Part shown: piece after piece, positions 1 through 64,000 of the stretch
Layout of the letters: the number at the start of each line of letters is the position of its first letter
How positions within the stretch are numbered: position 1 is the stretch's first letter
Assembly: GCA_019359395.1 (NCBI GenBank)
Contig: JAHHHK010000013.1
Location: 1-64,000, forward strand
DNA: 64,000 nucleotides
Reading direction: 5' to 3'
Source of the DNA: Komarekiella atlantica HA4396-MV6
GTDB lineage: Bacteria; Cyanobacteriota; Cyanobacteriia; Cyanobacteriales; Nostocaceae
Program-made: the position numbers and the translations under genes
Notes under the pieces: generated by a model
What the model was told of the DNA's origin: nothing
Databases searched by the model: none
What the model saw: the letters and a program-made list of their open reading frames with translations, nothing else

Positions 1-400
1 GGGAAGAACTTCGGAGGATATCACAGTAGTAAGTAGGGTGAGTAAACTTACTAGCCGTGCGGATGGTATCCGTCTGAGCCACTGTGTTGGGTGTAGAGCA
101 AACTGAACTAACATTTTAAATTTCCTTCGGATGTGGTAGTAATATTACGTAACTACATAAGTTCTGAAATGAGTTTTTGACAACTTTTATCAGACCTCAC
201 GCATAGTGTTGGTAAGGCGTTAAGTTTATTTACCAATAATCCTGGTCGGAAAGGATGATTGCAGTTAATCCTCGCTCGAAAATGTCGAGGAGTGCAGATT
301 TGGGCAATTAGTGTTGTAAGTCGCTAGTTCTAACGAGTGATCTATGTTTGGTTACATCCTATTGAGGCGAAAGCTTGATGTAACTCGTATATTCACTAGT
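1..400. other. Unassigned hairpin-rich stretch at the window edge
   Basis: No gene could be assigned. One frame on the plus strand is open from the window edge to a TGA near base 104, so the tail of an upstream gene is possible but was not recognised. Three short stems are visible: bases 239-242 with 253-256, bases 270-274 with 286-290, and an 8-bp perfect stem formed by 351-358 and 377-384. The stretch may be part of a structured RNA or the end of a mobile element, but no known family was recognised. Confidence 0.3.
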
Positions 401-465
401 ATTTAAATTTTATGTAAAAGTTTTTTTGGGAAATATACGTAAATTTAAATTTAGGATAATAGACC

Positions 466-570
466 TGCCTTGAAAATAAGGACTGGGGACTGGGGACTGG
501 GGAAGAAATATTTTCATTCCTTCGTTGTGAACCGTGTTCATAGAGTCTCTTGCAAAAGTCAGAAAACTAT
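466..570. repeat. Left arm of a long imperfect inverted repeat
   Basis: This arm reads CCTGCCTT, then three or so heptamers of the type GGGGACT, then an AT-rich spacer, then TAGAGTCTCTTGCA. The same order of blocks occurs on the opposite strand at about 1865-1970. The two arms bracket the 142-residue gene and an 84-bp tandem repeat. The right end of this arm overlaps the start of a miniature element at 541. Confidence 0.6.
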
Positions 571-666
571 TAGTGTCATTCTGACCAGAACGTAGTGGAG
601 GGAAGAATCTCCGAGATGTTTCGCTCCGCTCAACATGACAATTTAAGCATTTATGCAAGAGGTCTA
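541..666. mobile_element. Miniature inverted-repeat element, copy 1
   Basis: The element is 126 bp and runs from TAGAGTCTCTTGCA to TGCAAGAGGTCTA, so its ends are inverted copies of TAGACCTCTTGCA. Its interior matches, in reverse orientation, the copies at 4392-4537 and 8382-8547. It encodes no transposase. It can be read as a peptide containing HVERSE, but this is only a reading of the repeat and should not be called a gene. Confidence 0.8.
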
Positions 667-794
667 ATGTTTTCCTAAAAAGTGGCGAAAAGTTAAATTT
701 TTCACCACTCAGACACAAAAAAATATATCTTTTCTATTTAGACCTTGAAAGGGCTACGTCTTGCCAGTTATAGATTTGAGTGCTAACGCATATC

Positions 795-1223
795 CTAGCT
801 TGCCGCTGTTGCTTTCTTTCCATTCGTGTTACTATCCACGCTGGCAATGAATGACGGTTGCTCAGCACTAGGAGTTGGCGACTCGCCTCGCAGTCCCTTG
901 CGTCGCTGGTTTTTAGGAACTCCTCCCGCCATGCCGTACTCTACGCTGCTTTTGCCATATCGAGTTGCAACTCCCAACAGTATGTGCTCTGCCATGTCTG
1001 CCAACTCTCGTTCTATTTCCAGCATTTCACGATACAACTTATCCAAGCTGGAAAGTGCACTGTTGTATGCATTTTCTCTAGTTCGCATCTTCTCAATCAG
1101 GGTTGAGAAGGCAAGTAGGGTGAGTTCATTGCCTAAATCTAAATTTGGATCAATTGAATTAACGCTAGAAGCACGACGCACTGCTCTTTCTAACACCTTA
1201 GAGGTTCTTTTTTGACGAGCCAT
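795..1223 (-). CDS. Conserved-looking hypothetical protein, 142 aa
   Basis: I do not recognise a named family. The start is an ATG at 1223. Residues 1-17 are basic (Lys/Arg-rich). Residues about 20-85 look helical, with an acidic amphipathic stretch around 60-82 that could form a coiled coil. The tail is polar and rich in Gly, Ser, Pro and Asn. There is no signal peptide, membrane segment or visible catalytic motif. The basic start followed by helices would fit a small nucleic-acid-binding or scaffold protein, but that is speculation. It stands alone, surrounded by dispersed repeats, with no operon partner. A 129-residue frame on the opposite strand is taken as its shadow. Confidence 0.6.
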   Translation of the reverse strand: MARQKRTSKVLERAVRRASSVNSIDPNLDLGNELTLLAFSTLIEKMRTRENAYNSALSSLDKLYREMLEIERELADMAEHILLGVATRYGKSSVEYGMAGGVPKNQRRKGLRGESPTPSAEQPSFIASVDSNTNGKKATAAS

Positions 1224-1341
1224 AATATAAACCTTGTAATCAATTACGGTTAATATTCTTTACCTTAAAAAACTTCCGTATTGATCAGCCTGAGAAAATT
1301 TTGGCAAATCTCCGATGGCTTTTGCTACACAGCGATGGTTT

Positions 1342-1586
1342 TCACAAGTGCGCGATTTACCGAAATGAGAAGGCAATCAAGCATATTGAGTAAGCAATCA
1401 GCCTTTTTGCTTGCGGAAAACACCAAAATGAGTGCGTGATCTACTGAAATGAGAAGGCAATCAAGCATATTGAGTAAGCAATCAGCCTTTTTGCTTGCGG
1501 AAAACACCAAAATGAGTGCGTGATCTACTGAAATGAGAAGGCAATCAAGCATATTGAGAAGGCAATAAGCCTGATTGCTTACTAAA
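1342..1586. repeat. 84-bp tandem repeat, about 2.7 copies
   Basis: The unit starting GAAATGAGAAGGCAATCAAG occurs at 1362, 1446 and 1530, so the period is exactly 84 bp. The first two full units are nearly identical; the third diverges after about 30 bp. A partial, more diverged unit precedes base 1362. Because 84 is a multiple of 3, an open frame runs through on the minus strand and gives a 75-residue repetitive peptide. No start signal or homology supports translation. Confidence 0.85.
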
Positions 1587-1616
1587 TTCGACTTTATCTA
1601 TATTTTTGTGCTGTAA

Positions 1617-1887
1617 TAGACCTCTTGCACGAATATCAGAAAATAAGAATTTTAAGATTCACGCAGAGGCGTAGCGAAAAGTTCTGTAGGCGGGTTTCCC
1701 GCCGTAGGAAACTTTTCAAGACAGCGAAAAGTTCTGTTTGCATAGCGTCTCCGTCAGGAGAAGGAGGGTTTCCCTCTCTTACGAGACGCTAACGCGAACC
1801 GCAGGAAACTTTTCAAGACAGAGGCGCAGAGAGTAACGAGAAATTTATCTATTTGGAGTTCATAATCTGATTTATGCAAGAGACTCC
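1617..1887. repeat. Composite dispersed repeat with TAGACCTCTTGCA end
   Basis: The left end is TAGACCTCTTGCA and the right end is TGCAAGAGACTCCA, the same terminal signature as the miniature elements. The interior differs from theirs: it carries two modules running from GCGAAAAGT to ACTTTTCAAGACA (1674-1723 and 1724 to about 1820). The first module is identical, in reverse complement, to 9668-9717. This looks like a non-coding nested mosaic of repeats. Confidence 0.65.
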
Positions 1888-1970
1888 ATGAGTGGAACTC
1901 ACAACGAACAATAAAAATATCTCTTCCCTAGTCCCCAGTCCCTAGTCCCTATTTTTAAGGCAGGTTTAAT
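1865..1970. repeat. Right arm of the long imperfect inverted repeat
   Basis: Read on the minus strand it gives CCTGCCTT, heptamers of the type GGGACTA/GGGACTG, an AT-rich spacer and GGAGTCTCTTGCATAA. This matches the order of the arm at 466-570 in inverted orientation. The arms lie about 1.3 kb apart. Confidence 0.6.
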
Positions 1971-1996
1971 GACCAGTTATGATTATTGTGAAGGCA

Positions 1997-2064
1997 GGCG
2001 ATGTCTGTCTTGAAAAGTTCAGATCGGCGGAAGCCGCCGCTACGACGGGCTATGCTTACGCAAT
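1997..2064. repeat. Dispersed module GGCGATGTCTGTCTTGAAAA
   Basis: This 68-bp stretch contains a strong GC hairpin (GGCGGAAGCCGCC) and ends GGGCTATGCTTACGCAAT. A near-identical copy with 13 extra bases is at 3623-3703. The two copies flank the VapC pair and xisHI in direct orientation. Confidence 0.7.
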
Positions 2065-2179
2065 GAAGATGAGTTTGTCTCGGTGCTGGAATTGTATGAG
2101 TATGCTGCCAGCATGAATGTATATTTCGTGCTTTATGGTGTCACTTCGTTTGGAACGAACGCAAGGCAAGGAGAAAATC

Positions 2180-2392
2180 ATGCTAGATGAAGCAACTCTC
2201 GAACGTCGTTTAGCAACTCTTGAACAAGAGGTCAGCGACCTGAAACGTAAAACTGATAGCAACTTGACTTCTAGCAACTGGCTTGACAAACTTATTGGCT
2301 CTATTTCCGACGAATCTGCTTTTCTTGAGGCTTTGGAATATGGGCGCTCTTTTCGCCAAGCTGACAAGCCTATTGATGAGAGTGACGAATAA
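2180..2392 (+). CDS. Antitoxin of a VapC-type toxin-antitoxin pair
   Basis: The protein has 70 residues from the ATG at 2180, which follows a good ribosome site (AAGGAGAAA). A longer frame begins at 2117, but the internal ATG fits the ribosome site and family size better. Residues 1-25 form a heptad-like helix (ATLERRLATLEQEVSDLKRK), and the C-terminal half is acidic, as expected for a tail that wraps around a toxin. No clear DNA-binding fold can be named. It ends two bases before the PIN-domain gene, so the two are almost certainly co-translated. The role as antitoxin is inferred from size and position. Confidence 0.75.
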   Translation: MLDEATLERRLATLEQEVSDLKRKTDSNLTSSNWLDKLIGSISDESAFLEALEYGRSFRQADKPIDESDE

Positions 2393-2394
2393 GC

Positions 2395-2823
2395 GTGAAA
2401 TACTTGCTCGACACTGACCATATTAGTTTCCTACAAAGGCGTACAGGTTCAGAATTTGCTAATTTAACTGCTCGAATTGCTCAATACTCACCCGCAGATT
2501 TTGCTTTATCCGTTGTCAGTTTCCATGAGCAAGTTCTCGGTGCTCATACTTTTATTAATCGCGCTCAGGGAAAGGCTGACGTAATTCGTGGATATACGCT
2601 ACTGCTGGAAACACTTCAGGGCTTTTCAACGGCTCCAGTACTGCCCTTCGATGCTGGAGCAATTGCAATTTTTGATGAATTACGAGTACAAAAAATTCGC
2701 GTATCGACAATGGATTTACGAATAGCCGCGATCGTGCTTTCACGAAACTTAGTGTTGCTAACCCGGAATGTTAGTGATTTTAGTAAAGTACCAGAATTAG
2801 TAACAGAGGATTGGACAGTTTGA
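2395..2823 (+). CDS. vapC: VapC-like PIN-domain ribonuclease toxin
   Basis: The protein has 142 residues and starts with GTG at 2395, two bases after the antitoxin stop. It opens with the PIN motif KYLLDTDHISFL, in which Asp6 is the first catalytic acid. The conserved central Glu is in SFHEQVLG, and later acidic residues lie in STMDLRIAA and LLTRNVSDF. This family cuts RNA, often tRNA, in a Mg2+-dependent way and is held inactive by its partner. Length is normal for VapC. The downstream neighbour is a decayed xisH, so this region is a cluster of small selfish or accessory modules. Confidence 0.9.
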   Translation: MKYLLDTDHISFLQRRTGSEFANLTARIAQYSPADFALSVVSFHEQVLGAHTFINRAQGKADVIRGYTLLLETLQGFSTAPVLPFDAGAIAIFDELRVQKIRVSTMDLRIAAIVLSRNLVLLTRNVSDFSKVPELVTEDWTV

Positions 2824-2835
2824 TGTCGTTGGTAA

Positions 2836-3172
2836 ATTGCATCTAAAGGCAGTAACGTCAACTTTCAGATTGATTTAGGTGCAGAAAGACTGGTTGCAGC
2901 CGAGAGAGCGGGTGAGAAAATAGCAGTTGAGATTAAGAGCTTTCTGAATCCTTCTGCAATTACAGTTCTACGCTGCTTTAGGTCAATTCCTCAGTTATCG
3001 CTTGGCGCTGAAAGCAACTGAGCCAGAGCGAGTATTATATTTAGCAGTTCCAGTAAATGCCTATCGAACTTTCTTTCAACTTGAGTTCACGCAGACAGCA
3101 GTACAAATATATCAAGTTTTATTAGTTGTCTACGATCCAGTGAATGATGTGATTGTGCAATGGATAAAATAG
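2836..3172 (+). pseudogene. xisH: Decayed xisH (5' truncated, frameshifted)
   Basis: Translation in one frame gives FQIDLGAERLVAAERAG followed by EKIAVEIKSF, and from about base 2962 a second frame gives QFYAALGQFLSYRLALKA through to DVIVQWIK and a TAG at 3170-3172. Together these read as the C-terminal two thirds of XisH, a PD-(D/E)XK-like protein first linked to excision of the fdxN element in heterocyst-forming cyanobacteria. The amino-terminal third is absent (an in-frame stop sits at 2833-2835), and a frameshift lies near 2960-2968. The end overlaps the xisI start at 3160, as is usual for intact xisH-xisI pairs. Confidence 0.8.
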
Positions 3173-3495
3173 CTAAGTATCGAGAGTATATTCAGACCTT
3201 ACTTACTCATTATGCCAGTGACGATGTTTCAGATGATGAGGTAGAAACCCAACTCATCTTCGATACAGAGCGAGATCATTATCAGTGGATGAATGTAGGT
3301 TGGCAAAAATTTGATCGCATTTATCGATGTATCATACATTTTGATATTAAAAACGGAAAAATATGGCTTCAGCAGAATTTAACAGATCAGAATCCTGCCG
3401 AAGAGTTAGTTAAGATGGGTGTTCCCCAAGACGATATTGTTTTGGGATTGCAGGCTCCGTATAAAAGGCAGTACACAGATTACGGCGTTGCTTAG
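3160..3495 (+). CDS. xisI: XisI family protein
   Basis: The protein has 111 residues, the usual XisI length. It begins MDKIAKYREYIQTLL and carries the family pattern around YQWMNVGWQ, RIYRCIIHFDI, KIWLQQNLTD and a C-terminal GVPQDDIVLGLQAPYKR. XisI genes normally sit directly after xisH, often in many copies in filamentous cyanobacteria, and a toxin-antitoxin-like role has been suggested. Here the ATG overlaps the end of the xisH remnant by 13 bases, but XisH itself is broken, so this may be an orphan partner. The reading frame is intact. Confidence 0.9.
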   Translation: MDKIAKYREYIQTLLTHYASDDVSDDEVETQLIFDTERDHYQWMNVGWQKFDRIYRCIIHFDIKNGKIWLQQNLTDQNPAEELVKMGVPQDDIVLGLQAPYKRQYTDYGVA

Positions 3496-3622
3496 GAAGT
3501 TAGCGATATGTGCACAGATGTGGTGCTTTGCGCTACGCGACAACGTACCTACCAATTGATAGCATTAACGAAGTGAGCGTCACCGAACAGCCTGTCGTAG
3601 ACATTGCCTACGCTCCAAACTA

Positions 3623-3703
3623 GGCGATGTCTGTCTTGAAAAGTTCAGATCGGCGGAAACCGCCGCTCCGACTTTTCGCTACGACGGGCTACGCCTACGC
3701 AAT
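3623..3703. repeat. Second copy of the GGCGATGTCTGTCTTGAAAA module
   Basis: It matches 1997-2064 in the same orientation, with the same GC hairpin followed by an extra segment reading CCGACTTTTCGCT before the shared end GGGCTACGCCTACGCAAT. The gap between xisI and hicB (3496-3789) holds nothing else that I can identify. Confidence 0.7.
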
Positions 3704-3789
3704 AGCAATCAACATTGATTTAAGCAACCCTAGTTGAGAGCAAACAAGTATGGTTGTTAGCATATCCCAATAACTAACTCGATAGGCGT

Positions 3790-3993
3790 ATGAAAATCAA
3801 AGCAATCATTCATCCCGCAGAAGAAGGGGGCTATTGGGCAGAAGTTCCCGCGCTTCCCGGTTGTATTACTGAAGGAGACACGATGGAGGAGGTTATAGCT
3901 AATTTAAAGGATGCTATTGAAGGTTGGCTTGATGTTGCTAACAGCCGTCATGTAATTGAGCCAACAGACGAGGTTGTTGAAATTGCTGTATGA
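3790..3993 (+). CDS. hicB: HicB-like antitoxin
   Basis: The protein has 67 residues and the HicB partial RNase H-like fold signature: AIIHPAEEGGYWAEVPALPG, then CITEGDTMEEVIANLKDAIE. It is the short HicB form without an obvious DNA-binding C-terminal extension. The stop overlaps the next start as ATGA at 3990-3993, which couples translation to the HicA toxin. In this arrangement HicB sits over the HicA active site. The order antitoxin then toxin is the less common hicBA order often seen in cyanobacteria. Confidence 0.9.
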   Translation: MKIKAIIHPAEEGGYWAEVPALPGCITEGDTMEEVIANLKDAIEGWLDVANSRHVIEPTDEVVEIAV

Positions 3994-4199
3994 AATCTAT
4001 TTCTGGCAAGCGACTGTGTAAGATTGTGGAACAAAAAGGTTGGGTTTTGCGAAGAATTGCTGGCAGTCATCATATTTACGAAAATCCTGAATTAGAACAA
4101 GTTTTGTCAATTCCTGTTCATCGAAATCAAGATTTGAAAGTCGGAACATTGAAAGCTTTGATGAAAATAGCCCAGCTAACTGAAGAAGATTTACTCTAA
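3990..4199 (+). CDS. hicA: HicA-like mRNA interferase toxin
   Basis: The protein has 69 residues and the HicA double-stranded RNA-binding-like fold: ISGKRLCKIVEQKGW, then the catalytic-His region RRIAGSHHIYENP, then LSIPVHRNQDLKVGTLKALM and a short helix. The Gly-Ser-His motif around residues 25-28 includes the active-site His. It overlaps hicB by four bases. The full length and intact motif suggest the pair is functional. Confidence 0.9.
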   Translation: MKSISGKRLCKIVEQKGWVLRRIAGSHHIYENPELEQVLSIPVHRNQDLKVGTLKALMKIAQLTEEDLL

Positions 4200-4246
4200 T
4201 TTTGTTTGTTGTGATGATTGAAATCTTGCACTCTTCCCCAATAATC

Positions 4247-4295
4247 GCCTAGGAATTCATTCCTAGGCTAATAGCAAAAGTCTTCTAAAGAAGAC
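4247..4295. repeat. Two adjacent small hairpins
   Basis: GCCTAGG pairs with CCTAGGC across bases 4247-4268, and GTCTTC pairs with GAAGAC across 4280-4295 with a TAAA loop. The second hairpin follows ATAGCAAAA, as in the related hairpin at 50132-50147 inside the element at 50009-50322. The first hairpin could end hicBA transcription, but no T-run follows it. Nothing else was found between hicA and the miniature element at 4392. Confidence 0.5.
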
Positions 4296-4391
4296 TGAGT
4301 TAAAGCTTGAGTCCATGTATACGTGGAGTTGTACTATGAACTGCTGCAATTGATTGCAGAACAGGCAAGGGTACTAAGTGCAAGTGATCAA

Positions 4392-4537
4392 TAGACCTCT
4401 TGCATAAATGCTTAAATTGTCATGTTGAGCGGAGCGAAACATCTCGGAGATTCTTTCCTACGGAACGCTACGCGAACCCTCCACTACGTTCTGGTCAGAA
4501 TGACATTAATAGCTTTCTGACTTTTGCAAGAGGTCTA
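4392..4537. mobile_element. Miniature inverted-repeat element, copy 2
   Basis: The element is 146 bp and runs from TAGACCTCTTGCATAAATG to TTTTGCAAGAGGTCTA, with 13-bp perfect terminal inverted repeats. The interior reads ATGTTGAGCGGAGCGAAACA and later CCACTACGTTCTGGTCAGAA, as in the copies at 541-666 (inverted) and 8382-8547. It sits 20 bp before the start of the histidine kinase gene and may contribute to its leader. Confidence 0.85.
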
Positions 4538-4557
4538 ATGATAACCCAATAAAAATT

Positions 4558-6999
4558 ATGGGCACTTTAGAGATGTGCAGTGTTACAATCCACTCCATCT
4601 CTAAGTCAATGTCATCTAACTCAAAGCAATATGCTATACCAGCGATTAAATCTTTTTTTTCCCAGCCTCGTCAATTAATTGTTATCACCCTAGTCTTGGC
4701 GATCGCTCACTATGGGCTGGCAACCCTTTCTCAAGCTGTATCGTTTGAAAATTCGGCATCTGCAATTTGGCCTTCGTCAGGTTTTTTCCTGGCAATGGTT
4801 TTGTTGTGGGGTTATCGCACAGGATTACCTATTTTTTTGAGTGCATTGCTGATAAATTTGCTGCTATTTTACAAAGATTTTCCCACGATCATTAGTATCT
4901 CTTTAGTAAATTGCATTGAGCCACTTGTAGCAGCATGGTTAATCAACCAGTTTATTCAAACACATGATTTACTTGGGCGATCGCTAAATGTCTTTAAATT
5001 TTTGATCGTGATTCTCACTAGTGCAGCAATAACTACTTGCTTTGCTGTAGCAATCTTGTGTTTGACTGGTAGCTTACCTTGGCAACTTTATGGTGCAGTT
5101 TGGCAAACCTGGTCAATGAGCGTCATTACGGGCAGATTGCTGATCACACCGATGATCCTGGCATGGGCAATGCAATCTTGGCGATCTGTGCGATTCAATG
5201 CACAGTTGGTTATCGAGTTTGCTGTCATCGTAGTTTTGCTGGCAATCATTAGCAAGGCTTCATTTTGGGGTAACAATCCTGTGGAGTATATGATGATGCC
5301 ACTCTTGCTCTGGTCTACGTTTCGATTTAGAGCAACGGAGTCCACGCTATTGGTTGTGATTGTTTCGGCGATCGCTGTTATGGGAACGGCTCATAATTTG
5401 GGGTCTTTTGCTAGATCTTCGGTGAGCGAATCTTTGATGTTACTGCAATCTTTCATGTGCGTCATTGCCTTGACAACCTATTTGCTGGTGTCAGTTCTCA
5501 GTGAAAACCGCAAAGCAGCGTTAAAACTCAGAACAGTAAATGAAGAACTAGAGCAACGAGTGGAAGAACGCACCACTGAACTGAAGATTGCTAAAGAAAT
5601 TGCTGACAATGCAAATCAGGCAAAAAGTGAATTCCTGGCAAACATGAGCCATGAACTACGAACGCCCCTCAATGGTATTTTGGGATACGCGCAAATTCTC
5701 AGCCGTTCTAAAGCTTTACCTGAAAAAGAACTTCATGGAGTTGGCATTATTCACCAATGCGGTTCGCATTTGCTGACTTTGATTAACGACGTGCTGGACT
5801 TGTCTAAAATTGAAGCACGAAAACTAGAACTCGCTCCCACTGGATTACACTTGCCGGCATTTCTGCAAGGAGTGGTGGAAATCTGCCGGATTCGAGCGGA
5901 ACAAAAAGGTATTGACTTTGTTTATCAACCCGATCCACTGTTACTTGAAGGTGTGTTGGCAGATGAAAAGCGGTTGCGTCAGGTTTTGATTAACTTATTG
6001 GGGAATGGGATTAAATTTACAGATAAAGGAACTGTCACCCTAAAAGTTGCAGTTCTTGAAACTGCATTGAATACTAACCATCGCCGGATCAATTTTCAAG
6101 TTCAAGACACCGGAGTTGGCATTGAACCGGAGCAAATAGATAAAATTTTTCAGGCATTTGAACAGGTGGGCGATCGCAAACGTCAAGCGGAAGGCACAGG
6201 TTTAGGACTGGCTATCAGTCAAAAAATTGTGCAGTTGATGGGCGGACAAATCCAGGTCAAGAGTCAATTAGGTATCGGCAGCAATTTTTACTTTGAAGTT
6301 GATTTAGCGATCGCCACTGATTGGGCAAAGCAAACCAACAGCACAGGTAAGCAAATCATCGGTTATGAAGGACAATCACGCCACATCATGGTAGTGGATG
6401 ATCGCTGGGAGAACCGCGCCGTTTTGGTCAACTTGCTAGAACCTCTCGGTTTCACGTTTACCGAAGCAGAAAACGGACAGGATGCCTTAGATAAAATGCG
6501 GCAGGTTCAACCTGACATCGTGATTACTGACCTAGCCATGCCTGTGATGAATGGCTTTGAAATGCTCAAACAAGTTCGTTCGGCGGAGGATTTGCAACAC
6601 TTAAAAATTCTGGTTTCTTCGGCATCGGTAGCACAAATTGATCAACAAATGGCCCTAAATGCGGGTGGTAATGACTTTCTTGCAAAGCCAGTAGAAGTCG
6701 GCGAATTGTTCCGCCTATTAGAACGTTATTTAGAACTAAAGTGGAAATACGATACTGCTATTGAAGACATACCACAAACTGCCAATGAGCTAGTTTTTCC
6801 ATCTCAAACTGAACTTGGAAAGTTAATGGTACTGGCACAACAAGCTAACTTGAAGCGGTTGCGCGAACAAATAGAAAATCTGGTGCAGGCTGACCCTCGT
6901 TTGACTGCTTTTGCTGCACCAATTCTTCAACTTGCTAAACAATTTAAGGCTGAGGAAATTGAAGATTTATTAAAACAACATCTGACCGACATTTCTTGA
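4558..6999 (+). CDS. MASE1-domain hybrid histidine kinase
   Basis: The protein has 813 residues. Residues about 30-320 form a MASE1-type sensory region of eight or so membrane helices, with the family motif [13 protein letters not shown] linker coiled coil ([16 protein letters not shown]) leads to a HisKA domain with phospho-accepting His365 in [11 protein letters not shown]. The ATPase domain follows, with an N box near 480-490, DTGVGI, and GTGLGLA near 546. A receiver domain has Asp658 in VITDLAMPV, and a helical tail ends the protein. It should sense a signal in the membrane and pass phosphate to its own receiver. The ATG at 4558 has no clear ribosome site; ATG 4609 is an alternative. The response regulator-kinase downstream is a likely partner. 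Confidence 0.93.
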
Positions 7000-7032
7000 T
7001 GTTACAGAGCAAGCAGATTTATCTGTGGGAGC

Positions 7033-7063
7033 AATCCAAAATCTAAAATCTAAAATCTAAAAT
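7033..7063. repeat. Heptamer tandem repeat (AATCTAA type)
   Basis: AATCCAAAATCTAAAATCT continues into further TAAAATC units, giving about four heptamers between the two kinase genes. Short tandemly repeated heptamers of this kind are typical of heterocyst-forming cyanobacteria. Confidence 0.7.
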
Positions 7064-7085
7064 TGAATGACACAGGAGAAGGGCA

Positions 7086-8384
7086 ATGTCTAGTTCTCTT
7101 AAGATCCTAGTGGTTGATGATACTCCTGCAAACCTGGAAGTTATCTGTGAAACTCTTGGTGATGCAGGCTATGAAGTGATAACGGCCATTGATGGCGATC
7201 GCGCTCTGAGGCGGATACAAACTAATCTACCAGATTTGATTTTGCTTGATGTGCAAATGCCCGGAATCGACGGTTTTGAAACCTGTCAACGGCTGAAGGC
7301 AGATCCCGCAACAGCCAATATTCCGGTAATTTTTATGACAGCGCTGTCTGATACCGACAGCAAAGTCAAGGGATTTGCTTTAGGTGCAGTGGACTATGTG
7401 ACTAAACCCTTTCAAGAGCAGGAAATGCTAGCACGGGTGAAAACGCAACTGCAACTATGGCAATTGACTAAGAATCTAGAACAACATATCACAGAACGAA
7501 CCGCTGAATTAAAAACTGCCCTCGACCAACTGCATCACTCGCAACTCCAACTTGTGCAAAGTGAAAAGATGTCGGCTTTAGGAAATCTAGTTGCAGGGGT
7601 AGCCCACGAAATTAATAATCCAGTTGGTTTCATTGCCGGAAATCTGCAACCTGCACAAGACTACGTGCAAAACCTGTTGCAACTCATTGCACTTTACCAG
7701 CAAGAATTACCTCATCCAAGTGCAACCCTACAAGCAGCGATTGACAAAATAGACTTGGACTATCTGCAAGAAGACTTACCCAAATTGCTCATCTCAATGC
7801 GAGAAGGTGTAAATCGCATTCGCAATATTAGCACTAGCTTAAGAACCTTTTCGCGTGCCGATTGCGATCGCCCGATTCCGTTCAATATTCACGAGGGCAT
7901 CGACAGCACGTTAATGATTCTCCAGCATCGTCTCAAAGCCAACGAGTTTCGACCTGCTATTGAAGTGATCAAGCACTACGGTGAGATTCCTCAGATTGAA
8001 TGCTATGTCGGTCAACTCAATCAAGTATTTATGAATATTCTGGCAAATGCCATCGATGCGTTAGAAGAAGTAACTCAAAAACGCAGTATTGAAAACATCA
8101 AAACTAATCAAATTACTATTTGTACCCAGTTAACAGATGATCCTCAACTAGTACAGTTGCGGATTCAAGATAATGGTATTGGCATGTCACAAGAAGTAAA
8201 GCAAAGAATCTTTGACAATTTATTTACGACTAAAGATATTGGTAAAGGAACAGGATTAGGATTAGCGATCGCCTATCAAATTGTCACCGAAAAACACAAC
8301 GGCTTGCTGGATGTCAACTCTACACCCGGTCAAGGTACTGAGTTTCTTGTTACACTTCCCGTCAAAACTCAAGTTATCTATTAG
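7086..8384 (+). CDS. Response regulator-histidine kinase (REC-HisKA-HATPase)
   Basis: The protein has 432 residues. The receiver domain (1-125) has Asp11, Asp12, phospho-acceptor Asp55 in ILLDVQMPG and Lys107. A coiled coil at 128-165 leads to His174 in AGVAHEINNPVG, the class of histidine kinase with Asn-Asn-Pro after the His-Glu pair. The ATPase domain contains FMNILANAIDAL, IQDNGIGM and [13 protein letters not shown]. It has no membrane segment, so it is probably a cytoplasmic relay that takes phosphate from an upstream kinase. The hybrid kinase 86 bp upstream on the same strand is the obvious candidate. The start follows GGAGAAGGGCA. The stop TAG is the first three bases of a miniature element (see 8382). 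Confidence 0.93.
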   Translation: MSSSLKILVVDDTPANLEVICETLGDAGYEVITAIDGDRALRRIQTNLPDLILLDVQMPGIDGFETCQRLKADPATANIPVIFMTALSDTDSKVKGFALGAVDYVTKPFQEQEMLARVKTQLQLWQLTKNLEQHITERTAELKTALDQLHHSQLQLVQSEKMSALGNLVAGVAHEINNPVGFIAGNLQPAQDYVQNLLQLIALYQQELPHPSATLQAAIDKIDLDYLQEDLPKLLISMREGVNRIRNISTSLRTFSRADCDRPIPFNIHEGIDSTLMILQHRLKANEFRPAIEVIKHYGEIPQIECYVGQLNQVFMNILANAIDALEEVTQKRSIENIKTNQITICTQLTDDPQLVQLRIQDNGIGMSQEVKQRIFDNLFTTKDIGKGTGLGLAIAYQIVTEKHNGLLDVNSTPGQGTEFLVTLPVKTQVIY

Positions 8385-8547
8385 ACCTCTTGCATAAATG
8401 CTTAAATTGTCATGTTGAGCGGAGCGAAACATCTCGGAGATTCTTTCCTGCGGAACCAAGGCGTAGCTTGCTTCGACCTAGGAGTACCCTCCACTACGTT
8501 CTGGTCAGAATGACACTGATAATTTTCGGATTCTTGCAAGAAGTCTA
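8382..8547. mobile_element. Miniature inverted-repeat element, copy 3
   Basis: The element runs from TAGACCTCTTGCATAAATG to TTCTTGCAAGAAGTCTA, about 166 bp. It shares the interior of the copy at 4392 but carries roughly 25 extra bases (AAGGCGTAGCTTGCTTCGAC) in the middle. Its first three bases form the stop codon of the preceding kinase gene. Confidence 0.85.
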
Positions 8548-8806
8548 TTAAATAGGACTTACGCAAAAACTCTCTCAAACCCTCTTTGCTTTGTGTCCTT
8601 CTCTACGTTCGCCTTGGTGTCGCAGACAGACGCTCCGCGTAGCTTGCTTCTGTGCGCTAGCCTGTCTTGAAAAGTTCACAGACGCAGAGAGTAATAGTTG
8701 AGAAGAGTTAATTTTTAAATTTCATGTTTAAATTCAGCAAAGCTAGAAATTTGATAGGATTAATCAAGTGAGCGTAAACTGTCTTTAACAGATTTGCAAA
8801 AACACT
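8548..8806. repeat. Intergenic patchwork of dispersed repeats
   Basis: The stretch contains TAGGACTTACGCAAAAACTC, a segment around CGCAGACAGACGCTCCGCGT, and a copy of the TGTCTTGAAAAGTTC motif near 8661. No open frame or promoter could be defended here. It separates the kinase pair from the gene at 8807. Confidence 0.5.
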
Positions 8807-9385
8807 ATGGCAAAGCGTAAGAAAAGCAATCTCCAGTGGATTAAAGAAACGCTTGAACTAAAACCTGACCATCACTGGGAATCTCCTTCAGGCTACAAGA
8901 TTTTTGTCGCAGATCGGGGAGCTGTTCGCTTCAATGTTCCCCAGAATTGGATTTTTGAGCCACAAGAAAAATCGTTCAAGTTTCTCGATAAAAAACCCCC
9001 TAACGATGATTGCTGCTTGGAAGTGTCTTTCAATCGTCTCCCACCCAATGACTGGAGCCAGTTTCCGCTAAAATCTACCTTGAAGAAAGCAATGGAAGAC
9101 GACAGTCGCAACGTAATTGCTAAAGGAGAAATCGTTACCATCAAGCGCCAAACAGCCAGGATTGTGTGGACAGAGATCAAGTTTATCGACACTCAAGAAG
9201 AACCACGAGAAGCTTTTTCTCGGACTTGCATTGGTTTAGGGTCAAATGTTCAATGCTTAATTACATTTGATTATTGGGCAGATCAAGCAGAACAGCTAAC
9301 ACCTATTTGGGATGAAGCGATCCGTAGTCTCACATTAGGGCTGTATATCCGTGATCCAATGACTGGTGTAGCGTTCCCAGACTAA
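8807..9385 (+). CDS. Hypothetical protein, 192 aa, possible PsbP/DcrB-like fold
   Basis: The start is an ATG at 8807, followed by the basic stretch AKRKKSN. There is no signal peptide or membrane helix, so it should be cytoplasmic. The middle (about 28-180) has the rhythm of a single alpha/beta domain: RGAVRFNVPQNWIFEPQE, then LEVSFNRLP, then ARIVWTEIKFID, then CLITFDYWADQA and a final helix TPIWDEAIRSL. That order resembles DcrB or PsbP-like domains, which open with a 'sequence-then-Val-Pro-x-x-Trp' strand, but I cannot confirm this by eye. It stands alone between repeat-rich gaps. Confidence 0.75.
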   Translation: MAKRKKSNLQWIKETLELKPDHHWESPSGYKIFVADRGAVRFNVPQNWIFEPQEKSFKFLDKKPPNDDCCLEVSFNRLPPNDWSQFPLKSTLKKAMEDDSRNVIAKGEIVTIKRQTARIVWTEIKFIDTQEEPREAFSRTCIGLGSNVQCLITFDYWADQAEQLTPIWDEAIRSLTLGLYIRDPMTGVAFPD

Positions 9386-9938
9386 ACCTCAAGAGTTAAT
9401 TGTACTATTAGTTGAACCAATAAAGCAATATTCCAACCACGATTAAACCAGGAAAAACCAAAGTAATTAAGAGAATTGCTTTGCGTACGTTCATAGAACT
9501 CATCAATAGACTTCTTGCAAAAATCGGAATAAGACGAAAATAAACCACAGCGAAAAGTAAGCGAAGCTCCGGGTAACAGGAGCGCAAAACTTTTCAAGAC
9601 AGACGAACGCGGATAAACGCCGATATTTATCTGTGTTTATCCGTGTTCACACCGAAGTTCAGATGCCTGTCTTGAAAAGTTTCCTACGGCGGGAAACCCG
9701 CCTACAGAACTTTTCGCTGCGGCAAGCCGCTTTTCTACGAGACGCTCCGTGAACGCGTCTACGATTTTCCGTAACCCATGCGTAAGTTCTGCTAATATAC
9801 CTGCTCAATGCTGACATAGCTGGAATTTTTGTGTTACAACTTGGCAGACTAATTTAATACATAGCACGTTGGAGCAAGTGGGATTTTGGGAATAATCCTC
9901 ATAGTGTTTGAAAGCATCGTTTTGGTCAGGCTCACACT
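9386..9938. repeat. Intergenic repeat cluster
   Basis: From 9504 it reads ATAGACTTCTTGCAAAAATC, a degenerate end of the miniature-element type. Two modules delimited by GCGAAAAGT and ACTTTTCAAGACA follow. The one at 9668-9717 is the exact reverse complement of 1674-1723. No gene was found in this stretch. Confidence 0.65.
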
Positions 9939-11129
9939 ATGAGAGCGCCATTTTTAGGAAAAAATAAAATTTTATCCCATTTATATATTGCATTTTGCTG
10001 TATTTTGTGGACTAGTTTGGTTTTATTCTTGCCAGTACATGCAACACCCACAGGATCAATTGACACCTTACGCCAACAGCAGCAGCAAATGAACCAGCAG
10101 CGTCAGAGTGTAGTTAAAGAACGCGATCGCTTAACCAATCTGCAACACGACGCCCAAAATCATCTCACTGGTTTAAAGCAAAATGTACAAACTACAAACA
10201 GCTACATTCAAAACAGTGAATTGCAATTACGACTTGCTAACCAACGCCTCCAGCAATTAGAAACTGATTTAGTTGCGGCGCAGAGTTCTTATGAGGAACG
10301 TCAGATAGCTACAGTAGCACGATTGCGATATCTCCAGCGATCGCCGGCATCTATGGGATGGGCAGTTTTGCTCCAAAGTCAAACTGTCAGTGACTTTATC
10401 AGCCGCCGTCATCAGTTGAAATTAGTTTATCAGGCAGACCAGCAAATTTTGGCAAAACTCAACGAGCAAGCAAACCTGATCAATAAACAAAAAACGGACG
10501 TAGAACACCAAAAAAACGAAATTGCCTTGATTCGGGAGCAATTACTAGCACAAAAAGCCGACTATCAAATGCAAGCGCAGTCACAGTCAGAATTGATTCA
10601 ACGACTAAATAGCGATCGCCTTGCCTTAGAAGCAGCACAGAACCAGCTAGATAAAGATTCCCAAAATTTGGAAGTCTTAATTCAACAAAAGGTAGCAGCA
10701 GCACAAGCAAAGACAAACAGCCGTACAAGCGTGATCATTCGGGGAACTGGTGTAATGGCATATCCCAGCAACGCATCAACTAGTAGTCCCTTCGGTTGGC
10801 GGATACACCCGGTTCTTGGCTATCGCCGCTTTCATTCAGGGCTAGATTTTGCCGCTAGCTATGGTAGTACAATTCGGGCAGCCGATTCAGGAACAGTGAT
10901 TTTTGCCGGGTGGTATGGTGGCTATGGCAGAGCGATAATTATCAACCACGGCAAAGGCATTACTACACTGTATGGGCACTCCAGCGAGTTGTATGTTTCC
11001 GAAGGGCAAACAGTGGAAAGAGGACAAGCGATCGCTGCTGTCGGTTCTACAGGTTTATCGACTGGCCCCCACCTCCACTTTGAAGTTCGCCGTGATGGCA
11101 CACCCGTAAACCCTGCCGATTATCTGTAG
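9939..11129 (+). CDS. Murein hydrolase activator-like M23 peptidase (EnvC/NlpD type)
   Basis: The protein has 396 residues. Residues about 12-36 form a signal peptide ending near VHATP. A long coiled coil rich in Gln fills about 45-265. The C-terminal LytM/M23 domain (about 285-396) keeps the metal ligands His299 and Asp303 in RFHSGLDFA and His378 and His380 in GPHLHFEV. A coiled coil plus LytM domain is the EnvC layout. E. coli EnvC has lost zinc ligands and only activates amidases, but here the ligands are present, so direct endopeptidase activity is possible. It should act in the periplasm on septal peptidoglycan. Confidence 0.9.
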   Translation: MRAPFLGKNKILSHLYIAFCCILWTSLVLFLPVHATPTGSIDTLRQQQQQMNQQRQSVVKERDRLTNLQHDAQNHLTGLKQNVQTTNSYIQNSELQLRLANQRLQQLETDLVAAQSSYEERQIATVARLRYLQRSPASMGWAVLLQSQTVSDFISRRHQLKLVYQADQQILAKLNEQANLINKQKTDVEHQKNEIALIREQLLAQKADYQMQAQSQSELIQRLNSDRLALEAAQNQLDKDSQNLEVLIQQKVAAAQAKTNSRTSVIIRGTGVMAYPSNASTSSPFGWRIHPVLGYRRFHSGLDFAASYGSTIRAADSGTVIFAGWYGGYGRAIIINHGKGITTLYGHSSELYVSEGQTVERGQAIAAVGSTGLSTGPHLHFEVRRDGTPVNPADYL

Positions 11130-11162
11130 CGCAAAAAAGTGTGTTATAATCAAGCGGGATAA

Positions 11163-11235
11163 GGGCGCGTAGCTCAGTGGATAGAGCAACAGATTCCGGT
11201 TCTGTGGGTCGGGGGTTCAAATCCCTCCGCGCTCG
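11163..11235 (+). tRNA. tRNA-Arg (anticodon CCG)
   Basis: The 73-base sequence folds as a cloverleaf. The acceptor stem is GGGCGCG with CGCGCTC, including one G-T pair. The D arm is AGCTCAGTGGATAGAGC, the anticodon stem ACAGA/TCTGT holds the loop TTCCGGT, and the T arm contains GGTTCAAATC. The anticodon CCG reads CGG. CCA is not encoded. A T-run directly follows. Confidence 0.95.
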
Positions 11236-11367
11236 TTTTTTATAAAATCACCAGATTAGCTTATTCAGGGTTCACAACCGATGTGTGAAAGCTCGCAAAT
11301 TTAAGCGATCGTTCCGGTTACAGGCTAGACTTCATACATAATTTGTATTGGGCCTTAAAAGAATTAA

Positions 11368-11402
11368 TAAAAAATGTGCAAATAGTTATATCTATTTGCA
11401 CA
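11368..11402 (-). terminator. Rho-independent terminator after the peptide gene at 11437
   Basis: TGTGCAAATAG (11375-11385) pairs perfectly with CTATTTGCACA (11392-11402) around a 6-base loop. On the minus strand the stem is followed by TTTTTTATT. It lies 35 bp beyond the stop of the small gene at 11437-11703. Confidence 0.8.
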
Positions 11403-11436
11403 TCTCTATAAAAGCCAGTTAGTAATTGGCAAATAA

Positions 11437-11703
11437 TTAGACCATCCAAAGAATCAAATTGATAGTCAATCTGGAAAAGTCAAGAGTGAACATATTGTTG
11501 TCATATATACCAAAAGGGCCATTAGATGTAGATGAAGTGTTGTTTATTCCATCATGAATAGTAGTTAATTCAAGTTCTGAATTACCACCCCACAGATACG
11601 GAAAACAACTATCCAATGTGGCATCTATTGGTGCTGAAATTAGGTAATGCAAAAACGGCTTTGCATCAACAGGATGTAAGTCGGAAATTGCTATTTTAGC
11701 CAT
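11437..11703 (-). CDS. Small Gly-Gly-motif peptide, diverged family member
   Basis: The 88-residue product begins MAKIAISDLHPVDAKPFLHY and shares with its three neighbours the MAKI.ISD opening, the block TTIHDGIN and a later DNN. The Gly-Gly pair is at about residues 40-41, in YLWGGNSE, later than in the neighbours. The C-terminus differs sharply: instead of the shared DNSDQVYI.A it ends hydrophobic (LTINLILWMV). It lies about 260 bp after the three-gene run and has its own downstream terminator. It may be a relic or a variant with a separate role. Function is unknown. Confidence 0.7.
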   Translation of the reverse strand: MAKIAISDLHPVDAKPFLHYLISAPIDATLDSCFPYLWGGNSELELTTIHDGINNTSSTSNGPFGIYDNNMFTLDFSRLTINLILWMV

Positions 11704-11965
11704 TGTCTTAACTTTTAGGTCAGGTTATGAGCAGCGCTGCTACTTTAGTGGAGTGAAATTGCCGACAAATAAGCTGAAAAAATTAAGTGATTCGCCCTGA
11801 ATCATTAAAATGATGTCTGATGAAAATCTGCTTCCAAAGTTCTGAGTACTAGAAGCACGACACTCAAACTTTTCTCGTATTAACTAATTTAGATTTAGAA
11901 TTGACCCTTACACTAAAAAATTTAGTTAATTTGTACTTGTTAAGCTTGAGGCATTTCATCCTTCA

Positions 11966-12220
11966 TCATTTCTTCAAACCCCAATAAGGATAAGCCCAAA
12001 TGTATACTTGGTCAGAATTGTCTATCGATTTATAGTTATTATCGTGGGTGCTGTATGAACCAAAAGTTTGCTTTTCTACACGATTTATGCCGTCATGAAT
12101 AGTCATGATTTCAGCATAAAGATAACCACCCAATATGGTTTCTACTTGTGCTAAAGCTAAATCATGCAGAAATGTTTTTGTAGCACCAGAATTGAAGTCA
12201 GAAATTAGTATTTTAGCCAT
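11966..12220 (-). CDS. Small Gly-Gly-motif peptide, family copy 3
   Basis: The 84-residue product starts at the ATG at 12220 (MAKILISDFNSG), two bases after the stop of copy 2. A TTG start at 12232 is possible but overlaps the previous gene. The leader-like part runs to ETILGG, and the remainder has MTIHDGINRVEKQTFG, HDNN and DNSDQVYIWA, then an extra tail YPYWGLKK absent from copies 1 and 2. There is no hydrophobic signal peptide. The layout resembles peptides with a double-glycine leader that C39-peptidase transporters process, but no such transporter is nearby. Function is unknown. Confidence 0.75.
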   Translation of the reverse strand: MAKILISDFNSGATKTFLHDLALAQVETILGGYLYAEIMTIHDGINRVEKQTFGSYSTHDNNYKSIDNSDQVYIWAYPYWGLKK

Positions 12221-12222
12221 GA

Positions 12223-12453
12223 TTATGCCCAAATGTAAACTTGATCGGAATTGTCTGTCGAACTGTAGTTGTTATCGTGGTCACTACCTATACCAAAAAT
12301 TTGATATTCTGTCCGATTTATGCCGTCATGAATACTCAATATACGAGCATAAGGATAACCACCTGAAACAGTCTTTACTTGCGCTGGAGCCAAATCATTT
12401 AAAAATGTTTCTAGCTCACTAAAATGAAAATCAGAAATCAGTATTTTAGCCAT
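12223..12453 (-). CDS. Small Gly-Gly-motif peptide, family copy 2
   Basis: The product has 76 residues (MAKILISDFHFSELETFLND). The leader-like first 33 residues end in VKTVSGG, and the following segment is YPYARILSIHDGINRTEYQ, then HDNNYSSTDNSDQVYIWA. It starts two bases after the stop of copy 1 and ends two bases before the start of copy 3 (pattern TAA-TC-ATG both times), so the three are one transcription and translation unit. The segment after Gly-Gly is rich in Asn, Asp, Ser and Tyr and carries no Cys. Confidence 0.8.
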   Translation of the reverse strand: MAKILISDFHFSELETFLNDLAPAQVKTVSGGYPYARILSIHDGINRTEYQIFGIGSDHDNNYSSTDNSDQVYIWA

Positions 12454-12455
12454 GA

Positions 12456-12686
12456 TTATGCCCGAATATAAACTTGATCGGAATTGTCTATAGAGTCATA
12501 ATTATTATCATGATTGCTGAATGAACCGAACAATTGAGATTCTGTACGGTTTATGCCGTCATGAATGGTCAATATACGAGCATAAGGGAAACCACCTAAT
12601 ACATTATCTGTTTGTGCTGGAGCTAGATTATGCAGAAATGTCTCTGCATCACTAAACTTAAAATCAAAAACTAGTATTTTAGCCAT
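12456..12686 (-). CDS. Small Gly-Gly-motif peptide, family copy 1
   Basis: The product has 76 residues from the ATG at 12686, preceded by AAGTAAGGTA, which contains a usable ribosome site. A TTG start at 12713 would add nine residues not shared by the other copies. The sequence runs MAKILVFDFKFSDAETFLHN, then DNVLGG, then FPYARILTIHDGINRTESQ and DNSDQVYIRA. It is the first gene of the three-gene run. Copies 1 and 2 are the most alike. No modifying enzyme, protease or exporter gene is adjacent. Confidence 0.8.
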   Translation of the reverse strand: MAKILVFDFKFSDAETFLHNLAPAQTDNVLGGFPYARILTIHDGINRTESQLFGSFSNHDNNYDSIDNSDQVYIRA

Positions 12687-12713
12687 TACCTTACTTGCGG
12701 AGTCATTAGCCAA

Positions 12714-13057
12714 TTTAACTCTTAAATTCTACTTTATTAGTCTAAACCCTAGGAGCTTATATATTAAGTTTTTGTATAATAATCCATATTTTATAGACAT
12801 AATTAAATGATTTGTGTCTTTGACAAAAGATATTTTTTCTAGTAATTATTGCCTGAGTTTTTGTCTAAAAAGTACACTTGAATAAATCTCTTGCAGAAGT
12901 ACCCAATGGTTTATCAGAGAGTAGCTACTGACTGAGCGCAATAATCAGGAATCTTTTGGATGAGGGTTAATCGACAGAAAGTAGTATACTTTTCTCGGCT
13001 CTCATATTGCCTATCTAAAGATTTCGTCTACAAACCAAGAATTTTAGGATTGCTCTA
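12714..13057. other. AT-rich intergenic region with likely divergent promoters
   Basis: It lies between the minus-strand peptide operon and the plus-strand cyclic-nucleotide-binding gene, so it should hold promoters for both. No repeat element, operator palindrome or RNA gene was recognised. Confidence 0.4.
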
Positions 13058-13426
13058 ATGTTAAGTCCTGTAGTAACAGTCAGTATCTTTCAAAAACAAC
13101 CCAACCCTCAAGTATTTTCAGCAGGTCAAATCATCTTTGAAGAGGGACAGCCTGGTAATTTCATGTACGGCATCCTGGAAGGAGAAGTCGATATATTAGT
13201 CAACAGTAAAGTTGTAGAGACAATTGAGACAGGCGAAGTTTTTGGTGTTGGGGTACTTGTAGGGGTAAAAAATAGAACTTATACAGCTATTGCCAAGACA
13301 GAATGTAAACTTGCCTTTTTAGATGAGCAAGGGTTTCTGTTTGCCGTTCAAGAAACCCCCGTGTTTTCCATAAAGGTGATGAAAAGCTATTCAGAACGCT
13401 TGAGTCGCGTGGAGCACATGCTTTAG
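13058..13426 (+). CDS. Single-domain cyclic-nucleotide-binding protein
   Basis: The protein has 122 residues and consists of one cyclic-nucleotide-binding (Crp-like) beta-barrel: FSAGQIIFEEGQPGNFMYGI, then LEGEVDILV, then ETGEVFGVGVL. There is no helix-turn-helix, channel or kinase part, so it cannot act as a Crp-type DNA regulator alone. The phosphate-binding cassette normally reads G-E-x-x-x-x-R-x-A; here it is GVKNRTYTAIA, lacking a clear Glu, so nucleotide binding is uncertain. Its helical tail MKSYSERLSRVEHML could mediate dimerisation. Similar stand-alone domains are common in filamentous cyanobacteria. Confidence 0.85.
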   Translation: MLSPVVTVSIFQKQPNPQVFSAGQIIFEEGQPGNFMYGILEGEVDILVNSKVVETIETGEVFGVGVLVGVKNRTYTAIAKTECKLAFLDEQGFLFAVQETPVFSIKVMKSYSERLSRVEHML

Positions 13427-13460
13427 AGCACTCAAGTCAGCAGAACCAAGATTAATCAGA

Positions 13461-13500
13461 ACAATGAAGCTCAGCATAACGCTGGTCTTCATTGTTTTGT
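13461..13500 (+). terminator. Terminator after the cyclic-nucleotide-binding gene
   Basis: ACAATGAAG (13461-13469) pairs with CTTCATTGT (13487-13495), and an inner stem CAGC/GCTG extends it. TTTTGT follows. Confidence 0.7.
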
Positions 13501-13595
13501 AGCTCATACTTTTTCAAGCTAGACATAGCCCGCTTTATCTATTCCTAGAACCTGCCTGTACAATTAAATATGAAAACTCAAGGCTTTCGGGCGCT

Positions 13596-14450
13596 GTGAA
13601 ATTTTTTATTGGTTGTGCTGTTTGGGCATATAAAGGTTGGGTGGGTGAACTCTATCCCCAAGGAACTCGTACTACTGACTTTCTGCATCTTTACAGCCGT
13701 CGCTTCACTACTGTAGAGGGTAATACTACCTTCTATGCTGTGCCTAATCAAGATACTGTCACCCGTTGGGCTGCTGAAACACCACCAGGCTTTGAATTTT
13801 GCTTGAAATTACCACGAGATATTACCCATCAAGGGTTACTGCAACCGTATATCCCTGCTGCTTTAAAATTTTTAGAGAGGATGCGTCCTTTAGGAAAGCA
13901 TCTTGGGCCGATATTTGCCCAGTTACCACCCAGTTATGCACCTGGATTGCTGGATGATTTAACTACCTTTTTAGAAGCTTGGCCGCGCACAAACACACCT
14001 CTAGCGCTAGAAGTTCGACATCCTGACTGGTTCAGGGAACCCCATGCTAGTAGTTTGAATGCCGTATTAGAAAAGCTAGGCGTAGGGCGAGTGCTGTTAG
14101 ACTCGCGCCCTATCTACACCGGAGATGATGACCCCCAGTTACAATCAGAAAGACGCAAACCCAAACTACCATTACAATTCAGTGTAACAGCACCTTTCAG
14201 CCTAATTCGGTTTATTTCTCATCCGAATTTGCCAGTGAATCAACCTTTTATGGAAGAGTGGGTGACGCAGATTCGGCAGTGGTTGCAAGCGGGAGTGCGA
14301 ATTTACTTCTTTGTTCATTGTCCCATAGAGGAGCGATCGCCCAGCACAGCGCGTTACTTCCAACAGCTGTTAGAACAGAGTGATGTAGCAGTTCCGCTTC
14401 TGCCTTGGAATCACCTTGAGCATCCTCCCAATCAGCTAAGTTTATGGTGA
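13596..14450 (+). CDS. DUF72 (YecE-like) protein
   Basis: The protein has 284 residues, the normal length for DUF72, and starts with GTG at 13596. The TIM-barrel-like family shows in IGCAVWAYKGWVGELYP, in FTTVEGNTTFYAVP with its Glu-Gly-Asn-Thr-Thr-Phe-Tyr block, in GFEFCLKLPRDITH, and in PLALEVRHPDWF. The biochemical function of the family is not established. It is transcribed toward psbC and ends about 50 bp before the psbC terminator. Confidence 0.9.
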   Translation: MKFFIGCAVWAYKGWVGELYPQGTRTTDFLHLYSRRFTTVEGNTTFYAVPNQDTVTRWAAETPPGFEFCLKLPRDITHQGLLQPYIPAALKFLERMRPLGKHLGPIFAQLPPSYAPGLLDDLTTFLEAWPRTNTPLALEVRHPDWFREPHASSLNAVLEKLGVGRVLLDSRPIYTGDDDPQLQSERRKPKLPLQFSVTAPFSLIRFISHPNLPVNQPFMEEWVTQIRQWLQAGVRIYFFVHCPIEERSPSTARYFQQLLEQSDVAVPLLPWNHLEHPPNQLSLW

Positions 14451-14501
14451 AAATACTTAGTAGCTTAGCAATCAAAATCACCGCAGCTCACTAGAGTTGA
14501 T

Positions 14502-14532
14502 AAAAAAAAGCTCTTGCTTTGACACAAGAGCC
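14502..14532 (-). terminator. psbDC rho-independent terminator
   Basis: On the minus strand GCTCTTG (14531-14525) pairs with CAAGAGC (14516-14510) and is followed by eight T residues (14509-14502). It lies 43 bp beyond the psbC stop. Confidence 0.9.
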
Positions 14533-14574
14533 TCTAAACTATTTAATTGTTTGTGACAAAACAAAGTTTACAAC

Positions 14575-15966
14575 CTAGTCGAGGTCGTTCATAAACATTA
14601 CTGGCTCAGTTTCACGGTTAATACCTTTCTCGAAACCACCAGCCGCGGCTCTAGCCCGACCAGCGTGCCACAAGTGACCAACTAAGAAGAAGAATCCTAG
14701 TACGAAGTGTGAACACGCCAACCAAGCGCGAGGAGACACGTAGTTGAAAGAGTTAATTTCGGTAGCCACGCCACCTACAGAGTTCAAGGAACCCAGAGGA
14801 GCATGGGTCATGTATTCAGCGGCGCGACGAGCTTGCCAAGGCTGAATATCGTTCTTGATTTTTTCTAGGTCAAGGCCGTTAGGGCCACGCAGAGGCTCCA
14901 ACCAAGGGCCACGGAAGTCCCAGAAGCGCATAGTTTCACCACCGAAGATAATTTCACCAGTGGGGGAGCGCATCAGATATTTACCCAAACCTGTGGGGCC
15001 TTGTGCAGAACCAACGTTAGCACCTAAGCGTTGGTCACGAATCAAGAAGGTGAGAGCTTGAGCTTGAGAAGCTTCAGGGCCGGTAGGGCCAAAGAATTCG
15101 CTGGGGTAAACGGTGTTGTTGTACCAAACCATGATGGAAGCAATAAAGCCCATCAAGGAAAGAGCGCCTAAGCTATATGACAAGTAAGCCTCACCAGACC
15201 AGATGAACGCACGACGTGCCCAAGCAAAAGGCTTAGTAAGAATGTGGTAAATACCGCCAGCAATACAGATAAAAGCAACCCAGATGTGACCGCCGATGAC
15301 ATCTTCTAAGTTATCGACGCTAACAATCCAGCCTTCGCCACCGAAAGGAGACTTGATTAGATAACCAAAGATGACTGCTGGGTTCAGTGTAGGATTGGTA
15401 ATGATGCGAACATCACCACCGCCTGGCGCCCAGGTGTCATAAATCCCACCAAAGAACATCGCTTTCAGCACCAACAGCAGCGCACCGCATCCCAAGATGA
15501 TTAGGTGGAACCCGATGATGTTGGTCATCTTGTTCTTGTCTTTCCAGTCATAACCAAAGAAGGAAGAATATTCTTCTAAGGTTTCTGGGCCACGGACGGC
15601 ATGATAGATACCGCCAAAACCCAGCACAGCTGAGGAAATCAAGTGAAGTACACCGACAACAAAGTAGGGGAAGGTGTCTATAACTTCACCACCAGGGCCA
15701 ACACCCCAGCCTAATGTGGCTAGGTGAGGTAGCAAAATCAAGCCCTGCTCATACATGGGCTTTTCAGGGATGAAGTGAGCGACTTCAAACAAAGTCATTG
15801 CTCCAGCCCAGAACACAATCAAACCAGCATGAGCAACGTGAGCACCTAGCAATTTGCCAGATAGGTTGATCAAACGCGCGTTACCAGACCACCAGGCAAA
15901 CCCGGTTGATTCTTGGTCGCGTCCAGCACCGCCTAAGACATTTGGTCTATTAGAGAGCGTTACCAC
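14575..15966 (-). CDS. psbC: Photosystem II CP43 chlorophyll apoprotein
   Basis: The product has 463 residues and is a near-textbook CP43: [20 protein letters not shown] at the start, [20 protein letters not shown], the large lumenal loop with [20 protein letters not shown], and the C-terminal [17 protein letters not shown]. It is an inner antenna of photosystem II in the thylakoid membrane, with six helices, and its lumenal loop supplies Mn-cluster ligands (Glu and Arg in that loop). The frame extends upstream inside psbD, but the conserved start is the GTG at 15966 (VVTLSN), preceded by GAGGAGGT. It overlaps psbD by 17 bases, the standard psbDC arrangement. Confidence 0.97.
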
Positions 15967-17005
15967 GTGGTAATACCTCCTCAGGGAATACAAATTGTTC
16001 GTGAGGTTGATCTTGAGGAGCCATCCAAGCGCGGATGCCCTCATTCAGCAAAATGTTTTTGGTATAGAAAGTTTCAAACTCTGGGTCTTCTGCTGCCCGT
16101 AATTCTTGGGAAACGAAGTCATAAGCCCGCAGGTTGAGTGCCAAACCGACGATGCCAACGGCGCTCATCCACAAGCCTGTAACTGGCACAAACAGCATGA
16201 AGAAGTGCAACCAGCGCTTGTTGGAGAAGGCAATCCCGAATATCTGTGACCAGAAACGGTTTGCTGTCACCATTGAGTAGGTTTCTTCTGATTGGGTGGG
16301 ATTGAAGGCGCGGAAGGTGTTGGCTCCTTCGCCATCTTCAAATAAGGTGTTCTCTACTGTCGCTCCGTGAATGGCGCACAATAGCGCACCACCTAATACT
16401 CCGGCTACACCCATCATGTGGAAGGGGTTGAGTGTCCAGTTGTGGAACCCTTGCAGGAATAGTAAAAACCGGAAGATTGCCGCTACCCCAAAGCTGGGTG
16501 CGAAGAACCATGATGATTGTCCCAAGGGGTACATCAGAAATACGCTGACGAATACCGCGATTGGGGCTGAGAATGCTAACGCGTTGTATGGACGGATTCC
16601 GACTAGCCGTGCAATCTCAAATTGCCGCAACATGAAGCCAATCAGTCCAAAGGCTCCGTGTAGCGCTACGAATGGCCATAATCCTCCCAATTGGAACCAA
16701 CGGGTCAGGTTGCCTTGAGCTTCTGGACCCCATAACAGCAATAGCGAATGTCCCATGCTGTCTGCTGGGGTTGATACTGCTACTGTTAGGAAGTTACACC
16801 CTTCTAAGTATGATGAGGCTAATCCGTGGGTGTACCAAGAGGTGACGAAGGTTGTCCCGGTTAGCCAACCGCCTAGTGCTAGGAAGGCACAAGGAAATAG
16901 TAATATCCCTGACCATCCTACGAATACGAAGCGATCGCGCTTTAACCAGTCGTCTAGAACGTCAAACCACCCTCTACTGGGCGCGCGTCCAACTGCGATG
17001 GTCAT
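15950..17005 (-). CDS. psbD: Photosystem II D2 protein
   Basis: The protein has 351 residues, the normal D2 length. It shows [19 protein letters not shown], the chlorophyll and pheophytin regions, [20 protein letters not shown] with the P680 and quinone/iron ligand histidines, and the end [15 protein letters not shown]2 pairs with D1 to form the photosystem II reaction centre and holds the primary quinone. It is followed by psbC with a 17-base overlap, and both are ended by the terminator at 14502-14532. Some cyanobacteria carry a second stand-alone psbD; this is the copy in the psbDC operon. Confidence 0.98.
15975..15982 (-). promoter_or_regulatory. psbC ribosome-binding site inside psbD
   Basis: On the minus strand GAGGAGGT lies 8 bases before the GTG at 15966. 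It is within the last codons of psbD and decides the psbC start. Confidence 0.85.
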
Positions 17006-17615
17006 CGAACTAAAATCCTCTTTTTACTAAAATTGCAACGTTTCTAAAGCAGAGCTTTCTTGAGGAGCCAGTCCCGTTGAAGGAAGTGGCGTGATTCCTC
17101 TATTAGCAACTGCCGTGAGGAATTAACGTTTTTTTGACACTCTCAGTTGCCTTAAAGCATCTAAGATTCTGAGAACTTGCCGCTTAGTTAAATTAGCATT
17201 TCTCAGGGTTATGCCTTTACCCGTACCATTCGCTAATAATCTAGCTTTTGGTAACTTAATGATTCTTAACTTATCATATTAGTCCGGGTTTTCGCCCAAC
17301 ACACGGAAGTGAATCGGGTATTTTACGCGAACCTATATAAATAATATGAATATCAGAAATTTAACAATTTGACACAAGTTTTCTCAGAAATCTAAAAAAT
17401 TTAGTGCCGAGGGATGAAAGTAGCCAACCTATTCTCAAGAGGTCAAAAGGTAGAATACACAAGGGTTATTCAATTTTAAATATTCTATTTTGGATTTTGA
17501 ATTCTACATTCACGTAGCGTCTTGTAGAAAAAGAGTACTAGCCCCTCAGCTTGCAAGATATCCAGTTCCAATGGCAGACTTTTAGAGGGAGTATCTCACG
17601 GGCCAAGGTAGTTCA
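17006..17615. other. Divergent intergenic region between psbD and ycf4
   Basis: The 610-bp gap must hold the psbDC promoter and long leader (minus strand) and the ycf4 promoter (plus strand). GAGGA stands close to the psbD ATG as its ribosome site. I see no repeat element, RNA gene or clear operator, and -35/-10 boxes could not be chosen with confidence. Confidence 0.45.
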
Positions 17616-18185
17616 ATGACGGCATCAACAACGATTAACAAAGGCGATCGCCTCCTGCATCAAAATGTTCTCGGTTCTCGTCGGCTCAGCAACTACTGGT
17701 GGGCAACTATCGTGACTCTAGGAGCCACAGGCTTTTTGCTGGCTGGGATATCCAGTTACCTAAAAGTTAATTTACTCATAGTTACCGATCCAACACAACT
17801 GATATTCGTGCCTCAAGGATTGGTAATGGGGTTATACGGCACTGCTGGCTTGCTTCTAGCCTTGTACCTATGGCTAGTAATTTTATGGGATGTAGGCGGC
17901 GGTTACAACGAGTTCAATCAAGAAACTGGGACAATCAAAATTTTTCGTTGGGGATTTCCTGGCAAAAACCGCCGTATTGAGATTGATAGCAGCATAAAAG
18001 AGGTTCAATCTGTGCGAATAGCCATCAAAGAAGGACTTAATCCCACTCGCGCACTTTACCTGCGTCTTAAGGGCCGGCGCGACATACCTTTAACACGAGT
18101 AGGTCAACCCTTATCCCTAACAGAGTTAGAAATCCAAGGTGCAGAGTTAGCCCGCTTTTTGGAAGTACCCTTAGAAGGACTTTAA
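17616..18185 (+). CDS. ycf4: Photosystem I assembly protein Ycf4
   Basis: The protein has 189 residues, typical for Ycf4. Two membrane helices lie near residues 28-48 and 68-90, after SRRLSNYWWATIVTLGATGF. The soluble C-terminal part has WDVGGGYNEFNQETG, then FRWGFPGKNRR, then LYLRLKGRRDIPLTRVG. Ycf4 helps assemble photosystem I in the thylakoid membrane. In cyanobacteria its loss slows but does not abolish assembly. It is divergent from psbD. Confidence 0.96.
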   Translation: MTASTTINKGDRLLHQNVLGSRRLSNYWWATIVTLGATGFLLAGISSYLKVNLLIVTDPTQLIFVPQGLVMGLYGTAGLLLALYLWLVILWDVGGGYNEFNQETGTIKIFRWGFPGKNRRIEIDSSIKEVQSVRIAIKEGLNPTRALYLRLKGRRDIPLTRVGQPLSLTELEIQGAELARFLEVPLEGL

Positions 18186-18249
18186 ATTTGGGATTAGAGA
18201 TAGCAGGAAGCAACTGGAGGGAGATAAAGAGAATAACTAACTCCTGTAA

Positions 18250-18269
18250 AGACGCGATTAATCGCGTCT
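18250..18269. repeat. 20-bp perfect palindrome
   Basis: AGACGCGATTAATCGCGTCT is a perfect palindrome between ycf4 and the cyclophilin gene. It is a common dispersed palindrome type in Nostoc-like genomes and might act as a weak terminator for ycf4, though no T-run follows. Confidence 0.6.
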
Positions 18270-18347
18270 CTGACCACTTCTTGGATAAATCTAAAATCTA
18301 GAACCGCTTGAAACGATAAGATACTCTGGTTGAATCAGTAACTCGCA

Positions 18348-19142
18348 ATGCGGTTAAAAATTTCACAATTTTTGCTTGCTTTTTTGATCATCAGTGTTTT
18401 GACATTGGGAGGATGTTCAACTCAGCAAGTCGCTTCTACTTCTTCTCCCACTTCGGTAGCTACCTCTCCAGCAACCGAGGCAACCACCAACACAACTACT
18501 GAAGCAACATCTGTATCTGAAACTACTAGTGAGAGTGTACCAGGAATGACAGATTTACCACGCCTAGAAGGCAACGCTACTGTAGTAATCACGGTTAAAG
18601 GCTCGCCAATTACGATCGCAGTAGACGGCACTAATGCACCAATTACAGCGGGCAATTTCGTAGATTTAGTACAAAAAGGTGTATACGATGGCTTAGCTTT
18701 CCATCGAGTTGTACGCGATCCCCAACCGTTTGTAGTTCAAGGGGGCGATCCCCAAAGTAAAGACCCAAAAGTCCCAGCCAATAGACTAGGAACGGGCAGT
18801 TACATTGACCCAAAAACAGGAAACGCTCGCTACATACCTTTAGAAATTACGCCCAAAGGTGCAAATACACCAACTTACAATAAGCCGTTCGATGCCACCG
18901 CTCAACCTGTCTTGTTGCCCCACAAACTGGGTGCAGTAGCGATGGCGCGATCGCAACAACCCGACTCCGCTTCGTCGCAGTTTTACTTTGCTCTAGCAGA
19001 CCTCGCCTTCCTGGATGGTAGCTACGCCGTGTTTGGTTATGTCACTCAAGGTCAGGATGTAGTTAACAAAATTCAGCAAGGCGATCGCATTGACTCTGCT
19101 AAAGTCACCCAAGGCGCAGAAAATCTGAAAACACCCGGTTAG
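18348..19142 (+). CDS. Cyclophilin-type peptidyl-prolyl isomerase lipoprotein
   Basis: The protein has 264 residues. A signal peptide ends in the lipobox LGGC with Cys23, so the protein should be anchored to a membrane on the periplasmic or lumenal side. A Thr/Ser/Ala-rich linker (about 24-65) is followed by a cyclophilin domain with [20 protein letters not shown] (the active-site Phe-His-Arg), FVVQGGDP and the later [18 protein letters not shown]. It speeds cis-trans proline isomerisation during folding of exported proteins. It stands 95 bp before the ketoacyl synthase gene. Confidence 0.93.
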
Positions 19143-19237
19143 CAAGAGGAAGGCAGAGGAAGCATGGGGAGCAGGGGGGACAAGGAGGAGAATACTGCCT
19201 CCTGTCTCCTGACTCCTACTCCTAATTTTCAAAATTA

Positions 19238-20425
19238 GTGAAAGTTGTTATTACTGGCATTGGTTTAGTTTCTGCTTTAGGCGAAAGCTTGAATGATAGC
19301 TGGCAAAAATTGCTAGCAGGTAAATCTGGAATTCGATTACACCAACCATTTCCAGAACTGGAACCGCTTCCTTTAGGGTTGATTGGTCAACAACCAGCTG
19401 AATTGAAAATACTGACTCAAATGGTTGTTGCATCTGCTTTGCAGGATGCTGGGTTGGTTCCACCTTTACCTGATTGTGCTGTGGTCATCGGATCGAGTCG
19501 CTCTTATCAGGCATCTTGGGAGTTGCTGGCACGACAGATTAAGAAGGGGAGAACAACAATACCCCCCTCCTCTTTTGAGCAGGGAATGTGTTTAGAAAAT
19601 TGGTTAGACACCTTACCTCACATGAATGCGATCGCATCTGCGCGACAAATTGGTGCATCTGGGATAGTTTTGGCACCAATGGCAGCCTGTGCTACTGGTA
19701 TTTGGGCGATCGCTCAAGCAGCTTTACTTGTGCAAACTGGGCAATGTCAACAGGCACTTGCTGGGGCAGTGGAAGCACCGATTACACCCCTATCTTTAGC
19801 AGGGTTTCAGCAAATGGGTGCTTTAGCGAAAACTGGAGCCTATCCTTTTGATTTGCACCGAGAAGGCTTAGTTTTAGGTGAAGGTGGAGCCGTGTTTGTC
19901 GTGGAATCAGCAGAGTTGGCAAAACAGCGTCAGGCAAAAGTATATGGTGAAATTGTCGGTTTCGGCTTTACAAACGATGCATATCATCCAAATTCGCCAG
20001 AACCAGAAGGTAAAAGTGCGATCGCAGCTGTCAGGCAATGTCTAAAATGTAGTTGCTTGACACCAGCCGACATTGATTACATTCATGCTCATGGTACAGC
20101 TACGCAGCTAAATGATCACATAGAGAACAAAGTAATCCAGCATTTGTTTCCTCAAAGAGTGGCAGTTAGTTCCACAAAGGGAAGCTCAGGTCATACCCTA
20201 GGCGCATCAGGAGCTTTGGGAGTAGCTTTTTCGCTCATGGCGTTGAAGCATCAAATTTTACCGCCTTGTGTAGGATTACGGCAGCCCGAATTTGATTTGG
20301 ATCTGGTGATGGCGGCACGTCAAAGTAAAATTCAGCGAGTATTATGTTTCAGTTTTGGCTTTGGTGGACAGAATACGGTAATGGCGTTACATAACTCAGA
20401 TTTGGATGCTGACTGGAAAATCTAA
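19238..20425 (+). CDS. Beta-ketoacyl-ACP synthase (FabF-like)
   Basis: The protein has 395 residues and starts with GTG at 19238. It has the thiolase-fold layout of condensing enzymes with Cys151 in APMAACATG, His285 in HAHGTATQLND and His319 in GSSGHTLGASG, forming the Cys-His-His triad. It would extend acyl chains from malonyl-ACP. It is shorter than housekeeping FabF and diverged, and no acyl carrier protein or other fatty acid gene is adjacent, so it may serve a special lipid or a heterocyst-type or secondary-metabolite pathway rather than bulk fatty acid synthesis. Confidence 0.88.
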   Translation: MKVVITGIGLVSALGESLNDSWQKLLAGKSGIRLHQPFPELEPLPLGLIGQQPAELKILTQMVVASALQDAGLVPPLPDCAVVIGSSRSYQASWELLARQIKKGRTTIPPSSFEQGMCLENWLDTLPHMNAIASARQIGASGIVLAPMAACATGIWAIAQAALLVQTGQCQQALAGAVEAPITPLSLAGFQQMGALAKTGAYPFDLHREGLVLGEGGAVFVVESAELAKQRQAKVYGEIVGFGFTNDAYHPNSPEPEGKSAIAAVRQCLKCSCLTPADIDYIHAHGTATQLNDHIENKVIQHLFPQRVAVSSTKGSSGHTLGASGALGVAFSLMALKHQILPPCVGLRQPEFDLDLVMAARQSKIQRVLCFSFGFGGQNTVMALHNSDLDADWKI

Positions 20426-20562
20426 GCTAGCTTTTGGGAAAATTTTGTTTAATTAGGTTAAATCATCTATCTTCACAGGGATATATTCGCTCTGCTAGCA
20501 ACCCACGCCCTGAGAAATCGATATGATATAAAAGTGGATAAAACTTCAAGAATATTCATCAA

Positions 20563-21930
20563 ATGCTGATTCACTCCTCTGGCTTGTCCAAGGTCAAAGA
20601 CTCAGTAACAGAAAAAATTTTCTTGGGTCATGAACCCAATGCCGAGTTAATTGCAATTCTTACTGTCTACTTTGTCCAAGGAATTTTAGGACTAGCGCGT
20701 CTAGCCGTAAGCTTTTTCCTCAAAGATGAACTACTGCTGAGTCCGGCTCAGATGTCAGTACTATTGGGAATTGTTGCTCTACCTTGGATGATCAAGCCTG
20801 TGTTTGGTTTTGTCTCCGATGGCTTTCCTATATTTGGCTATCGCAGGCGTCCTTACTTGGTTTTATCCGGGATACTGGGGGCTGCTGCTTGGATGAGCCT
20901 CGCGACAATAGTTCATACTAGCTGGGCGGCTACAGCAGCAATTTTCCTGAGTTCTCTCTCTGTTGCTGTCAGTGACGTGATAGTTGACTCGCTGGTTGTC
21001 GAACGAGCAAGAGCCGAATCTCAAGCTAATGCAGGTTCTCTACAATCCCTGTGTTGGGGTGCTTCCGCAGTTGGAGGTTTAATCACAGCTTATTTTAGCG
21101 GTATGCTCCTAGAGCATTTCACCACCCAAACTGTTTTTTGGATTACCGCTTTATTCCCCCTTCTGCTCTCAGTTGTAGCTTGGTTAATTGCCGAGACTCC
21201 CGTCAGCAAAGATTCTAAAGAGAATAATCACACCAACTTCTTAGCAGTAAAGCATCAAGTCAGGCAACTACGCGAAGCCTTTACTCAAAAAGCAATTTGG
21301 CTACCAACAGCGTTCATCTTCATTTGGCAAGCTACCCCAAGCGCTGACTCAGCCTTTTTCTTCTTCTCCACCAACGAACTGCACTTTGAACCAGAATTTT
21401 TGGGGCGAGTGCATCTATTGACAAGTGTTGCGTCTTTAGTTGGAGTTTGGATTTTTCAACGTTTTCTTAAAAGCATTCCTTTTCGGGTGATTTTTGGTTG
21501 GAGTACCTTTCTGTCAGCCACTTTGGGAATGACGACGCTGATCTTAGTGACTCACACAAATCGTCTTGTGGGTATAGATGACCACTGGTTTAGTTTAGGT
21601 GATAGTCTTATTCTTTCCGTGATGGGAAGAATCGCCTTTATGCCAGTGATGGTTTTAGCCGCAAGACTTTGTCCCCTTGGCGTAGAAGCGACATTATTTG
21701 CTTTGTTAATGTCGATATTTAATTCTGCAGGAATGGTTTCCCATGCATCTGGGGCATTAATCATGAATTGGCTGGGGATTACTTCAACTAACTTTGATTC
21801 GCTTTGGTTATTGGTGATAATTACTAACTTCAGCACACTGTTACCCTTGCCATTCCTCAACTGGCTACCTGCTGCTGAGGAGCAAACCGAGACACTAACT
21901 TTGCAACCTGCTTCGGCTGAGAATGGGTAA
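20563..21930 (+). CDS. Folate/biopterin transporter (FBT family, MFS superfamily)
   Basis: The protein has 455 residues with about twelve membrane helices. Family features include VYFVQGILGLARLAVSFFLK, the loop PVFGFVSDGFPIFGYRRRPY, and DVIVDSLVVERAR. Cyanobacterial and plant plastid members transport folates or pterins; the substrate here is inferred from the family only. It stands alone on the plus strand, with a strand-consistent gap on both sides. Confidence 0.88.
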   Translation: MLIHSSGLSKVKDSVTEKIFLGHEPNAELIAILTVYFVQGILGLARLAVSFFLKDELLLSPAQMSVLLGIVALPWMIKPVFGFVSDGFPIFGYRRRPYLVLSGILGAAAWMSLATIVHTSWAATAAIFLSSLSVAVSDVIVDSLVVERARAESQANAGSLQSLCWGASAVGGLITAYFSGMLLEHFTTQTVFWITALFPLLLSVVAWLIAETPVSKDSKENNHTNFLAVKHQVRQLREAFTQKAIWLPTAFIFIWQATPSADSAFFFFSTNELHFEPEFLGRVHLLTSVASLVGVWIFQRFLKSIPFRVIFGWSTFLSATLGMTTLILVTHTNRLVGIDDHWFSLGDSLILSVMGRIAFMPVMVLAARLCPLGVEATLFALLMSIFNSAGMVSHASGALIMNWLGITSTNFDSLWLLVIITNFSTLLPLPFLNWLPAAEEQTETLTLQPASAENG

Positions 21931-22381
21931 TACCAATTCTGTATGAAGATGCGCCAAACTATATGAGGAGCGAACCGCAAAGAACGCAGCGAGAAATCTG
22001 AGCGGAGGTTTTCTCCGCTCAGAACTTCTCAAGACAAAGGACACAAACAAAGAAGAAGCCAATAAAATTTGGTCTAACCTTACAAAGAAATAGTATAAAA
22101 ACCGTTTTGGTCTAAGTTAATGCTGTCTGTGAAAACCAGATTGACAAGCGATTGAGTAGTTTAAAAAATAATCTAGCCAAAAGCTGCAAACAGATTCTTC
22201 TGAATGCCTTGATATTTTGGTGCAGAGTAACAAGAAAAAATCTTATTACATAAATAAATAAGCGATGAAATTTATGTATTAAAATCTAAAACTCCTCATT
22301 CTCTCTGCGCCTCTGTGTGTTAGCACGGGGCGTAGTCCGATAAATAATTCTACAAATAAGCAACGCCGAAAAAACAAGTAT
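21931..22381. other. Intergenic region with a dispersed-repeat fragment
   Basis: Around 21990-22035 a segment reads AGCGGAGGTTTTCTCCGCTC and is followed by AACTTCTCAAGACAAAGG, related to the ACTTTTCAAGACA module. The rest is AT-rich and holds no recognisable gene. The carotenoid oxygenase promoter should be in the last 150 bp. Confidence 0.45.
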
Positions 22382-23881
22382 ATGCAGAATTTAAAAACTC
22401 AAGAAAGCTCAATTACAGAAAAATCCTACACTCGTAGCGACTGGCAAGAAGGATACCAATCTCTAAATCAAGAGTTTGATTATTGGATTGATGATATTGA
22501 AGGACAAATTCCTCCAGAATTGCAAGGTACATTATTTAGAAATGGCCCCGGTTTGCTAGATATCAACGGACAACGCATTCATCACCCTTTTGATGGCGAT
22601 GGCATGATTAGCCGGATTACCTTTATCAATGGTCGTGCTCATTTCCGCAACCGTTTTGTCCACACTGAAGGCTATTTAGCAGAAAAAGAAGCCGGAAAAA
22701 TTCTTTATCGCGGTGTCTTTGGTACGCAAAAACCGGGTGGTTGGCTAGCTAATATCTTCGACTTCAAAATCAAAAATATTGCTAACACCAACGTTATTTA
22801 CTGGGGTGGAAAACTTTTGGCACTGTGGGAAGCTGCTGAACCTCATCATCTCGACCCCTACACTCTGGAAACTTTGGGAAGAGAATATTTCAATGGTGTT
22901 TTGTCAAAAGGTGAAGCTTTTAGTGCTCATCCCCGCTTAGACCCTAGTTGCGACCAAGATGGAGGCGCACCTTGCTTAGTAAATTTTTCTATTAAGCCGG
23001 GAATATCCACAACAATTACTATTTTCGAGCTAAACCCAGCGGGTGAAATTGTCAGGAAGCACGCTCATAGTGTTCCAGGTTTTTGTTTTATCCACGATTT
23101 TGTCATTACTCCCAATTACTGCATCTTTTTTCAAAATCCCGTCACCTTTAACCCTATACCTCTGGCTTTAGGAATACGTGCAGCAGGGGAATGTATCAAG
23201 TTTCAGCCTAATCAACCGACTCGTATTATAGTCGTTCCTCGCACTCCTAAAAAAGGGCAAAGTGATGTAAAAATTCTAGAAACTCAGTCTGGTTTCGTCT
23301 TCCATCACGTCAATGCTTTTGAGATGGGGGATGAAGTTTTAATTGACTCTATTTGCTACGAATCTTTACCAGAAGTCGAACCCGAAACCGACTTTCGGAA
23401 AGTCGATTTTGAGGCACAGTCTCCTGGAAAACTTTGGCGGTTTTGTCTCAACCTCAAAGATGGGACTGTGCAACAGAAGTTGATTGAAAGTCGCTGTTGT
23501 GAGTTTCCTAGTATCAATCCGGCTAATGTGGGTCTTCCTTATCAATATTTATACATAGGCGCAACTCATGGAGAGACTGGTAATGCTCCGTTGCAGGCAT
23601 TGCTGAAAATTGATTTAGAGTCTGGAGAAAGACAACTTTGGAGTGCTGCGCCTCGTGGCTTTATGGGTGAACCAATTTTTGTCCCACGTCCAGGTTCCAA
23701 CAAAGAAGATGATGGTTGGTTACTGGCTTTGGTTTATGATGCTGCTCATCACCGCTCAGATGTGGTGATTTTGGATGCTAGTGATTTCCATAAAAGCCCA
23801 GTAGCACGGCTACATCTTAAACATCATGTTCCCTATGGTTTACATGGGAACTTTACTTCTGAAGTGTTTTTACCTAACTAG
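22382..23881 (+). CDS. Carotenoid cleavage oxygenase (RPE65/ACO family)
   Basis: The protein has 499 residues. The four iron-ligand histidines of this beta-propeller family are present at His183 (SAHPRLD), His238 (FIHDFVIT), His308 (FHHVNAFE) and His488 (YGLHGNF). Their spacing matches, within four residues, that known for the Synechocystis apocarotenoid oxygenase. The enzyme should split a carotenoid or apocarotenoid double bond with O2 to give aldehydes such as retinal. The substrate cannot be set from sequence. No retinal-binding protein or carotenoid gene lies beside it. Confidence 0.93.
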   Translation: MQNLKTQESSITEKSYTRSDWQEGYQSLNQEFDYWIDDIEGQIPPELQGTLFRNGPGLLDINGQRIHHPFDGDGMISRITFINGRAHFRNRFVHTEGYLAEKEAGKILYRGVFGTQKPGGWLANIFDFKIKNIANTNVIYWGGKLLALWEAAEPHHLDPYTLETLGREYFNGVLSKGEAFSAHPRLDPSCDQDGGAPCLVNFSIKPGISTTITIFELNPAGEIVRKHAHSVPGFCFIHDFVITPNYCIFFQNPVTFNPIPLALGIRAAGECIKFQPNQPTRIIVVPRTPKKGQSDVKILETQSGFVFHHVNAFEMGDEVLIDSICYESLPEVEPETDFRKVDFEAQSPGKLWRFCLNLKDGTVQQKLIESRCCEFPSINPANVGLPYQYLYIGATHGETGNAPLQALLKIDLESGERQLWSAAPRGFMGEPIFVPRPGSNKEDDGWLLALVYDAAHHRSDVVILDASDFHKSPVARLHLKHHVPYGLHGNFTSEVFLPN

Positions 23882-23902
23882 ATTCTTTGCTTAGCGATCG
23901 CC

Positions 23903-23935
23903 AATGAACACAGATGAGTCTTTTCTGTGTTCATT
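23903..23935 (+). terminator. Hairpin after the carotenoid oxygenase gene
   Basis: AATGAACACAG (23903-23913) pairs with CTGTGTTCATT (23925-23935), an 11-bp stem 22 bp after the stop. The following bases ACTATTATC are only moderately T-rich. Confidence 0.55.
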
Positions 23936-23963
23936 ACTATTATCATAAAATCAGAATTAAACT

Positions 23964-23977
23964 GTAACAAAAACTAC
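23964..23977 (+). promoter_or_regulatory. Candidate NtcA site upstream of gdhA
   Basis: GTAACAAAAACTAC fits the NtcA consensus GTA-N8-TAC, about 90 bp before the glutamate dehydrogenase start. NtcA is the nitrogen-control activator of cyanobacteria. The six fixed bases occur by chance about once per 4 kb, and no clear -10 box is seen at the ideal spacing, so this is weak evidence made more plausible only by the gene's role. Confidence 0.3.
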
Positions 23978-24067
23978 AAAAAATCTTATTGTCCCACAAA
24001 AAGGGTAAGCTAGGCATATAGTCATATATATCCGGTTCGCGCAAAACCGCGATTAGGAGAAAATTTT

Positions 24068-25357
24068 ATGAGTTTAAAGTCTTTGTTACCGCTGGAAGCT
24101 GCTTCGCCAGCATACATTTGTCCATTTGATCAAGCTTGTAGCTATTTAGAGGCAGCAGCCAAAGAATTAAGGTTAGATCAAGGGTTGGTGGAAATTCTCA
24201 GCCACCCACGCAAAGTCGTCACAGTTTCCGTTCCTATAAAATTGGATAATGGTGAAGTGCGGATTTTCGCTGGGCATCGAGTGCAGCACGCCGATGTTTT
24301 AGGCCCCTACAAAGGAGGAATTCGTTATCACCCCGCTGTAACCCTGCGGGAAGTGTCAGCCCTAGCAATGCTGATGACTTGGAAATGTTCGCTGTTAGGT
24401 ATTCCTTACGGTGGCGCTAAGGGAGGCATTTCCATAGATCCGAAAAGCTACAGCGTTGGCGAATTAGAACGGATCAGTCGTCGTTATATCAGCGAATTAA
24501 TTAAAGATATTGGCCCTTCAGTAGACATCCCAGCACCAGACATGGGTACTTCTGCCCGTGAAATGGCTTGGATGATGGATACTTACTCAGTAAATGTTGG
24601 TCATGCCGTGCCGGGGGTTGTGACTGGGAAGCCACTTTCTATCGGTGGTTCGCGGGGACGAGAAATGGCAACCGGACGCGGTGTGATGATTATTATACGT
24701 GAGGCACTGGCAGATCGAGGTAGATCCTTGGTAGGAGCGCGAGTAGTTATTCAGGGTTTTGGTAACGTCGGCAGTGCCGCAGCAGAATTGCTACATCAAG
24801 CCGGAGCAAAAATTATCGCCGTCTCAACGGGTGCAGGTGGTGTTTTTTCCCAAGATGGTCTTGATATTCCAGCATTGAAAGCTTACGCTGCTGAAAACCG
24901 CAAAAGTGTTGTAGGCTTTCCCCAAGCGGTATCAATTAGTAATGCAGATTTGCTAACTTTATCTTGTGATGTCTTAATACCAGCAGCTTTGGAGAACCAG
25001 ATTACAGGGGAAAATGTGAATCAGGTACAAGCGCAGCTCATCGCCGAAGCAGCGAATGGCCCAGTTACTTTAGAAGCCAACCAGTTGCTAGCAGCGCGGG
25101 GTGTGACTGTGCTACCTGATATCTTGGCTAATGCTGGTGGTGTGGTAGTGAGTTATTTGGAGTGGGTGCAGGGTCTTTCTTACCTATTTTGGGATGAAGA
25201 ACGCGTTAACCGCGAAATGGAAAATTTAATGGTAAGAGCTTACCACCAAGTAGTTCAACAATCGAAGCTGCGGCAAGTTCCTCTGCGATTGGCAGCTTAT
25301 ACCTTGGGTGTGGGTAGAGTTGCTCAGGCACTTACTGATAGAGGGCTTTATCCTTAA
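24068..25357 (+). CDS. gdhA: Glutamate dehydrogenase (Glu/Leu/Phe/Val dehydrogenase family)
   Basis: The protein has 429 residues, the size of hexameric-type small glutamate dehydrogenases. Substrate-binding Lys82 is in PYKGGIRYHP, catalytic Lys118 in PYGGAKGG, and the NAD(P)-binding motif GFGNVGSAAAELL begins near residue 233. It interconverts 2-oxoglutarate plus ammonium and glutamate. The start follows a good site (AGGAGAAAATTTT). Cofactor preference cannot be told by eye. A candidate NtcA site and a terminator flank it, so it is probably monocistronic. Confidence 0.92.
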   Translation: MSLKSLLPLEAASPAYICPFDQACSYLEAAAKELRLDQGLVEILSHPRKVVTVSVPIKLDNGEVRIFAGHRVQHADVLGPYKGGIRYHPAVTLREVSALAMLMTWKCSLLGIPYGGAKGGISIDPKSYSVGELERISRRYISELIKDIGPSVDIPAPDMGTSAREMAWMMDTYSVNVGHAVPGVVTGKPLSIGGSRGREMATGRGVMIIIREALADRGRSLVGARVVIQGFGNVGSAAAELLHQAGAKIIAVSTGAGGVFSQDGLDIPALKAYAAENRKSVVGFPQAVSISNADLLTLSCDVLIPAALENQITGENVNQVQAQLIAEAANGPVTLEANQLLAARGVTVLPDILANAGGVVVSYLEWVQGLSYLFWDEERVNREMENLMVRAYHQVVQQSKLRQVPLRLAAYTLGVGRVAQALTDRGLYP

Positions 25358-25410
25358 GATTTAGGGACATAACAGCGGTTTTCTGTTTTATTGAATAGAC
25401 AAAACGAGTG

Positions 25411-25440
25411 GGAGCACAATATATTGATTGTGCTCCTAAA
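25411..25440 (+). terminator. Hairpin after gdhA
   Basis: GGAGCACAAT (25411-25420) pairs perfectly with ATTGTGCTCC (25427-25436) around a 6-base loop, 54 bp after the stop. TAAAAT follows, so the T-run is weak. Confidence 0.55.
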
Positions 25441-25531
25441 ATGATTTCTATGCCTCGTTTTGCTTGGCGATCGCTCTAACATGACTAGGGTAAGCAACGT
25501 TCAACTTAGTTAACAAGCACCACAAGTTAAA

Positions 25532-25855
25532 TCAAAACAATAATAATTTTTTTTGAAGTGCTGTCATACATAAGGCGATGCGGGAATTGATGTCTTTTTG
25601 TTCAACTTCATCAATACCCAATTTTACTTTGAGGTGTTGGATATGAATTTGAACAGCCCTGAGCGATATGTGAAGACGATGAGCGATCGCTTGGTCTGTT
25701 AAAGATTCATGACACAAAAGCCTCAGAACTTCCAACTCTTTCTCATTCAAGTTTAATTCTTGACGTAACTCTCTAGGTAGTTTCAATTCTCCATTCAGCG
25801 CACTTTGAACCCCCTCTAAAAAAGCCTTGCGTCGTTCCATTTTGTTTACCACCAC
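25532..25855 (-). CDS. LuxR-type DNA-binding half of a split response regulator
   Basis: The open frame gives 107 residues. Residues about 37-95 are a LuxR/NarL helix-turn-helix (LNEKELEVLRLLCHESLTDQ, then AIAHRLHISLRAVQIHIQHL). The part just before it (VVNKMERRKAFLEGVQSALN) is the usual linker end of a receiver domain. The frame is one base out of step with the receiver half at 25846-26193, and the two overlap by 10 bases. Read together they make one normal NarL-type regulator. The GTG at 25855 is unlikely to be a true independent start. Confidence 0.75.
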   Translation of the reverse strand: MVVNKMERRKAFLEGVQSALNGELKLPRELRQELNLNEKELEVLRLLCHESLTDQAIAHRLHISLRAVQIHIQHLKVKLGIDEVEQKDINSRIALCMTALQKKLLLF

Positions 25856-26193
25856 AAACCCACCAGGTGATGATTAATAGATGTCACAAGTTTTATCAGC
25901 CAACTGGGTTCACTACTATAAACGAGGATATTCAGAAAGATATAATCATCAAAAATTAACTCTAATAGTTTGAAAGCAGATTTAGCTGACTGAGAGCCAA
26001 AAGGTGTAATAAATTGTAAATCGAGGACAATTAAATCTGGTGTTTCTATTTGTAGATGTTGTAGTGCTTCTTGGGGAGTGTTGGCGATGATACAAACAGC
26101 AGAAGGGTCGAATTTTATCAGAAAATCACAGTTATTTTGGGCTACTTCCGGGTGATCTTCTACAACGAGAAACATCTGTGGCTTGGCTTTCAT
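25846..26193 (-). CDS. Receiver half of a split response regulator
   Basis: The open frame gives 115 residues from an ATG at 26193. It is a receiver domain with acidic residues Glu12 and Asp13, phospho-acceptor Asp58 in LIVLDLQF and a late strand ILVYSSEPSWLIKLV. It then ends abruptly in HHLVGLWW and a stop. Shifting frame by one base at CACCTGGTGGG gives GGFVVVNKMERR, which joins smoothly to the DNA-binding half. No kinase gene is adjacent. The gene is probably inactive unless the shift is a sequencing error or is bypassed. Confidence 0.75.
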   Translation of the reverse strand: MKAKPQMFLVVEDHPEVAQNNCDFLIKFDPSAVCIIANTPQEALQHLQIETPDLIVLDLQFITPFGSQSAKSAFKLLELIFDDYIFLNILVYSSEPSWLIKLVTSINHHLVGLWW

Positions 26194-26230
26194 GTCTTGG
26201 ACGATAATTATTTTAGCGATCGCCTCCCCT

Positions 26231-26263
26231 AGATCCCCAACTTCTTGAAGAAGTCGGGGATCT
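26231..26263 (+). repeat. REP palindrome A
   Basis: AGATCCCCAACTTCTTGAAG continues to AAGTCGGGGATCT, an imperfect palindrome of 33 bp. It is one of four like elements between 26.2 and 28.9 kb, two of which flank the REP-associated transposase at 27270. Confidence 0.85.
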
Positions 26264-26311
26264 GCATGGCGTATTCGTTAAAATCATATGTGCGATCGTT
26301 CTTTAAAGTAG

Positions 26312-27034
26312 TCACTTTCCTAAATAAACTAAAGTCACAGAATTGCACTGACTATTATCGTCGCAATTCTTCACATTTATTGAATCTTTAGAAAACTGCT
26401 GAATGTAAAAATTATCAGCATTGTATCTGCCACGCACATACTGTGTTAAAACTTCTCCATCAAGAATATATCCACCTTGAGGGTTTAGTTTAAGGATCAT
26501 TTTTTGTTCTACAGCTGCTCCACGATTGCTAACTAATATCATTCTTCCAGAGTTACCTTGCATCCGCAAAATACCATTCCACTCACCATTTTGTACAGCC
26601 CAAGCGCCGTAAAAACCAGAATTACGGTTGTTAGAATTAGAGTTATTTGGATAGCCTTCAGAAGTATTAGAATTAACTTTACATAATTTAAAAGCCCGTT
26701 CAACTGATTCGGAGTTATAAAAAGTACCTATAATCTCAATAAAACATTTTCCTGGTGCTGTAGATGTAGCTCCTTTACATACCATAGCTGCTCGTTTGGC
26801 AACTTGATCATTATAAAAAGTAGGAAATGCTGCTTTGAAACATTGGGCTGGTATGGTAGATGTAGCTCCTTGACACATCCACGCTACTAAATCAACCGTA
26901 TACGAATTAGCAAAGGTAGGTAGTGCTTGTTGATAACATTGCTGAGGATTTGCTTGAGCGGATTTAATATTTATTGTAAATAATCCTAAAAGATTAAGTA
27001 GGATTATTACCCTTAGAGATTGCCAAAAGTTCAT
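26312..27034 (-). CDS. Secreted protein with three Cys-x20-Cys repeats
   Basis: The protein has 240 residues. A signal peptide ends near SAQANP (about residue 29). Residues 33-118 contain three units with cysteines at 33/54, 65/86 and 97/118. Each pair is spaced by 21, the units are spaced by 32, and they share PTFYN and MC.GATST. The cysteines probably form one disulphide per unit. A Ser/Asn-rich linker (about 122-140) follows, and then a beta-rich C-terminal domain beginning GFYGAWAVQNGEW. I do not recognise the family. It should be periplasmic or released. It is flanked by REP palindromes. Confidence 0.75.
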   Translation of the reverse strand: MNFWQSLRVIILLNLLGLFTINIKSAQANPQQCYQQALPTFANSYTVDLVAWMCQGATSTIPAQCFKAAFPTFYNDQVAKRAAMVCKGATSTAPGKCFIEIIGTFYNSESVERAFKLCKVNSNTSEGYPNNSNSNNRNSGFYGAWAVQNGEWNGILRMQGNSGRMILVSNRGAAVEQKMILKLNPQGGYILDGEVLTQYVRGRYNADNFYIQQFSKDSINVKNCDDNSQCNSVTLVYLGK

Positions 27035-27186
27035 TTAGTTTTTAAGACTTATTGAATTAAGAAAAATGTAGTGTTTGCCTAAAATCATTGTGTATGGATA
27101 GTGCGTAGTTTACCGCCGTAGGCATCGCTCTGTGGTCGATTACATCAAAAGTGCATAATTATACCGTCGTAGGCATCGCTTCCCCT

Positions 27187-27219
27187 AGATTCCCGACTTC
27201 TTGAAGAAGTCGGGGATCT
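27187..27219 (+). repeat. REP palindrome B
   Basis: AGATTCCCGACTTCTTGAAG continues to AAGTCGGGGATCT. It lies 51 bp upstream of the REP-associated transposase start. Confidence 0.85.
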
Positions 27220-27269
27220 GAAGTAACTGATGTGTTAAAAGGGAATACTAAAGGCAACATCTAAGATTA

Positions 27270-27848
27270 TTGCCTATGCCTCGACGACAAATTACCTTGC
27301 AAATTGGCAACTTTTATCATGTCTATAATCGGCGTAACAATCGCCAAAAAATTTTCTTTGAGCGGGAAAATTATATTTATTTTCTCCGCTTGATAAAAGA
27401 ACATCTGATCGCTAATGCAGTAGATATTGTCGCTTACTGTTTAATGCCTAATCATTATCATTTTTTGGTTTATTTGAGAGATGAAACTCTGTCTGATGCC
27501 ATGAAATCTCTCTCTTTATCCTACACAAAGGCAATTAATAAGCGTTTTAATCGCTCTGGCGTATTATTTCAGGGAAGGTTTCAAAGTATTGAAGTTTTAC
27601 AAACTGATTATCTTGTCAATCTATTACGTTACATTCATCTAAATCCAGTGAAAGCAGGACTGGTACAGCAACCCGAAGAATGGGAGTTTTCCAGTTATTT
27701 GGAGTATGCAGGTTTACGAGCAGGAACACTACCCAAAACAGAGTATATTAAGACGCAGATTGAGCAAGAGTCAGCTTATCAGCAATTTTTGGCGGATCAT
27801 AACCTACCTGATAGCACTGGCTTCAAAAGATTGTTGCTAGATGATTAG
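27270..27848 (+). CDS. REP-associated tyrosine transposase (RAYT, Y1_Tnp domain)
   Basis: The protein has 192 residues. The HUH motif is His62-Tyr63-His64 in MPNHYHFLVYLRD. A candidate catalytic Tyr is in SLSYTKAINKRF (Tyr85), and the family block RYIHLNPVKAGLV follows. These single-strand nucleases are related to IS200/IS605 transposases but usually occur once per genome next to REP palindromes rather than as mobile insertion sequences. Here a REP lies 51 bp before the start and another 11 bp after the stop. The gene appears intact. Confidence 0.92.
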   Translation: MPMPRRQITLQIGNFYHVYNRRNNRQKIFFERENYIYFLRLIKEHLIANAVDIVAYCLMPNHYHFLVYLRDETLSDAMKSLSLSYTKAINKRFNRSGVLFQGRFQSIEVLQTDYLVNLLRYIHLNPVKAGLVQQPEEWEFSSYLEYAGLRAGTLPKTEYIKTQIEQESAYQQFLADHNLPDSTGFKRLLLDD

Positions 27849-27858
27849 CCTGGGATAT

Positions 27859-27891
27859 AGATCCCCAACTTTTCTAAGAAGTCTGGGATCT
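27859..27891 (+). repeat. REP palindrome C
   Basis: AGATCCCCAACTTTTCTAAG continues to AAGTCTGGGATCT, 11 bp after the transposase stop. Its 3' flank (GAATGACGTGTGGT) resembles that of palindrome D. Confidence 0.85.
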
Positions 27892-27993
27892 GAATGACGT
27901 GTGGTGGAAAATGCGATCGCATGAAATTATCGTGTTATGGGAAAGTATCATGTTGGGTTTCGCTTTACTCCACCCAACCTACCCAAATCGACT

Positions 27994-28752
27994 TTATCTT
28001 AGTTGAGGAAACGTAAAAGCCATTATAAAGTCTGACTGACCATTAATTCCTGCATTAATAGGCCCTATGTTTTGTTCTAAAGCTTGTCTTACCAACTCTT
28101 CGTTAATTCCAAGCTTAGAAGCTATTAAAGGAGTACCGTTAACAATTGCAAACTGTCGTATATCTAATCCATTAAATTTTCTCAGTTCATCAGTTACACG
28201 AGGTGTAATTTTAGGGCCAACATATTTGCCTGCTAAGTTTACTAGTTCGGCATACCATCTTGCTTCTAATTCTTCTAATTTAGGATCTCCTATATTACGG
28301 ACTATTGTTTTGTTATCCCTAACTTGGATGCCAAATAGCTGTGTCACCCTTCCACTAGCAGATACCCAAGGAGAATAATGCTTTTTACCAGTAATAGGGT
28401 TTTTAGCAATCAGTTCTCTATGTTCTACTTGAATTACGCCACTAACTTCTAACTTGTCTCCCACTATCTTAGAGTCTGTACGCTTTAAGGTGAATCGATT
28501 AAAATCTGTATCCTTTAATCGCTGCTCATTAATTTTCAGGGCTTGTCTTAAAGCTCCTTCGATTACATCCTTTGGAACTACTAGTGTCGCTACATTCCCA
28601 TCTATACGTATACTAGGAACGAATTGAGGAGCAACAGCTTTAAAATTAACCGCTAATGCATTTTACTCACTATAGTTAAAGGGTGCTGTAACCATTCCAA
28701 AACTTAATGCAGAAATAGCTCCAGTAGAGAGAAGAGTTTTTAACAATTTCAT
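27994..28752 (-). pseudogene. Secreted protein gene interrupted by one in-frame stop
   Basis: From the ATG at 28752 the frame gives MKLLKTLLSTGAISALSFGM, a signal peptide, and then a TAA at codon 30 (28665-28663). The same frame then stays open to 27994, with NALAVNFKAVAPQFVPSIRI, then KDVIEGALRQALKI, then the run beginning MGDKLEVSGVIQVEH at 28464. The stop sits at the end of the signal peptide. The longer frame is clearly one former gene of about 252 codons, of unknown family. The GTG-started 156-residue remainder lacks the export signal and is unlikely to function. Confidence 0.75.
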
Positions 28753-29079
28753 TTGCTTGTTACTCCGAAAATACTGTGAATACTAAGTTGCTAGTTTGAG
28801 AAAGCGATCGCCGAAAGTGGGAGGCTAGATTCCCGACTTCTCAAAGAAGTCGGGAATCTGAATAACGTGTAGTAGAAAGCGCGATCGCCATTCAGGTTTA
28901 ACCTGTTGCTTTTACTGAGATTAGTTTTATCCACTCAGAAAATCTACGAGTATCACCGCAGAAAACCTTGCGAACTCCCGCAAAATAATTTGCAGACTTA
29001 CGAACCCATCTAAAAACCCAATTCTGGTAAGAGTGAGAGCATAATTTATCCAGCAGCTATCAGGGTTCAGGCTCCAATT
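28753..29079. other. Intergenic region with REP palindrome D
   Basis: The 327-bp gap contains two HIP1-type GATCGC sites and the REP palindrome at 28827-28859. The rest holds no recognisable gene. It must carry the promoter for the secreted protein-kinase pair that begins at 29080. Confidence 0.5.
28827..28859 (+). repeat. REP palindrome D
   Basis: AGATTCCCGACTTCTCAAAG continues to AAGTCGGGAATCT, followed by GAATAACGTGTAGT. It has the same orientation as palindromes A, B and C. Confidence 0.85.
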
Positions 29080-29442
29080 ATGAAATTTCCTATACAAAGT
29101 CTGCATATTATGCTCACCACAGTATCTTTACTGTGCGAACTCAGTTCACCCGCATTTGCTCAACAAATTTGGTCAGGAACAGGCAAAATTGTCAGTGGTG
29201 CTGGTGAGGGTGGCTTAGTTGAGTTAAAATTGGAGATTACAGACAAAAATGTGCAATTCCTCTCTGGCCCTTCAAAAAATGAACCACCATTCCAGCTAAA
29301 TAACTCCACTGGTCTTAATGGAACTGTAAATATGAATGCTGGAACTTGGCAGTTTGTCCAAACAGGGAATGAGTTAGGAGTCAGCTTGTCTCAAAATAAT
29401 CCCGATCAGATTATTCGCTATCGTCTCTTTCCCAAACCGTAA
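29080..29442 (+). CDS. Small secreted protein upstream of a CHASE2 kinase
   Basis: The protein has 120 residues. A signal peptide ends in SSPAFAQQ (about residue 28). The mature part is a small beta-rich domain, GTGKIVSGAGEGGLVELKLE, then GTWQFVQTGNELGVSLS and RYRLFP. No family is recognised. It ends four bases before the start of the CHASE2-domain histidine kinase, so they are co-translated. A periplasmic partner or ligand-binding accessory of that sensor is an attractive but unproven reading. Confidence 0.75.
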   Translation: MKFPIQSLHIMLTTVSLLCELSSPAFAQQIWSGTGKIVSGAGEGGLVELKLEITDKNVQFLSGPSKNEPPFQLNNSTGLNGTVNMNAGTWQFVQTGNELGVSLSQNNPDQIIRYRLFPKP

Positions 29443-29446
29443 CCAG

Positions 29447-31393
29447 ATGTGGCGCAGAGGTTGGCAAATTAAATTTCTCAGTTTAGGAATTGGTTGCGGC
29501 GTATTTTACAATTTCATTTTCTGCCAAATTCCTTTAGTTCAGAAATTGGAGTTACAGCTTCAGGATACTTTGCTGAGATTGCATCACCCCAAATCTCCGC
29601 CTAAAGAAATTATTCTGGTGAAAATTCAAAGAAAGGATTTAGCAAATCAAAAGCTATCTTTAGGGCGAGTTTTCTATGCAGATTTAGTCAAGCATCTTTT
29701 AGAAGCAGGTGCATCTGTCGTCGTTTTGAACCTCCGCAATGACTGGCGAGAACCACCAGAGTTTGAGTACCCAATCAAAATTACTGAACCAATAAATAGA
29801 CCTCTAAAAAATCTGGTGCAAAAATATGGCAATAAGCTTGTTTTAGTGACGCGCACCAATCCAATCTCTAATTCTAAAAACCCAAATTTTTTAATTTATA
29901 ATCATCTTATTCCTTTTGATGACGAACAACTTCAACCTTTAATTCCACCTCATACTATTCAGGGATTTTTTGAATACGAACCGGAAGCAGAATTTTCGAG
30001 AAATTTAAGTAGCACCGCTCAACGCTCTCACTTAGTTGGTCAGTTCTTTATCTCGCAAGAAAATAATCAAGTTCAAACTTTTAAGTCTGCTGCTCTTTTA
30101 GCTTTAGAAAAGTTTGAAAAACAAGAGCAAAAAATTCATCTCTCTTCACGACTTACTAAAATTCCAACTGAGGTAAAGATTAACTTTTGGGGTAGGGCAG
30201 GAACTTTTCCTTCTCTAGAATTGACATCTATTTGTCACCCCAACAAAGAAAAAAGATGTTTGGTTGTTTCTCCTAGCCAACTGTCTCAAAAAGTACGCCA
30301 TAAGGTTGTTTTCATTGGTTTTGCAGAAGGGAACAACATACACACAATGGCCATGCTGTCACCGAAAGGTGACAGCATGGCCGGCGTAGAAATTCAGGCC
30401 AACCTCATGGCCAGCTTAATGACAGATTCATTTTTACAAATTTCGCCGCAATGGGTGGAGTTGATAATCGTTATTTTAGGAGCGGTTTTTATCAGTGCTG
30501 GTGTTTTTAGTTATCAAAAGTGGTGTTTATTATGGCTAGTTTTGGCAATATTTGGCGGTTACTTAGGAGTATGTTTAATTCTCTGGAAATATAAGTGGAT
30601 ATTATCAATTATTCTGCCTCTATTTGTATGGACAGTAACAGGGATATCTGTTTTTATATATTTCATTTTTAGACGACAAAAAGAGCTTATTACTCTGCAA
30701 AACTATCAAATTACCCATCTCAAGGCGGCTGAACAAGAAGCTATTCTTTCGCGCACCCGCAAAATTCTCCATCGCACTGCTTCTGATATCCATGATGGGG
30801 CTTTGCAAGATTTGAAGCTGGTGATGGACAAAATTGAATTGGAATCTCATTTAGATGTCGATTCAATTTTAGACAAGTTGGCAGCTTTAGGGCAGGAAAT
30901 TAGGGATAAATTGCATAACATTCGTCGTTTAGCTGAGAAAATGGAGGTGACTCCAGCATTACGACAAGGGTTAGATGTAGGAATTAGCGCCACGCTGCAA
31001 GATTTAGTCAAGTCTGGAAAGTTAACTTTAACAGTGATTACAGAAATTCAACCTCTCCAAGAGCCAGAATTAAACAGTGTTTGGATTGAACACCGAGAGG
31101 AAATTTACCGCTTTTTCCGCGAAGCACTGAATAATGTGATCCAACACACCCAACCACCTCACGGTACTGCTACCCAAGTGTGTATTAGTTTAGAGCAACA
31201 GGGAGTCAGATGTACTTTAGCGATCGCCAACGATGCCTCAGTTATAAACTCTACTACTTATGGACGCAGAAAAGGGGGCTATGGCACTAAGATAATGGAT
31301 GCGATCGCTTGTGAACTTCCAGATGGCGCATGGGAGATGTTAGTTTTGCCTGATGGAGAAGTGCGAGTCACACTCATTTGGCGTTTACCCTAG
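29447..31393 (+). CDS. CHASE2-domain histidine kinase (NarX/DegS-like)
   Basis: The protein has 648 residues. A membrane helix near 8-28 is followed by a CHASE2 extracytoplasmic domain (about 40-330, ending GVEIQANLMASLM). Three membrane helices come next (about 340-405), and then a cytoplasmic kinase of the HisKA_3 type with His449 in ASDIHDGALQDLK. The ATPase part has an N box at FREALNNVIQH and the late GGYGTKIMDAI. Such kinases usually phosphorylate NarL-type regulators; the broken one at 25.5-26.2 kb is the nearest but on the other strand. Its coding sequence holds a perfect 15-bp inverted repeat (30349-30382). Confidence 0.9.
   Translation: MWRRGWQIKFLSLGIGCGVFYNFIFCQIPLVQKLELQLQDTLLRLHHPKSPPKEIILVKIQRKDLANQKLSLGRVFYADLVKHLLEAGASVVVLNLRNDWREPPEFEYPIKITEPINRPLKNLVQKYGNKLVLVTRTNPISNSKNPNFLIYNHLIPFDDEQLQPLIPPHTIQGFFEYEPEAEFSRNLSSTAQRSHLVGQFFISQENNQVQTFKSAALLALEKFEKQEQKIHLSSRLTKIPTEVKINFWGRAGTFPSLELTSICHPNKEKRCLVVSPSQLSQKVRHKVVFIGFAEGNNIHTMAMLSPKGDSMAGVEIQANLMASLMTDSFLQISPQWVELIIVILGAVFISAGVFSYQKWCLLWLVLAIFGGYLGVCLILWKYKWILSIILPLFVWTVTGISVFIYFIFRRQKELITLQNYQITHLKAAEQEAILSRTRKILHRTASDIHDGALQDLKLVMDKIELESHLDVDSILDKLAALGQEIRDKLHNIRRLAEKMEVTPALRQGLDVGISATLQDLVKSGKLTLTVITEIQPLQEPELNSVWIEHREEIYRFFREALNNVIQHTQPPHGTATQVCISLEQQGVRCTLAIANDASVINSTTYGRRKGGYGTKIMDAIACELPDGAWEMLVLPDGEVRVTLIWRLP
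30349..30382. repeat. Perfect 15-bp inverted repeat with GAAA loop inside a coding region
   Basis: GGCCATGCTGTCACC (30349-30363) and GGTGACAGCATGGCC (30368-30382) are exact reverse complements separated by GAAA. They encode AMLSPKGDSMAG at the end of the CHASE2 domain. The local GC content is far above that of the surrounding gene. Confidence 0.95.
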
Positions 31394-31474
31394 TAATCTG
31401 GCTAAAGAAATTCATCCACGCCAAACCCGATTAAAATAAATACGCAACTTGGGCTTCCATAGGAGTATGCAGCC

Positions 31475-32137
31475 GTGCAGCCGGACTTAATAAGCTTGGA
31501 AATTAGCAAGGGGGAACTGAGACGCTTGACTGGATTCGATCCAGAAGACGTTTTTCGACCTTCTGTTCTGCGAGATAGTAAGAAGCGATTAGGGTTTTTG
31601 ATTAGTGAAGCGCTGGTGACACTGGCGCTAACCCCAATAATTGTTGGCTTTATTTATGCGTTCATTATTTTGCCAACAATTGGTTCTTCAATTCGACTAG
31701 GAATCCTCTTACTAATTCTAGTACCAATCCCGATATTAGTTGGGCGATCGCTTTGGCGACAATTGACCTGTCCTGAAGGATTAACAATACTTTTAGATGA
31801 AGTCGATAAATATCATACTCTGATTGAAGCCATAGATGTTAATGACCAATTAGCAGCATCAGGTCATTCTCAAAGCAGCATAAATGACCGAGGTAAAGTG
31901 ACCGCCGCCTTGCAACTTATTAGAGAAGATTTAGTACGAGCGCTGAAAACAGAACGAATTTTGCGAGATAATAAAAAATTGCTTGCTAATAACCAAGAGT
32001 TATTTGTCAATAATTTAGCTAGTTTACAAGCCTTACAAGTTAGTAGTCAGGCAGGCGAATACGCTCAACTGCTAAATCAATCGTTGCAGATTGCCCTCGA
32101 TGTGCAAGCAGAAATTAGAAAATTGCAGAAAGTCTAG
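31475..32137 (+). CDS. Hypothetical membrane protein, 220 aa
   Basis: The start is a GTG at 31475 preceded by AGGAG. Two membrane helices lie at about residues 42-66 (ISEALVTLALTPIIVGFIYA) and 72-90. The cytoplasmic C-terminal 125 residues are helical and probably coiled coil (TAALQLIREDLVRALKTERI and a closing QSLQIALDVQAEIRKLQ). No catalytic motif is visible and I do not recognise a named family. It lies between the CHASE2 kinase and the sugar-acid kinase on the same strand, 81 bp and 65 bp away, so co-transcription is possible. Confidence 0.75.
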   Translation: MQPDLISLEISKGELRRLTGFDPEDVFRPSVLRDSKKRLGFLISEALVTLALTPIIVGFIYAFIILPTIGSSIRLGILLLILVPIPILVGRSLWRQLTCPEGLTILLDEVDKYHTLIEAIDVNDQLAASGHSQSSINDRGKVTAALQLIREDLVRALKTERILRDNKKLLANNQELFVNNLASLQALQVSSQAGEYAQLLNQSLQIALDVQAEIRKLQKV

Positions 32138-32202
32138 GCGGAGGTTTCTCTAATTAGAATTTTCACAAAAAACAATCGCCCCGTTGACTTAAATGAGCAA
32201 CA

Positions 32203-33582
32203 ATGAGCAATAAACCAAAAATAATTGTTCTGGATGATGACCCTACAGGTTCTCAAACAGTCCACAGCTGCTTGCTGCTGATGCACTGGGATGTAGATAC
32301 TTTACGCACTGGGTTACGAGATGATTCGCCAATTTTCTTTGTGCTGACCAATACCAGATCCTTACCTCCAGAGTCAGCCGCATCTGTTACCAAAGAAGTT
32401 TGCCAGAACCTAAAAATCGCCTTAAAGGCTGAAGCAATCGACGATTTTTTGATTGTCAGCCGTTCTGATTCTACTTTGCGGGGACATTACCCGATTGAAA
32501 CAGATGCGATCGCCCAAGAACTCGGGCCATTTGACGCTCATTTTCTCGTCCCAGCATTTTTTGAGGGTGGACGTATCACCCGCGACAGCATACATTATTT
32601 GATTATTGATGGTGTACCAAAACCAGTGCATGAAACTGAGTTTGCTCGTGATTCAGTCTTCGGCTACCATCACAGTTATTTGCCTAAGTATGTTGAAGAA
32701 AAAACTCAAGGGCGGATTAGTGCGGAAGCTGTGGAAAGATTTTTACTAGCCGACATTCGCGCAGGTAGCCTAGAACGTCTACTAAAACTCACTAAAAATC
32801 AGTGTGCTGTTGTAGATGGTGAAACTCAAAGTGATCTCAATCGTTTTGCGGTGGACGTACTAGCTGCGGCGAGTCAAGGAAAACGCTTTTTATTTCGCAG
32901 CGCTGCCAGTATCTTAACGGCTTTAGCAGCGTTACCTCCTCAACCTATTGCCGCTGAAAACATGGCGCAGTATGTACGACAAGGTAAACCAGGTGCGATT
33001 ATAGTTGGTTCCCACGTGAAAAAAACGACTCAGCAGTTAGAAGCACTATTGCAAGTTGAGGGAATTGTGGGAATCGAAGTGAATGTAGCACGATTACTTG
33101 ATGATCAGGCAAATCAATCTGCTACACTGCTAACCGAGATCCTGGAAAGTGCAAAGGCGGTACACAATGCTGGCAAAACACCAGTAGTTTATACTAGCCG
33201 CCAAGAACTGTCTTTCAAGGATGTCAAGACACGGTTAGATTTTGGGGCAAAGGTTTCAGGTTTATTGATGGATATTGTGCGCGGCTTACCATCTGATATA
33301 GGATTCTTAATCAGCAAAGGTGGCATTACTTCAAATGATGTCTTAAGTACTGGTCTTGCCTTAAATTCAGCACGCTTACTCGGTCAAATATTAGCTGGTT
33401 GTTCGATGGTGCTAACGCCATCTGATCATTCCCAGTTTCCTAATTTGCCCGTGGTGCTGTTTCCTGGTAATGTCGGTGATGCTGATGCTTTGGGCACAAT
33501 TTATCAAAGGTTAACTAAAACAGTCCTGAGTCACGAGTCACCGAAGTTTGGAGCGGAGGAAGCCTTTTTTACAAAGTTCTGA
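32203..33582 (+). CDS. Four-carbon acid sugar kinase family protein (former DUF1537)
   Basis: The protein has 459 residues. The N-terminal domain has IIVLDDDPTGSQTVHSCLLL and VSRSDSTLRGHYPIE, which bind the sugar acid. The C-terminal nucleotide-binding domain has AIIVGSHVKKTTQQLE and the Gly-rich LISKGGITSNDVLS, with LFPGNVGDADALG near the end. Family members phosphorylate four-carbon sugar acids such as erythronate or threonate. No partner oxidoreductase or aldolase is adjacent, so the substrate here is not defined by context. Length is normal. Confidence 0.88.
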   Translation: MSNKPKIIVLDDDPTGSQTVHSCLLLMHWDVDTLRTGLRDDSPIFFVLTNTRSLPPESAASVTKEVCQNLKIALKAEAIDDFLIVSRSDSTLRGHYPIETDAIAQELGPFDAHFLVPAFFEGGRITRDSIHYLIIDGVPKPVHETEFARDSVFGYHHSYLPKYVEEKTQGRISAEAVERFLLADIRAGSLERLLKLTKNQCAVVDGETQSDLNRFAVDVLAAASQGKRFLFRSAASILTALAALPPQPIAAENMAQYVRQGKPGAIIVGSHVKKTTQQLEALLQVEGIVGIEVNVARLLDDQANQSATLLTEILESAKAVHNAGKTPVVYTSRQELSFKDVKTRLDFGAKVSGLLMDIVRGLPSDIGFLISKGGITSNDVLSTGLALNSARLLGQILAGCSMVLTPSDHSQFPNLPVVLFPGNVGDADALGTIYQRLTKTVLSHESPKFGAEEAFFTKF

Positions 33583-33674
33583 GTGAAGGAAACCTCCGAT
33601 CAGACTTTGCACTCCGCTCCAACTTCTCGCTGAGTTAAAAGTGAAGATGATCATTCTGAACTACTTATCACTTC

Positions 33675-33812
33675 CTAGTAGCGTGTCAAGACTAAAGTAG
33701 TGCATTAGCTTTTCTCTCTTGTGGGATGGGCGTCTCGCCTGTCCGTTGCGGGCTAGAAACCCACACTACAAGAAAATTTCTTGCATACATTTTAGCCTTG
33801 ACACGCCACTAG
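33675..33812. mobile_element. Miniature inverted-repeat element, second family
   Basis: The 138-bp element begins CTAGTAGCGTGTCAAGACTA and ends with the inverse of CTAGTGGCGTGTCAAGGCTA. The 22-bp ends match with two mismatches. Internally a weaker stem (CTTGTGGGATGG, AACCCACACTACAAG) is present. It has no coding capacity and lies between the sugar-acid kinase and minC. Confidence 0.85.
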
Positions 33813-33893
33813 GGTGAGGATGTGGTTGCAGAATGCAACTAATCTAAATGTTGGTAATTGCTCGGTGTATTTGCGTCTTTTGGCTGGTGCTGC

Positions 33894-34961
33894 ATGACTT
33901 CTGATTCTGCTATACCCAATTTAGAGTCAAATTCTGCACATTCTAATGCAGAATCAATCTCTACTCTTGCTGATATAGAGTTAAATTCTACTTCTGATGT
34001 AGATTCTGATTCTGCCGTTGCTGATGCAGAATCAGACTCTATCCTTCCCGATGCTGAGCTAAAATCTGTTCTCCTGTATTTAAAATCAAACGCTGCACCT
34101 CCAGATGTAGAGTCAAATCCCACTAACCCGGATTTAGATTCAAATCCTGCTTTTTCTGATGCAGTATCAAACTTTATCCTGACTGATTCAAATCCTACGG
34201 AGTCACCACTACTCAAGCATCAGGTACACAATCTTCAAGTTCAGTTGAAAAGTGAGGAGGGACGACTTTTATTAATTTTGCCAACAGAATCTCAAGTACC
34301 TGCCTCAGAACTTACTTGGTCTAATATTTGGCAACAGATGAAGCACCGCTTGAATGCTGGGGATCGCTTGCGATCGCCTAACACCATAGTGCATCTAATG
34401 GCATATGATCGCTTGGTGGATGCCAGACAACTACAAGAACTCGCCGAGACCTTAAGCGAAGTCCAACTTCAACTAACATCTGTTTCGACTAGTCGTCGGC
34501 AAACTGCGATCGCTGCCGTTACATCCGGTTATTCTGTAGAACAACTACAGCCAGCAACTTCCCTGACTGAATCTAAAACTGCTGCTATACCCCTAGCAGA
34601 TGCTCTATACCTGGAAATGACGGTGCGTTCTGGAGTAGAAATTCGTCATCCTGGTACAATAATTCTCTTAGGAGATTTAAACCCAGGTGGTATTGTAATT
34701 GCAGATGGAGATATTTTAGTCTGGGGTCGCTTACGTGGCATAGCTCATGCTGGTGCCGCAGGCAATCGCGAGTGTCTGATTATGGCCCTGCAAATGGAAC
34801 CAACCCAATTGCGGATCGCAGATGCCGTAGCCAGAGCACCAGAGAAATTACCGATGCAGTTTTCTGCGGAAGTGGCACATATTACGCCCCAAGGAATTCG
34901 CATCGCTAGGGCTACTGATTTTTACAGAAACCAATTAACTAAGATTAATCAGGAGCCATAA
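33894..34961 (+). CDS. minC: Septum site-determining protein MinC, with a repetitive N-terminal extension
   Basis: The product has 355 residues from the ATG at 33894; a TTG at 33858 would add twelve. The C-terminal MinC domain is clear: VRSGVEIRHPGTIILLGDLN, ADGDILVWGRLRGIAHAGA, and LRIADAVAR. The region before it (about 110-210) is the MinC N-terminal domain. The first 105 or so residues are a low-complexity run rich in Ser, Asp, Asn, Glu and Pro, encoded by imperfect short repeats. MinC blocks FtsZ assembly away from mid-cell. It is followed by minD and minE. Confidence 0.93.
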   Translation: MTSDSAIPNLESNSAHSNAESISTLADIELNSTSDVDSDSAVADAESDSILPDAELKSVLLYLKSNAAPPDVESNPTNPDLDSNPAFSDAVSNFILTDSNPTESPLLKHQVHNLQVQLKSEEGRLLLILPTESQVPASELTWSNIWQQMKHRLNAGDRLRSPNTIVHLMAYDRLVDARQLQELAETLSEVQLQLTSVSTSRRQTAIAAVTSGYSVEQLQPATSLTESKTAAIPLADALYLEMTVRSGVEIRHPGTIILLGDLNPGGIVIADGDILVWGRLRGIAHAGAAGNRECLIMALQMEPTQLRIADAVARAPEKLPMQFSAEVAHITPQGIRIARATDFYRNQLTKINQEP

Positions 34962-35128
34962 GTACTTACTTAAAAGATGGCAGGATAAAGGATGAAGTAA
35001 AGAAAATATTCATGCCTCACCCTCATCAGGGAGTTCAGATATTTCTTCATACTTGATACGATACTTCATACTTTATACTTCATTTACTGTTTTATATTTC
35101 CTGAACCCTAATCGAGCGCATTTCTATC

Positions 35129-35935
35129 ATGACTCGCATTATTGTAATTACCTCCGGCAAAGGAGGCGTGGGTAAAACCACAGTTTCGGCAAATCTGGGC
35201 ATGGCTTTAGCCAAAATAGGGCGTCAAGTTGCCTTAGTTGATGCGGATTTTGGTCTGAGAAATTTGGATTTGCTGCTAGGGCTGGAAAATCGCATCGTCT
35301 ATACAGCGGTGGAAGTTCTGGCCAGAGAGTGCCGCTTAGAACAAGCTTTGGTGAAAGACAAGCGACAACCTAACCTTGTACTCCTACCAGCAGCCCAAAA
35401 CCGCTCTAAAGATGCAGTCACTCCCGAACAGATGAAGTTATTAGTGAATGCACTGGCACAAAAGTATCAGTACGTAATCATTGATAGCCCTGCTGGGATT
35501 GAAAATGGGTTTAAAAATGCGATCGCCCCAGCCAAAGAAGCCCTAGTTATAACCACGCCAGAGATTTCTGCCGTTCGTGATGCTGACCGGGTAGTCGGGT
35601 TACTAGAAGCACAAGGCATCAAGCGTGTTCATTTAATAATTAACCGTATCAGACCCTCAATGGTACAGGCGAATGATATGATGTCAGTGCAAGATGTTCA
35701 GGAACTTCTTGCAATACCCCTAATTGGGGTGATTCCTGACGATGAGCGCGTTATTGTCTCTACCAATCGCGGCGAACCTTTAGTATTAGCCGATACTCCC
35801 TCTTTAGCTGCCACAGCCTTTGAAAACATTGCTCGTAGATTGGAAGGGGAATCGATCCAATTTCTTGAGATCGACTCGTCCCAGGACAACATCTTCGCCC
35901 GTCTGCGAAGGTTGTTGTGGACAAAGATTGTTTAA
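35129..35935 (+). CDS. minD: Septum site-determining ATPase MinD
   Basis: The protein has 268 residues. The deviant Walker A motif SGKGGVGKTT carries Lys11 and Lys16, Asp40 is in LVDADFGLRN, and the C-terminal amphipathic helix (IFARLRRLLWTKIV) is the membrane-targeting sequence. It binds the membrane with ATP, recruits MinC and is released by MinE. It is the middle gene of minCDE, 167 bp after minC and 36 bp before minE. Confidence 0.97.
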   Translation: MTRIIVITSGKGGVGKTTVSANLGMALAKIGRQVALVDADFGLRNLDLLLGLENRIVYTAVEVLARECRLEQALVKDKRQPNLVLLPAAQNRSKDAVTPEQMKLLVNALAQKYQYVIIDSPAGIENGFKNAIAPAKEALVITTPEISAVRDADRVVGLLEAQGIKRVHLIINRIRPSMVQANDMMSVQDVQELLAIPLIGVIPDDERVIVSTNRGEPLVLADTPSLAATAFENIARRLEGESIQFLEIDSSQDNIFARLRRLLWTKIV

Positions 35936-35971
35936 CTCACTTTCCAGTCTCTTGCCCCAGACCTATTTGCA

Positions 35972-36244
35972 ATGATTGAACTTCTAGAACGACTTTTTTC
36001 TCGCGGTACTGACAGCAGTCGCACTCAAGTTAAACGTCGCCTGCAATTAGTGATTGCCCACGATCGCGCTGACTTAGACCCTCAAACGTTGGAAAAAATG
36101 CGGCAAGAAATCCTAGATGTAGTCTGTCGCTATGTAGAAATTGACACCGAAGGCTTAGAGTTCTCCCTAGAAAGCAACCAACGAACGACAGCTTTAATTG
36201 CTAATTTGCCCATCCGTCGGGTGAAAGGAGTTGTACCTGAATAA
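35972..36244 (+). CDS. minE: Cell division topological specificity factor MinE
   Basis: The protein has 90 residues, normal for MinE. The N-terminal anti-MinCD helix [20 protein letters not shown] is followed by [20 protein letters not shown] and the topological specificity domain. It stimulates the MinD ATPase and sets the pole-to-pole pattern. It is the last gene of minCDE. Confidence 0.96.
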
Positions 36245-36410
36245 GAAAGCAACGATAAATAACAGTAGCTTTGTTGAGAAATTAGTATTTTTTATAAACA
36301 GTGATCCACTCAGGTGAAGCATTTATTAATGAACAGTTATTTAAAAGTTCATGATCAATGTAACGCCGCTTTATTGCTGAAAAAAATAAAATCAGTTGAA
36401 GTAAATATTG

Positions 36411-36920
36411 TTAGATTACACCCTTAACACCGTAATAAATACACGCCAAACTGCCGACTAAATAGACAAACCAGGTCAGAAAAAAGCCGATCGCTCTTGC
36501 TGGAGAAGGGCCATATATTTTTATCAGACCCCATGCATGGGCAATTCTCGCCACAGTGAGAACACTTCCAAGTAGCCACAATAACCATACTTGTGCTTGC
36601 ATTAACTCCAGCGCCAACACAAACAGCAATCCATGAGGCACATACTCAGCAAAATTCCCGTGAGCGCGAACCTTTCGTTGTAGCAAGCCATCATTATTTC
36701 TTTGATCGGGAAATAGCTTTTGAGTCATATTTTCCACCATAGCTGCCCAAGCACTAGGGTTTGCTAGTGGATCAGGCTGTTTTACGACATCTTCCTTAGA
36801 CTCACCATGCCAAACTCTGGTATTTACCCGTTCAGATGCCGCAATATACGAAAGAAAAAATGCTGTGATCCCGTTAAGCCCAATAAAGAGAGTTGATATG
36901 GGAATGATATTTTCAATCAT
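36411..36920 (-). CDS. MAPEG family membrane protein
   Basis: The protein has 169 residues with about four membrane helices. The MAPEG signature lies in LLQRKVRAHGNFAEYVPHGL (residues about 83-102), followed by LFVLALELMQA and a late RIAHAWGLIKIYGPSPARAI. Family members include glutathione-dependent transferases and peroxidases, and the activity here is not known. An insertion of about 30 residues (about 37-75) precedes the signature. It is convergent with minE and separated from it by 166 bp. Confidence 0.88.
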   Translation of the reverse strand: MIENIIPISTLFIGLNGITAFFLSYIAASERVNTRVWHGESKEDVVKQPDPLANPSAWAAMVENMTQKLFPDQRNNDGLLQRKVRAHGNFAEYVPHGLLFVLALELMQAQVWLLWLLGSVLTVARIAHAWGLIKIYGPSPARAIGFFLTWFVYLVGSLACIYYGVKGVI

Positions 36921-36989
36921 TTTGATTCCTCGCGCTATCTCATAACTCAGAACCTCTTTTGGATCATACGGCTGTTAGCTGTCCTCTTT

Positions 36990-37027
36990 AAAAAAAATTT
37001 CCCGTTGTTGCTAGTTGTAACAACGGG
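36990..37027 (-). terminator. Terminator after the gene at 37053
   Basis: On the minus strand CCCGTTGTT (37027-37019) pairs with AACAACGGG (37009-37001). The sequence then runs AAATTTTTTTT. It lies 25 bp beyond the stop of the 431-residue gene. Confidence 0.9.
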
Positions 37028-37052
37028 AGCAGTATATAAGATTTTTTATAAA

Positions 37053-38348
37053 CTATCGGTAAGCGACTTGTGGCCCTGCCCAAACTTCTGTAACTTTTTT
37101 ACCAAAAGTAATAGGCTGATCTGCATCTGTTGTTGTCGGTACAGTCTTGCCATCATTAGCTACTTTCACCAAAGGCCAGTTTTCCTCGCCCATTTCACCA
37201 GCACGAAACAGCACATGATCGGGTTGGCTTTTACTCCAACCTAACAATATGGCAATCTTCTCATGCTCATTTTCCTCTTGAGCGGGAGCAATAGTGTTGG
37301 CATGGTTTTTTTGCCGATCCCAAATTACTGCATGATCTGTAGCATCGCCTGTATTGAACACCCCTTTAAACTTACGTGCTAAAAAGCGATCGCCTTTTTC
37401 CGACCAACTAACGGGAACCAACACCCCAATCGACCCATTGGTATCACTCTGTTCCGGTAATACCGCTTTCACAGCTAACAAGGGATCACTAACAGGAGCA
37501 GTTGAAGCCATCACCCACAACTTCTTAGTTTGCATATCCTGTACAAACAGAACGCTAGTGACGCGACTGTTATACATTTCCGGTTTTACCTCTAGTTGCA
37601 CCCGACTATAAACAGCATATTTACCATCTGGAGAAACTACAGGTACACTGCGGTAGTAGCGCACTCCAGAACCACCCTTGGAACCAATAGTCTCTTGAGT
37701 AGCTGTGATCCATTTCCAAGGAATGGGATGAGGACTTCCTATTGGATCTGTTTGTTCTGCTTGAGCTTCTTCAGCAGGTATTTCCGTTGTTGTAGTTGGT
37801 TGTGATTCTCCTGCAATTGGAGCAAGTTCAACTGCTGCTAATGATTGAGAAATAGGCTTTTGTCTTACTTGAGAATTTTCTTTTCTCAAAGACTTAACCT
37901 TAGCAGCTTTTAATTTTTGCACTAAATTAAGTTTACTAGCAGACACCTCTGGTAATGGTGCAAGTTCAACTGCTGATAATGGATTAGCAGTAGCCACATC
38001 GCTGCTTGACAGAGAATTATCTTTCTCTACCAAAGACTCAATTTTATTCGTTACTAATACTTGCCTCTCAACAGCAGCCTCCTTAATTGGCACATCAAAT
38101 TCCTCTCTCAACGAGTTTGTTTGATCTGCTTTGATAATTTCAGCTATATCAGGTTCTTTAATGGCAACTACTTCATTTGACACAGAGTCAGATTCTCCAG
38201 TCATTGAAGTTACCTTTGTTACTTTTGATTTGGCTGCGGTAGAGTGACCGGATGCTGCAAGTAAAGGTGCGAGCAGTATCACAACGGCCACGTAATTAAG
38301 AAATGGGTGCGTGCGGAACCATCCTGACAGCAAAAGGGGTTTAAGCAT
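37053..38348 (-). CDS. Exported or membrane-anchored hypothetical protein, 431 aa
   Basis: The start is an ATG at 38348. A hydrophobic segment at about residues 17-33 is a signal peptide or anchor. Residues 40-215 are a disordered linker rich in Glu, Ala, Ser, Val and Thr, with a repeated AVELAPL/AVELAPI motif. The C-terminal 215 residues are globular, opening PIPWKWITATQETIGSKGG, with YYRSVPVVSPDGKYAVYSR suggesting a propeller- or TolB-like blade, and later VIWDRQKNHANTIAPAQEE. I do not recognise a named family. It is monocistronic with a strong terminator. Confidence 0.75.
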   Translation of the reverse strand: MLKPLLLSGWFRTHPFLNYVAVVILLAPLLAASGHSTAAKSKVTKVTSMTGESDSVSNEVVAIKEPDIAEIIKADQTNSLREEFDVPIKEAAVERQVLVTNKIESLVEKDNSLSSSDVATANPLSAVELAPLPEVSASKLNLVQKLKAAKVKSLRKENSQVRQKPISQSLAAVELAPIAGESQPTTTTEIPAEEAQAEQTDPIGSPHPIPWKWITATQETIGSKGGSGVRYYRSVPVVSPDGKYAVYSRVQLEVKPEMYNSRVTSVLFVQDMQTKKLWVMASTAPVSDPLLAVKAVLPEQSDTNGSIGVLVPVSWSEKGDRFLARKFKGVFNTGDATDHAVIWDRQKNHANTIAPAQEENEHEKIAILLGWSKSQPDHVLFRAGEMGEENWPLVKVANDGKTVPTTTDADQPITFGKKVTEVWAGPQVAYR

Positions 38349-39253
38349 GTGTAGACTCTTTAGAAGGGTGGTTGCTGTGTGAGGAGCAATGCCTATACGG
38401 CAATGAGCAAGGTCTGAATTATATGTATAACAACAAACTAAAGTCTTTTACGAGATCTTAACTTCCAATTTCGCATATTTTTACGAAACTAAAGTGTTAT
38501 TGGTTACTTGTTTTCTTGATGAAGCTACAGAATATTTTTTTACGAAAATATGCCAGTATAGTAATTGTGCAGATAACTCAGTAATTACTGCACGAGATAT
38601 ACCATTTGTATTCCTACACTCAACACCGCCAGAATTAAGTGTTAGTGGGGGAAAGTTAAGGGCGTTTATACTGGCAGCCCAAAATCAGATAGAGAGACTC
38701 TCAAAAGTTGGACTATAGTAACTAAGCCGCAGTTAGCAAGCTGGTTTATACCTGCTATAACAACACAAACTCCGATAACAGGAAATGTGAGGCGTTACTT
38801 GAAAAACTTGGGAACTAGACACACAATACATATTACTCAAAAACCATTAGTGTCATCCACTAAAAGACAGAAATTGCAATATTAGCTCCGCGAATAGTAG
38901 GAAAGCATCCCGTTTTAGAAGCAAAACCGCGCTTAACGCTAATTTGAGACAAAATTATGAACGAAATTTAGCTGGTAGATGCTCTGGCTATTTGTCATAA
39001 GATATCGTCAAAATATTCAATTCACCAGAAGCAAGACACAGTTGGTATTTGCTGATCTAACTGCCAGCTTAGTTACAAGTATATCAAGCAACTTTTGGTT
39101 TCACCAATTACAGAATATCTGATCACCAAACAATTAATGTTCTTTACAAAAGTCAACGGTGCTTTACACTACGCCATTGAAGTTGTAATTGAATCAGTTG
39201 TCAGTTATTAGGGTCACACTTACTATTAACTAATGAATAATGATTAATGACTA
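38349..39253. other. Long gap before fmt, no supported gene
   Basis: The 905-bp gap contains one 74-codon frame (38494-38718, plus) with no ribosome site and no recognisable motif. I could not translate the rest into anything known, even allowing for stops. It may be a decayed gene or ordinary spacer. The divergent promoter of the 431-residue gene should lie in the first 150 bp. Confidence 0.4.
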
Positions 39254-40258
39254 ATGAAAATCGTATTTTTTGGTACTCCCCAATTTGCTGTCCCTACTTT
39301 AGAAAAATTACTAAATCACTCAGAATTTGAAGTATTGGCAGTTGTAACCCAACCAGATAAACGCCGGGAACGCGGAAATCAACTTATCCCTTCACCAGTA
39401 AAAACCATTGCTACCACTCACACCTTGCCAGTATGGCAGCCCCAATCGGTGAAAAAAAATACTGAAACTTTAACCCAACTCAGACAATTAGACGCAGATG
39501 TATTTGTCGTTGTCGCATATGGACAGATTTTGTCGCAAAAAATTTTGGATATACCAAAGTTGGGTTGCATTAATCTGCATGGCTCAATTTTACCAAAATA
39601 TCGGGGTGCAGCTCCGATTCAGTGGTGTCTGCATAACGGCGAGAGGGAAACGGGGATCACGACTATGTTAATGGATGCGGGGATGGATACTGGGGCAATG
39701 CTCTTAAAAGCGACTACACCTGTTGGATTACTGGAAAATGCCCAAGATCTAGCCGACAGACTTGCGGTAATCGGTGCAGATTTATTAGTAGAAACTTTAT
39801 TGAAGCTAGAACGTAAGGAAATTGAACCAATTCCCCAAGATAATTCAGAAGCTACTTATGCACCTTTGATTCAAAAACAAGATTATGTGTTGGATTGGTC
39901 AAAGAGCGCTATCCAGTTACACAATCAAATTAGAGGCTTTTACCCTAACTGCACCGCTACCTTTCGCAACAAACTGTTAAAAATCACTGGTTCCGCTCCC
40001 CTTGGTTCTGCTTGCGATCGCGAGCTCCCATCAGAACTACAAGAAATTTCTACTAAATTGTCAAATCTGTCAACTGTATCAGATAATCCTGGAGAAGTAG
40101 TAAGTATTACTAAGGGAATTGGAGCGATCGCCCAAACTGGAGAAGGTTTTCTGCTGTTACGAGAGGTTCAGCTAGCTGGTAAACGTCCCCAGTCGGGATG
40201 GGATTTTGTGAATGGTACTCGTTTAACTGTAGGAGAAGTATTGAGCTTTGGTAGTTAG
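39254..40258 (+). CDS. fmt: Methionyl-tRNA formyltransferase
   Basis: The protein has 334 residues. The N-terminal catalytic domain starts [20 protein letters not shown] and contains the signature [18 protein letters not shown], with the catalytic Asn-x-His, and [13 protein letters not shown], with the catalytic Asp. The C-terminal tRNA-binding domain begins near residue 210 ([20 protein letters not shown]). It formylates initiator Met-tRNA using 10-formyl-tetrahydrofolate. An insertion around 245-275 is rich in Ser and Glu. No def (deformylase) gene is adjacent. Confidence 0.96.
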
Positions 40259-40298
40259 ATGAGAGATAGACAAATGGAGAGATGAGGATTAATAACTC

Positions 40299-40664
40299 CT
40301 AACTCGTAACTTCTAAGTTTTCATAGAAGCGACAAGACTTGCAAGGGCCATCTGGGTTGACAGCACAGCGAATAATTTCTGAACGAGCATTATACCTGCA
40401 AGTAGCATCACCAATTACCCAACGTCCCTGTACTAAACTTTTTTCAGATGGTCGTTTAGCAGATTGCACGTAAATGGCAATATTATGCAAGCGGTATCGC
40501 CCCGCCTTAAATTGATATCTGTGGCGACGCTCTAAAACCGCGTAAGTCTTACCTTGGAAATCGAGATAGTTTCCGGGTTGGGGTGTCCAATCAAGTTGCA
40601 CTCTGCCGAGGGACTCACGCGGATATGTCAGAATCACCTCGGTTTGTAAAGAGTCTGGCTCCAT
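40299..40664 (-). CDS. DUF6464-type cyanobacterial protein
   Basis: The protein has 121 residues. The C-terminal block CRYNARSEIIRCAVNPDGPC followed by KSCRFYE has four cysteines in a C-x11-C-x7-C-x2-C pattern that could bind metal. The N-terminal part is beta-rich, with PQPGNYLDFQGKTYAVLERR. It resembles a family restricted to cyanobacteria whose function is unknown; the family name is from memory. It is convergent with fmt and ends 40 bp from it. Confidence 0.75.
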   Translation of the reverse strand: MEPDSLQTEVILTYPRESLGRVQLDWTPQPGNYLDFQGKTYAVLERRHRYQFKAGRYRLHNIAIYVQSAKRPSEKSLVQGRWVIGDATCRYNARSEIIRCAVNPDGPCKSCRFYENLEVTS

Positions 40665-40863
40665 AAGCTTATGTGATTTGATTTACATTATAAGGATGGT
40701 ATCGCAATAGCTTACTTTAGCTTACCGGATTTAAATTATAATTAATGACTCACTAGGTTTGCTAGAAATCTATACATAGCAGTTATTACTTTAAATTAAG
40801 TAAACATTTATACTATTTTTTGAACTTGAAAATAAAGGCTAACAATAATCATTTATTAAGTGG

Positions 40864-40896
40864 AAAATATAGGACAAGGCAGAAGCTTGTCCTATA
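40864..40896 (-). terminator. Terminator after the lipoprotein gene at 40920
   Basis: TATAGGACAAG (40896-40886 on the minus strand) pairs with CTTGTCCTATA (40878-40868), an 11-bp stem with a 7-base loop, followed by TTTT. It is 24 bp after the stop. Confidence 0.75.
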
Positions 40897-40919
40897 ATCA
40901 ATGACTAATTTTAACTAGC

Positions 40920-41513
40920 CTATTTGACTGTCCTGTTTACAGCATCAGATGCATCTTCGGCTGTCCGCTGAATATTTTTCCCAGCATCCTCGCCTGCACG
41001 TTGGACATTTTTTGTCAAGCTTTTAGCAGCGTTTTGAGTGTTTTCCTTGATATTTTCAATCCCGCGCTTAGTTCCCTTAGCAACTCCTTCTCCTACTTCT
41101 CCAGCAGAACTACCAACATCTTCACCCAAGTTCTTCGCTCTTTCACCAAGGGGTGTCCCTTGCTGAAAATTCTGGATATATTCTCCTGGACTTTTAACCC
41201 CTTTCTCGTCAACATTCTTTTGAGCATTTTTCGACAGTGCTTCAGATTTATCGTTCGCTGCCTTTTCAGTTCCTCTTGCTCTGGGGTCTACATCACTAAA
41301 GTTATTTATCCCGCCAGCAGGAGAAGATAGAGGATAATCTTTTGTGGGATCGTATCGTTTGGTATAAGGTGTTTGAGCATCAGGCTGTGGTGGTTGTTTT
41401 GCTATTCCTGGATCACCACAAGCTTGAGTCAAAAAGATGAAGATTCCTGCTAGAAAGACAGTTAAAATCTTCACGGGACGAACATTTTTCAGCCAATTGA
41501 TTACTTTTTTCAT
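40920..41513 (-). CDS. Lipoprotein with amphipathic repeat tail, paralog 1
   Basis: The protein has 197 residues. The signal KILTVFLAGIFIFLTQAC ends in a lipobox with Cys32. The C-terminal 80 residues are Lys/Ala/Asn/Glu-rich 11-residue-like repeats (RAGEDAGKNIQRTAEDASDA) that resemble LEA- or apolipoprotein-like amphipathic helices. It shares its signal peptide pattern and the KY...DPK-type start of the mature part with the gene at 41612. The pair is in tandem on the minus strand, 98 bp apart. A protective or envelope role is a guess. Confidence 0.78.
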   Translation of the reverse strand: MKKVINWLKNVRPVKILTVFLAGIFIFLTQACGDPGIAKQPPQPDAQTPYTKRYDPTKDYPLSSPAGGINNFSDVDPRARGTEKAANDKSEALSKNAQKNVDEKGVKSPGEYIQNFQQGTPLGERAKNLGEDVGSSAGEVGEGVAKGTKRGIENIKENTQNAAKSLTKNVQRAGEDAGKNIQRTAEDASDAVNRTVK

Positions 41514-41611
41514 AGTCCTAGTCCTTGCATTTTTGTGTCTGAGTTAAACATTCACCAACAGAGCCTTTAGAGTTAATTTCAAATCTCAGGCATTGAGAGG
41601 AAATCAAAATT

Positions 41612-42178
41612 CTATCTGCGTGCTGCTGGATTTGGTTGTACTTCAGGTCTGGCACCTGCCTCATCTGCTTTTTCTTTCAAAAAGCCGGAAGCTTCTTCAA
41701 ATTCTTCTTTCACAGTCTCAAGTCGCTCTTGAACTCGAGTTCCTAAATCTGGTTCACGTTGAATTAAACCACCTGGTTCAGGCTGGCGAAAGTCTTTATC
41801 CGTAATGATTGGCAGTTCTGCTTCTTTGTTTAATCTACCTGCTGGTGTCTCAGCACCAGGATAAAGTAGCTCGGATTCTTTATTTGTAGCAACGAGCAAT
41901 TGTGAGTTTAGCTGTAAGCTAGCTTGGTCTTGTCCTTTATTGGCTTTTGTATTCGTTACTTTCGGATCTGTAGACATCCTATATTTGGTATATTTGTCTC
42001 CACCACCTTTGTAAGGATTATTTGCACCGCCAGCTTGCACAGCAGGATTTTGTGGATTTGCACCTTGAGCATTTACTCCACTACAAGCAGTGCTAACTAT
42101 CAACAATAGTCCAGCTAAAAAGATAGTTAGCATCTGGCGTAGTCGTAGTTTTTTCAAGAAACCTATCAAAATGTTCAC
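41612..42178 (-). CDS. Lipoprotein, paralog 2
   Basis: The protein has 188 residues. The signal QMLTIFLAGLLLIVSTAC ends with Cys32 at the same position as in the neighbour at 40920. The mature part has NPYKGGGDKYTKYRMSTDPK, a middle LLYPGAETPAGRLNKEAELP, and an acidic helical stretch near 145-175 (VQERLETVKEEFEEASGFLK). Function is unknown. It is the upstream gene of the tandem pair and may share a promoter with it, the likely site being the AT-rich gap at 42179-42822. Confidence 0.78.
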   Translation of the reverse strand: MNILIGFLKKLRLRQMLTIFLAGLLLIVSTACSGVNAQGANPQNPAVQAGGANNPYKGGGDKYTKYRMSTDPKVTNTKANKGQDQASLQLNSQLLVATNKESELLYPGAETPAGRLNKEAELPIITDKDFRQPEPGGLIQREPDLGTRVQERLETVKEEFEEASGFLKEKADEAGARPEVQPNPAARR

Positions 42179-42822
42179 TTAGTCCTCCTTTCAACTAAAA
42201 AATGAGCTATTGATTTTGCTGAATAATCGGGTTTATCGGCAAATTATTATGCTTTTCTTAGTTGTCTAATCTTTGAATAACCCTAGTCAAGGATAAGAGA
42301 ACTAAAACGACCTTTACATCTAGCGTAGGTAACATTCTACTTAGTACTAAACCATTATTTTTATCTAACTCTAGAGAGATATAATTTAATGTAATAATCT
42401 GTTGATTATGTATGATAAAATTAAGGCTATTTTGAGTAATGTGTAAATTAAATTGTAAGTTGGGGATCAATTTATGTTAAGTTATATCAGTATTAATTCA
42501 GCATTAATAAAGATATTAAAATGTATATATATGATGAAAATTTTAGTACAAATAAACGTCAAGAGTCAACAGTATATAACCAATACAATATCTGTCTTAG
42601 ACAACATACTGTAAAGTCTAGAGTGTCTAAAAAGCCCAATATCAATATAGTTTTTGTGTAACAGTAAATGATATTAATTTAGTAAAAACTTTGTAAAAAA
42701 ATTACATTATTTTTTTTTACAAGTCAAGAATCTTTTCTCCAAAGCTTTGGATATGTAGCCGATATATCATAATATTTGAGGTATTCAGCCTTAGTTGCTC
42801 TAATCGTTAAATTACCAAAATC
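42179..42822. other. Very AT-rich divergent intergenic region
   Basis: The 644-bp gap separates the lipoprotein pair (minus) from the LPG-synthase-type gene (plus). A 70-codon minus-strand frame at 42258-42470 has no ribosome site that I can defend and is not called. No repeats or RNA genes were recognised. Confidence 0.4.
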
Positions 42823-43743
42823 ATGAAGCAAATTTTACGCTGGATAATTTTGGGTGGGACGCTGTTTTTTTTAGCGAAAGCTTTGAAAGATAATTGGCTT
42901 GAGGTGACTGCTATCCACATTGATAGTATAGGATGGGCAATTCTTGCGATCGCCACAGGCGTAACCTTACTAGCACATACTTGGGCAGGCTGGATTTGGA
43001 CTTGGGTTCTGCAAGATTTAAATCAACCTATATCAACTTCCCAGTTCATTCAAGTTTACTTAAAAACAAACATTGCCAAGTATTTGCCAGGTAACGTCTG
43101 GCATTACTATGGACGAATTATAGCAACGAAAAATGCTAATATTTCTAGCGGTGCAGCCACCTTAAGCGTTTTGCTAGAACCGCTACTCATGGTAGCGGCT
43201 GCTTTAATCATCATTGTTCTATTCGGTAGTCAATTTGCAGCAGCGAATACCACTTTGGTTGTGCAAATCTTACAATTGCTGAGTTTAGCTGTGGTGCTTT
43301 GTGCAGTTCATCCCCGGTTTTTGAACCCAGCTATTCGCTTTTTGTACAAACTGAAAGCAAAAAAATCTGCTAATACGACTCAGCCTACTGTTCCCTTCAA
43401 TATTGAACGCTATCCTTTACGACCTTTGTTAGGAGAATTGGGCTTTTTAGGATTGCGTGGTGCTGGCTTTATATTAACTATTTCTGCTCTAAGTTCTTTG
43501 AATTGGAGTCAAATTCCTTTGTTACTAGGGGCTTTTAGTTTTGCCTGGTTGCTAGGGTTAGTTATTCCGGGTGCGCCTGGTGGATTGGGTGTGTTTGAAG
43601 CAACTGCTTATGAACTTTTACAGCACCACTTTCCAGGGGCCCTAGTATTTGGTGCGATCGCATTATATCGTCTGATTAGTATTCTAGCTGAAACTCTTGG
43701 TGCTGCTTTAGCTTGGTTCGACGAACGTCTTGCTCAATCTTAA
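42823..43743 (+). CDS. LPG-synthase transmembrane-domain protein (YbhN/UPF0104 type)
   Basis: The protein has 306 residues with about eight membrane helices. The family shows in YLKTNIAKYLPGNVWHYYGR and in the later GLVIPGAPGGLGVFEATAYE. This is the flippase-like half of lysylphosphatidylglycerol synthetase without the soluble transferase half, so it probably moves or handles a lipid rather than charging it with lysine. The substrate is unknown. It stands alone. Confidence 0.85.
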   Translation: MKQILRWIILGGTLFFLAKALKDNWLEVTAIHIDSIGWAILAIATGVTLLAHTWAGWIWTWVLQDLNQPISTSQFIQVYLKTNIAKYLPGNVWHYYGRIIATKNANISSGAATLSVLLEPLLMVAAALIIIVLFGSQFAAANTTLVVQILQLLSLAVVLCAVHPRFLNPAIRFLYKLKAKKSANTTQPTVPFNIERYPLRPLLGELGFLGLRGAGFILTISALSSLNWSQIPLLLGAFSFAWLLGLVIPGAPGGLGVFEATAYELLQHHFPGALVFGAIALYRLISILAETLGAALAWFDERLAQS

Positions 43744-43798
43744 GTTTTGATTTCTGATTTCTATCCATTTCCGCAAACAAATAAATTTAAGGCTGCAT

Positions 43799-45115
43799 TC
43801 ATTTTTGTGGATTCGTCTTCAACTGCGAAAACACACGATAAGTATCCAGATTCAACTGCGGATTAGATTGATCTTCTTCCATCTTAATTAAATTGTATTC
43901 TACATTGTCTGCATAAATAGCAAAGGTAATATTAAAAATCTCGATAAAATTAATTACCCACTTACATTCATCTGCGGAATACTTCTCGTAGTAATAAATT
44001 AGATGAGCAATACGAGCTTCCAAATGTATGCGAGAGTTTCTACAAATCAAAATAATCTTCAGCAGTATAATCACTAATGTGAGAGGATTTCCTTGCGAAA
44101 CCAATAAAATGAACAATGATGAAGGTTCTTTTCCATTTTCTGTAGTCAGAAAATCGATCACACGGTTACAGGTTCGTAGAAAGAATTCTTTAGTGATAAC
44201 TTCTTCATTATGTTCTGTCTTCCATAACGATAATTTCTCTACAAACTGCTGCTTCAAACTTTTTGCTAATTCTTGATGCTCTACTGAAAAAAACAGATAT
44301 TTTATAATGCTTTCTTTAAATTCTTCAAGGCTTTGATTTTTAGTTTGTTGGACAAATATATTAGCAATATTCTTATGGCTAAATACACCCTTTTTTAAAA
44401 CAATTACCTTGATTAAATGTAAAACATTATCTCTCAAAATACTAGGATTATTGTAACGTGTTGTACTTGAAGCAGCAGACTGGCAACGAGCAATATACAT
44501 TGCTAGTTCAAACTTAAATTTGTCTTTTATCTGTTTAGACAGCTTCTTGGCAGCCTCTTGTTGCTCTTTGGAATTATTTTCATTCAAAGATTGAGCAACT
44601 AATAAATAAGAAGTGTAGCGATGAGTCCAACAATTTTTGTTTGGTTCATTATATCTAGCAGCAAATAATTTAAGTTCTTGATAATCATTACTTTTTATAA
44701 AATTATCTAGCCAGCTTTTACAGATATTAATTATTGAAGAATTACTTGTCTCAATTCTCAGATTGCTAATAGTAAATAAGTTAACTAATTCTTGGATATA
44801 TTTGTATTTTCTATTTGTTTCCCAGTTATTAATTATTATGTAGCAACATCGTTTAAGTGTGTTACGAAACTCTTGTTCTTTATCGTCAAAGAAGATTCCG
44901 TATATTCCTGGAACATAATCCGAACTTGGTGAATCTAGACCATCTATAAATAAATTTTTAAATTCTCGCAAAACATCCTCTGGTGGAGATTGTTTGACAA
45001 TATCCGCCAAGAAACTGTAAACCCTCTCTTGTGCAATTTCCACATTAAGCTGTCTAGAGTTGGACGTAACAAAATGCTGATATCCCTGACTACTTGGTAA
45101 ACTATTAGCGGTCAT
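43799..45115 (-). CDS. Hypothetical protein, 438 aa, helix-rich
   Basis: The start chosen is the ATG at 45115; a TTG at 45127 would add four residues. The protein looks all-helical and soluble, with FLADIVKQSPPEDVLREFKN near the start, a Lys-rich middle (KEQQEAAKKLSKQIKDKFKF), one hydrophobic helix near 345-360 (PLTLVIILLKIILI) and an acidic end. No catalytic motif, Walker box or membrane anchor is clear. I do not recognise a family. It is convergent with the LPG-synthase-type gene (55 bp gap). The AT content is high but the frame is long and uninterrupted, so the gene is real. Confidence 0.78.
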   Translation of the reverse strand: MTANSLPSSQGYQHFVTSNSRQLNVEIAQERVYSFLADIVKQSPPEDVLREFKNLFIDGLDSPSSDYVPGIYGIFFDDKEQEFRNTLKRCCYIIINNWETNRKYKYIQELVNLFTISNLRIETSNSSIINICKSWLDNFIKSNDYQELKLFAARYNEPNKNCWTHRYTSYLLVAQSLNENNSKEQQEAAKKLSKQIKDKFKFELAMYIARCQSAASSTTRYNNPSILRDNVLHLIKVIVLKKGVFSHKNIANIFVQQTKNQSLEEFKESIIKYLFFSVEHQELAKSLKQQFVEKLSLWKTEHNEEVITKEFFLRTCNRVIDFLTTENGKEPSSLFILLVSQGNPLTLVIILLKIILICRNSRIHLEARIAHLIYYYEKYSADECKWVINFIEIFNITFAIYADNVEYNLIKMEEDQSNPQLNLDTYRVFSQLKTNPQK

Positions 45116-45340
45116 TCCAGTTATCAAGACAAAAGAGCTTCCTGTTCATATTGTTATCAGCTTAACCTTGCCGAACAGTAGTATCAATCTATTCATCAAA
45201 GATTCAGCAGTTTTTTTACAGAAAGTTGGATAAATAAAATATTAAATTTAAATTATTTCAATAATTAAGAGAAACTACTTAAACATTTAAGTGATAATAA
45301 AAACATAAATCAACAGGTCAGCTTACTTAATAAATTATGA

Positions 45341-45372
45341 AACCCACCAAGTGCAGGTGGGTTAATTTTTTT
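45341..45372. terminator. Hairpin with T-run downstream of trnL
   Basis: AACCCACC (45341-45348) pairs perfectly with GGTGGGTT (45356-45363). The T-run (45366-45372) follows on the plus strand, but the only gene that would reach it is the minus-strand tRNA-Leu, where the hairpin is followed by TCATAATTT. It may work in both directions. Confidence 0.5.
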
Positions 45373-45390
45373 GGTTTTTGAACTTTTTAA

Positions 45391-45759
45391 TGGGGGTGGA
45401 GGGACTTGAACCCACACGACCTTTTACGGTCAACGGATTTTCATCCTCCTGTAGCTTTCACTACTGCCTGATAGCTTTAGCAATCAAAGGCTTTGAGAAT
45501 TGGACTCTCCCTTTACCCTCGACTTAACGTTAGGGTAGCTCCCGTCGGGTCTCTGCACCTTCCCTCAATTTTGGATTTTGGCTTTTGGATTGCAGAACAA
45601 TCACAAATTTCAAATTTCAAATCGATGGGCTTGGCTCAGGATTGCCGTGTCTGTTAACAGATTTAGGTTTCCCTGAGTTTGAGAGCTTCCACTTGAGGGA
45701 TTTCTCCTTCAAGGCTCAGTTTACTAAGTCCGTAGCGTCTACCATTCCGCCACACCCCC
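45391..45759 (-). tRNA. tRNA-Leu (UAA), interrupted by a group I intron
   Basis: The 5' exon is 45759-45726 (34 bases, GGGGGTGTGGCGGAATGGTA onward to GGACTT) and the 3' exon is 45441-45391 (51 bases, AAAATCCGTTGACC onward to CCACCCCCA). Together they make an 85-base tRNA with a GGGGGTG/CACCCCC acceptor stem, a long variable arm and the T-loop GGTTCAAGTCC. The split lies after the first anticodon base, which is the position of the conserved trnL-UAA intron in cyanobacteria and plastids. The anticodon UAA forms only after splicing. Confidence 0.95.
45442..45725 (-). ncRNA. Group I intron in trnL-UAA
   Basis: The intron is 284 bases. It follows the exon T, begins AGTAAACTGAGCC on the minus strand and ends in G (position 45442), as required of group I introns. 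Conserved core pieces include GGAGAAATCCCTCAAGTGG, GGCAATCCTGAGCC and, nearer the end, GACTCGACGGGAGC-type sequence in complement (GACCCGACGGGAGC). The P6b region carries degenerate heptamers (CAAAATCC, CAAAAGCC), typical of Nostoc. There is no homing endonuclease frame. Confidence 0.92.
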
Positions 45760-46104
45760 TTAGGTGTTGACAAATACTTACTGTGTGAAGCCAGCAAATA
45801 CTTCCCTATCTATTCCACCATCAATTGTGTCTTTTGTGCAACTAAATTTCAAAAATTTTATCGAGAATCAGTATTTTGTTTCTCTTTTTACTTGACTTTG
45901 TTGACGAATTCCACAGCCATCAATTTACAGTAGTTATGGTTTGAATGCAATACGGAGTGTGGGCAAAACGTATTGTGCTAGGATAAAGATATGCGTGAAT
46001 ACGCTGCCACGTCCGCGGAAAGGGCTGCGCCCATAATTACAACTTTATAAAATACGGTTTCCTTTGCCTGGGTGGCGGACACAGGCGGTAATAGAGGAGG
46101 TCGT
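45760..46104. other. Intergenic region upstream of trnL and the DUF1835 gene
   Basis: It should contain the tRNA-Leu promoter (minus) and that of the DUF1835 gene (plus). GAGGAGG at 46094-46100 is the ribosome site for the start at 46105. No repeat or RNA gene was seen. Confidence 0.45.
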
Positions 46105-47403
46105 ATGTCTAATCCGCGCCAGCCGCTCAAAGAAGAGCGCTTAAGTCTTGAACAACAGAAGAAACGTGCAAAAGATTTGCTTTTTGAGTACAGGGCTGAT
46201 CAGGAGTTAGCGCTTAAACGTTTTCAGCAATATCATCCCAAGGCTTTTCAAATTAGAGATTTTGCGGCATTTCAACCTCAGCTTAGTGATGCTCAACTGG
46301 TTATAGCCAGGGAAAATGGATTACCAAGTTGGGTGAAGCTCAAGGAGCATATCCAACGCATTACTCAAGCCAGTGAGGATATATCCCGTGGTGTTATGAC
46401 AGCTTTCGATGCCGATTTAAAAACCCTGCATCTACGGTGTGGATCAGATATTCAGAATAAATTGGCGATCGCGGGCTTCTGTGGCGATTTTTTAGAATTT
46501 GCCGATCCTTATTGCCAGGGGCCTATTCCTCCAAACTCTAACCTGTCCCAATTTTTGAACACACGAGCAGCGTTCATTTCAGAAGCATACGGTGTTACTT
46601 TAAAGGATGCTCAAAACCGCCTTGAACGGGAATATAGTCAATTATGTATCAGCCACCAATATGAGCGGGTAATGCTGTGGTTTGAACATGATCCCTACGA
46701 TCAGCTAGTTTTAGCTCATGTGCTTCACCACTTTTGGAAGATCCAATCATTTCCCAAACATTTAGAGTTAATTTGTATCGATTCTTTTCCAGGTGTTGAG
46801 CGCTTTGTAGGGTTAGGACAACTTTCATCGGAGGCACTTTGCACTCTTTGGGAGCGGCGACATCCCATTACTCGCCAACAGCTTCAATTAGGGGATCGGG
46901 TTTGGAAAGCTTTGAGCGCTGAATCACCCCAAGTGCTGATTCAGATTGTGAATACCGGAACTCCTGAAATTCCTCCAATGGCGAAGGCGCTACGGCGACA
47001 TCTCCAAGAACTTCCTTGGGTTAAAAATGGACTCAGTTTGACACAGCAGCTAACGCTCTCAATTTTGGCAGACAAAGAAACTATGAGAGTCGATAAACTT
47101 TTTGGAACTCTGGTTGCGGAAAAAGAACCGCTTCCTTATCTGGGAGACACCATGTATTGGTATGTGCTGACTCAAATGCTGCAAAGTAAACGTCCACCAT
47201 TGGAGATTACAACTGAATCTCTAGAGGAACCCTGGTATAAACGAGTACTCCAGTTAACTAAAACGGGACACGCTTTGGTGCAGGGAGAGGTGAATTGGTT
47301 GGAGATTAATAGTAGCGATCGCTGGGTGGGTGGTATTCGTCTAACTAGCGGTCAGCCCGTCTGGATGTGGGATGATTTACGAAATCAGCCTATTTTGCAA
47401 TAG
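46105..47403 (+). CDS. DUF1835-domain protein
   Basis: The product has 432 residues from the ATG at 46105, chosen because GAGGAGG lies five bases upstream; a GTG at 46072 would add eleven residues. Residues 1-90 are a helical region with ankyrin- or Sel1-like LFEYRADQELALKRFQQYHP. The DUF1835 domain follows (about 110-225) with LHLRCGSDIQNKLAIAGFCG, DFLEFADPYCQGPIPP, and LWFEHDPYDQLVLAHVLHHF, and then a helical C-terminal half. The biochemical role of the family is unknown. It precedes ndhL on the same strand by 65 bp. Confidence 0.82.
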   Translation: MSNPRQPLKEERLSLEQQKKRAKDLLFEYRADQELALKRFQQYHPKAFQIRDFAAFQPQLSDAQLVIARENGLPSWVKLKEHIQRITQASEDISRGVMTAFDADLKTLHLRCGSDIQNKLAIAGFCGDFLEFADPYCQGPIPPNSNLSQFLNTRAAFISEAYGVTLKDAQNRLEREYSQLCISHQYERVMLWFEHDPYDQLVLAHVLHHFWKIQSFPKHLELICIDSFPGVERFVGLGQLSSEALCTLWERRHPITRQQLQLGDRVWKALSAESPQVLIQIVNTGTPEIPPMAKALRRHLQELPWVKNGLSLTQQLTLSILADKETMRVDKLFGTLVAEKEPLPYLGDTMYWYVLTQMLQSKRPPLEITTESLEEPWYKRVLQLTKTGHALVQGEVNWLEINSSDRWVGGIRLTSGQPVWMWDDLRNQPILQ

Positions 47404-47468
47404 GCAATACTTCCCTCAGATCAGGCATTCAGCCTATGATAAGAAAATAGACGCTTAGACAAAAAAGT

Positions 47469-47681
47469 ATGATTGTCGCCCTGCTTTATCTGACTTTGGC
47501 TGGAGCTTATCTTTTAGTAATGCCAATTGCTATCTTGCTGTACCTGAAACAGCGTTGGTATGTGGCTACGGCCATCGAGCGCACCTTTATGTACTTTTTG
47601 GTGTTTTTCTTCTTTCCAGGTCTGTTGGTTCTATCGCCGTTTGTAAATTTTCGACCCCAGCGGCGACAAATTGAAGTTTAA
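47469..47681 (+). CDS. ndhL: NAD(P)H-quinone oxidoreductase subunit L
   Basis: The protein has 70 residues with two membrane helices ([20 protein letters not shown] and [20 protein letters not shown]), then NFRPQRR. It is a small membrane subunit of the NDH-1 complex of the thylakoid, first known as IctA because its loss affects inorganic carbon transport. It opens the usual ndhL-DUF3007-trpA cluster of cyanobacteria. Confidence 0.95.
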
Positions 47682-47705
47682 CAAGATTGGTAGGTCATAA
47701 ATCTC

Positions 47706-48017
47706 ATGCGACGCGTTGACGCTATTAGTATTGGCTTGGGCGTTTTCCTGGCTGGTGGCTTGGCATATATACTATTGCAGCTAGTCGGGTTAGATAATCA
47801 AGAAGCTGGCATCTGGAGCCAAGTTTTATTAGTCAGTGGATTGGTTGGCTGGTTAGTCACCTATTTTTTCCGCGCAGTGGGACAAAAAATGACCTACCAC
47901 CAACAGCGGGAAAAGTATGAACAAGACTTTCTCCAAAAGCGGCTAGAAGAACTTACTCCCGAAGAACTAGCAAGAATTCAAGCTGAAATAGAACAAGAAG
48001 AACAAACTCAGGTGTAA
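47706..48017 (+). CDS. DUF3007 membrane protein
   Basis: The protein has 103 residues, with two membrane helices (about 7-29 and 38-57) and a Glu/Gln-rich helical tail beginning YHQQREKYEQDFLQKRLEEL and ending in LARIQAEIEQEEQ. It is a cyanobacterial family of unknown function that typically lies between ndhL and trpA, as here (24 bp after ndhL). A role in NDH-1 assembly is possible from this linkage but is not shown. Confidence 0.9.
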   Translation: MRRVDAISIGLGVFLAGGLAYILLQLVGLDNQEAGIWSQVLLVSGLVGWLVTYFFRAVGQKMTYHQQREKYEQDFLQKRLEELTPEELARIQAEIEQEEQTQV

Positions 48018-48089
48018 AGTTATCTATTAGTCAAGAGCCTAAAGTTTAGATTTTAACTCTTGACTTTGGACTCTTGACTCTTAAAATTA

Positions 48090-48935
48090 ATGACTGCGAT
48101 TTCTGATTGCTTTGAAACTCTTGTACGGAATCGAGAGTGTGCTCTGATTCCATTTATCACCGCTGGCGATCCAGATTTAGAAACAACAGCAGCAGCGTTG
48201 CAAATTCTGGATCGTAGTGGGGCAGATATTATTGAACTAGGTGTACCCTACTCCGATCCTTTAGCGGATGGGCCAGTGATTCAAGCAGCTGCTACCCGTG
48301 CTCTGCAAAAGGGAACTAAGTTGGAGCATGTGCTGGAAATGTTGCAAGCAACTACTCCCAATTTGCGATCGCCTATTAGCCTGTTTACCTACTACAATCC
48401 AATTTTGCACCGTGGAATTGAAAAATTCCTCTCTTCAATTGCTGCTGCTGGGGTAGCAGGATTGGTAGTACCAGATTTACCCTTAGAAGAAGCCGCAGGC
48501 TTGCTTCAACCAGCTGGTGAAATGGGAATTGACGTAACTTTGTTGGTAGCTCCCACCAGTTCAGCCGAACGCATAGAAGCGATCGCTCGCTCCTCCCAAG
48601 GATTTATCTATTTAGTTAGCGTCACAGGAGTTACAGGCATACGCTCCCAGATGGAAACGCGAGTGTCAGATTTACTTAAACAAATTCGTGGTGTTACTGA
48701 TAAACCCATCGGTGTAGGCTTTGGTATTTCTCAAGTAGCACAAGCCCGTCAAGTCAGGGAATGGGGCGCAGATGCCGCAATTGTGGGCAGTGCTTTTGTG
48801 AAAAGGTTGGCAGAAGGTACACCAGAGCAAGGACTGAGTGCGATCGCGGATTTTTGTCAAAGTCTCAAGTCGGCCATCAAGACCGACAACAACGGCACAA
48901 ATACTCATCTTGCTCAGACTGAGAAAGTAGATTAA
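48090..48935 (+). CDS. trpA: Tryptophan synthase alpha chain
   Basis: The protein has 281 residues. The catalytic acids Glu49 and Asp60 in [14 protein letters not shown] have the same numbers as in E. coli. PFITAGDPD, the flexible loop region, VSVTGVTG and the phosphate-binding GFGISQ...VGSAFV are all present. It splits indole-3-glycerol phosphate to indole for the beta chain. trpB is not in the window; separation of trpA and trpB is usual in cyanobacteria. Confidence 0.97.
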
Positions 48936-49153
48936 AAAGTATAACAGCGTAGTTTTTTTGTCCTTAGTTGGTGGACAATTTGACGGTTATGGTCTTGAAT
49001 ATTAACATCAGATATCAGGATGTAAAAAAACTAGCTGATACAGTTGCTTATAGTTTGAGTATTATCTGAAGTTAAGTAGGTAAAAAATTATGAGTGTGAG
49101 AGTGAGTCAGTCACAGATGGTTATAATTACGTCGCAATTGAGGGGCAAAGGCG

Positions 49154-49801
49154 ATGAGTGAGAGTATGGCATTTATCGGCGGGGTCGCCGTAGCTGGACT
49201 GGCGGCTCTCGTATTACTCAAAGGGACAAATGTTCCTCTACAATCTAATTTTGCTGTTGCTCCACAAATGCCAGCCACCGTAATGCCACCCCAAGTTATG
49301 CAGCCACAAGCGCAGTATCCTTATGGGCCTTATGGACAATCAGCATATCCTAATCCCCAGCCTGTAGCTCCCAATTCTGAACAGCGCGTCGAATGGGAAA
49401 AGCTGAAAGTAGAATTTGATCGTTTAAAAAGCGACAACGAACAGCTAAAAACTCAAAACCAACGACTTCTCGATAATTACAACACCCAGCAGCTACAATT
49501 AGCCCAGAACAATCAACCAAAAGCAGCATTAGCACCATCCCAACCAGAAAATCCCTGGTGGTCTTCACCCATAGTGTGGGCGGTAGGAGGCATGAGTCTG
49601 ACTATTGGCGGTGGTGTTGTAGTCGCTGGGGTATTAGCTTTGTTCTCACCTCGGCAACGTCCAGCCCGTACTGTACAAGTTATTCATCCCTATCAAGGAA
49701 CTACACCGCCTTTGGTTCCTGTGCGTCGCGCTGAGTTCCTTCCACCTTCTCGGCTAGAAGCAAGACGAGTTGAAGCCCCAGAATACGACGAAATGCATTG
49801 A
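49154..49801 (+). CDS. Hypothetical membrane protein with Pro/Gln-rich linker
   Basis: The protein has 215 residues. A hydrophobic segment at about 5-22 is followed by a Pro/Gln/Tyr-rich run (PQAQYPYGPYGQSAYPNPQP). A heptad coiled coil spans about 75-110 (WEKLKVEFDRLKSDNEQLKT), a second membrane helix lies near 143-165 (AVGGMSLTIGGGVVVAGVLA), and a Pro/Arg-rich tail closes the protein. It has no enzymatic motif. It may be a membrane scaffold. It stands alone after trpA. Confidence 0.75.
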   Translation: MSESMAFIGGVAVAGLAALVLLKGTNVPLQSNFAVAPQMPATVMPPQVMQPQAQYPYGPYGQSAYPNPQPVAPNSEQRVEWEKLKVEFDRLKSDNEQLKTQNQRLLDNYNTQQLQLAQNNQPKAALAPSQPENPWWSSPIVWAVGGMSLTIGGGVVVAGVLALFSPRQRPARTVQVIHPYQGTTPPLVPVRRAEFLPPSRLEARRVEAPEYDEMH

Positions 49802-50008
49802 TAGTTAAGTGGAATATTTGTTATTAGGGCTAGCAAATACTATTTATATCTAATCACAGCAAGATGACACATTTGTATTGAATTTTGTATTGGCGTTGCG
49901 ATCGCCTATGGCGGGGCGTAGCCCATCGCACATGTTACACCGAGGTATCAATATCTAGTAGAAACCTAAGAAATTTATCTGGGTTTCAGGAATTCTCTCG
50001 GGTAATTA
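49802..50008. other. Short intergenic stretch with dispersed-repeat fragments
   Basis: It contains GCGATCGCCTATGGCGGGGC and GTAGCCCATCGCACATG, fragments common in the dispersed repeats of this genome type. No gene is supported. Confidence 0.4.
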
Positions 50009-50322
50009 TAGCGGTTCCCATTCAGATGCGGTACAACATTACATCGTCAGGTGTAGGGGCACTGCCCATACGTGTCAACTTAACGTGAAATCCATATCCC
50101 GCAAGGAACTGAACTTCCTTGCTCATAGCAAAAGTCATCTGAAGATGACTAAAAATATTCTCAAAATCCTCAGTCTACTAAAGTAGACTTTCGCTCATCC
50201 GCCAGAGAATAAATTCTCTGGCGGATGAGAAGGCCAACAGTAAAGCTATTTTTAGCTAAAGTTGACACCAATGGGCAGTACCGTGCCCCTACGGGTATGC
50301 TCACGTAAACGAGAACCGCTGT
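50009..50322. mobile_element. 314-bp inverted-repeat element packed with hairpins
   Basis: The outer ends are TATAGCGGTTC and GAACCGCTGTA. Inside them, GTAGGGGCACTGCCCATACG plus GTGTCAACTT on the left (about 50055-50085) matches the right part (about 50262-50298) in inverse. Between these lie four more hairpins: near 50101-50120, 50132-50147, 50172-50189, and a perfect 17-bp stem with a 2-base loop (50194-50210 with 50213-50229). It has no coding capacity. Confidence 0.75.
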
Positions 50323-51103
50323 ATCAGCGATTTCTCGCCAATTCAGTTCTATATAGAACAAATTTATAGAGACATAAAACACTCTACTGGACGCCTAGTA
50401 AAAAAGTGCCAAAAGAATTGGCGAGTCTTTAAGTTGACTTCACTGCCAATTTTTTTGTGTTTACCCCTTGTGGACAAACGCTATTTTAATCTGTTGAATG
50501 TTAGTTAGTACCTGGCACGTAGGTGCAGCCCATCGCTTGATAATTGAACAAAACTCCATATCTAACAATTAAGAATTAAAACTTAGTATTAATACTTATA
50601 ATTTTATGGTGATTTCTGTGATGATAACCTTCTAGGTGGTTCAAGTTAAATAAAATCTAAAAAACGTATTCTAAAATTTATAAATTTTGTAAGAAACTCA
50701 AATACTATGAACTCATTTTTAACCTTTGCCAGATTACTGATCATATCGTTTTAGGCATTGAAAAGGAGAGTCCTTAGCAGATATCAGTCTCGCAGATTTT
50801 AATACAACAAAATTATATATAGATTAAGTGTTAAGACTGAAGTGGCCTTCGTCACAGATTCGGTATACTTAATTCCAATATAGTCTTGAAGTGAAGATAA
50901 AGAGCGATCGCCTTTACAAACCGGTTGTGTTGCAAGAGCCTGTTGAGGGTAAAAGATCCGCTTGAGTTAGATTCAGTTTATTACAACCACACAGATAGGG
51001 TTCATGAACTGTGGTTTTCATGCTACTGATATGCCTCCAGCTTTTTTACCAGACTAACGTCTGTTTTTGCAAAACAACCGGGAATTTTCTGCTAGTTACC
51101 ACC
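50323..51103. other. Gene-free AT-rich region
   Basis: No frame, RNA gene or conserved repeat could be supported over these 780 bases apart from one HIP1-type site (GCGATCGC) near 50904. A 62-codon plus-strand frame at 51011-51199 is the complement of the real small gene at 51104-51244. Confidence 0.4.
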
Positions 51104-51244
51104 CTAATCGGGCAACTTGCGAATGAGCTCTCTAATTACATCTGTTTTTGCTCTCCCCGTCTGATTACAATATGTTTCAAGTCTTTTGACTTCATCTAAT
51201 GCCAGATTGAGGCTAATTTGCTTGACGGTCAATTTTTTACTCAT
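51104..51244 (-). CDS. Ribbon-helix-helix (CopG-like) small protein, 46 aa
   Basis: The minus strand from the ATG at 51244 to the TAG at 51106-51104 encodes 46 residues: MSKKLTVKQISLNLALDEVK, then RLETYCNQTGRAKTDVIREL, then IRKLPD. This is a complete ribbon-helix-helix: a short beta-strand (KQISLNL), helix A (ALDEVKRLETYCNQTG) and helix B (AKTDVIRELIRKL). Such proteins bind DNA as dimers and often serve as antitoxins or plasmid-type repressors. No toxin gene is beside it. It is isolated in a gene-poor stretch. Confidence 0.78.
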   Translation of the reverse strand: MSKKLTVKQISLNLALDEVKRLETYCNQTGRAKTDVIRELIRKLPD

Positions 51245-52033
51245 AATCTCACCCACTAAGTGTAATATTTGCCCTTGTACTTTAGAAATCTTTAACAGTT
51301 TGCTATCTTGCTTTACCTACGTATCAACTTTTCAAACATAGTGCTTGCCTACCTTAACTAGTCTTTTATCAGCATACCGCTATAGTGGTATTATTAAACC
51401 CATATCTATAGTATTATGTTGTTTATAACTTAATCTAGTTTAGTTAGCGTAAAAAACATCAAATTACGTAGGTTGGGTTAAAGAACAAAACCCAACACCT
51501 ATTAAAGTGTTTGTTGGGTTGCGTCCGCTTAAACGCTCTTGTATTCAAGCCAAGAAACCCACCTATACGAGTGGCTTCCTAAACTACAATTCTTCGTTGA
51601 CTGAACTGTATTGATTTATAATTCCGGGTTAAGAACCAGACGTAGAAATTTAGTTGATTTAAAAATACAGATTATTCTGAAGCTGTAGATCTTTTACCCT
51701 CAACAAGCTTTTGCAATACAAGTAGTACAAGTACACCTAATAAGTGGATAGATGTAATTAAATGTAAGATAAAACTTTTGTTCGTAGTGAGCGATAAATC
51801 GCTCAATATAAAATTCTCAAGGGCTAGAGCCGTTTACCCTTGTCCCAACAAAAACTCTATGCGTAGAGAAGCTATACTGTAAAGCCTGCGGCATGGCTAT
51901 GCTTAGGGTGCGGCTTCTATCTACAACACGCTACGCGAACGTAGAGAAGAACGCGCTAACTCACTACAAGCTTTGATTTAATTAAGCCCTTTTATTTATG
52001 GTTCGGATAAGAATTTCTCTAACGCGTATTCTG
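51245..52033. other. Gene-poor region with small hairpins
   Basis: It holds a GTTGGGTT/AACCCAAC hairpin set (51472-51479, 51489-51496, then GTTGGGTT again at 51513-51520), a perfect GAGCGATAAATCGCTC stem near 51789, and repeat fragments around 51900-51960 (CTACGCGAACGTAGAGAAG). No gene was recognised. Confidence 0.45.
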
Positions 52034-53044
52034 TCACTGAGTGGTATGAGAGATAGTTGATTTAGTTAACTGAATTGCAGCCAAACGAGCCTTCAAAACT
52101 GACATATTAGTTTCATCAACACTGAAATTAAAAACCATAACTTCCGATGGTTGAAGACTATACTGTCGTACCCAGTTTTCAACAAGCCTTGAAGCACAAA
52201 CTGCATCAGCCTGCTCCAAAATTTTATGGTTTTTTTGAAGGTACTCTAAATCTAAAGTTTGAAAGTTTATATGAGAAATTCCAGCTTGTTGTAGCATCTG
52301 TTTCATCACTTTACAAGTAACTTCTTCTTGACAAATAAGTAGCATTAAAGCATTACGAGGTAAAGATGAAATTTGTGCCAATAGTTGCAAGTCAGGCTTG
52401 AGGTTAACAGTAATAACCTCTTGCTCTGGAGCAGTTAATCTAATTACTTCCCACTGATGTTGTGCAGTTGTAATTACAAGGTCAGCATTTAACAGTTCTT
52501 TTAATACTTTTGATTTATTAATCTTGAAATCTTCCAAACAGAGAAACAATAAAGGAAGTTTTATTTCTGATTGAATAGTTTCGTATACACCTGTACTGTG
52601 TTGCGAGTATTCTATAAATACTAATTTTAAAGGAGCAACGGCATGCCGATTCAATATTGCGGCTTGCGCGTAGGCTGCTGCACCAAATTCAGATGGAGAT
52701 AACCCAGTCATTACAGCAGCATTGAAAGCTTGCCCTAGGAGATTATAAAACTCTTTATGGATAATAATATTTTGTACAACTTGAGTGTGAGCAACAAACG
52801 TCCCTTTACCTCTTTGGGCTACCAAATAGCCTGATTCAATTAAATAGTTATAAACTGCTGCAATAGTGTTATGATTTACTTTTAAATGTTTAGCTAATTG
52901 AGTAACAGTAGGCAGAGTATCACCTGGTTGCAGATCCCCTGTAGCAATTAGTAATTTAATTTGTTCAGCAATTTGAGCGTTAATTGTTATTGGCGCTTGG
53001 CTATCAACAAAAAGAGGAAACAAAATTGTATTAGGCATTACCAT
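52034..53044 (-). CDS. GntR-family transcriptional regulator
   Basis: The protein has 336 residues. The winged helix-turn-helix lies at about 20-85 (QIAEQIKLLIATGDLQPGDT, then LPTVTQLAKHLKVNHNTIAA, then SGYLVAQRGKGTFVA). The rest is a large domain of about 240 residues that is not a standard aminotransferase, FadR or UTRA domain by eye; it has an alternating strand-helix pattern. The ligand is unknown. It is on the strand opposite the heme-oxygenase-like gene and about 940 bp from it, with the PAS gene between, so these three might form one regulatory locus. Confidence 0.85.
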   Translation of the reverse strand: MVMPNTILFPLFVDSQAPITINAQIAEQIKLLIATGDLQPGDTLPTVTQLAKHLKVNHNTIAAVYNYLIESGYLVAQRGKGTFVAHTQVVQNIIIHKEFYNLLGQAFNAAVMTGLSPSEFGAAAYAQAAILNRHAVAPLKLVFIEYSQHSTGVYETIQSEIKLPLLFLCLEDFKINKSKVLKELLNADLVITTAQHQWEVIRLTAPEQEVITVNLKPDLQLLAQISSLPRNALMLLICQEEVTCKVMKQMLQQAGISHINFQTLDLEYLQKNHKILEQADAVCASRLVENWVRQYSLQPSEVMVFNFSVDETNMSVLKARLAAIQLTKSTISHTTQ

Positions 53045-53183
53045 AACGGATTGGCAACAGTAACTACGAAGATTTCCCTAAAATCGCATTACTTACTCCT
53101 CAATCATTACTTCGATGTAATCTATAATAAAACTTGGTGGTATACAAGTAAAGAGAATAAATAATGAAAAAATAAGAGTCTCT

Positions 53184-53621
53184 CTACAACTTATTATGCG
53201 AGATATTATGATTAGCAGGAAAAAGTAAAATTTTATTTCCAATATCTATCAATGTTTTCGACTGATAGCGCTCTGTTATTTCTCGAAATTTCCAAATTCT
53301 TCCTACACATTCATCTTCTAAGTATTGAGGTAGTGAAGAACGCTCAAACATTCGACCATCCTTTAATTTAAAAGTATCATAAGCCTCTAAGTCTGTATGC
53401 ATGTAAATCTCTTGAATTCTGTGAAGAAACAGGTCGGAGTTCTCAACTAGACTAGAAGCTAATTCTAGTGCTTGACCCTCATTTTGTGAGACTATAATGT
53501 GTTGAGGAAAACTCCACATTTCTATAAACCTTCGATTCAGGCTCACCATCCTTCTGCTACTATCAACAACAACTATGCCAGCGTTAGCTCGAATCCTACC
53601 CTGACTCAAGAGGCGTATCAT
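53184..53621 (-). CDS. Stand-alone PAS-domain protein
   Basis: The protein has 145 residues. A PAS fold runs from about residue 13 to 118: NAGIVVVDSSRRMVSLNRRF, then MWSFPQHI, then DGRMFERSSLPQYLEDECVG, and the closing RIWKFREITERYQSK. This last motif normally leads into a kinase or cyclase, but here the protein ends about 25 residues later. It is either a sensor-only protein or the remnant of a larger kinase. It lies upstream of the GntR gene on the same strand, 139 bp away. Confidence 0.78.
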   Translation of the reverse strand: MIRLLSQGRIRANAGIVVVDSSRRMVSLNRRFIEMWSFPQHIIVSQNEGQALELASSLVENSDLFLHRIQEIYMHTDLEAYDTFKLKDGRMFERSSLPQYLEDECVGRIWKFREITERYQSKTLIDIGNKILLFPANHNISHNKL

Positions 53622-53984
53622 GCATTTTGTCCTTGATTTGGTTGTTAATTTGTTTTTATACTATGGTATATATGATATAACGAATATAACGCAATGTACG
53701 ATTTAGAACAAGACTATTAAAATTCCTCATCAAGATTAGAAAACTGATTGATCTGGCGATGAGATTTTGCTCCTTCAACAATACGATGTGAACATTAAGA
53801 GGGTGTAAAGCCGTATACATGATTCGCAAGGGACAAGTTGAAGGTGATGAGATTAGGAGATACTTAAACTACTGTTAAATTTGTTGCTCCAATTTCCAGC
53901 AAGGCTGCGTAAATTAAATCTCAACACAAGTAGATATTTTGTACTCAACAAGTTTTTACTATACAACTATATGGGGATCTGAAA
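53622..53984. other. Divergent intergenic region between the PAS and heme-oxygenase-like genes
   Basis: It should contain promoters for both directions. TATGGTATATATGATATAAC near 53660 is AT-rich and partly palindromic and could be an operator, but no motif is certain. No gene was found. Confidence 0.4.
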
Positions 53985-54734
53985 ATGGAAGAAGTCCTTG
54001 CATTGCTTGAAATAAAGAAGCAAGAATTTGCCCAAACGCCATTTATGAAATTTCTTCAGGACAAAAGTATAGACCCAAGGCAAAGGTTAGCCTGGGCTCC
54101 TGCCTTTGCTCCTTTTGCAATGAGTTTTAAGGATTTCAATAGAGTCATACTCCGCAAAGAGCCAGCAACTAGCAGGCTCCAAGAAATGATTAACCAACAT
54201 ACTTCCGAAGATGGTCGTCACTGGATATGGTTTATACAAGATCTCAAGTTGATGGGATATGATTACTCCATAAACTATACCGATACGTTGAAATTCCTCT
54301 GGGGTGAGGAAACACACAAAGTACGCTCTTTGATTAATAACTTATTTGCTATGTGTACTTTTGAAGAGGATATATTAATTAAGTTAGCTATCATTGAGGC
54401 AATAGAAGCAACGGGAACTGTGGCTTTATTTGAGATTGCACAAGTAGGAAAGGAACTTCAAAAAATTACTGAGCAGCATCACCCGTATTTTGGTGAGTCT
54501 CATTATGCTAAGGAAACAGGTCATATCCAAGCAGAAATGGATAATGTAGAAGATTTTGTTAAAAGCATAAAATTGACAGAAGCACAGAGAGAAAAAGCTT
54601 TTACTTGCGTAGAGAAAGTATTTGCAGATTTCACAGATGCACTAAATGAAATGTTAGAGTTTGCTAACAATCATCCTTATGATAAACCATTCACGGCAAT
54701 GTATGATCTGAAGAAAATCAAAGTTTCTGTATAA
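53985..54734 (+). CDS. Heme-oxygenase-like (HDO-type) putative metalloenzyme
   Basis: The protein has 249 residues and is all-helical. Candidate metal ligands occur in the order seen in heme-oxygenase-like di-iron oxidases: Glu75 and His79 in SEDGRHWIW, Glu138 and Glu141 in IIEAIEATG, and His173, Glu177 and His180 in SHYAKETGH. Such enzymes carry out O2-dependent oxidations or decarboxylations on varied substrates. The pattern fits but is from eye only; it could also be a non-metal TenA-like protein. It stands alone between its own promoter region and a strong terminator. Substrate unknown. Confidence 0.75.
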   Translation: MEEVLALLEIKKQEFAQTPFMKFLQDKSIDPRQRLAWAPAFAPFAMSFKDFNRVILRKEPATSRLQEMINQHTSEDGRHWIWFIQDLKLMGYDYSINYTDTLKFLWGEETHKVRSLINNLFAMCTFEEDILIKLAIIEAIEATGTVALFEIAQVGKELQKITEQHHPYFGESHYAKETGHIQAEMDNVEDFVKSIKLTEAQREKAFTCVEKVFADFTDALNEMLEFANNHPYDKPFTAMYDLKKIKVSV

Positions 54735-54860
54735 ATAAGAGTATCAGATTTTAAGTATACAGACTTTTCATGCTCATCAAAGCAATACAGTATTATCTCT
54801 CCTTTGATATATAGACATTTTGGAAAATAGGTGATGATTACTGTAGTTTAATGATCAATA

Positions 54861-54900
54861 GTTAGTGTTTCTCTGTGAGAGACACTAACTTTGTTATTTT
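54861..54900 (+). terminator. Terminator after the heme-oxygenase-like gene
   Basis: GTTAGTGT (54861-54868) pairs with ACACTAAC (54882-54889), and an inner stem TCTC/GAGA extends it to 13 pairs with one T-G pair. TTTGTTATTTT follows. Confidence 0.85.
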
Positions 54901-55353
54901 GTAACGCGATTGCTGTTCAAAAATTGTATAGAGCTATATAACCAAAGTATGAAAGTTAGCGGCACAGCAAAGCGATAACTTCGTTAAGCTCCGCTAACGC
55001 ACACCAGCAGTAAATATTCCTTGCTAACGCTGAAATAACTATTGGAAAAGGATCAGCCTTATTTAATATTGTGGCGAGATAATCTTGACGGCGATGCTTC
55101 AATTAAGTTGTACGATGGGAACAAACTTATCCAAAACATTTCTTCCTGTACCGCTAGTGATGAGTTTCATGGGTTGACGCTACCTACTCTCTTAAAAAAA
55201 GTTATTTTGTTCGTATTTATAGCAGGAGAAATTCAAATATTTTTGGGCAGTTGCAATTGTAATGAAGATAGGTGTTGTTGGTGGTACAGAATGAAAAAAT
55301 GAAATGGATAACTAGCTAAGCACAAACCTCTCAACAAGGTTGATGGTGTTGCA
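54901..55353. other. Intergenic stretch with an unsupported 86-codon frame
   Basis: A plus-strand frame (55042-55302, TTG start) reads LILWRDNLDGDASIKLYDGN and onward, then becomes low-quality and Cys-rich. It may be a decayed gene fragment. I do not recognise it and do not call it. The leader of the phosphotransferase gene at 55354 must lie in the last part. Confidence 0.4.
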
Positions 55354-57849
55354 GTGATCGGAATTGTTATTGTTTCTCACAGTAAACAACTAGCTCTGGG
55401 AGTGCGGGAACTGTCCGCACAAATGGTTCAGGGCAAAGTTTCTCTTGCGGTTGCAGCAGGTATTGAAGATCCCGACAATCCACTGGGTACAGATCCTATC
55501 CAGGTTTATGAGGCGATCGCTTCTGTTTTCAGTGATGATGGTGTTCTAGTTTTAATGGATTTGGGCAGTGCTTTGATGAGTGCAGAAATGGCGCTAGAAT
55601 TTCTGCCAGAAGCACAGCAACAGAAAGTGTATCTGTGTGAAGCACCCTTGGTAGAAGGTGCGATCGCTGCTGTCGTTGCGGTTGCTGCTGGTAGAGACAT
55701 TCAGCAAGTTATTGCCGAAGCACGGGGCGCATTGGTAGCAAAAGCAACTCAATTGGGTATAGCCAGTATCTCGCCATCAGTTGTCAGTAGTGATAGCCCA
55801 ACAACGAATGCAGAGTTGCCAACAAAAGAAATCCAGCTGATTGTTAGCAATAGATTAGGATTACATGCCCGTCCCGCATCTCAGTTTGTGGCAACCGCAG
55901 CCCGGTTTCAATCCCAAATTCAAGTACGAAACTTAACTAGAAATACTGAACTAATTCGAGGCGACAGTATTAATCAAGTCACAACTTTAGGGGTGCGTCA
56001 AGGACACGAATTGTTGATTACCGCTGCTGGCCCTGATGCAGATGAGGCACTGGCAGCATTGCAAGCATTATTTGCCGCCAACTTTGGTGAAGATAATACT
56101 ATTCTGAATTCTGCACCAGTACAGCACGAAATTACCCCACCAACTCACGGCGAACTTTCGGGGATCGCAGCTTCTCCAGGAGTGGCGATCGCTCCGGTTG
56201 TTCATTATCAACCTACTCCAATTACTATTACGCAATACCACGTAGAAGATGCAGAGGCGGAGTGGCAACGGTTACAAACAGCAATTCACACTGCCCAACA
56301 TGAAATTCAAGCAGTGTTCTCACAAGCATCCATTCAAATTGGTGACACTGAAGCCGCTATCTTTGATGCCCATCTATTGTTTTTAGAAGATCCAATATTG
56401 CTAGAAGCGGCTCATCAGCGCATCTTAGAACACCACCTAAATGCTGAAGCAGCTTGGCAAGCCGTAGTTGATGAAGTGGCGACTACCTATCACACACTTG
56501 AAGATTCTTACCTGCAAGAGCGAGTTGATGATCTTGTAGATGTAGGGCAAAGGGTGCTGCGGTTACTAATTGGGAATGCTCATACAGGACTGCATCTCTT
56601 TGAACCAGCGATTTTGGTGGCAACTGATTTGACTCCTTCAGACACCGCTGGGCTAGATCCGGCAAAGGTGCTGGGCATTTGTACTACTTCTGGAAGTGCG
56701 ACTTCCCATAGCGCAATCATCGCCCGTACATTGGGTATTCCCGCAGTTTTAGGGATAGGTGCGGAAGTGTTGCACCTGGAAGATGGTACACTCATGGCAC
56801 TCGATGGTGAGAGTGGCAAAGCGTGGGTAGAGCCAGAAGCAGATACTCTAGGCGTGCTGGAGGCAAAGCGAGAAGCGTGGCAAACTTCCCAACAGCAAGC
56901 ATTAGCCACGGCACAGCAGCCAGCAATTACCCGTGATGGGCGGCAAATTCGTATTTTAGCCAACATTGGTAGTGTCGCTGATGCTCAAGTGGCCGTAACT
57001 GGGGGTGCAGAAGGTGTGGGGCTGCTTCGCACCGAATTTCTGTATCTTGACAGGACAAGCGCTCCCACCGAAGATGAGCAACTTGCAGTTTATCAGGCGA
57101 TCGCTCAAATTCTTGATACCCGTCCGTTGATTATTCGCACCTTAGATGTAGGTGGTGACAAGCCACTTTCTTACTTCAAGGTAGCACCGGAAGCCAATCC
57201 TTTCTTGGGTTGGCGCGGAATTCGCTATTGTCTAGATCATCCAGATTTGTTCAAAACTCAGTTACGGGCAATTTTGCGAGCCAGCTTTGGACACCAAATT
57301 AAAATCATGTTGCCGATGATTGCTAGTGTGACAGAAGTACATGCAGCTAAGACAATTCTGGGTGAAGTGCAGACTGAACTTTCCCAACTTGGTATCCCCT
57401 TCGATGCAGCGATGGAAGTCGGTATTATGGTGGAGGTTCCGTCAGCAGTAGTACTCGCTGATCAATTAGCAACAGAAGTGGACTTTTTTAGTATTGGTAC
57501 TAATGACCTCAGCCAGTATATTATGGCTGGCGATCGCACTAACCCACGAGTCGCAAATTTGGTTGATGCACTGCATCCGGCTGTGTTGCGGATGGTGCAG
57601 CAAACTGTCCAAGCGGCTCATGCAGCTGGGATTTGGGTAGGATTATGTGGCGAATTGGCAGCAGATCCTTTAGCAGCGCCAATTTTATTAGGGTTAGGGC
57701 TGGATGAGTTGAGTGTGAATCCCCAAGCTCTACCTATAATCAAGCAGGCGATCGCTCAGTTAACTGTAGTTGAAGCTCAGGCGATCGCATCATCAGCATT
57801 GCAACAAGATTCCGCAGATCAGGTAAGAGAGCTAATTTTAAATCAGTAA
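55354..57849 (+). CDS. DhaM-HPr-enzyme I phosphotransferase fusion
   Basis: The protein has 831 residues and starts with GTG at 55354. Residues 1-135 are a DhaM/EIIA-Man-like domain with His9 in IVIVSHSKQLA. An HPr domain (about 155-245) has His171 in NRLGLHARPAS. Enzyme I follows (about 265-831) with phospho-His452 in GSATSHSAIIARTLG, the PEP site and Cys765 in GLCGELA. Phosphate would pass from PEP to His452, His171 and His9, and on to a dihydroxyacetone kinase DhaL subunit. dhaK and dhaL are not in the window next to it, which is unusual because they generally form one operon. Confidence 0.93.
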   Translation: MIGIVIVSHSKQLALGVRELSAQMVQGKVSLAVAAGIEDPDNPLGTDPIQVYEAIASVFSDDGVLVLMDLGSALMSAEMALEFLPEAQQQKVYLCEAPLVEGAIAAVVAVAAGRDIQQVIAEARGALVAKATQLGIASISPSVVSSDSPTTNAELPTKEIQLIVSNRLGLHARPASQFVATAARFQSQIQVRNLTRNTELIRGDSINQVTTLGVRQGHELLITAAGPDADEALAALQALFAANFGEDNTILNSAPVQHEITPPTHGELSGIAASPGVAIAPVVHYQPTPITITQYHVEDAEAEWQRLQTAIHTAQHEIQAVFSQASIQIGDTEAAIFDAHLLFLEDPILLEAAHQRILEHHLNAEAAWQAVVDEVATTYHTLEDSYLQERVDDLVDVGQRVLRLLIGNAHTGLHLFEPAILVATDLTPSDTAGLDPAKVLGICTTSGSATSHSAIIARTLGIPAVLGIGAEVLHLEDGTLMALDGESGKAWVEPEADTLGVLEAKREAWQTSQQQALATAQQPAITRDGRQIRILANIGSVADAQVAVTGGAEGVGLLRTEFLYLDRTSAPTEDEQLAVYQAIAQILDTRPLIIRTLDVGGDKPLSYFKVAPEANPFLGWRGIRYCLDHPDLFKTQLRAILRASFGHQIKIMLPMIASVTEVHAAKTILGEVQTELSQLGIPFDAAMEVGIMVEVPSAVVLADQLATEVDFFSIGTNDLSQYIMAGDRTNPRVANLVDALHPAVLRMVQQTVQAAHAAGIWVGLCGELAADPLAAPILLGLGLDELSVNPQALPIIKQAIAQLTVVEAQAIASSALQQDSADQVRELILNQ

Positions 57850-57883
57850 ACAGTAAACAGTAAATAGTAAACAGTAAACAGTT
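57844..57883. repeat. Heptamer tandem repeat (CAGTAAA type)
   Basis: CAGTAAACAGTAAACAGTAA continues for five or so units, with one T variant. The first unit contains the stop codon of the phosphotransferase gene (TAA at 57847-57849). Confidence 0.8.
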
Positions 57884-58038
57884 ATCAAGGCGTATGATGG
57901 GGGATTAAACCCGCCAGATAAAGAGTTTTAAGCCTAACTGAACCGTATTGGTTTATTAATAAGCTATTTTTAAAGAACTCGAATTTTGTCCTTGTATTCG
58001 CAATGCAGGTCGATGCATTCTCAATTTTTGCCTGAGTA

Positions 58039-60363
58039 TTACAAAAAAATCTGCCAAATTTTGATGGTTTTATCAGCGCTACCGCTGGCGAGGAACTTAC
58101 CATCTGGACTTAGAGCAACAGAATTCACTGTTCCTGAATGTCCAGTCAAAGTTTGCAGTAGTTCACCTGTGGAAAGACGCCAAATTTTGATGGTTTTATC
58201 AGCGCTTCCGCTCAACAGGAGTTGTCCATCAGAACTCATGGCTAGAGATTTAACTGCATCTGAGTGTCCAGTCAATGTATGCAGAACTTTACCTGTAATT
58301 AGATGCCAAATTTTGATGGTTTTGTCAGCACTACCGCTCAAAAGGAGTTGTCCATCGGGACTCATGGCTAAAGATTTTACTTCACCGTCATGACTATTGA
58401 GCGTACGTAGGGGATCGCCTGTACTTGGATTCCACAACCTAATTTTATTGTCAGAACTACCACTGGCAAGGATTGTACCATCGGGGCTAATAGCGATCGC
58501 CTGAACGGCGGATGAATGCCAAAGGGTACAAATGCGATCGCCTTTGTGTAAATTCCAAATCTTAATTTTATTACTGCCACTGGCGAGAATCTGCCCATCT
58601 GGGCTGATTACTACAATGTTTACTGGCTTTTGATGTCCCAAAAGTGTGTGGAGTAATTTGCCTGTTTTCAGATGCCACACTTTTACATTACTTTTAGGAT
58701 GTTCGCAGCTGCCAACAGCAAGGAAATTTCCATCGGGACTAATTGCGACGGATGAAACTTCTCCTAAATTCTCTGTGATGGTGCGGAGTAATTTGCCAGT
58801 TTTCAGATTGCATACATTGATGATTTTATCTACACACCCACTTACTAAAATGTTTCCATCAGGACTAATGGCAACAGACGTAACTTTGCTTGAATGTTTG
58901 ATTAGGGTATAGCTAGGATCGGTAGATTCCAGAGGGTGTTTGTGTTTAAGATTGGCGATCGCATCCAAAAGTTTTTCAACATCAAGAATACTTTGGCGAT
59001 CGCCCACTGTCATAAAGTATTCTCTTAGCTTTTGCACATATTCTTCATCTTCTATCCTGATGACTGAGTGCATCGCCTCTAAGAGGTTACTGAATCCTTG
59101 CGGTGATTGACGTAGTTCCAACCATGTGTTTATAGAGTAATCAACCTGCTCCTGTGCCCAAGTGCGATCGGGTAAATGAGATAAACTTTGAGCTAATTGC
59201 AAAGCCAACTCTGGAACCCAGTAACGTCGCTCTTTTTCTAAAGCTTGGTAGACTTGCTTATAACCTATGATAATTGCTTGCACTGATTGTAAATCAATCG
59301 CGTCTTCAAGCAAACTCGGCAGCAATTCTGGCAATAAAGGAGGTACATCATAGTGAACTAGGTGATAAACGTCTGCTACCCAAGCAGCAACCAGAAAGTG
59401 ACAGGTAGTTAACACATGGCAAAGTTTTTCAAAATCTTGGTGATTAACTTGATATTGCAAAGATAACTTACTAATATCAATCCCTTGAGCTTTCCATTTT
59501 TCTGCCTTTTCCAAAAGTGCCAAATTAAATACATTATCTCTACCAAACTGCTCAATTTCTTCTAAATTTGCTCCCTGTGCTAGCAGTTCATCTCTAATTT
59601 TTTTCCACTCTAAAGCGCGATTTTTGGCAGACTCCTGAACAATTTCTCTATGAGATAACCGAGCAATTGTTTTGTAATAGTAGTTTCCTTGTCCCAATCC
59701 CCAATAAGCAATACGGAAATTTAGATAATCTCCATCATTTTCCGATTCTAAAATTAGAATCGGCTCTGTTTTTAATATGCCAAACAGAGCCTTAATGCTA
59801 GATTCACTATGAAAACGTTTGCTATCCCAGGCTCCTGCTAACAATTCTGTCGGTCTAATTGGATTATGAAGAGAGTAATGCTTGCTGATAAATGTTCGTA
59901 AACCTTCAGCCAACATTAGCTCTATTTCTGATGTTTCATCATTCCTATGATCAAATTGATCAAACTTCACTTGCAGAGGAGCAAGAAAGATTTTGAGTGG
60001 GATACGTTCATTGCTAGTGTGATCTAGAATTTGTGAAGGATATAATCTCAACGGCCAGCTATCAAGAATCTTATTAACTTCTGGTAGCTTTAGAGTTGTA
60101 TCTTTCTCTTGCTCTGCTATTTGTATTTGTGTCTCACGCTGGTAAATGGCTAATTGCTGTTGCAGAAGTTTTTGTTGTTCAACTCTTGCCACAGAACTAT
60201 TTGGCTGATTTGAAATATTTATTAACTTAAGTAATTCTTGAGTTGTATTCGGAAGTTGGTAATTAGTTATAGCCATTTCTTCCGTTCTCTTTTGTATTAG
60301 AGTTACAATTACAGGTGCGAACTCTAGTACTAGTTGAATAAGTAATCTTAACCCTTGCTCCAT
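58039..60363 (-). CDS. WD40 seven-repeat protein with a helical N-terminal region
   Basis: The product has 774 residues from the ATG at 60363; a TTG upstream at 60384 would add seven. The C-terminal 295 or so residues form seven WD40 units (for example VKSLAMSPDGQLLLSGSADK, then KIWHL), enough for a full propeller. The last three are nearly identical to one another. The N-terminal 480 residues have no Walker A, caspase or kinase motif: an initial hydrophobic helix (LLIQLVLEFAPVIVTLI), a Gln-rich helix and a long alpha-helical region. It differs from the usual STAND-WD40 proteins of cyanobacteria by lacking an NTPase. A protein-binding scaffold is likely. Confidence 0.85.
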   Translation of the reverse strand: MEQGLRLLIQLVLEFAPVIVTLIQKRTEEMAITNYQLPNTTQELLKLINISNQPNSSVARVEQQKLLQQQLAIYQRETQIQIAEQEKDTTLKLPEVNKILDSWPLRLYPSQILDHTSNERIPLKIFLAPLQVKFDQFDHRNDETSEIELMLAEGLRTFISKHYSLHNPIRPTELLAGAWDSKRFHSESSIKALFGILKTEPILILESENDGDYLNFRIAYWGLGQGNYYYKTIARLSHREIVQESAKNRALEWKKIRDELLAQGANLEEIEQFGRDNVFNLALLEKAEKWKAQGIDISKLSLQYQVNHQDFEKLCHVLTTCHFLVAAWVADVYHLVHYDVPPLLPELLPSLLEDAIDLQSVQAIIIGYKQVYQALEKERRYWVPELALQLAQSLSHLPDRTWAQEQVDYSINTWLELRQSPQGFSNLLEAMHSVIRIEDEEYVQKLREYFMTVGDRQSILDVEKLLDAIANLKHKHPLESTDPSYTLIKHSSKVTSVAISPDGNILVSGCVDKIINVCNLKTGKLLRTITENLGEVSSVAISPDGNFLAVGSCEHPKSNVKVWHLKTGKLLHTLLGHQKPVNIVVISPDGQILASGSNKIKIWNLHKGDRICTLWHSSAVQAIAISPDGTILASGSSDNKIRLWNPSTGDPLRTLNSHDGEVKSLAMSPDGQLLLSGSADKTIKIWHLITGKVLHTLTGHSDAVKSLAMSSDGQLLLSGSADKTIKIWRLSTGELLQTLTGHSGTVNSVALSPDGKFLASGSADKTIKIWQIFL

Positions 60364-60483
60364 AAGGAGATGCCTGTTAAACAAATAAAATTAATAGAAT
60401 GTGGCAAAAGTATGCATTATGTTATGAGAAATTTGTGCCTTGCTCACTCCTGCCATGCTCCTATTAAAAGACTAACAGAACAA

Positions 60484-60873
60484 TTAGAATCTTATTCCCA
60501 GTTGTCCGTTGAGTCCTCGCACAGAATTGTAACCAGCACCTATAAAAAAGTTATCAGTAGCGCCGACTTGAACTCCACCGGAAACTGCAACACCTTTATC
60601 TTCTGAATAGTATCCAACTCCTACATAAGGCGAAATCACTGGTAAACTTAGAAATTTCAGAACATCTACGCCAGTAGCGCCATCAGGCCCACTTCCTAAC
60701 TCAACTCCTAAATTTAATGCTCTGGCTCCCACAGCAAAGGTTGCATCACCATCCTTTCCACCGACTGAAATCCAAGGCTGTGGTATGAGTTGAGCAGATG
60801 CTTGACTGGGGGCAAATAAAGTTAAAAAACCTAGTGATGTAATGAGTGTTTTGGTAATAACTGCTTTGTTCAT
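60484..60873 (-). CDS. Small exported beta-rich hypothetical protein
   Basis: The product has 129 residues. The start is set at the ATG at 60873 because MNKAVITKTLITSLGFLTLF then gives a normal signal peptide ending in SQASAQ; a longer frame from 60909 would add twelve residues before it. The mature part has Gly-rich beta strands (SVGGKDGDATFAVGARALNL, GVGYYSEDKGVAVSGGVQVG) and ends in Gly-Ile-Arg-Phe. A C-terminal Phe and alternating strands suggest an outer-membrane beta-barrel, although it is small. Function is unknown. Confidence 0.72.
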   Translation of the reverse strand: MNKAVITKTLITSLGFLTLFAPSQASAQLIPQPWISVGGKDGDATFAVGARALNLGVELGSGPDGATGVDVLKFLSLPVISPYVGVGYYSEDKGVAVSGGVQVGATDNFFIGAGYNSVRGLNGQLGIRF

Positions 60874-61119
60874 ACTTTTTTCCCACATTAACTGCCACAT
60901 TTGAATCATCCTGTCAGAACTATCCCTTCAGCCATGCTGTTAACTAGGGTTTGGTCATAATGACTAATAGTGACGTATTGAATTTCCTTTGAGTGCTCTG
61001 TGAGTAGATACTTAAGGCTATTGTGCTCGCTATATAGTGTTTAATTCAGCCAAAACCTATTTAAAATGAGTGAGAATCTGGGAATTTGTTAAAATCCGAG
61101 GATTTGGCATAGTTAGACT

Positions 61120-62025
61120 ATGGTAAAACGCGCAGATGTCAGTAGCAAAAAGTTAATTAGTCTCGCACCGGATAACTGGGTAAAATGGGTAACACAAATA
61201 CCCGACATCAAAGCCGGAGAAATTCTCAACTCAGAATTTCAATGGATTAGTAGAGAAAGTGATGTTTTAATCCGGGCGGAAAGTCAACAATATGGTAAAT
61301 TCCTAATTCTCAACGAATTACAACTGCGTCCCTCATCAGCAATGCCGCGTCGGATGCGTGCCTATACAGCCTTGGCAGAAGAAAAATATCAGCTACCGAC
61401 GTACCCAGTATTAATTAACATTTTGAAAATTAGTGATGACGAAATACCGACTAGATTTGCCTCAAATATTGCCGGGTTAGAAGCAAGGCAAGATTATCGT
61501 GTAATTAATTTGTGGGAAGTTGATGTTAACATAGTTTTCCAGCAACCATTACCATGTTTACTACCCTTTGTGCCAATACTTCAAGGAGGAGAGAACGAGT
61601 TTACAATTAGAGAAGCATTGCAGATTTTGCGTGCAGACGAACAGTTAAATCAACTAGAGACAGTATTGGCTTTTTTTGCGACCTTTGTGCTGGAAAGTAC
61701 ACTAGTTCAAGAGATCATGAGGTGGGATATGGCTGTGCTACGTGAGTCGCCTTGGTATCAAGAAATTGAGCAGCGTGGTATACGTATTGGTGAGGAACGC
61801 GGACTGCGGATGGGTGAGGAACGCGGACTGCGGATGGGCGAAGAACGTGGACGACGAGAAAACTTTTTATCAAACATCGCAACTGTTTTAGAGGTAAAAT
61901 TTGGTAGTGAGGGCTTGGAATTAATGCCCAAAATCGCCCAGATTTCTGATTTAGAGCGTTTACAGGAAATTTTACGTTGCATTGTTGTGGCAAATGCGAT
62001 CGCTGAATTACAGGCTATCTTGTAA
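61120..62025 (+). CDS. Rpn/DUF4351-type PD-(D/E)XK nuclease-like protein
   Basis: The protein has 301 residues. The N-terminal part carries a PD-(D/E)XK-like pattern: ESDVLIRAE, then FLILNELQLRPSSA with the Glu-x-Gln core. A helical part (about 165-215) is followed by three direct eight-residue units (GEERGLRM) at about 224-247 and a C-terminal helical domain (LMPKIAQISDLERLQEILRC). This is the layout of Rpn-type recombination-promoting nucleases, which are numerous in filamentous cyanobacteria. It is divergent from the small exported protein gene. Confidence 0.82.
   Translation: MVKRADVSSKKLISLAPDNWVKWVTQIPDIKAGEILNSEFQWISRESDVLIRAESQQYGKFLILNELQLRPSSAMPRRMRAYTALAEEKYQLPTYPVLINILKISDDEIPTRFASNIAGLEARQDYRVINLWEVDVNIVFQQPLPCLLPFVPILQGGENEFTIREALQILRADEQLNQLETVLAFFATFVLESTLVQEIMRWDMAVLRESPWYQEIEQRGIRIGEERGLRMGEERGLRMGEERGRRENFLSNIATVLEVKFGSEGLELMPKIAQISDLERLQEILRCIVVANAIAELQAIL
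61789..61860. repeat. 24-bp in-frame tandem repeat, three units
   Basis: GGTGAGGAACGCGGACTGCG begins units at 61789, 61813 and 61837. The first two are identical and the third is diverged. The repeat adds or removes eight residues per unit, so its copy number could vary between strains without breaking the frame. Confidence 0.9.
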
Positions 62026-62047
62026 TCAATTTCAGATAAAACTGATT

Positions 62048-63040
62048 TTAGGGGTGTTTGACTAGATACTTAAATAAATCATCAAGAACTGCATTCATAG
62101 CCAAAACATCAAAAGCGTACCAGTGGTCAGAATCTACCAGATAAACCCGATTTTGTTGAACCACCTTCAACTTTCGCCACAGTGGATCTTTTTGTAGTTT
62201 TTCTAATGTTTCTCTACTAGCTTTTCCTCCTCTAGTGGAAAGGAATAAAACATCACCATCAATATCAAATAAATTTTCCTGAGAAATATTATCTTTTGTG
62301 AAAAAATCACCCCTTTGTGAGGGTGGGCGTTGTAATCCAATATCATTTAAAACTGCACTAGTGGGATGTTTTTTTCCATAAGTGTAAATGCCATAAGTTT
62401 GGTCTACAGTAGCAACTGATACTTGCATTTGCAGACGGCGATTCTCCTTTGGAGAGGCTACGCCAACGCCCAGTTCTTGTTGCAATTTTTCAATTCGTTG
62501 CCAATATTTGTTTATTAACTGTTTACTTTCCTGTTCTTTATTTAGCAATTTAGCAGTATCTTCTAAGTTGTTTTGCCAAGGAAGAGGAGGCGCAGGAAGA
62601 TTCAAGACAACAGTAGGCGCAATGTTAGATAATTGTTGATAAATATTTTTTAACCGCGTGTTCCCTAAAATTAAATCGGGTTTTAGTAGCAAAATCTTTT
62701 CTAAATTTGGTTCAGCAAGAGTACCAATATATTCAGCTTCATTTGCTTTGTCTCCCAAATGTTCTGGGAAAGGTTCACCCGGAATCCATATAGTTGCAAT
62801 TGGCTTAATACCTAATGCCAAGGTACTACAAAAAGTGCCCATCCACATTGTCACTACTCGCTGAGGATTGCGAGGAATGCAAGTTTTTCCCATCAAGTGT
62901 TGCACAACTCGGCAATCTTCTTTGAGTTGTTTTGGGCTTGTAACACTATAGTTAATGTTTCTGCTACAAGCCGAAGTCAGTGTAAATGTCAAAACTCCTA
63001 ATAATAATAAGTTGATCAAACGATGCAAAGAAGCTCTCAT
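62048..63040 (-). CDS. Iron-siderophore ABC transporter substrate-binding lipoprotein
   Basis: The protein has 330 residues. The lipobox is LTSAC with Cys25. The periplasmic-binding fold of the FecB/FhuD type shows in PQRVVTMWMGTFCSTLALGI, in LEKILLLKPDLILGNTRLKN, and in VYLVDSDHWYAFDVLAMNAV. It should bind ferric siderophore in the periplasm and hand it to an inner-membrane ABC transporter, which is not in the window. It follows the receptor gene on the minus strand by 10 bp, so they form one operon, probably iron-regulated. No Fur box could be seen because the promoter lies beyond the edge. Confidence 0.92.
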   Translation of the reverse strand: MRASLHRLINLLLLGVLTFTLTSACSRNINYSVTSPKQLKEDCRVVQHLMGKTCIPRNPQRVVTMWMGTFCSTLALGIKPIATIWIPGEPFPEHLGDKANEAEYIGTLAEPNLEKILLLKPDLILGNTRLKNIYQQLSNIAPTVVLNLPAPPLPWQNNLEDTAKLLNKEQESKQLINKYWQRIEKLQQELGVGVASPKENRRLQMQVSVATVDQTYGIYTYGKKHPTSAVLNDIGLQRPPSQRGDFFTKDNISQENLFDIDGDVLFLSTRGGKASRETLEKLQKDPLWRKLKVVQQNRVYLVDSDHWYAFDVLAMNAVLDDLFKYLVKHP

Positions 63041-63050
63041 GAACTCACCC

Positions 63051-64000
63051 CTAAAACTCCCAGGAAATTGTTCCTTGTACAGTCAGTGGATCTCCTGGTA
63101 GAACACGATTTCGGTTTTGAGCCGAGACAAAATAATCAACATCAAACAAATTTTGGATATTGAGTGAAGCCCGGAAGTTGTTTCGTTTGTAAAATATAGC
63201 AGCATCCGTGCGTGTATAACCTGGCAACACAAATGTATTTCCTAACTCACCTTGGCGATCGCCATAGTAAAATACTCCTAGACCGAATCCCAATCCTTTC
63301 AAGTCGCCAGATTGAAGTTCATAAGTTGTCCATAGATTGAGCGCGTGTTTAGGTACATTATTCAATTGATTACCAACTGAAAAGTCATTGTCTTCTGTAA
63401 TTTCTGCATCGGTGAAAGCATAACCTGCAATAACATTCCATCCTGGGAAGATTTCACCAGAAATATCAAACTCAATCCCACGGCTTCGCTGCTCCCCAAC
63501 TAGAATGCTTCGGAAGGGATTATCAGAATCGGATGTTGGCAGGTTAGAACGAGTTAAGTCATAAAAGGCTAGTGTTGCAGCCAACCGCTCCGTAATATCA
63601 GCTTTGACACCAATTTCGTACTGTGTACCTCGCTCTGGTTCAGCCTCCGCAGGAGCGAATCCACTAGATGTTGAATAATTAAACGAACGACTATGGCTAG
63701 CATAGAGCGAGATTGGTTGAATGGGCTGGTAAACAATCCCAACACGGGGGCTAAAAGCCTCTGTTTGTTTAAAGTCATCTATTTGTTCAAGTGGTTCCTG
63801 ATATTTTTGATTGGCAATATCAAAACGTCCACCCAAAAGTAGCTTGAAGTTTTCTGCTAAGGTGATTTGATCTTGGAAGTAAAAACCTAATTGCTGCACT
63901 CTATCTTTGTTAATGAAGCGCTCAAAACTTTGATCTATTGGAGTACGCCCATACACAGGGTTAAAAATATCAAGGGGAGTGTAATTGAAATCACCAGCAC
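63051..64000 (-). CDS. TonB-dependent siderophore receptor, C-terminal part (cut by window edge)
   Basis: The frame is open from the window edge at 64000 to 63051, giving about 316 residues of the beta-barrel. Repeated receptor strands include FYFQDQITLAENFKLLLGGR, SFNYSTSSGFAPAEAEPERG, and ATLAFYDLTRSNL, and it ends in the outer-membrane signature GTISWEF with a terminal Phe. The plug domain and TonB box lie outside the window. A frame start at 63956 is only an internal Val and not the true start. It imports ferric siderophores across the outer membrane and is co-transcribed with the binding lipoprotein. Confidence 0.93.
   Translation of the reverse strand, partial: AGDFNYTPLDIFNPVYGRTPIDQSFERFINKDRVQQLGFYFQDQITLAENFKLLLGGRFDIANQKYQEPLEQIDDFKQTEAFSPRVGIVYQPIQPISLYASHSRSFNYSTSSGFAPAEAEPERGTQYEIGVKADITERLAATLAFYDLTRSNLPTSDSDNPFRSILVGEQRSRGIEFDISGEIFPGWNVIAGYAFTDAEITEDNDFSVGNQLNNVPKHALNLWTTYELQSGDLKGLGFGLGVFYYGDRQGELGNTFVLPGYTRTDAAIFYKRNNFRASLNIQNLFDVDYFVSAQNRNRVLPGDPLTVQGTISWEF

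Follow-up and report, generated by a model that had tools for sequence, protein, structure and literature searches.

Four small genes in tandem, each encoding a peptide with a Gly-Gly motif and standing apart from any exporter gene, raise the question of whether they encode precursors of exported peptides and, if so, which exporter they would use. The genes lie in the first 64,000 nt of contig JAHHHK010000013.1 of Komarekiella atlantica HA4396-MV6, the stretch analysed here and hereafter called the window. A preliminary description of the locus had read the N-terminal part of the peptides as a leader ending in Gly-Gly and the remainder as a possible exported core. Our comparisons suggest that the four genes, named A to D, very probably encode precursors with such a leader. 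For the explanation taken as a whole, we consider it probable that they form a dispersed, co-regulated set of precursors of exported peptides, the leader of which would be cut by an exporter encoded in another cluster of the same genome, termed C24.

The four genes and their relatives

The ORF listing and the translation of the window placed all four genes on the minus strand. Gene A (12456..12686, 76 aa), gene B (12223..12453, 76 aa) and gene C (11966..12220, 84 aa) carry what we call a type 1 core, and gene D (11437..11703, 88 aa) carries a type 2 core with the hydrophobic end that had been pointed out for the fourth copy. B starts 2 bp past A and C 2 bp past B, as described before, but the gap between C and D measures 262 bp and not 260. 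Identity to A amounts to 72% for B, 67% for C and, over A residues 1-69, 48% for D; because of these identities, the repeat is regarded as homology and not chance. A to C have in common the leader MAKIL(I/V)(S/F)DF....FL..LA.AQ.....GG, with the Gly-Gly at residues 31-32 (in A, MAKILV...VLGG at 1-32 is followed by a core of residues 33-76), and the core motifs IHDGIN, HDNN and DNSDQVYI. D has the start and IHDGIN in common with them, so that IHDGIN does occur in all four, but the HDNN once ascribed to every copy reads YDNN in D. Likewise, the absence of Cys holds for A to C, and D has a single Cys at residue 33, before its Gly-Gly. At the canonical Gly-Gly position D reads DS; its GG at residues 39-40 lies 8 residues ahead of IHDGIN, and since this spacing equals that in A to C, the leader of D is taken to be 8 residues longer.

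A terminator-like hairpin (11370..11407, minus strand; 16 pairs, 4 of them G-C) 29 bp past the D stop is a possible transcript end, although the signal is weak, with one hairpin found against 0.7 expected in shuffles. The genes are flanked on one side by a cNMP-binding protein and a DUF72 protein, and on the other by a tRNA-Arg and an M23 peptidase. On the same side as DUF72 also lie two genes which, by their sequence, we take to be psbC and psbD. The cNMP-binding protein (13058-13426; 122 aa, PF00027) is a stand-alone cyclic-nucleotide-binding domain transcribed away from the operon, with an upstream region in common with the dyad described below; long C39 exporters have such a domain at the N-terminus. 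In the window, no gene adjoining A to D could be recognised as an exporter, a modifying enzyme or an immunity-like gene; for the last of these, a class that is hard to recognise, the stretch inspected was 9939-14450, which has the M23 peptidase, the tRNA-Arg, the cNMP protein and DUF72.

Relatives were found at E 0.01 in 73 of the 217 genomes of the family group, spread over 29 of the 56 genera; by a hand count, some 50 of these genomes have matches at E 1e-5 or better, and some of the weak matches may be leader-only. In a sample of 388 genomes of the order, 41 match at E 0.001, five of them outside the family group and weak (E 1.6e-4 to 6.4e-4). Gene A also matches five other loci of its own genome (7.78 Mb in 80 contigs), namely C72 (E 3.6e-19), C48, C9, C78 (E 0.013) and C24 (E 1.1, leader only). 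Homologs inside larger proteins, which would have spoken against processing, were absent among the matches listed for the family group and the order sample, where the open frames are short and the longest has 152 codons.

Forty stretches from 28 of the 73 genomes were then read, picked by match with their neighbours unseen, except C24, which was already known for its C39 gene. Together with the loci L010-L012 and the window, they gave 43 loci (42 distinct, L012 and L085 being one locus) and 115 distinct proteins, 6 of them leader-only and 109 with the family core as judged by eye. By pattern, 35 of the 109 have type 1 cores like HDNKI.TIDYSRS.YNW and 18 type 1 cores like those of A to C, 32 have D-like type 2 cores ending ...NKLFTIDFSRLTINL, and 10 have a third form, ...IDNSKKTYING; the patterns missed 14, several of which are type 1 by eye. 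The third form, GGYCQ...INSIDNSKKTYINGxxI, often stands as a single gene (L053, L057, L066, L069, L074, L075, L081, L082, L087 and L089, with L061 similar). A GG within residues 19-48 is present in 98 of the 109 members and absent there in 11. Two precursor types encoded together, the mark of class IIb two-peptide bacteriocins, were found at 24 of the 43 loci as type 1 plus type 2 by pattern.

Pairwise dN/dS (Nei-Gojobori type, own script) was computed for ten whole-gene pairs of a window copy and a relative, and gave 0.14-0.29 for D (five pairs), 0.24-0.27 for C (three pairs), 0.24 for B and 0.41 for A. In 8 of the ten pairs the core was more constrained than the leader, the exceptions being D versus L012e and B versus L073; among the window paralogs the core value was below the leader value in A-B and A-C and not in B-C. 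The close-relative pairs of L010 and L011, copies a and b, gave 1.04 and 1.00 on few changes. These dN/dS pairs do not show the common arrangement in which the leader stays constant and the core varies. Because relatives are widespread and the changes mostly silent, A to D are regarded as real genes.

Library searches recovered little. No NCBIfam model matched A to D at E 10, and PADLOC gave no match; the only Pfam match for any of the four, WG_beta_rep for A, lay at chance level (E 0.21) and below the cut-off. Single members matched at E 0.01-0.1 when the type 1 set was run against NCBIfam and the type 2 set against Pfam, CTB, Mersacidin and type-A lantibiotic models among them, and these were set aside. 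The type 1 profile found no solved structure below E 0.2, and the plasmid collection held no match for the two queries used. Two AlphaFold models had mean pLDDT values of 41.2 and 55.4, a low confidence that makes them uninformative on the fold across the Gly-Gly.

The leader and the exporter

Double-glycine leaders have hydrophobic residues at -4, -7, -12 and -15 and Gly-Gly at -2/-1. A to C show V or I at -4 and L at -12 and -15, while -7 is V in B and C and T in A; D fits the consensus only via its GG at 39-40. The leader also proved to be separable from the core. A type 1 profile built from 30 full-length type 1 proteins gave many matches in the order sample that end at model position 33-40, at or just past the Gly-Gly, and leader-only matches (model 1-33 to 1-55) sat on quite different cores at all 20 loci fetched, 19 of which had been chosen for an early match end. 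These proteins have the same leader and Gly-Gly, followed by a different core, for example ...FGVKTLEFMLVIAAIDAISFLTTSF or one rich in Arg, and part of a C24-type exporter is present in 9 of the 20 regions. When separate leader and core profiles (60.5 and 71.4 bits for gene A, itself part of the training alignment) were run on the ORFs around all eight C39 matches of the genome, the best leader match outside the window was a peptide of the C24 cluster (21.7 bits, full leader), followed by partial matches at C24 (14.5 bits) and near the C11 exporter (12.1 bits); the core profile, run on these ORFs and the window, matched A to D only. The sequences therefore divide into a leader of 32 residues in A to C and 40 in D, common to precursors with other cores, and a conserved core of 44-52 residues, which upholds the earlier leader and core reading as the probable one. 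In another family of the order (L118, genome G357), Gly-Gly peptides with a leader of this style occur as well, along with dyad-like sites.

If A to D were instead intracellular small proteins, with the Gly-Gly part of the fold and the leader match incidental, the lack of an adjoining exporter in the window would be expected, as would the missing GG at the usual place in D and in the 11 members mentioned above. This reading is very unlikely, since the leader occurs alone on unrelated cores with the profile match mostly ending at the Gly-Gly, relatives adjoin exporters, and the upstream dyad is common to other Gly-Gly precursors.

C39 exporters are usually encoded near their double-glycine precursors; exporters were sought in the genome and, as the preliminary description had advised, beside relatives. 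The genome has eight matches to PF03412, two of them partial or weak and none in the window. Full-length C39-peptidase ABC exporters with an adjoining HlyD gene, however, lie 1.8-3.1 kb from type 1 or type 2 genes at six of the 42 distinct loci (L058, L065, L070, L079, L083 and L086), which belong to six genera, so that the earlier observation of no export or modifying gene nearby applies to the window, while some relatives depart from it. Each of the six loci also encodes a SurA-type rotamase and an HTH protein, and in all six the peptide genes sit between the HlyD gene and the SurA-type gene. The exporter of L058 contains C39, ABC_membrane, ABC_tran and cNMP domains; Pfam was run on the exporter, HlyD and HTH copies of L058 and the rotamase of L070, and the other loci were assigned by BLAST cluster. 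The chance of six such loci was put at 2e-4 to 3e-6 by a Poisson estimate that is rough, its expectation being hand-made.

In a comparison with the genome's eight C39 proteins, all six neighbouring exporters scored best with the exporter of the C24 cluster, at 79-80% identity over the aligned part. Its lead over the C11 exporter, the sequence of which was incomplete at the locus end, is small for two of the six (1101 versus 1079 bits for L065 and 1082 versus 1048 for L079). The C24 cluster comprises the exporter, HlyD, SurA, an APH and a HopA1 protein, together with several Gly-Gly peptides that have a different core. The interval between its SurA and HlyD genes contains neither a type 1 nor a type 2 gene, and no remnant of peptides of the A to D kind was seen there. 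Because of this absence, the window operon looks like an orphan set, and use of the C24 exporter in trans is proposed. It is rather likely that the C24 exporter is the one used: its C39 domain, part of a cNMP-binding, C39 and ABC protein with HlyD adjoining, would bind the leader in trans, cut after the Gly-Gly and export the cores. The APH and HopA1 pairs are found at L055 10770-13544 and L119 794-3078, in the C24 and C11 C39 clusters, respectively.

Two other export routes were considered. For at least part of the family, a DevBCA-type exporter could take the place of a C39 exporter: genes for a DevB-type HlyD and a DevC-type FtsX permease adjoin type 1 or type 2 genes at 8 of the 42 loci, in three genera by BLAST cluster (L064, L066, L068, L069, L071, L077, L078 and L087), a DevA-type ATPase is present in 7 of the 8, and at L064, the one locus run, DevB, DevC and DevA pass the NCBIfam cut-offs. 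We hold this to be rather improbable, as these loci offer no C39 domain for leader cutting, yet the GG is kept in most members. A 215-aa protein lies near L059, L062, L064, L066, L069, L078 and L087, and its L064 copy contains sigma-70 region 2. The second route is HetC, the C39 exporter needed for heterocyst formation in heterocyst-forming cyanobacteria, the substrate of which is given as unknown in an excerpt of PMC10986499. At several of the relatives' loci a HetP-family protein is encoded within a few kb of the exporter, with the L065 copy passing the NCBIfam cut-off. HetC is described in the same excerpt without a nearby HlyD gene, however, whereas HlyD adjoins all six neighbouring exporters, and A to D would scarcely be HetC substrates.

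An upstream dyad in scattered precursor genes

A 25 bp dyad, AGACACAAATCATTTAATTATGTCT (12795..12819, minus strand), taken as a putative operator, lies in a conserved block upstream of gene A (12683..12909, minus strand) that was identified by alignment and nhmmer and is kept before relatives too. Its end is 81 bp ahead of the first in-frame start of the gene A ORF and 108 bp ahead of MAKI. The 230 bp before A are conserved in relatives, including L073, which has different neighbours, and an nhmmer profile of the upstream block found matches before paralogs on C72, C78 and C48 and, weakly, before other Gly-Gly peptides at exporter clusters. The dyad consensus is AGACATAATT-N5-AATTATGTCT, and the core shared across the upstream blocks is AGACA.AA.T-N5-A.TT.TGTCT. 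In the window the strict pattern has one site with 0 mismatches, which the other strand reads with 3, against 0.1 expected.

In the own genome, the strict pattern at up to 2 mismatches gave 10 sites against 2 for the control; five of the 10 are upstream of Gly-Gly precursors, two of these being weaker sites in the C24 cluster, and the other five have no precursor gene downstream. The symmetric pattern gave 29 sites against 6 at up to 2 mismatches, and 9 at up to 1 mismatch, of which five (C5, C48, C66, C56 and C57) were placed by eye upstream of Gly-Gly precursors and four were not. Across 208 genomes, 25 exact strict sites were found in 20 genomes and 8 genera with none for the control, a count to be read with the facts that the pattern was derived from some of the counted sites and that many genomes are closely related. 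With the N-masked L138 counted, 24 of the 25 precede a Gly-Gly precursor gene (the exception is L148), the distance being 142 bp or less for 22 of them, and at least 5 of the 25 serve precursors with other cores. Eleven of the exact sites were not used to build the pattern; 10 of these are upstream of a precursor, and many of the eleven come from close relatives of one genus.

Counted from the genes, a dyad within 2 mismatches of the symmetric pattern occurs in the 400 bp upstream of 29 of the 109 family genes and 21 of the 45 leader-only genes, against 0/109 and 0/45 in the two controls, and 36 of these 50 dyads lie at 78-139 bp. The remaining 80 of 109 members are without a dyad at this threshold, partly because operon-internal genes were counted. 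In the order sample the exact symmetric pattern occurs in 74 of 388 genomes, with a control match in one genome among the matches listed. Inspected by eye, 30 order-wide dyad loci had a Gly-Gly-type precursor downstream in 14 (including L177, the printed part of which reads GQ), an APH-like gene in 4, an HTH gene in 1 and none of these in 11. The dyad was also seen in other families of the order (L172-L198), upstream of MANITISDLRPAGADLFSDSES-type peptides and APH-like genes, and the genome G518 has 18 dyad sites.

Two other uses of the dyad were considered and set aside. Self-control of the HTH gene beside the exporter was not borne out, with 5-6 mismatches upstream of it in seven loci. An RNA hairpin is not favoured, because arm positions 6 and 9 of the window site do not pair by eye. 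The distribution of the sites argues that, with good probability, the window genes and the C24 locus belong to a common regulon, in which a dimeric regulator would bind the dyad and switch the scattered precursor genes together.

Role of the peptides and comparison with known systems

An alternative to a non-toxic role is that A to D encode precursors of bacteriocins whose Ser/Thr residues may be dehydrated by the APH and HopA1 pair of the C24 (and C11) clusters, in the manner of class V lanthipeptides. Proteins of both kinds, as in the class V dehydratase pair LanK/LanY, are found in the two clusters and in some relatives' exporter loci as well; the LxmK model matches the C24 APH protein, albeit below the cut-off (E 1.4e-21); APH and HopA1 proteins dehydrate Ser/Thr in cacaoidin biosynthesis (PMC9486802, in excerpt); and such clusters have been named bacteriocin clusters (PMC3140520, in excerpt). 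On the other hand, a core Cys, as in class V lanthipeptides, is lacking in A to C for lanthionine formation, and the Cys of D precedes its GG; of the 85 proteins that the patterns assigned to type 1 or type 2, 63 are free of Cys over their whole length. The cores are moreover conserved across genera, against the very little conservation given in the available part of the PMC3140520 survey, no immunity-like gene was recognised in the window, and the APH and HopA1 genes lie nearer to precursors with other cores, so that their link to these peptides is one of neighbourhood in relatives only. We therefore rate the bacteriocin reading as unlikely.

The most likely role is in matrix, adhesion or signalling, with the peptides acting together outside the cell, given that the cores are conserved, that the two types are frequently found at one locus and that no gene beside A to D in the window was recognised as immunity-like; the exported cores would then have a joint, conserved role. 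Whether the mature peptides are matrix or signal components rather than toxins is, on the sequences, an even call for the former. More tentatively, the palindromic operator AGACATAATT-N5-AATTATGTCT may mark scattered as well as exporter-cluster Gly-Gly precursors in several families of the order, and the two core types may represent a shared non-toxic peptide system, matrix or cell-to-cell signal, of filamentous cyanobacteria. If the peptides are such components, they would bear on biofilm building and cell patterning in filamentous cyanobacteria and on the cargo of these organisms' peptide-cutting exporters.

Gly-Gly precursors of C39 exporters are a known kind. A published description of the A to D core family or of the dyad was not found among open-licence papers, although the supplement of Wang et al. 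may list single members; a literature search for AATTATGTCT with cyanobacteria returned nothing, and the papers matching AGACATAATT were, among the matches listed, not cyanobacterial by title. The survey in PMC3140520, in the part available, looked beside exporter genes, while the A to D family lies away from them and can be found by its leader and DNA site. The dyad thus offers a handle with which to list the peptide set of a strain, find the regulator and test the pairing of exporter and peptide.

Among known systems, the NHLP, N11P and CTB-family leaders have the Gly-Gly end in common with A to D, although none of 30 type 1 proteins matched the NHLP and N11P models and only one matched the CTB-family model, at E 0.046. 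The relatives' loci resemble the group II bacteriocin-type clusters of Wang et al. 2011, which, in the excerpted text of PMC3140520, have a long C39 exporter, HlyD, SurA and often HetP: they combine a cNMP-C39-ABC exporter, HlyD and a SurA-type rotamase with, in some, a HetP-family protein. They differ from group II in that the window copies lie far from any cluster and the cores are conserved; that survey, according to the same text, screened regions around clusters. The nearest tested case, by analogy, is EbfG1-4/PteB of Synechococcus elongatus, likened here from excerpted descriptions: four small Gly-Gly proteins, cotranscribed, exported with the aid of a C39 exporter and serving biofilm formation, three of the four forming amyloid (PMC4997328, PMC9981879). 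The ebfG genes adjoin the exporter gene, whereas A to D do not; and mature EbfG proteins are described, in the part of PMC4997328 available, as without homologs in other cyanobacteria, whereas the A to D family extends over the 73 of 217 genomes given above.
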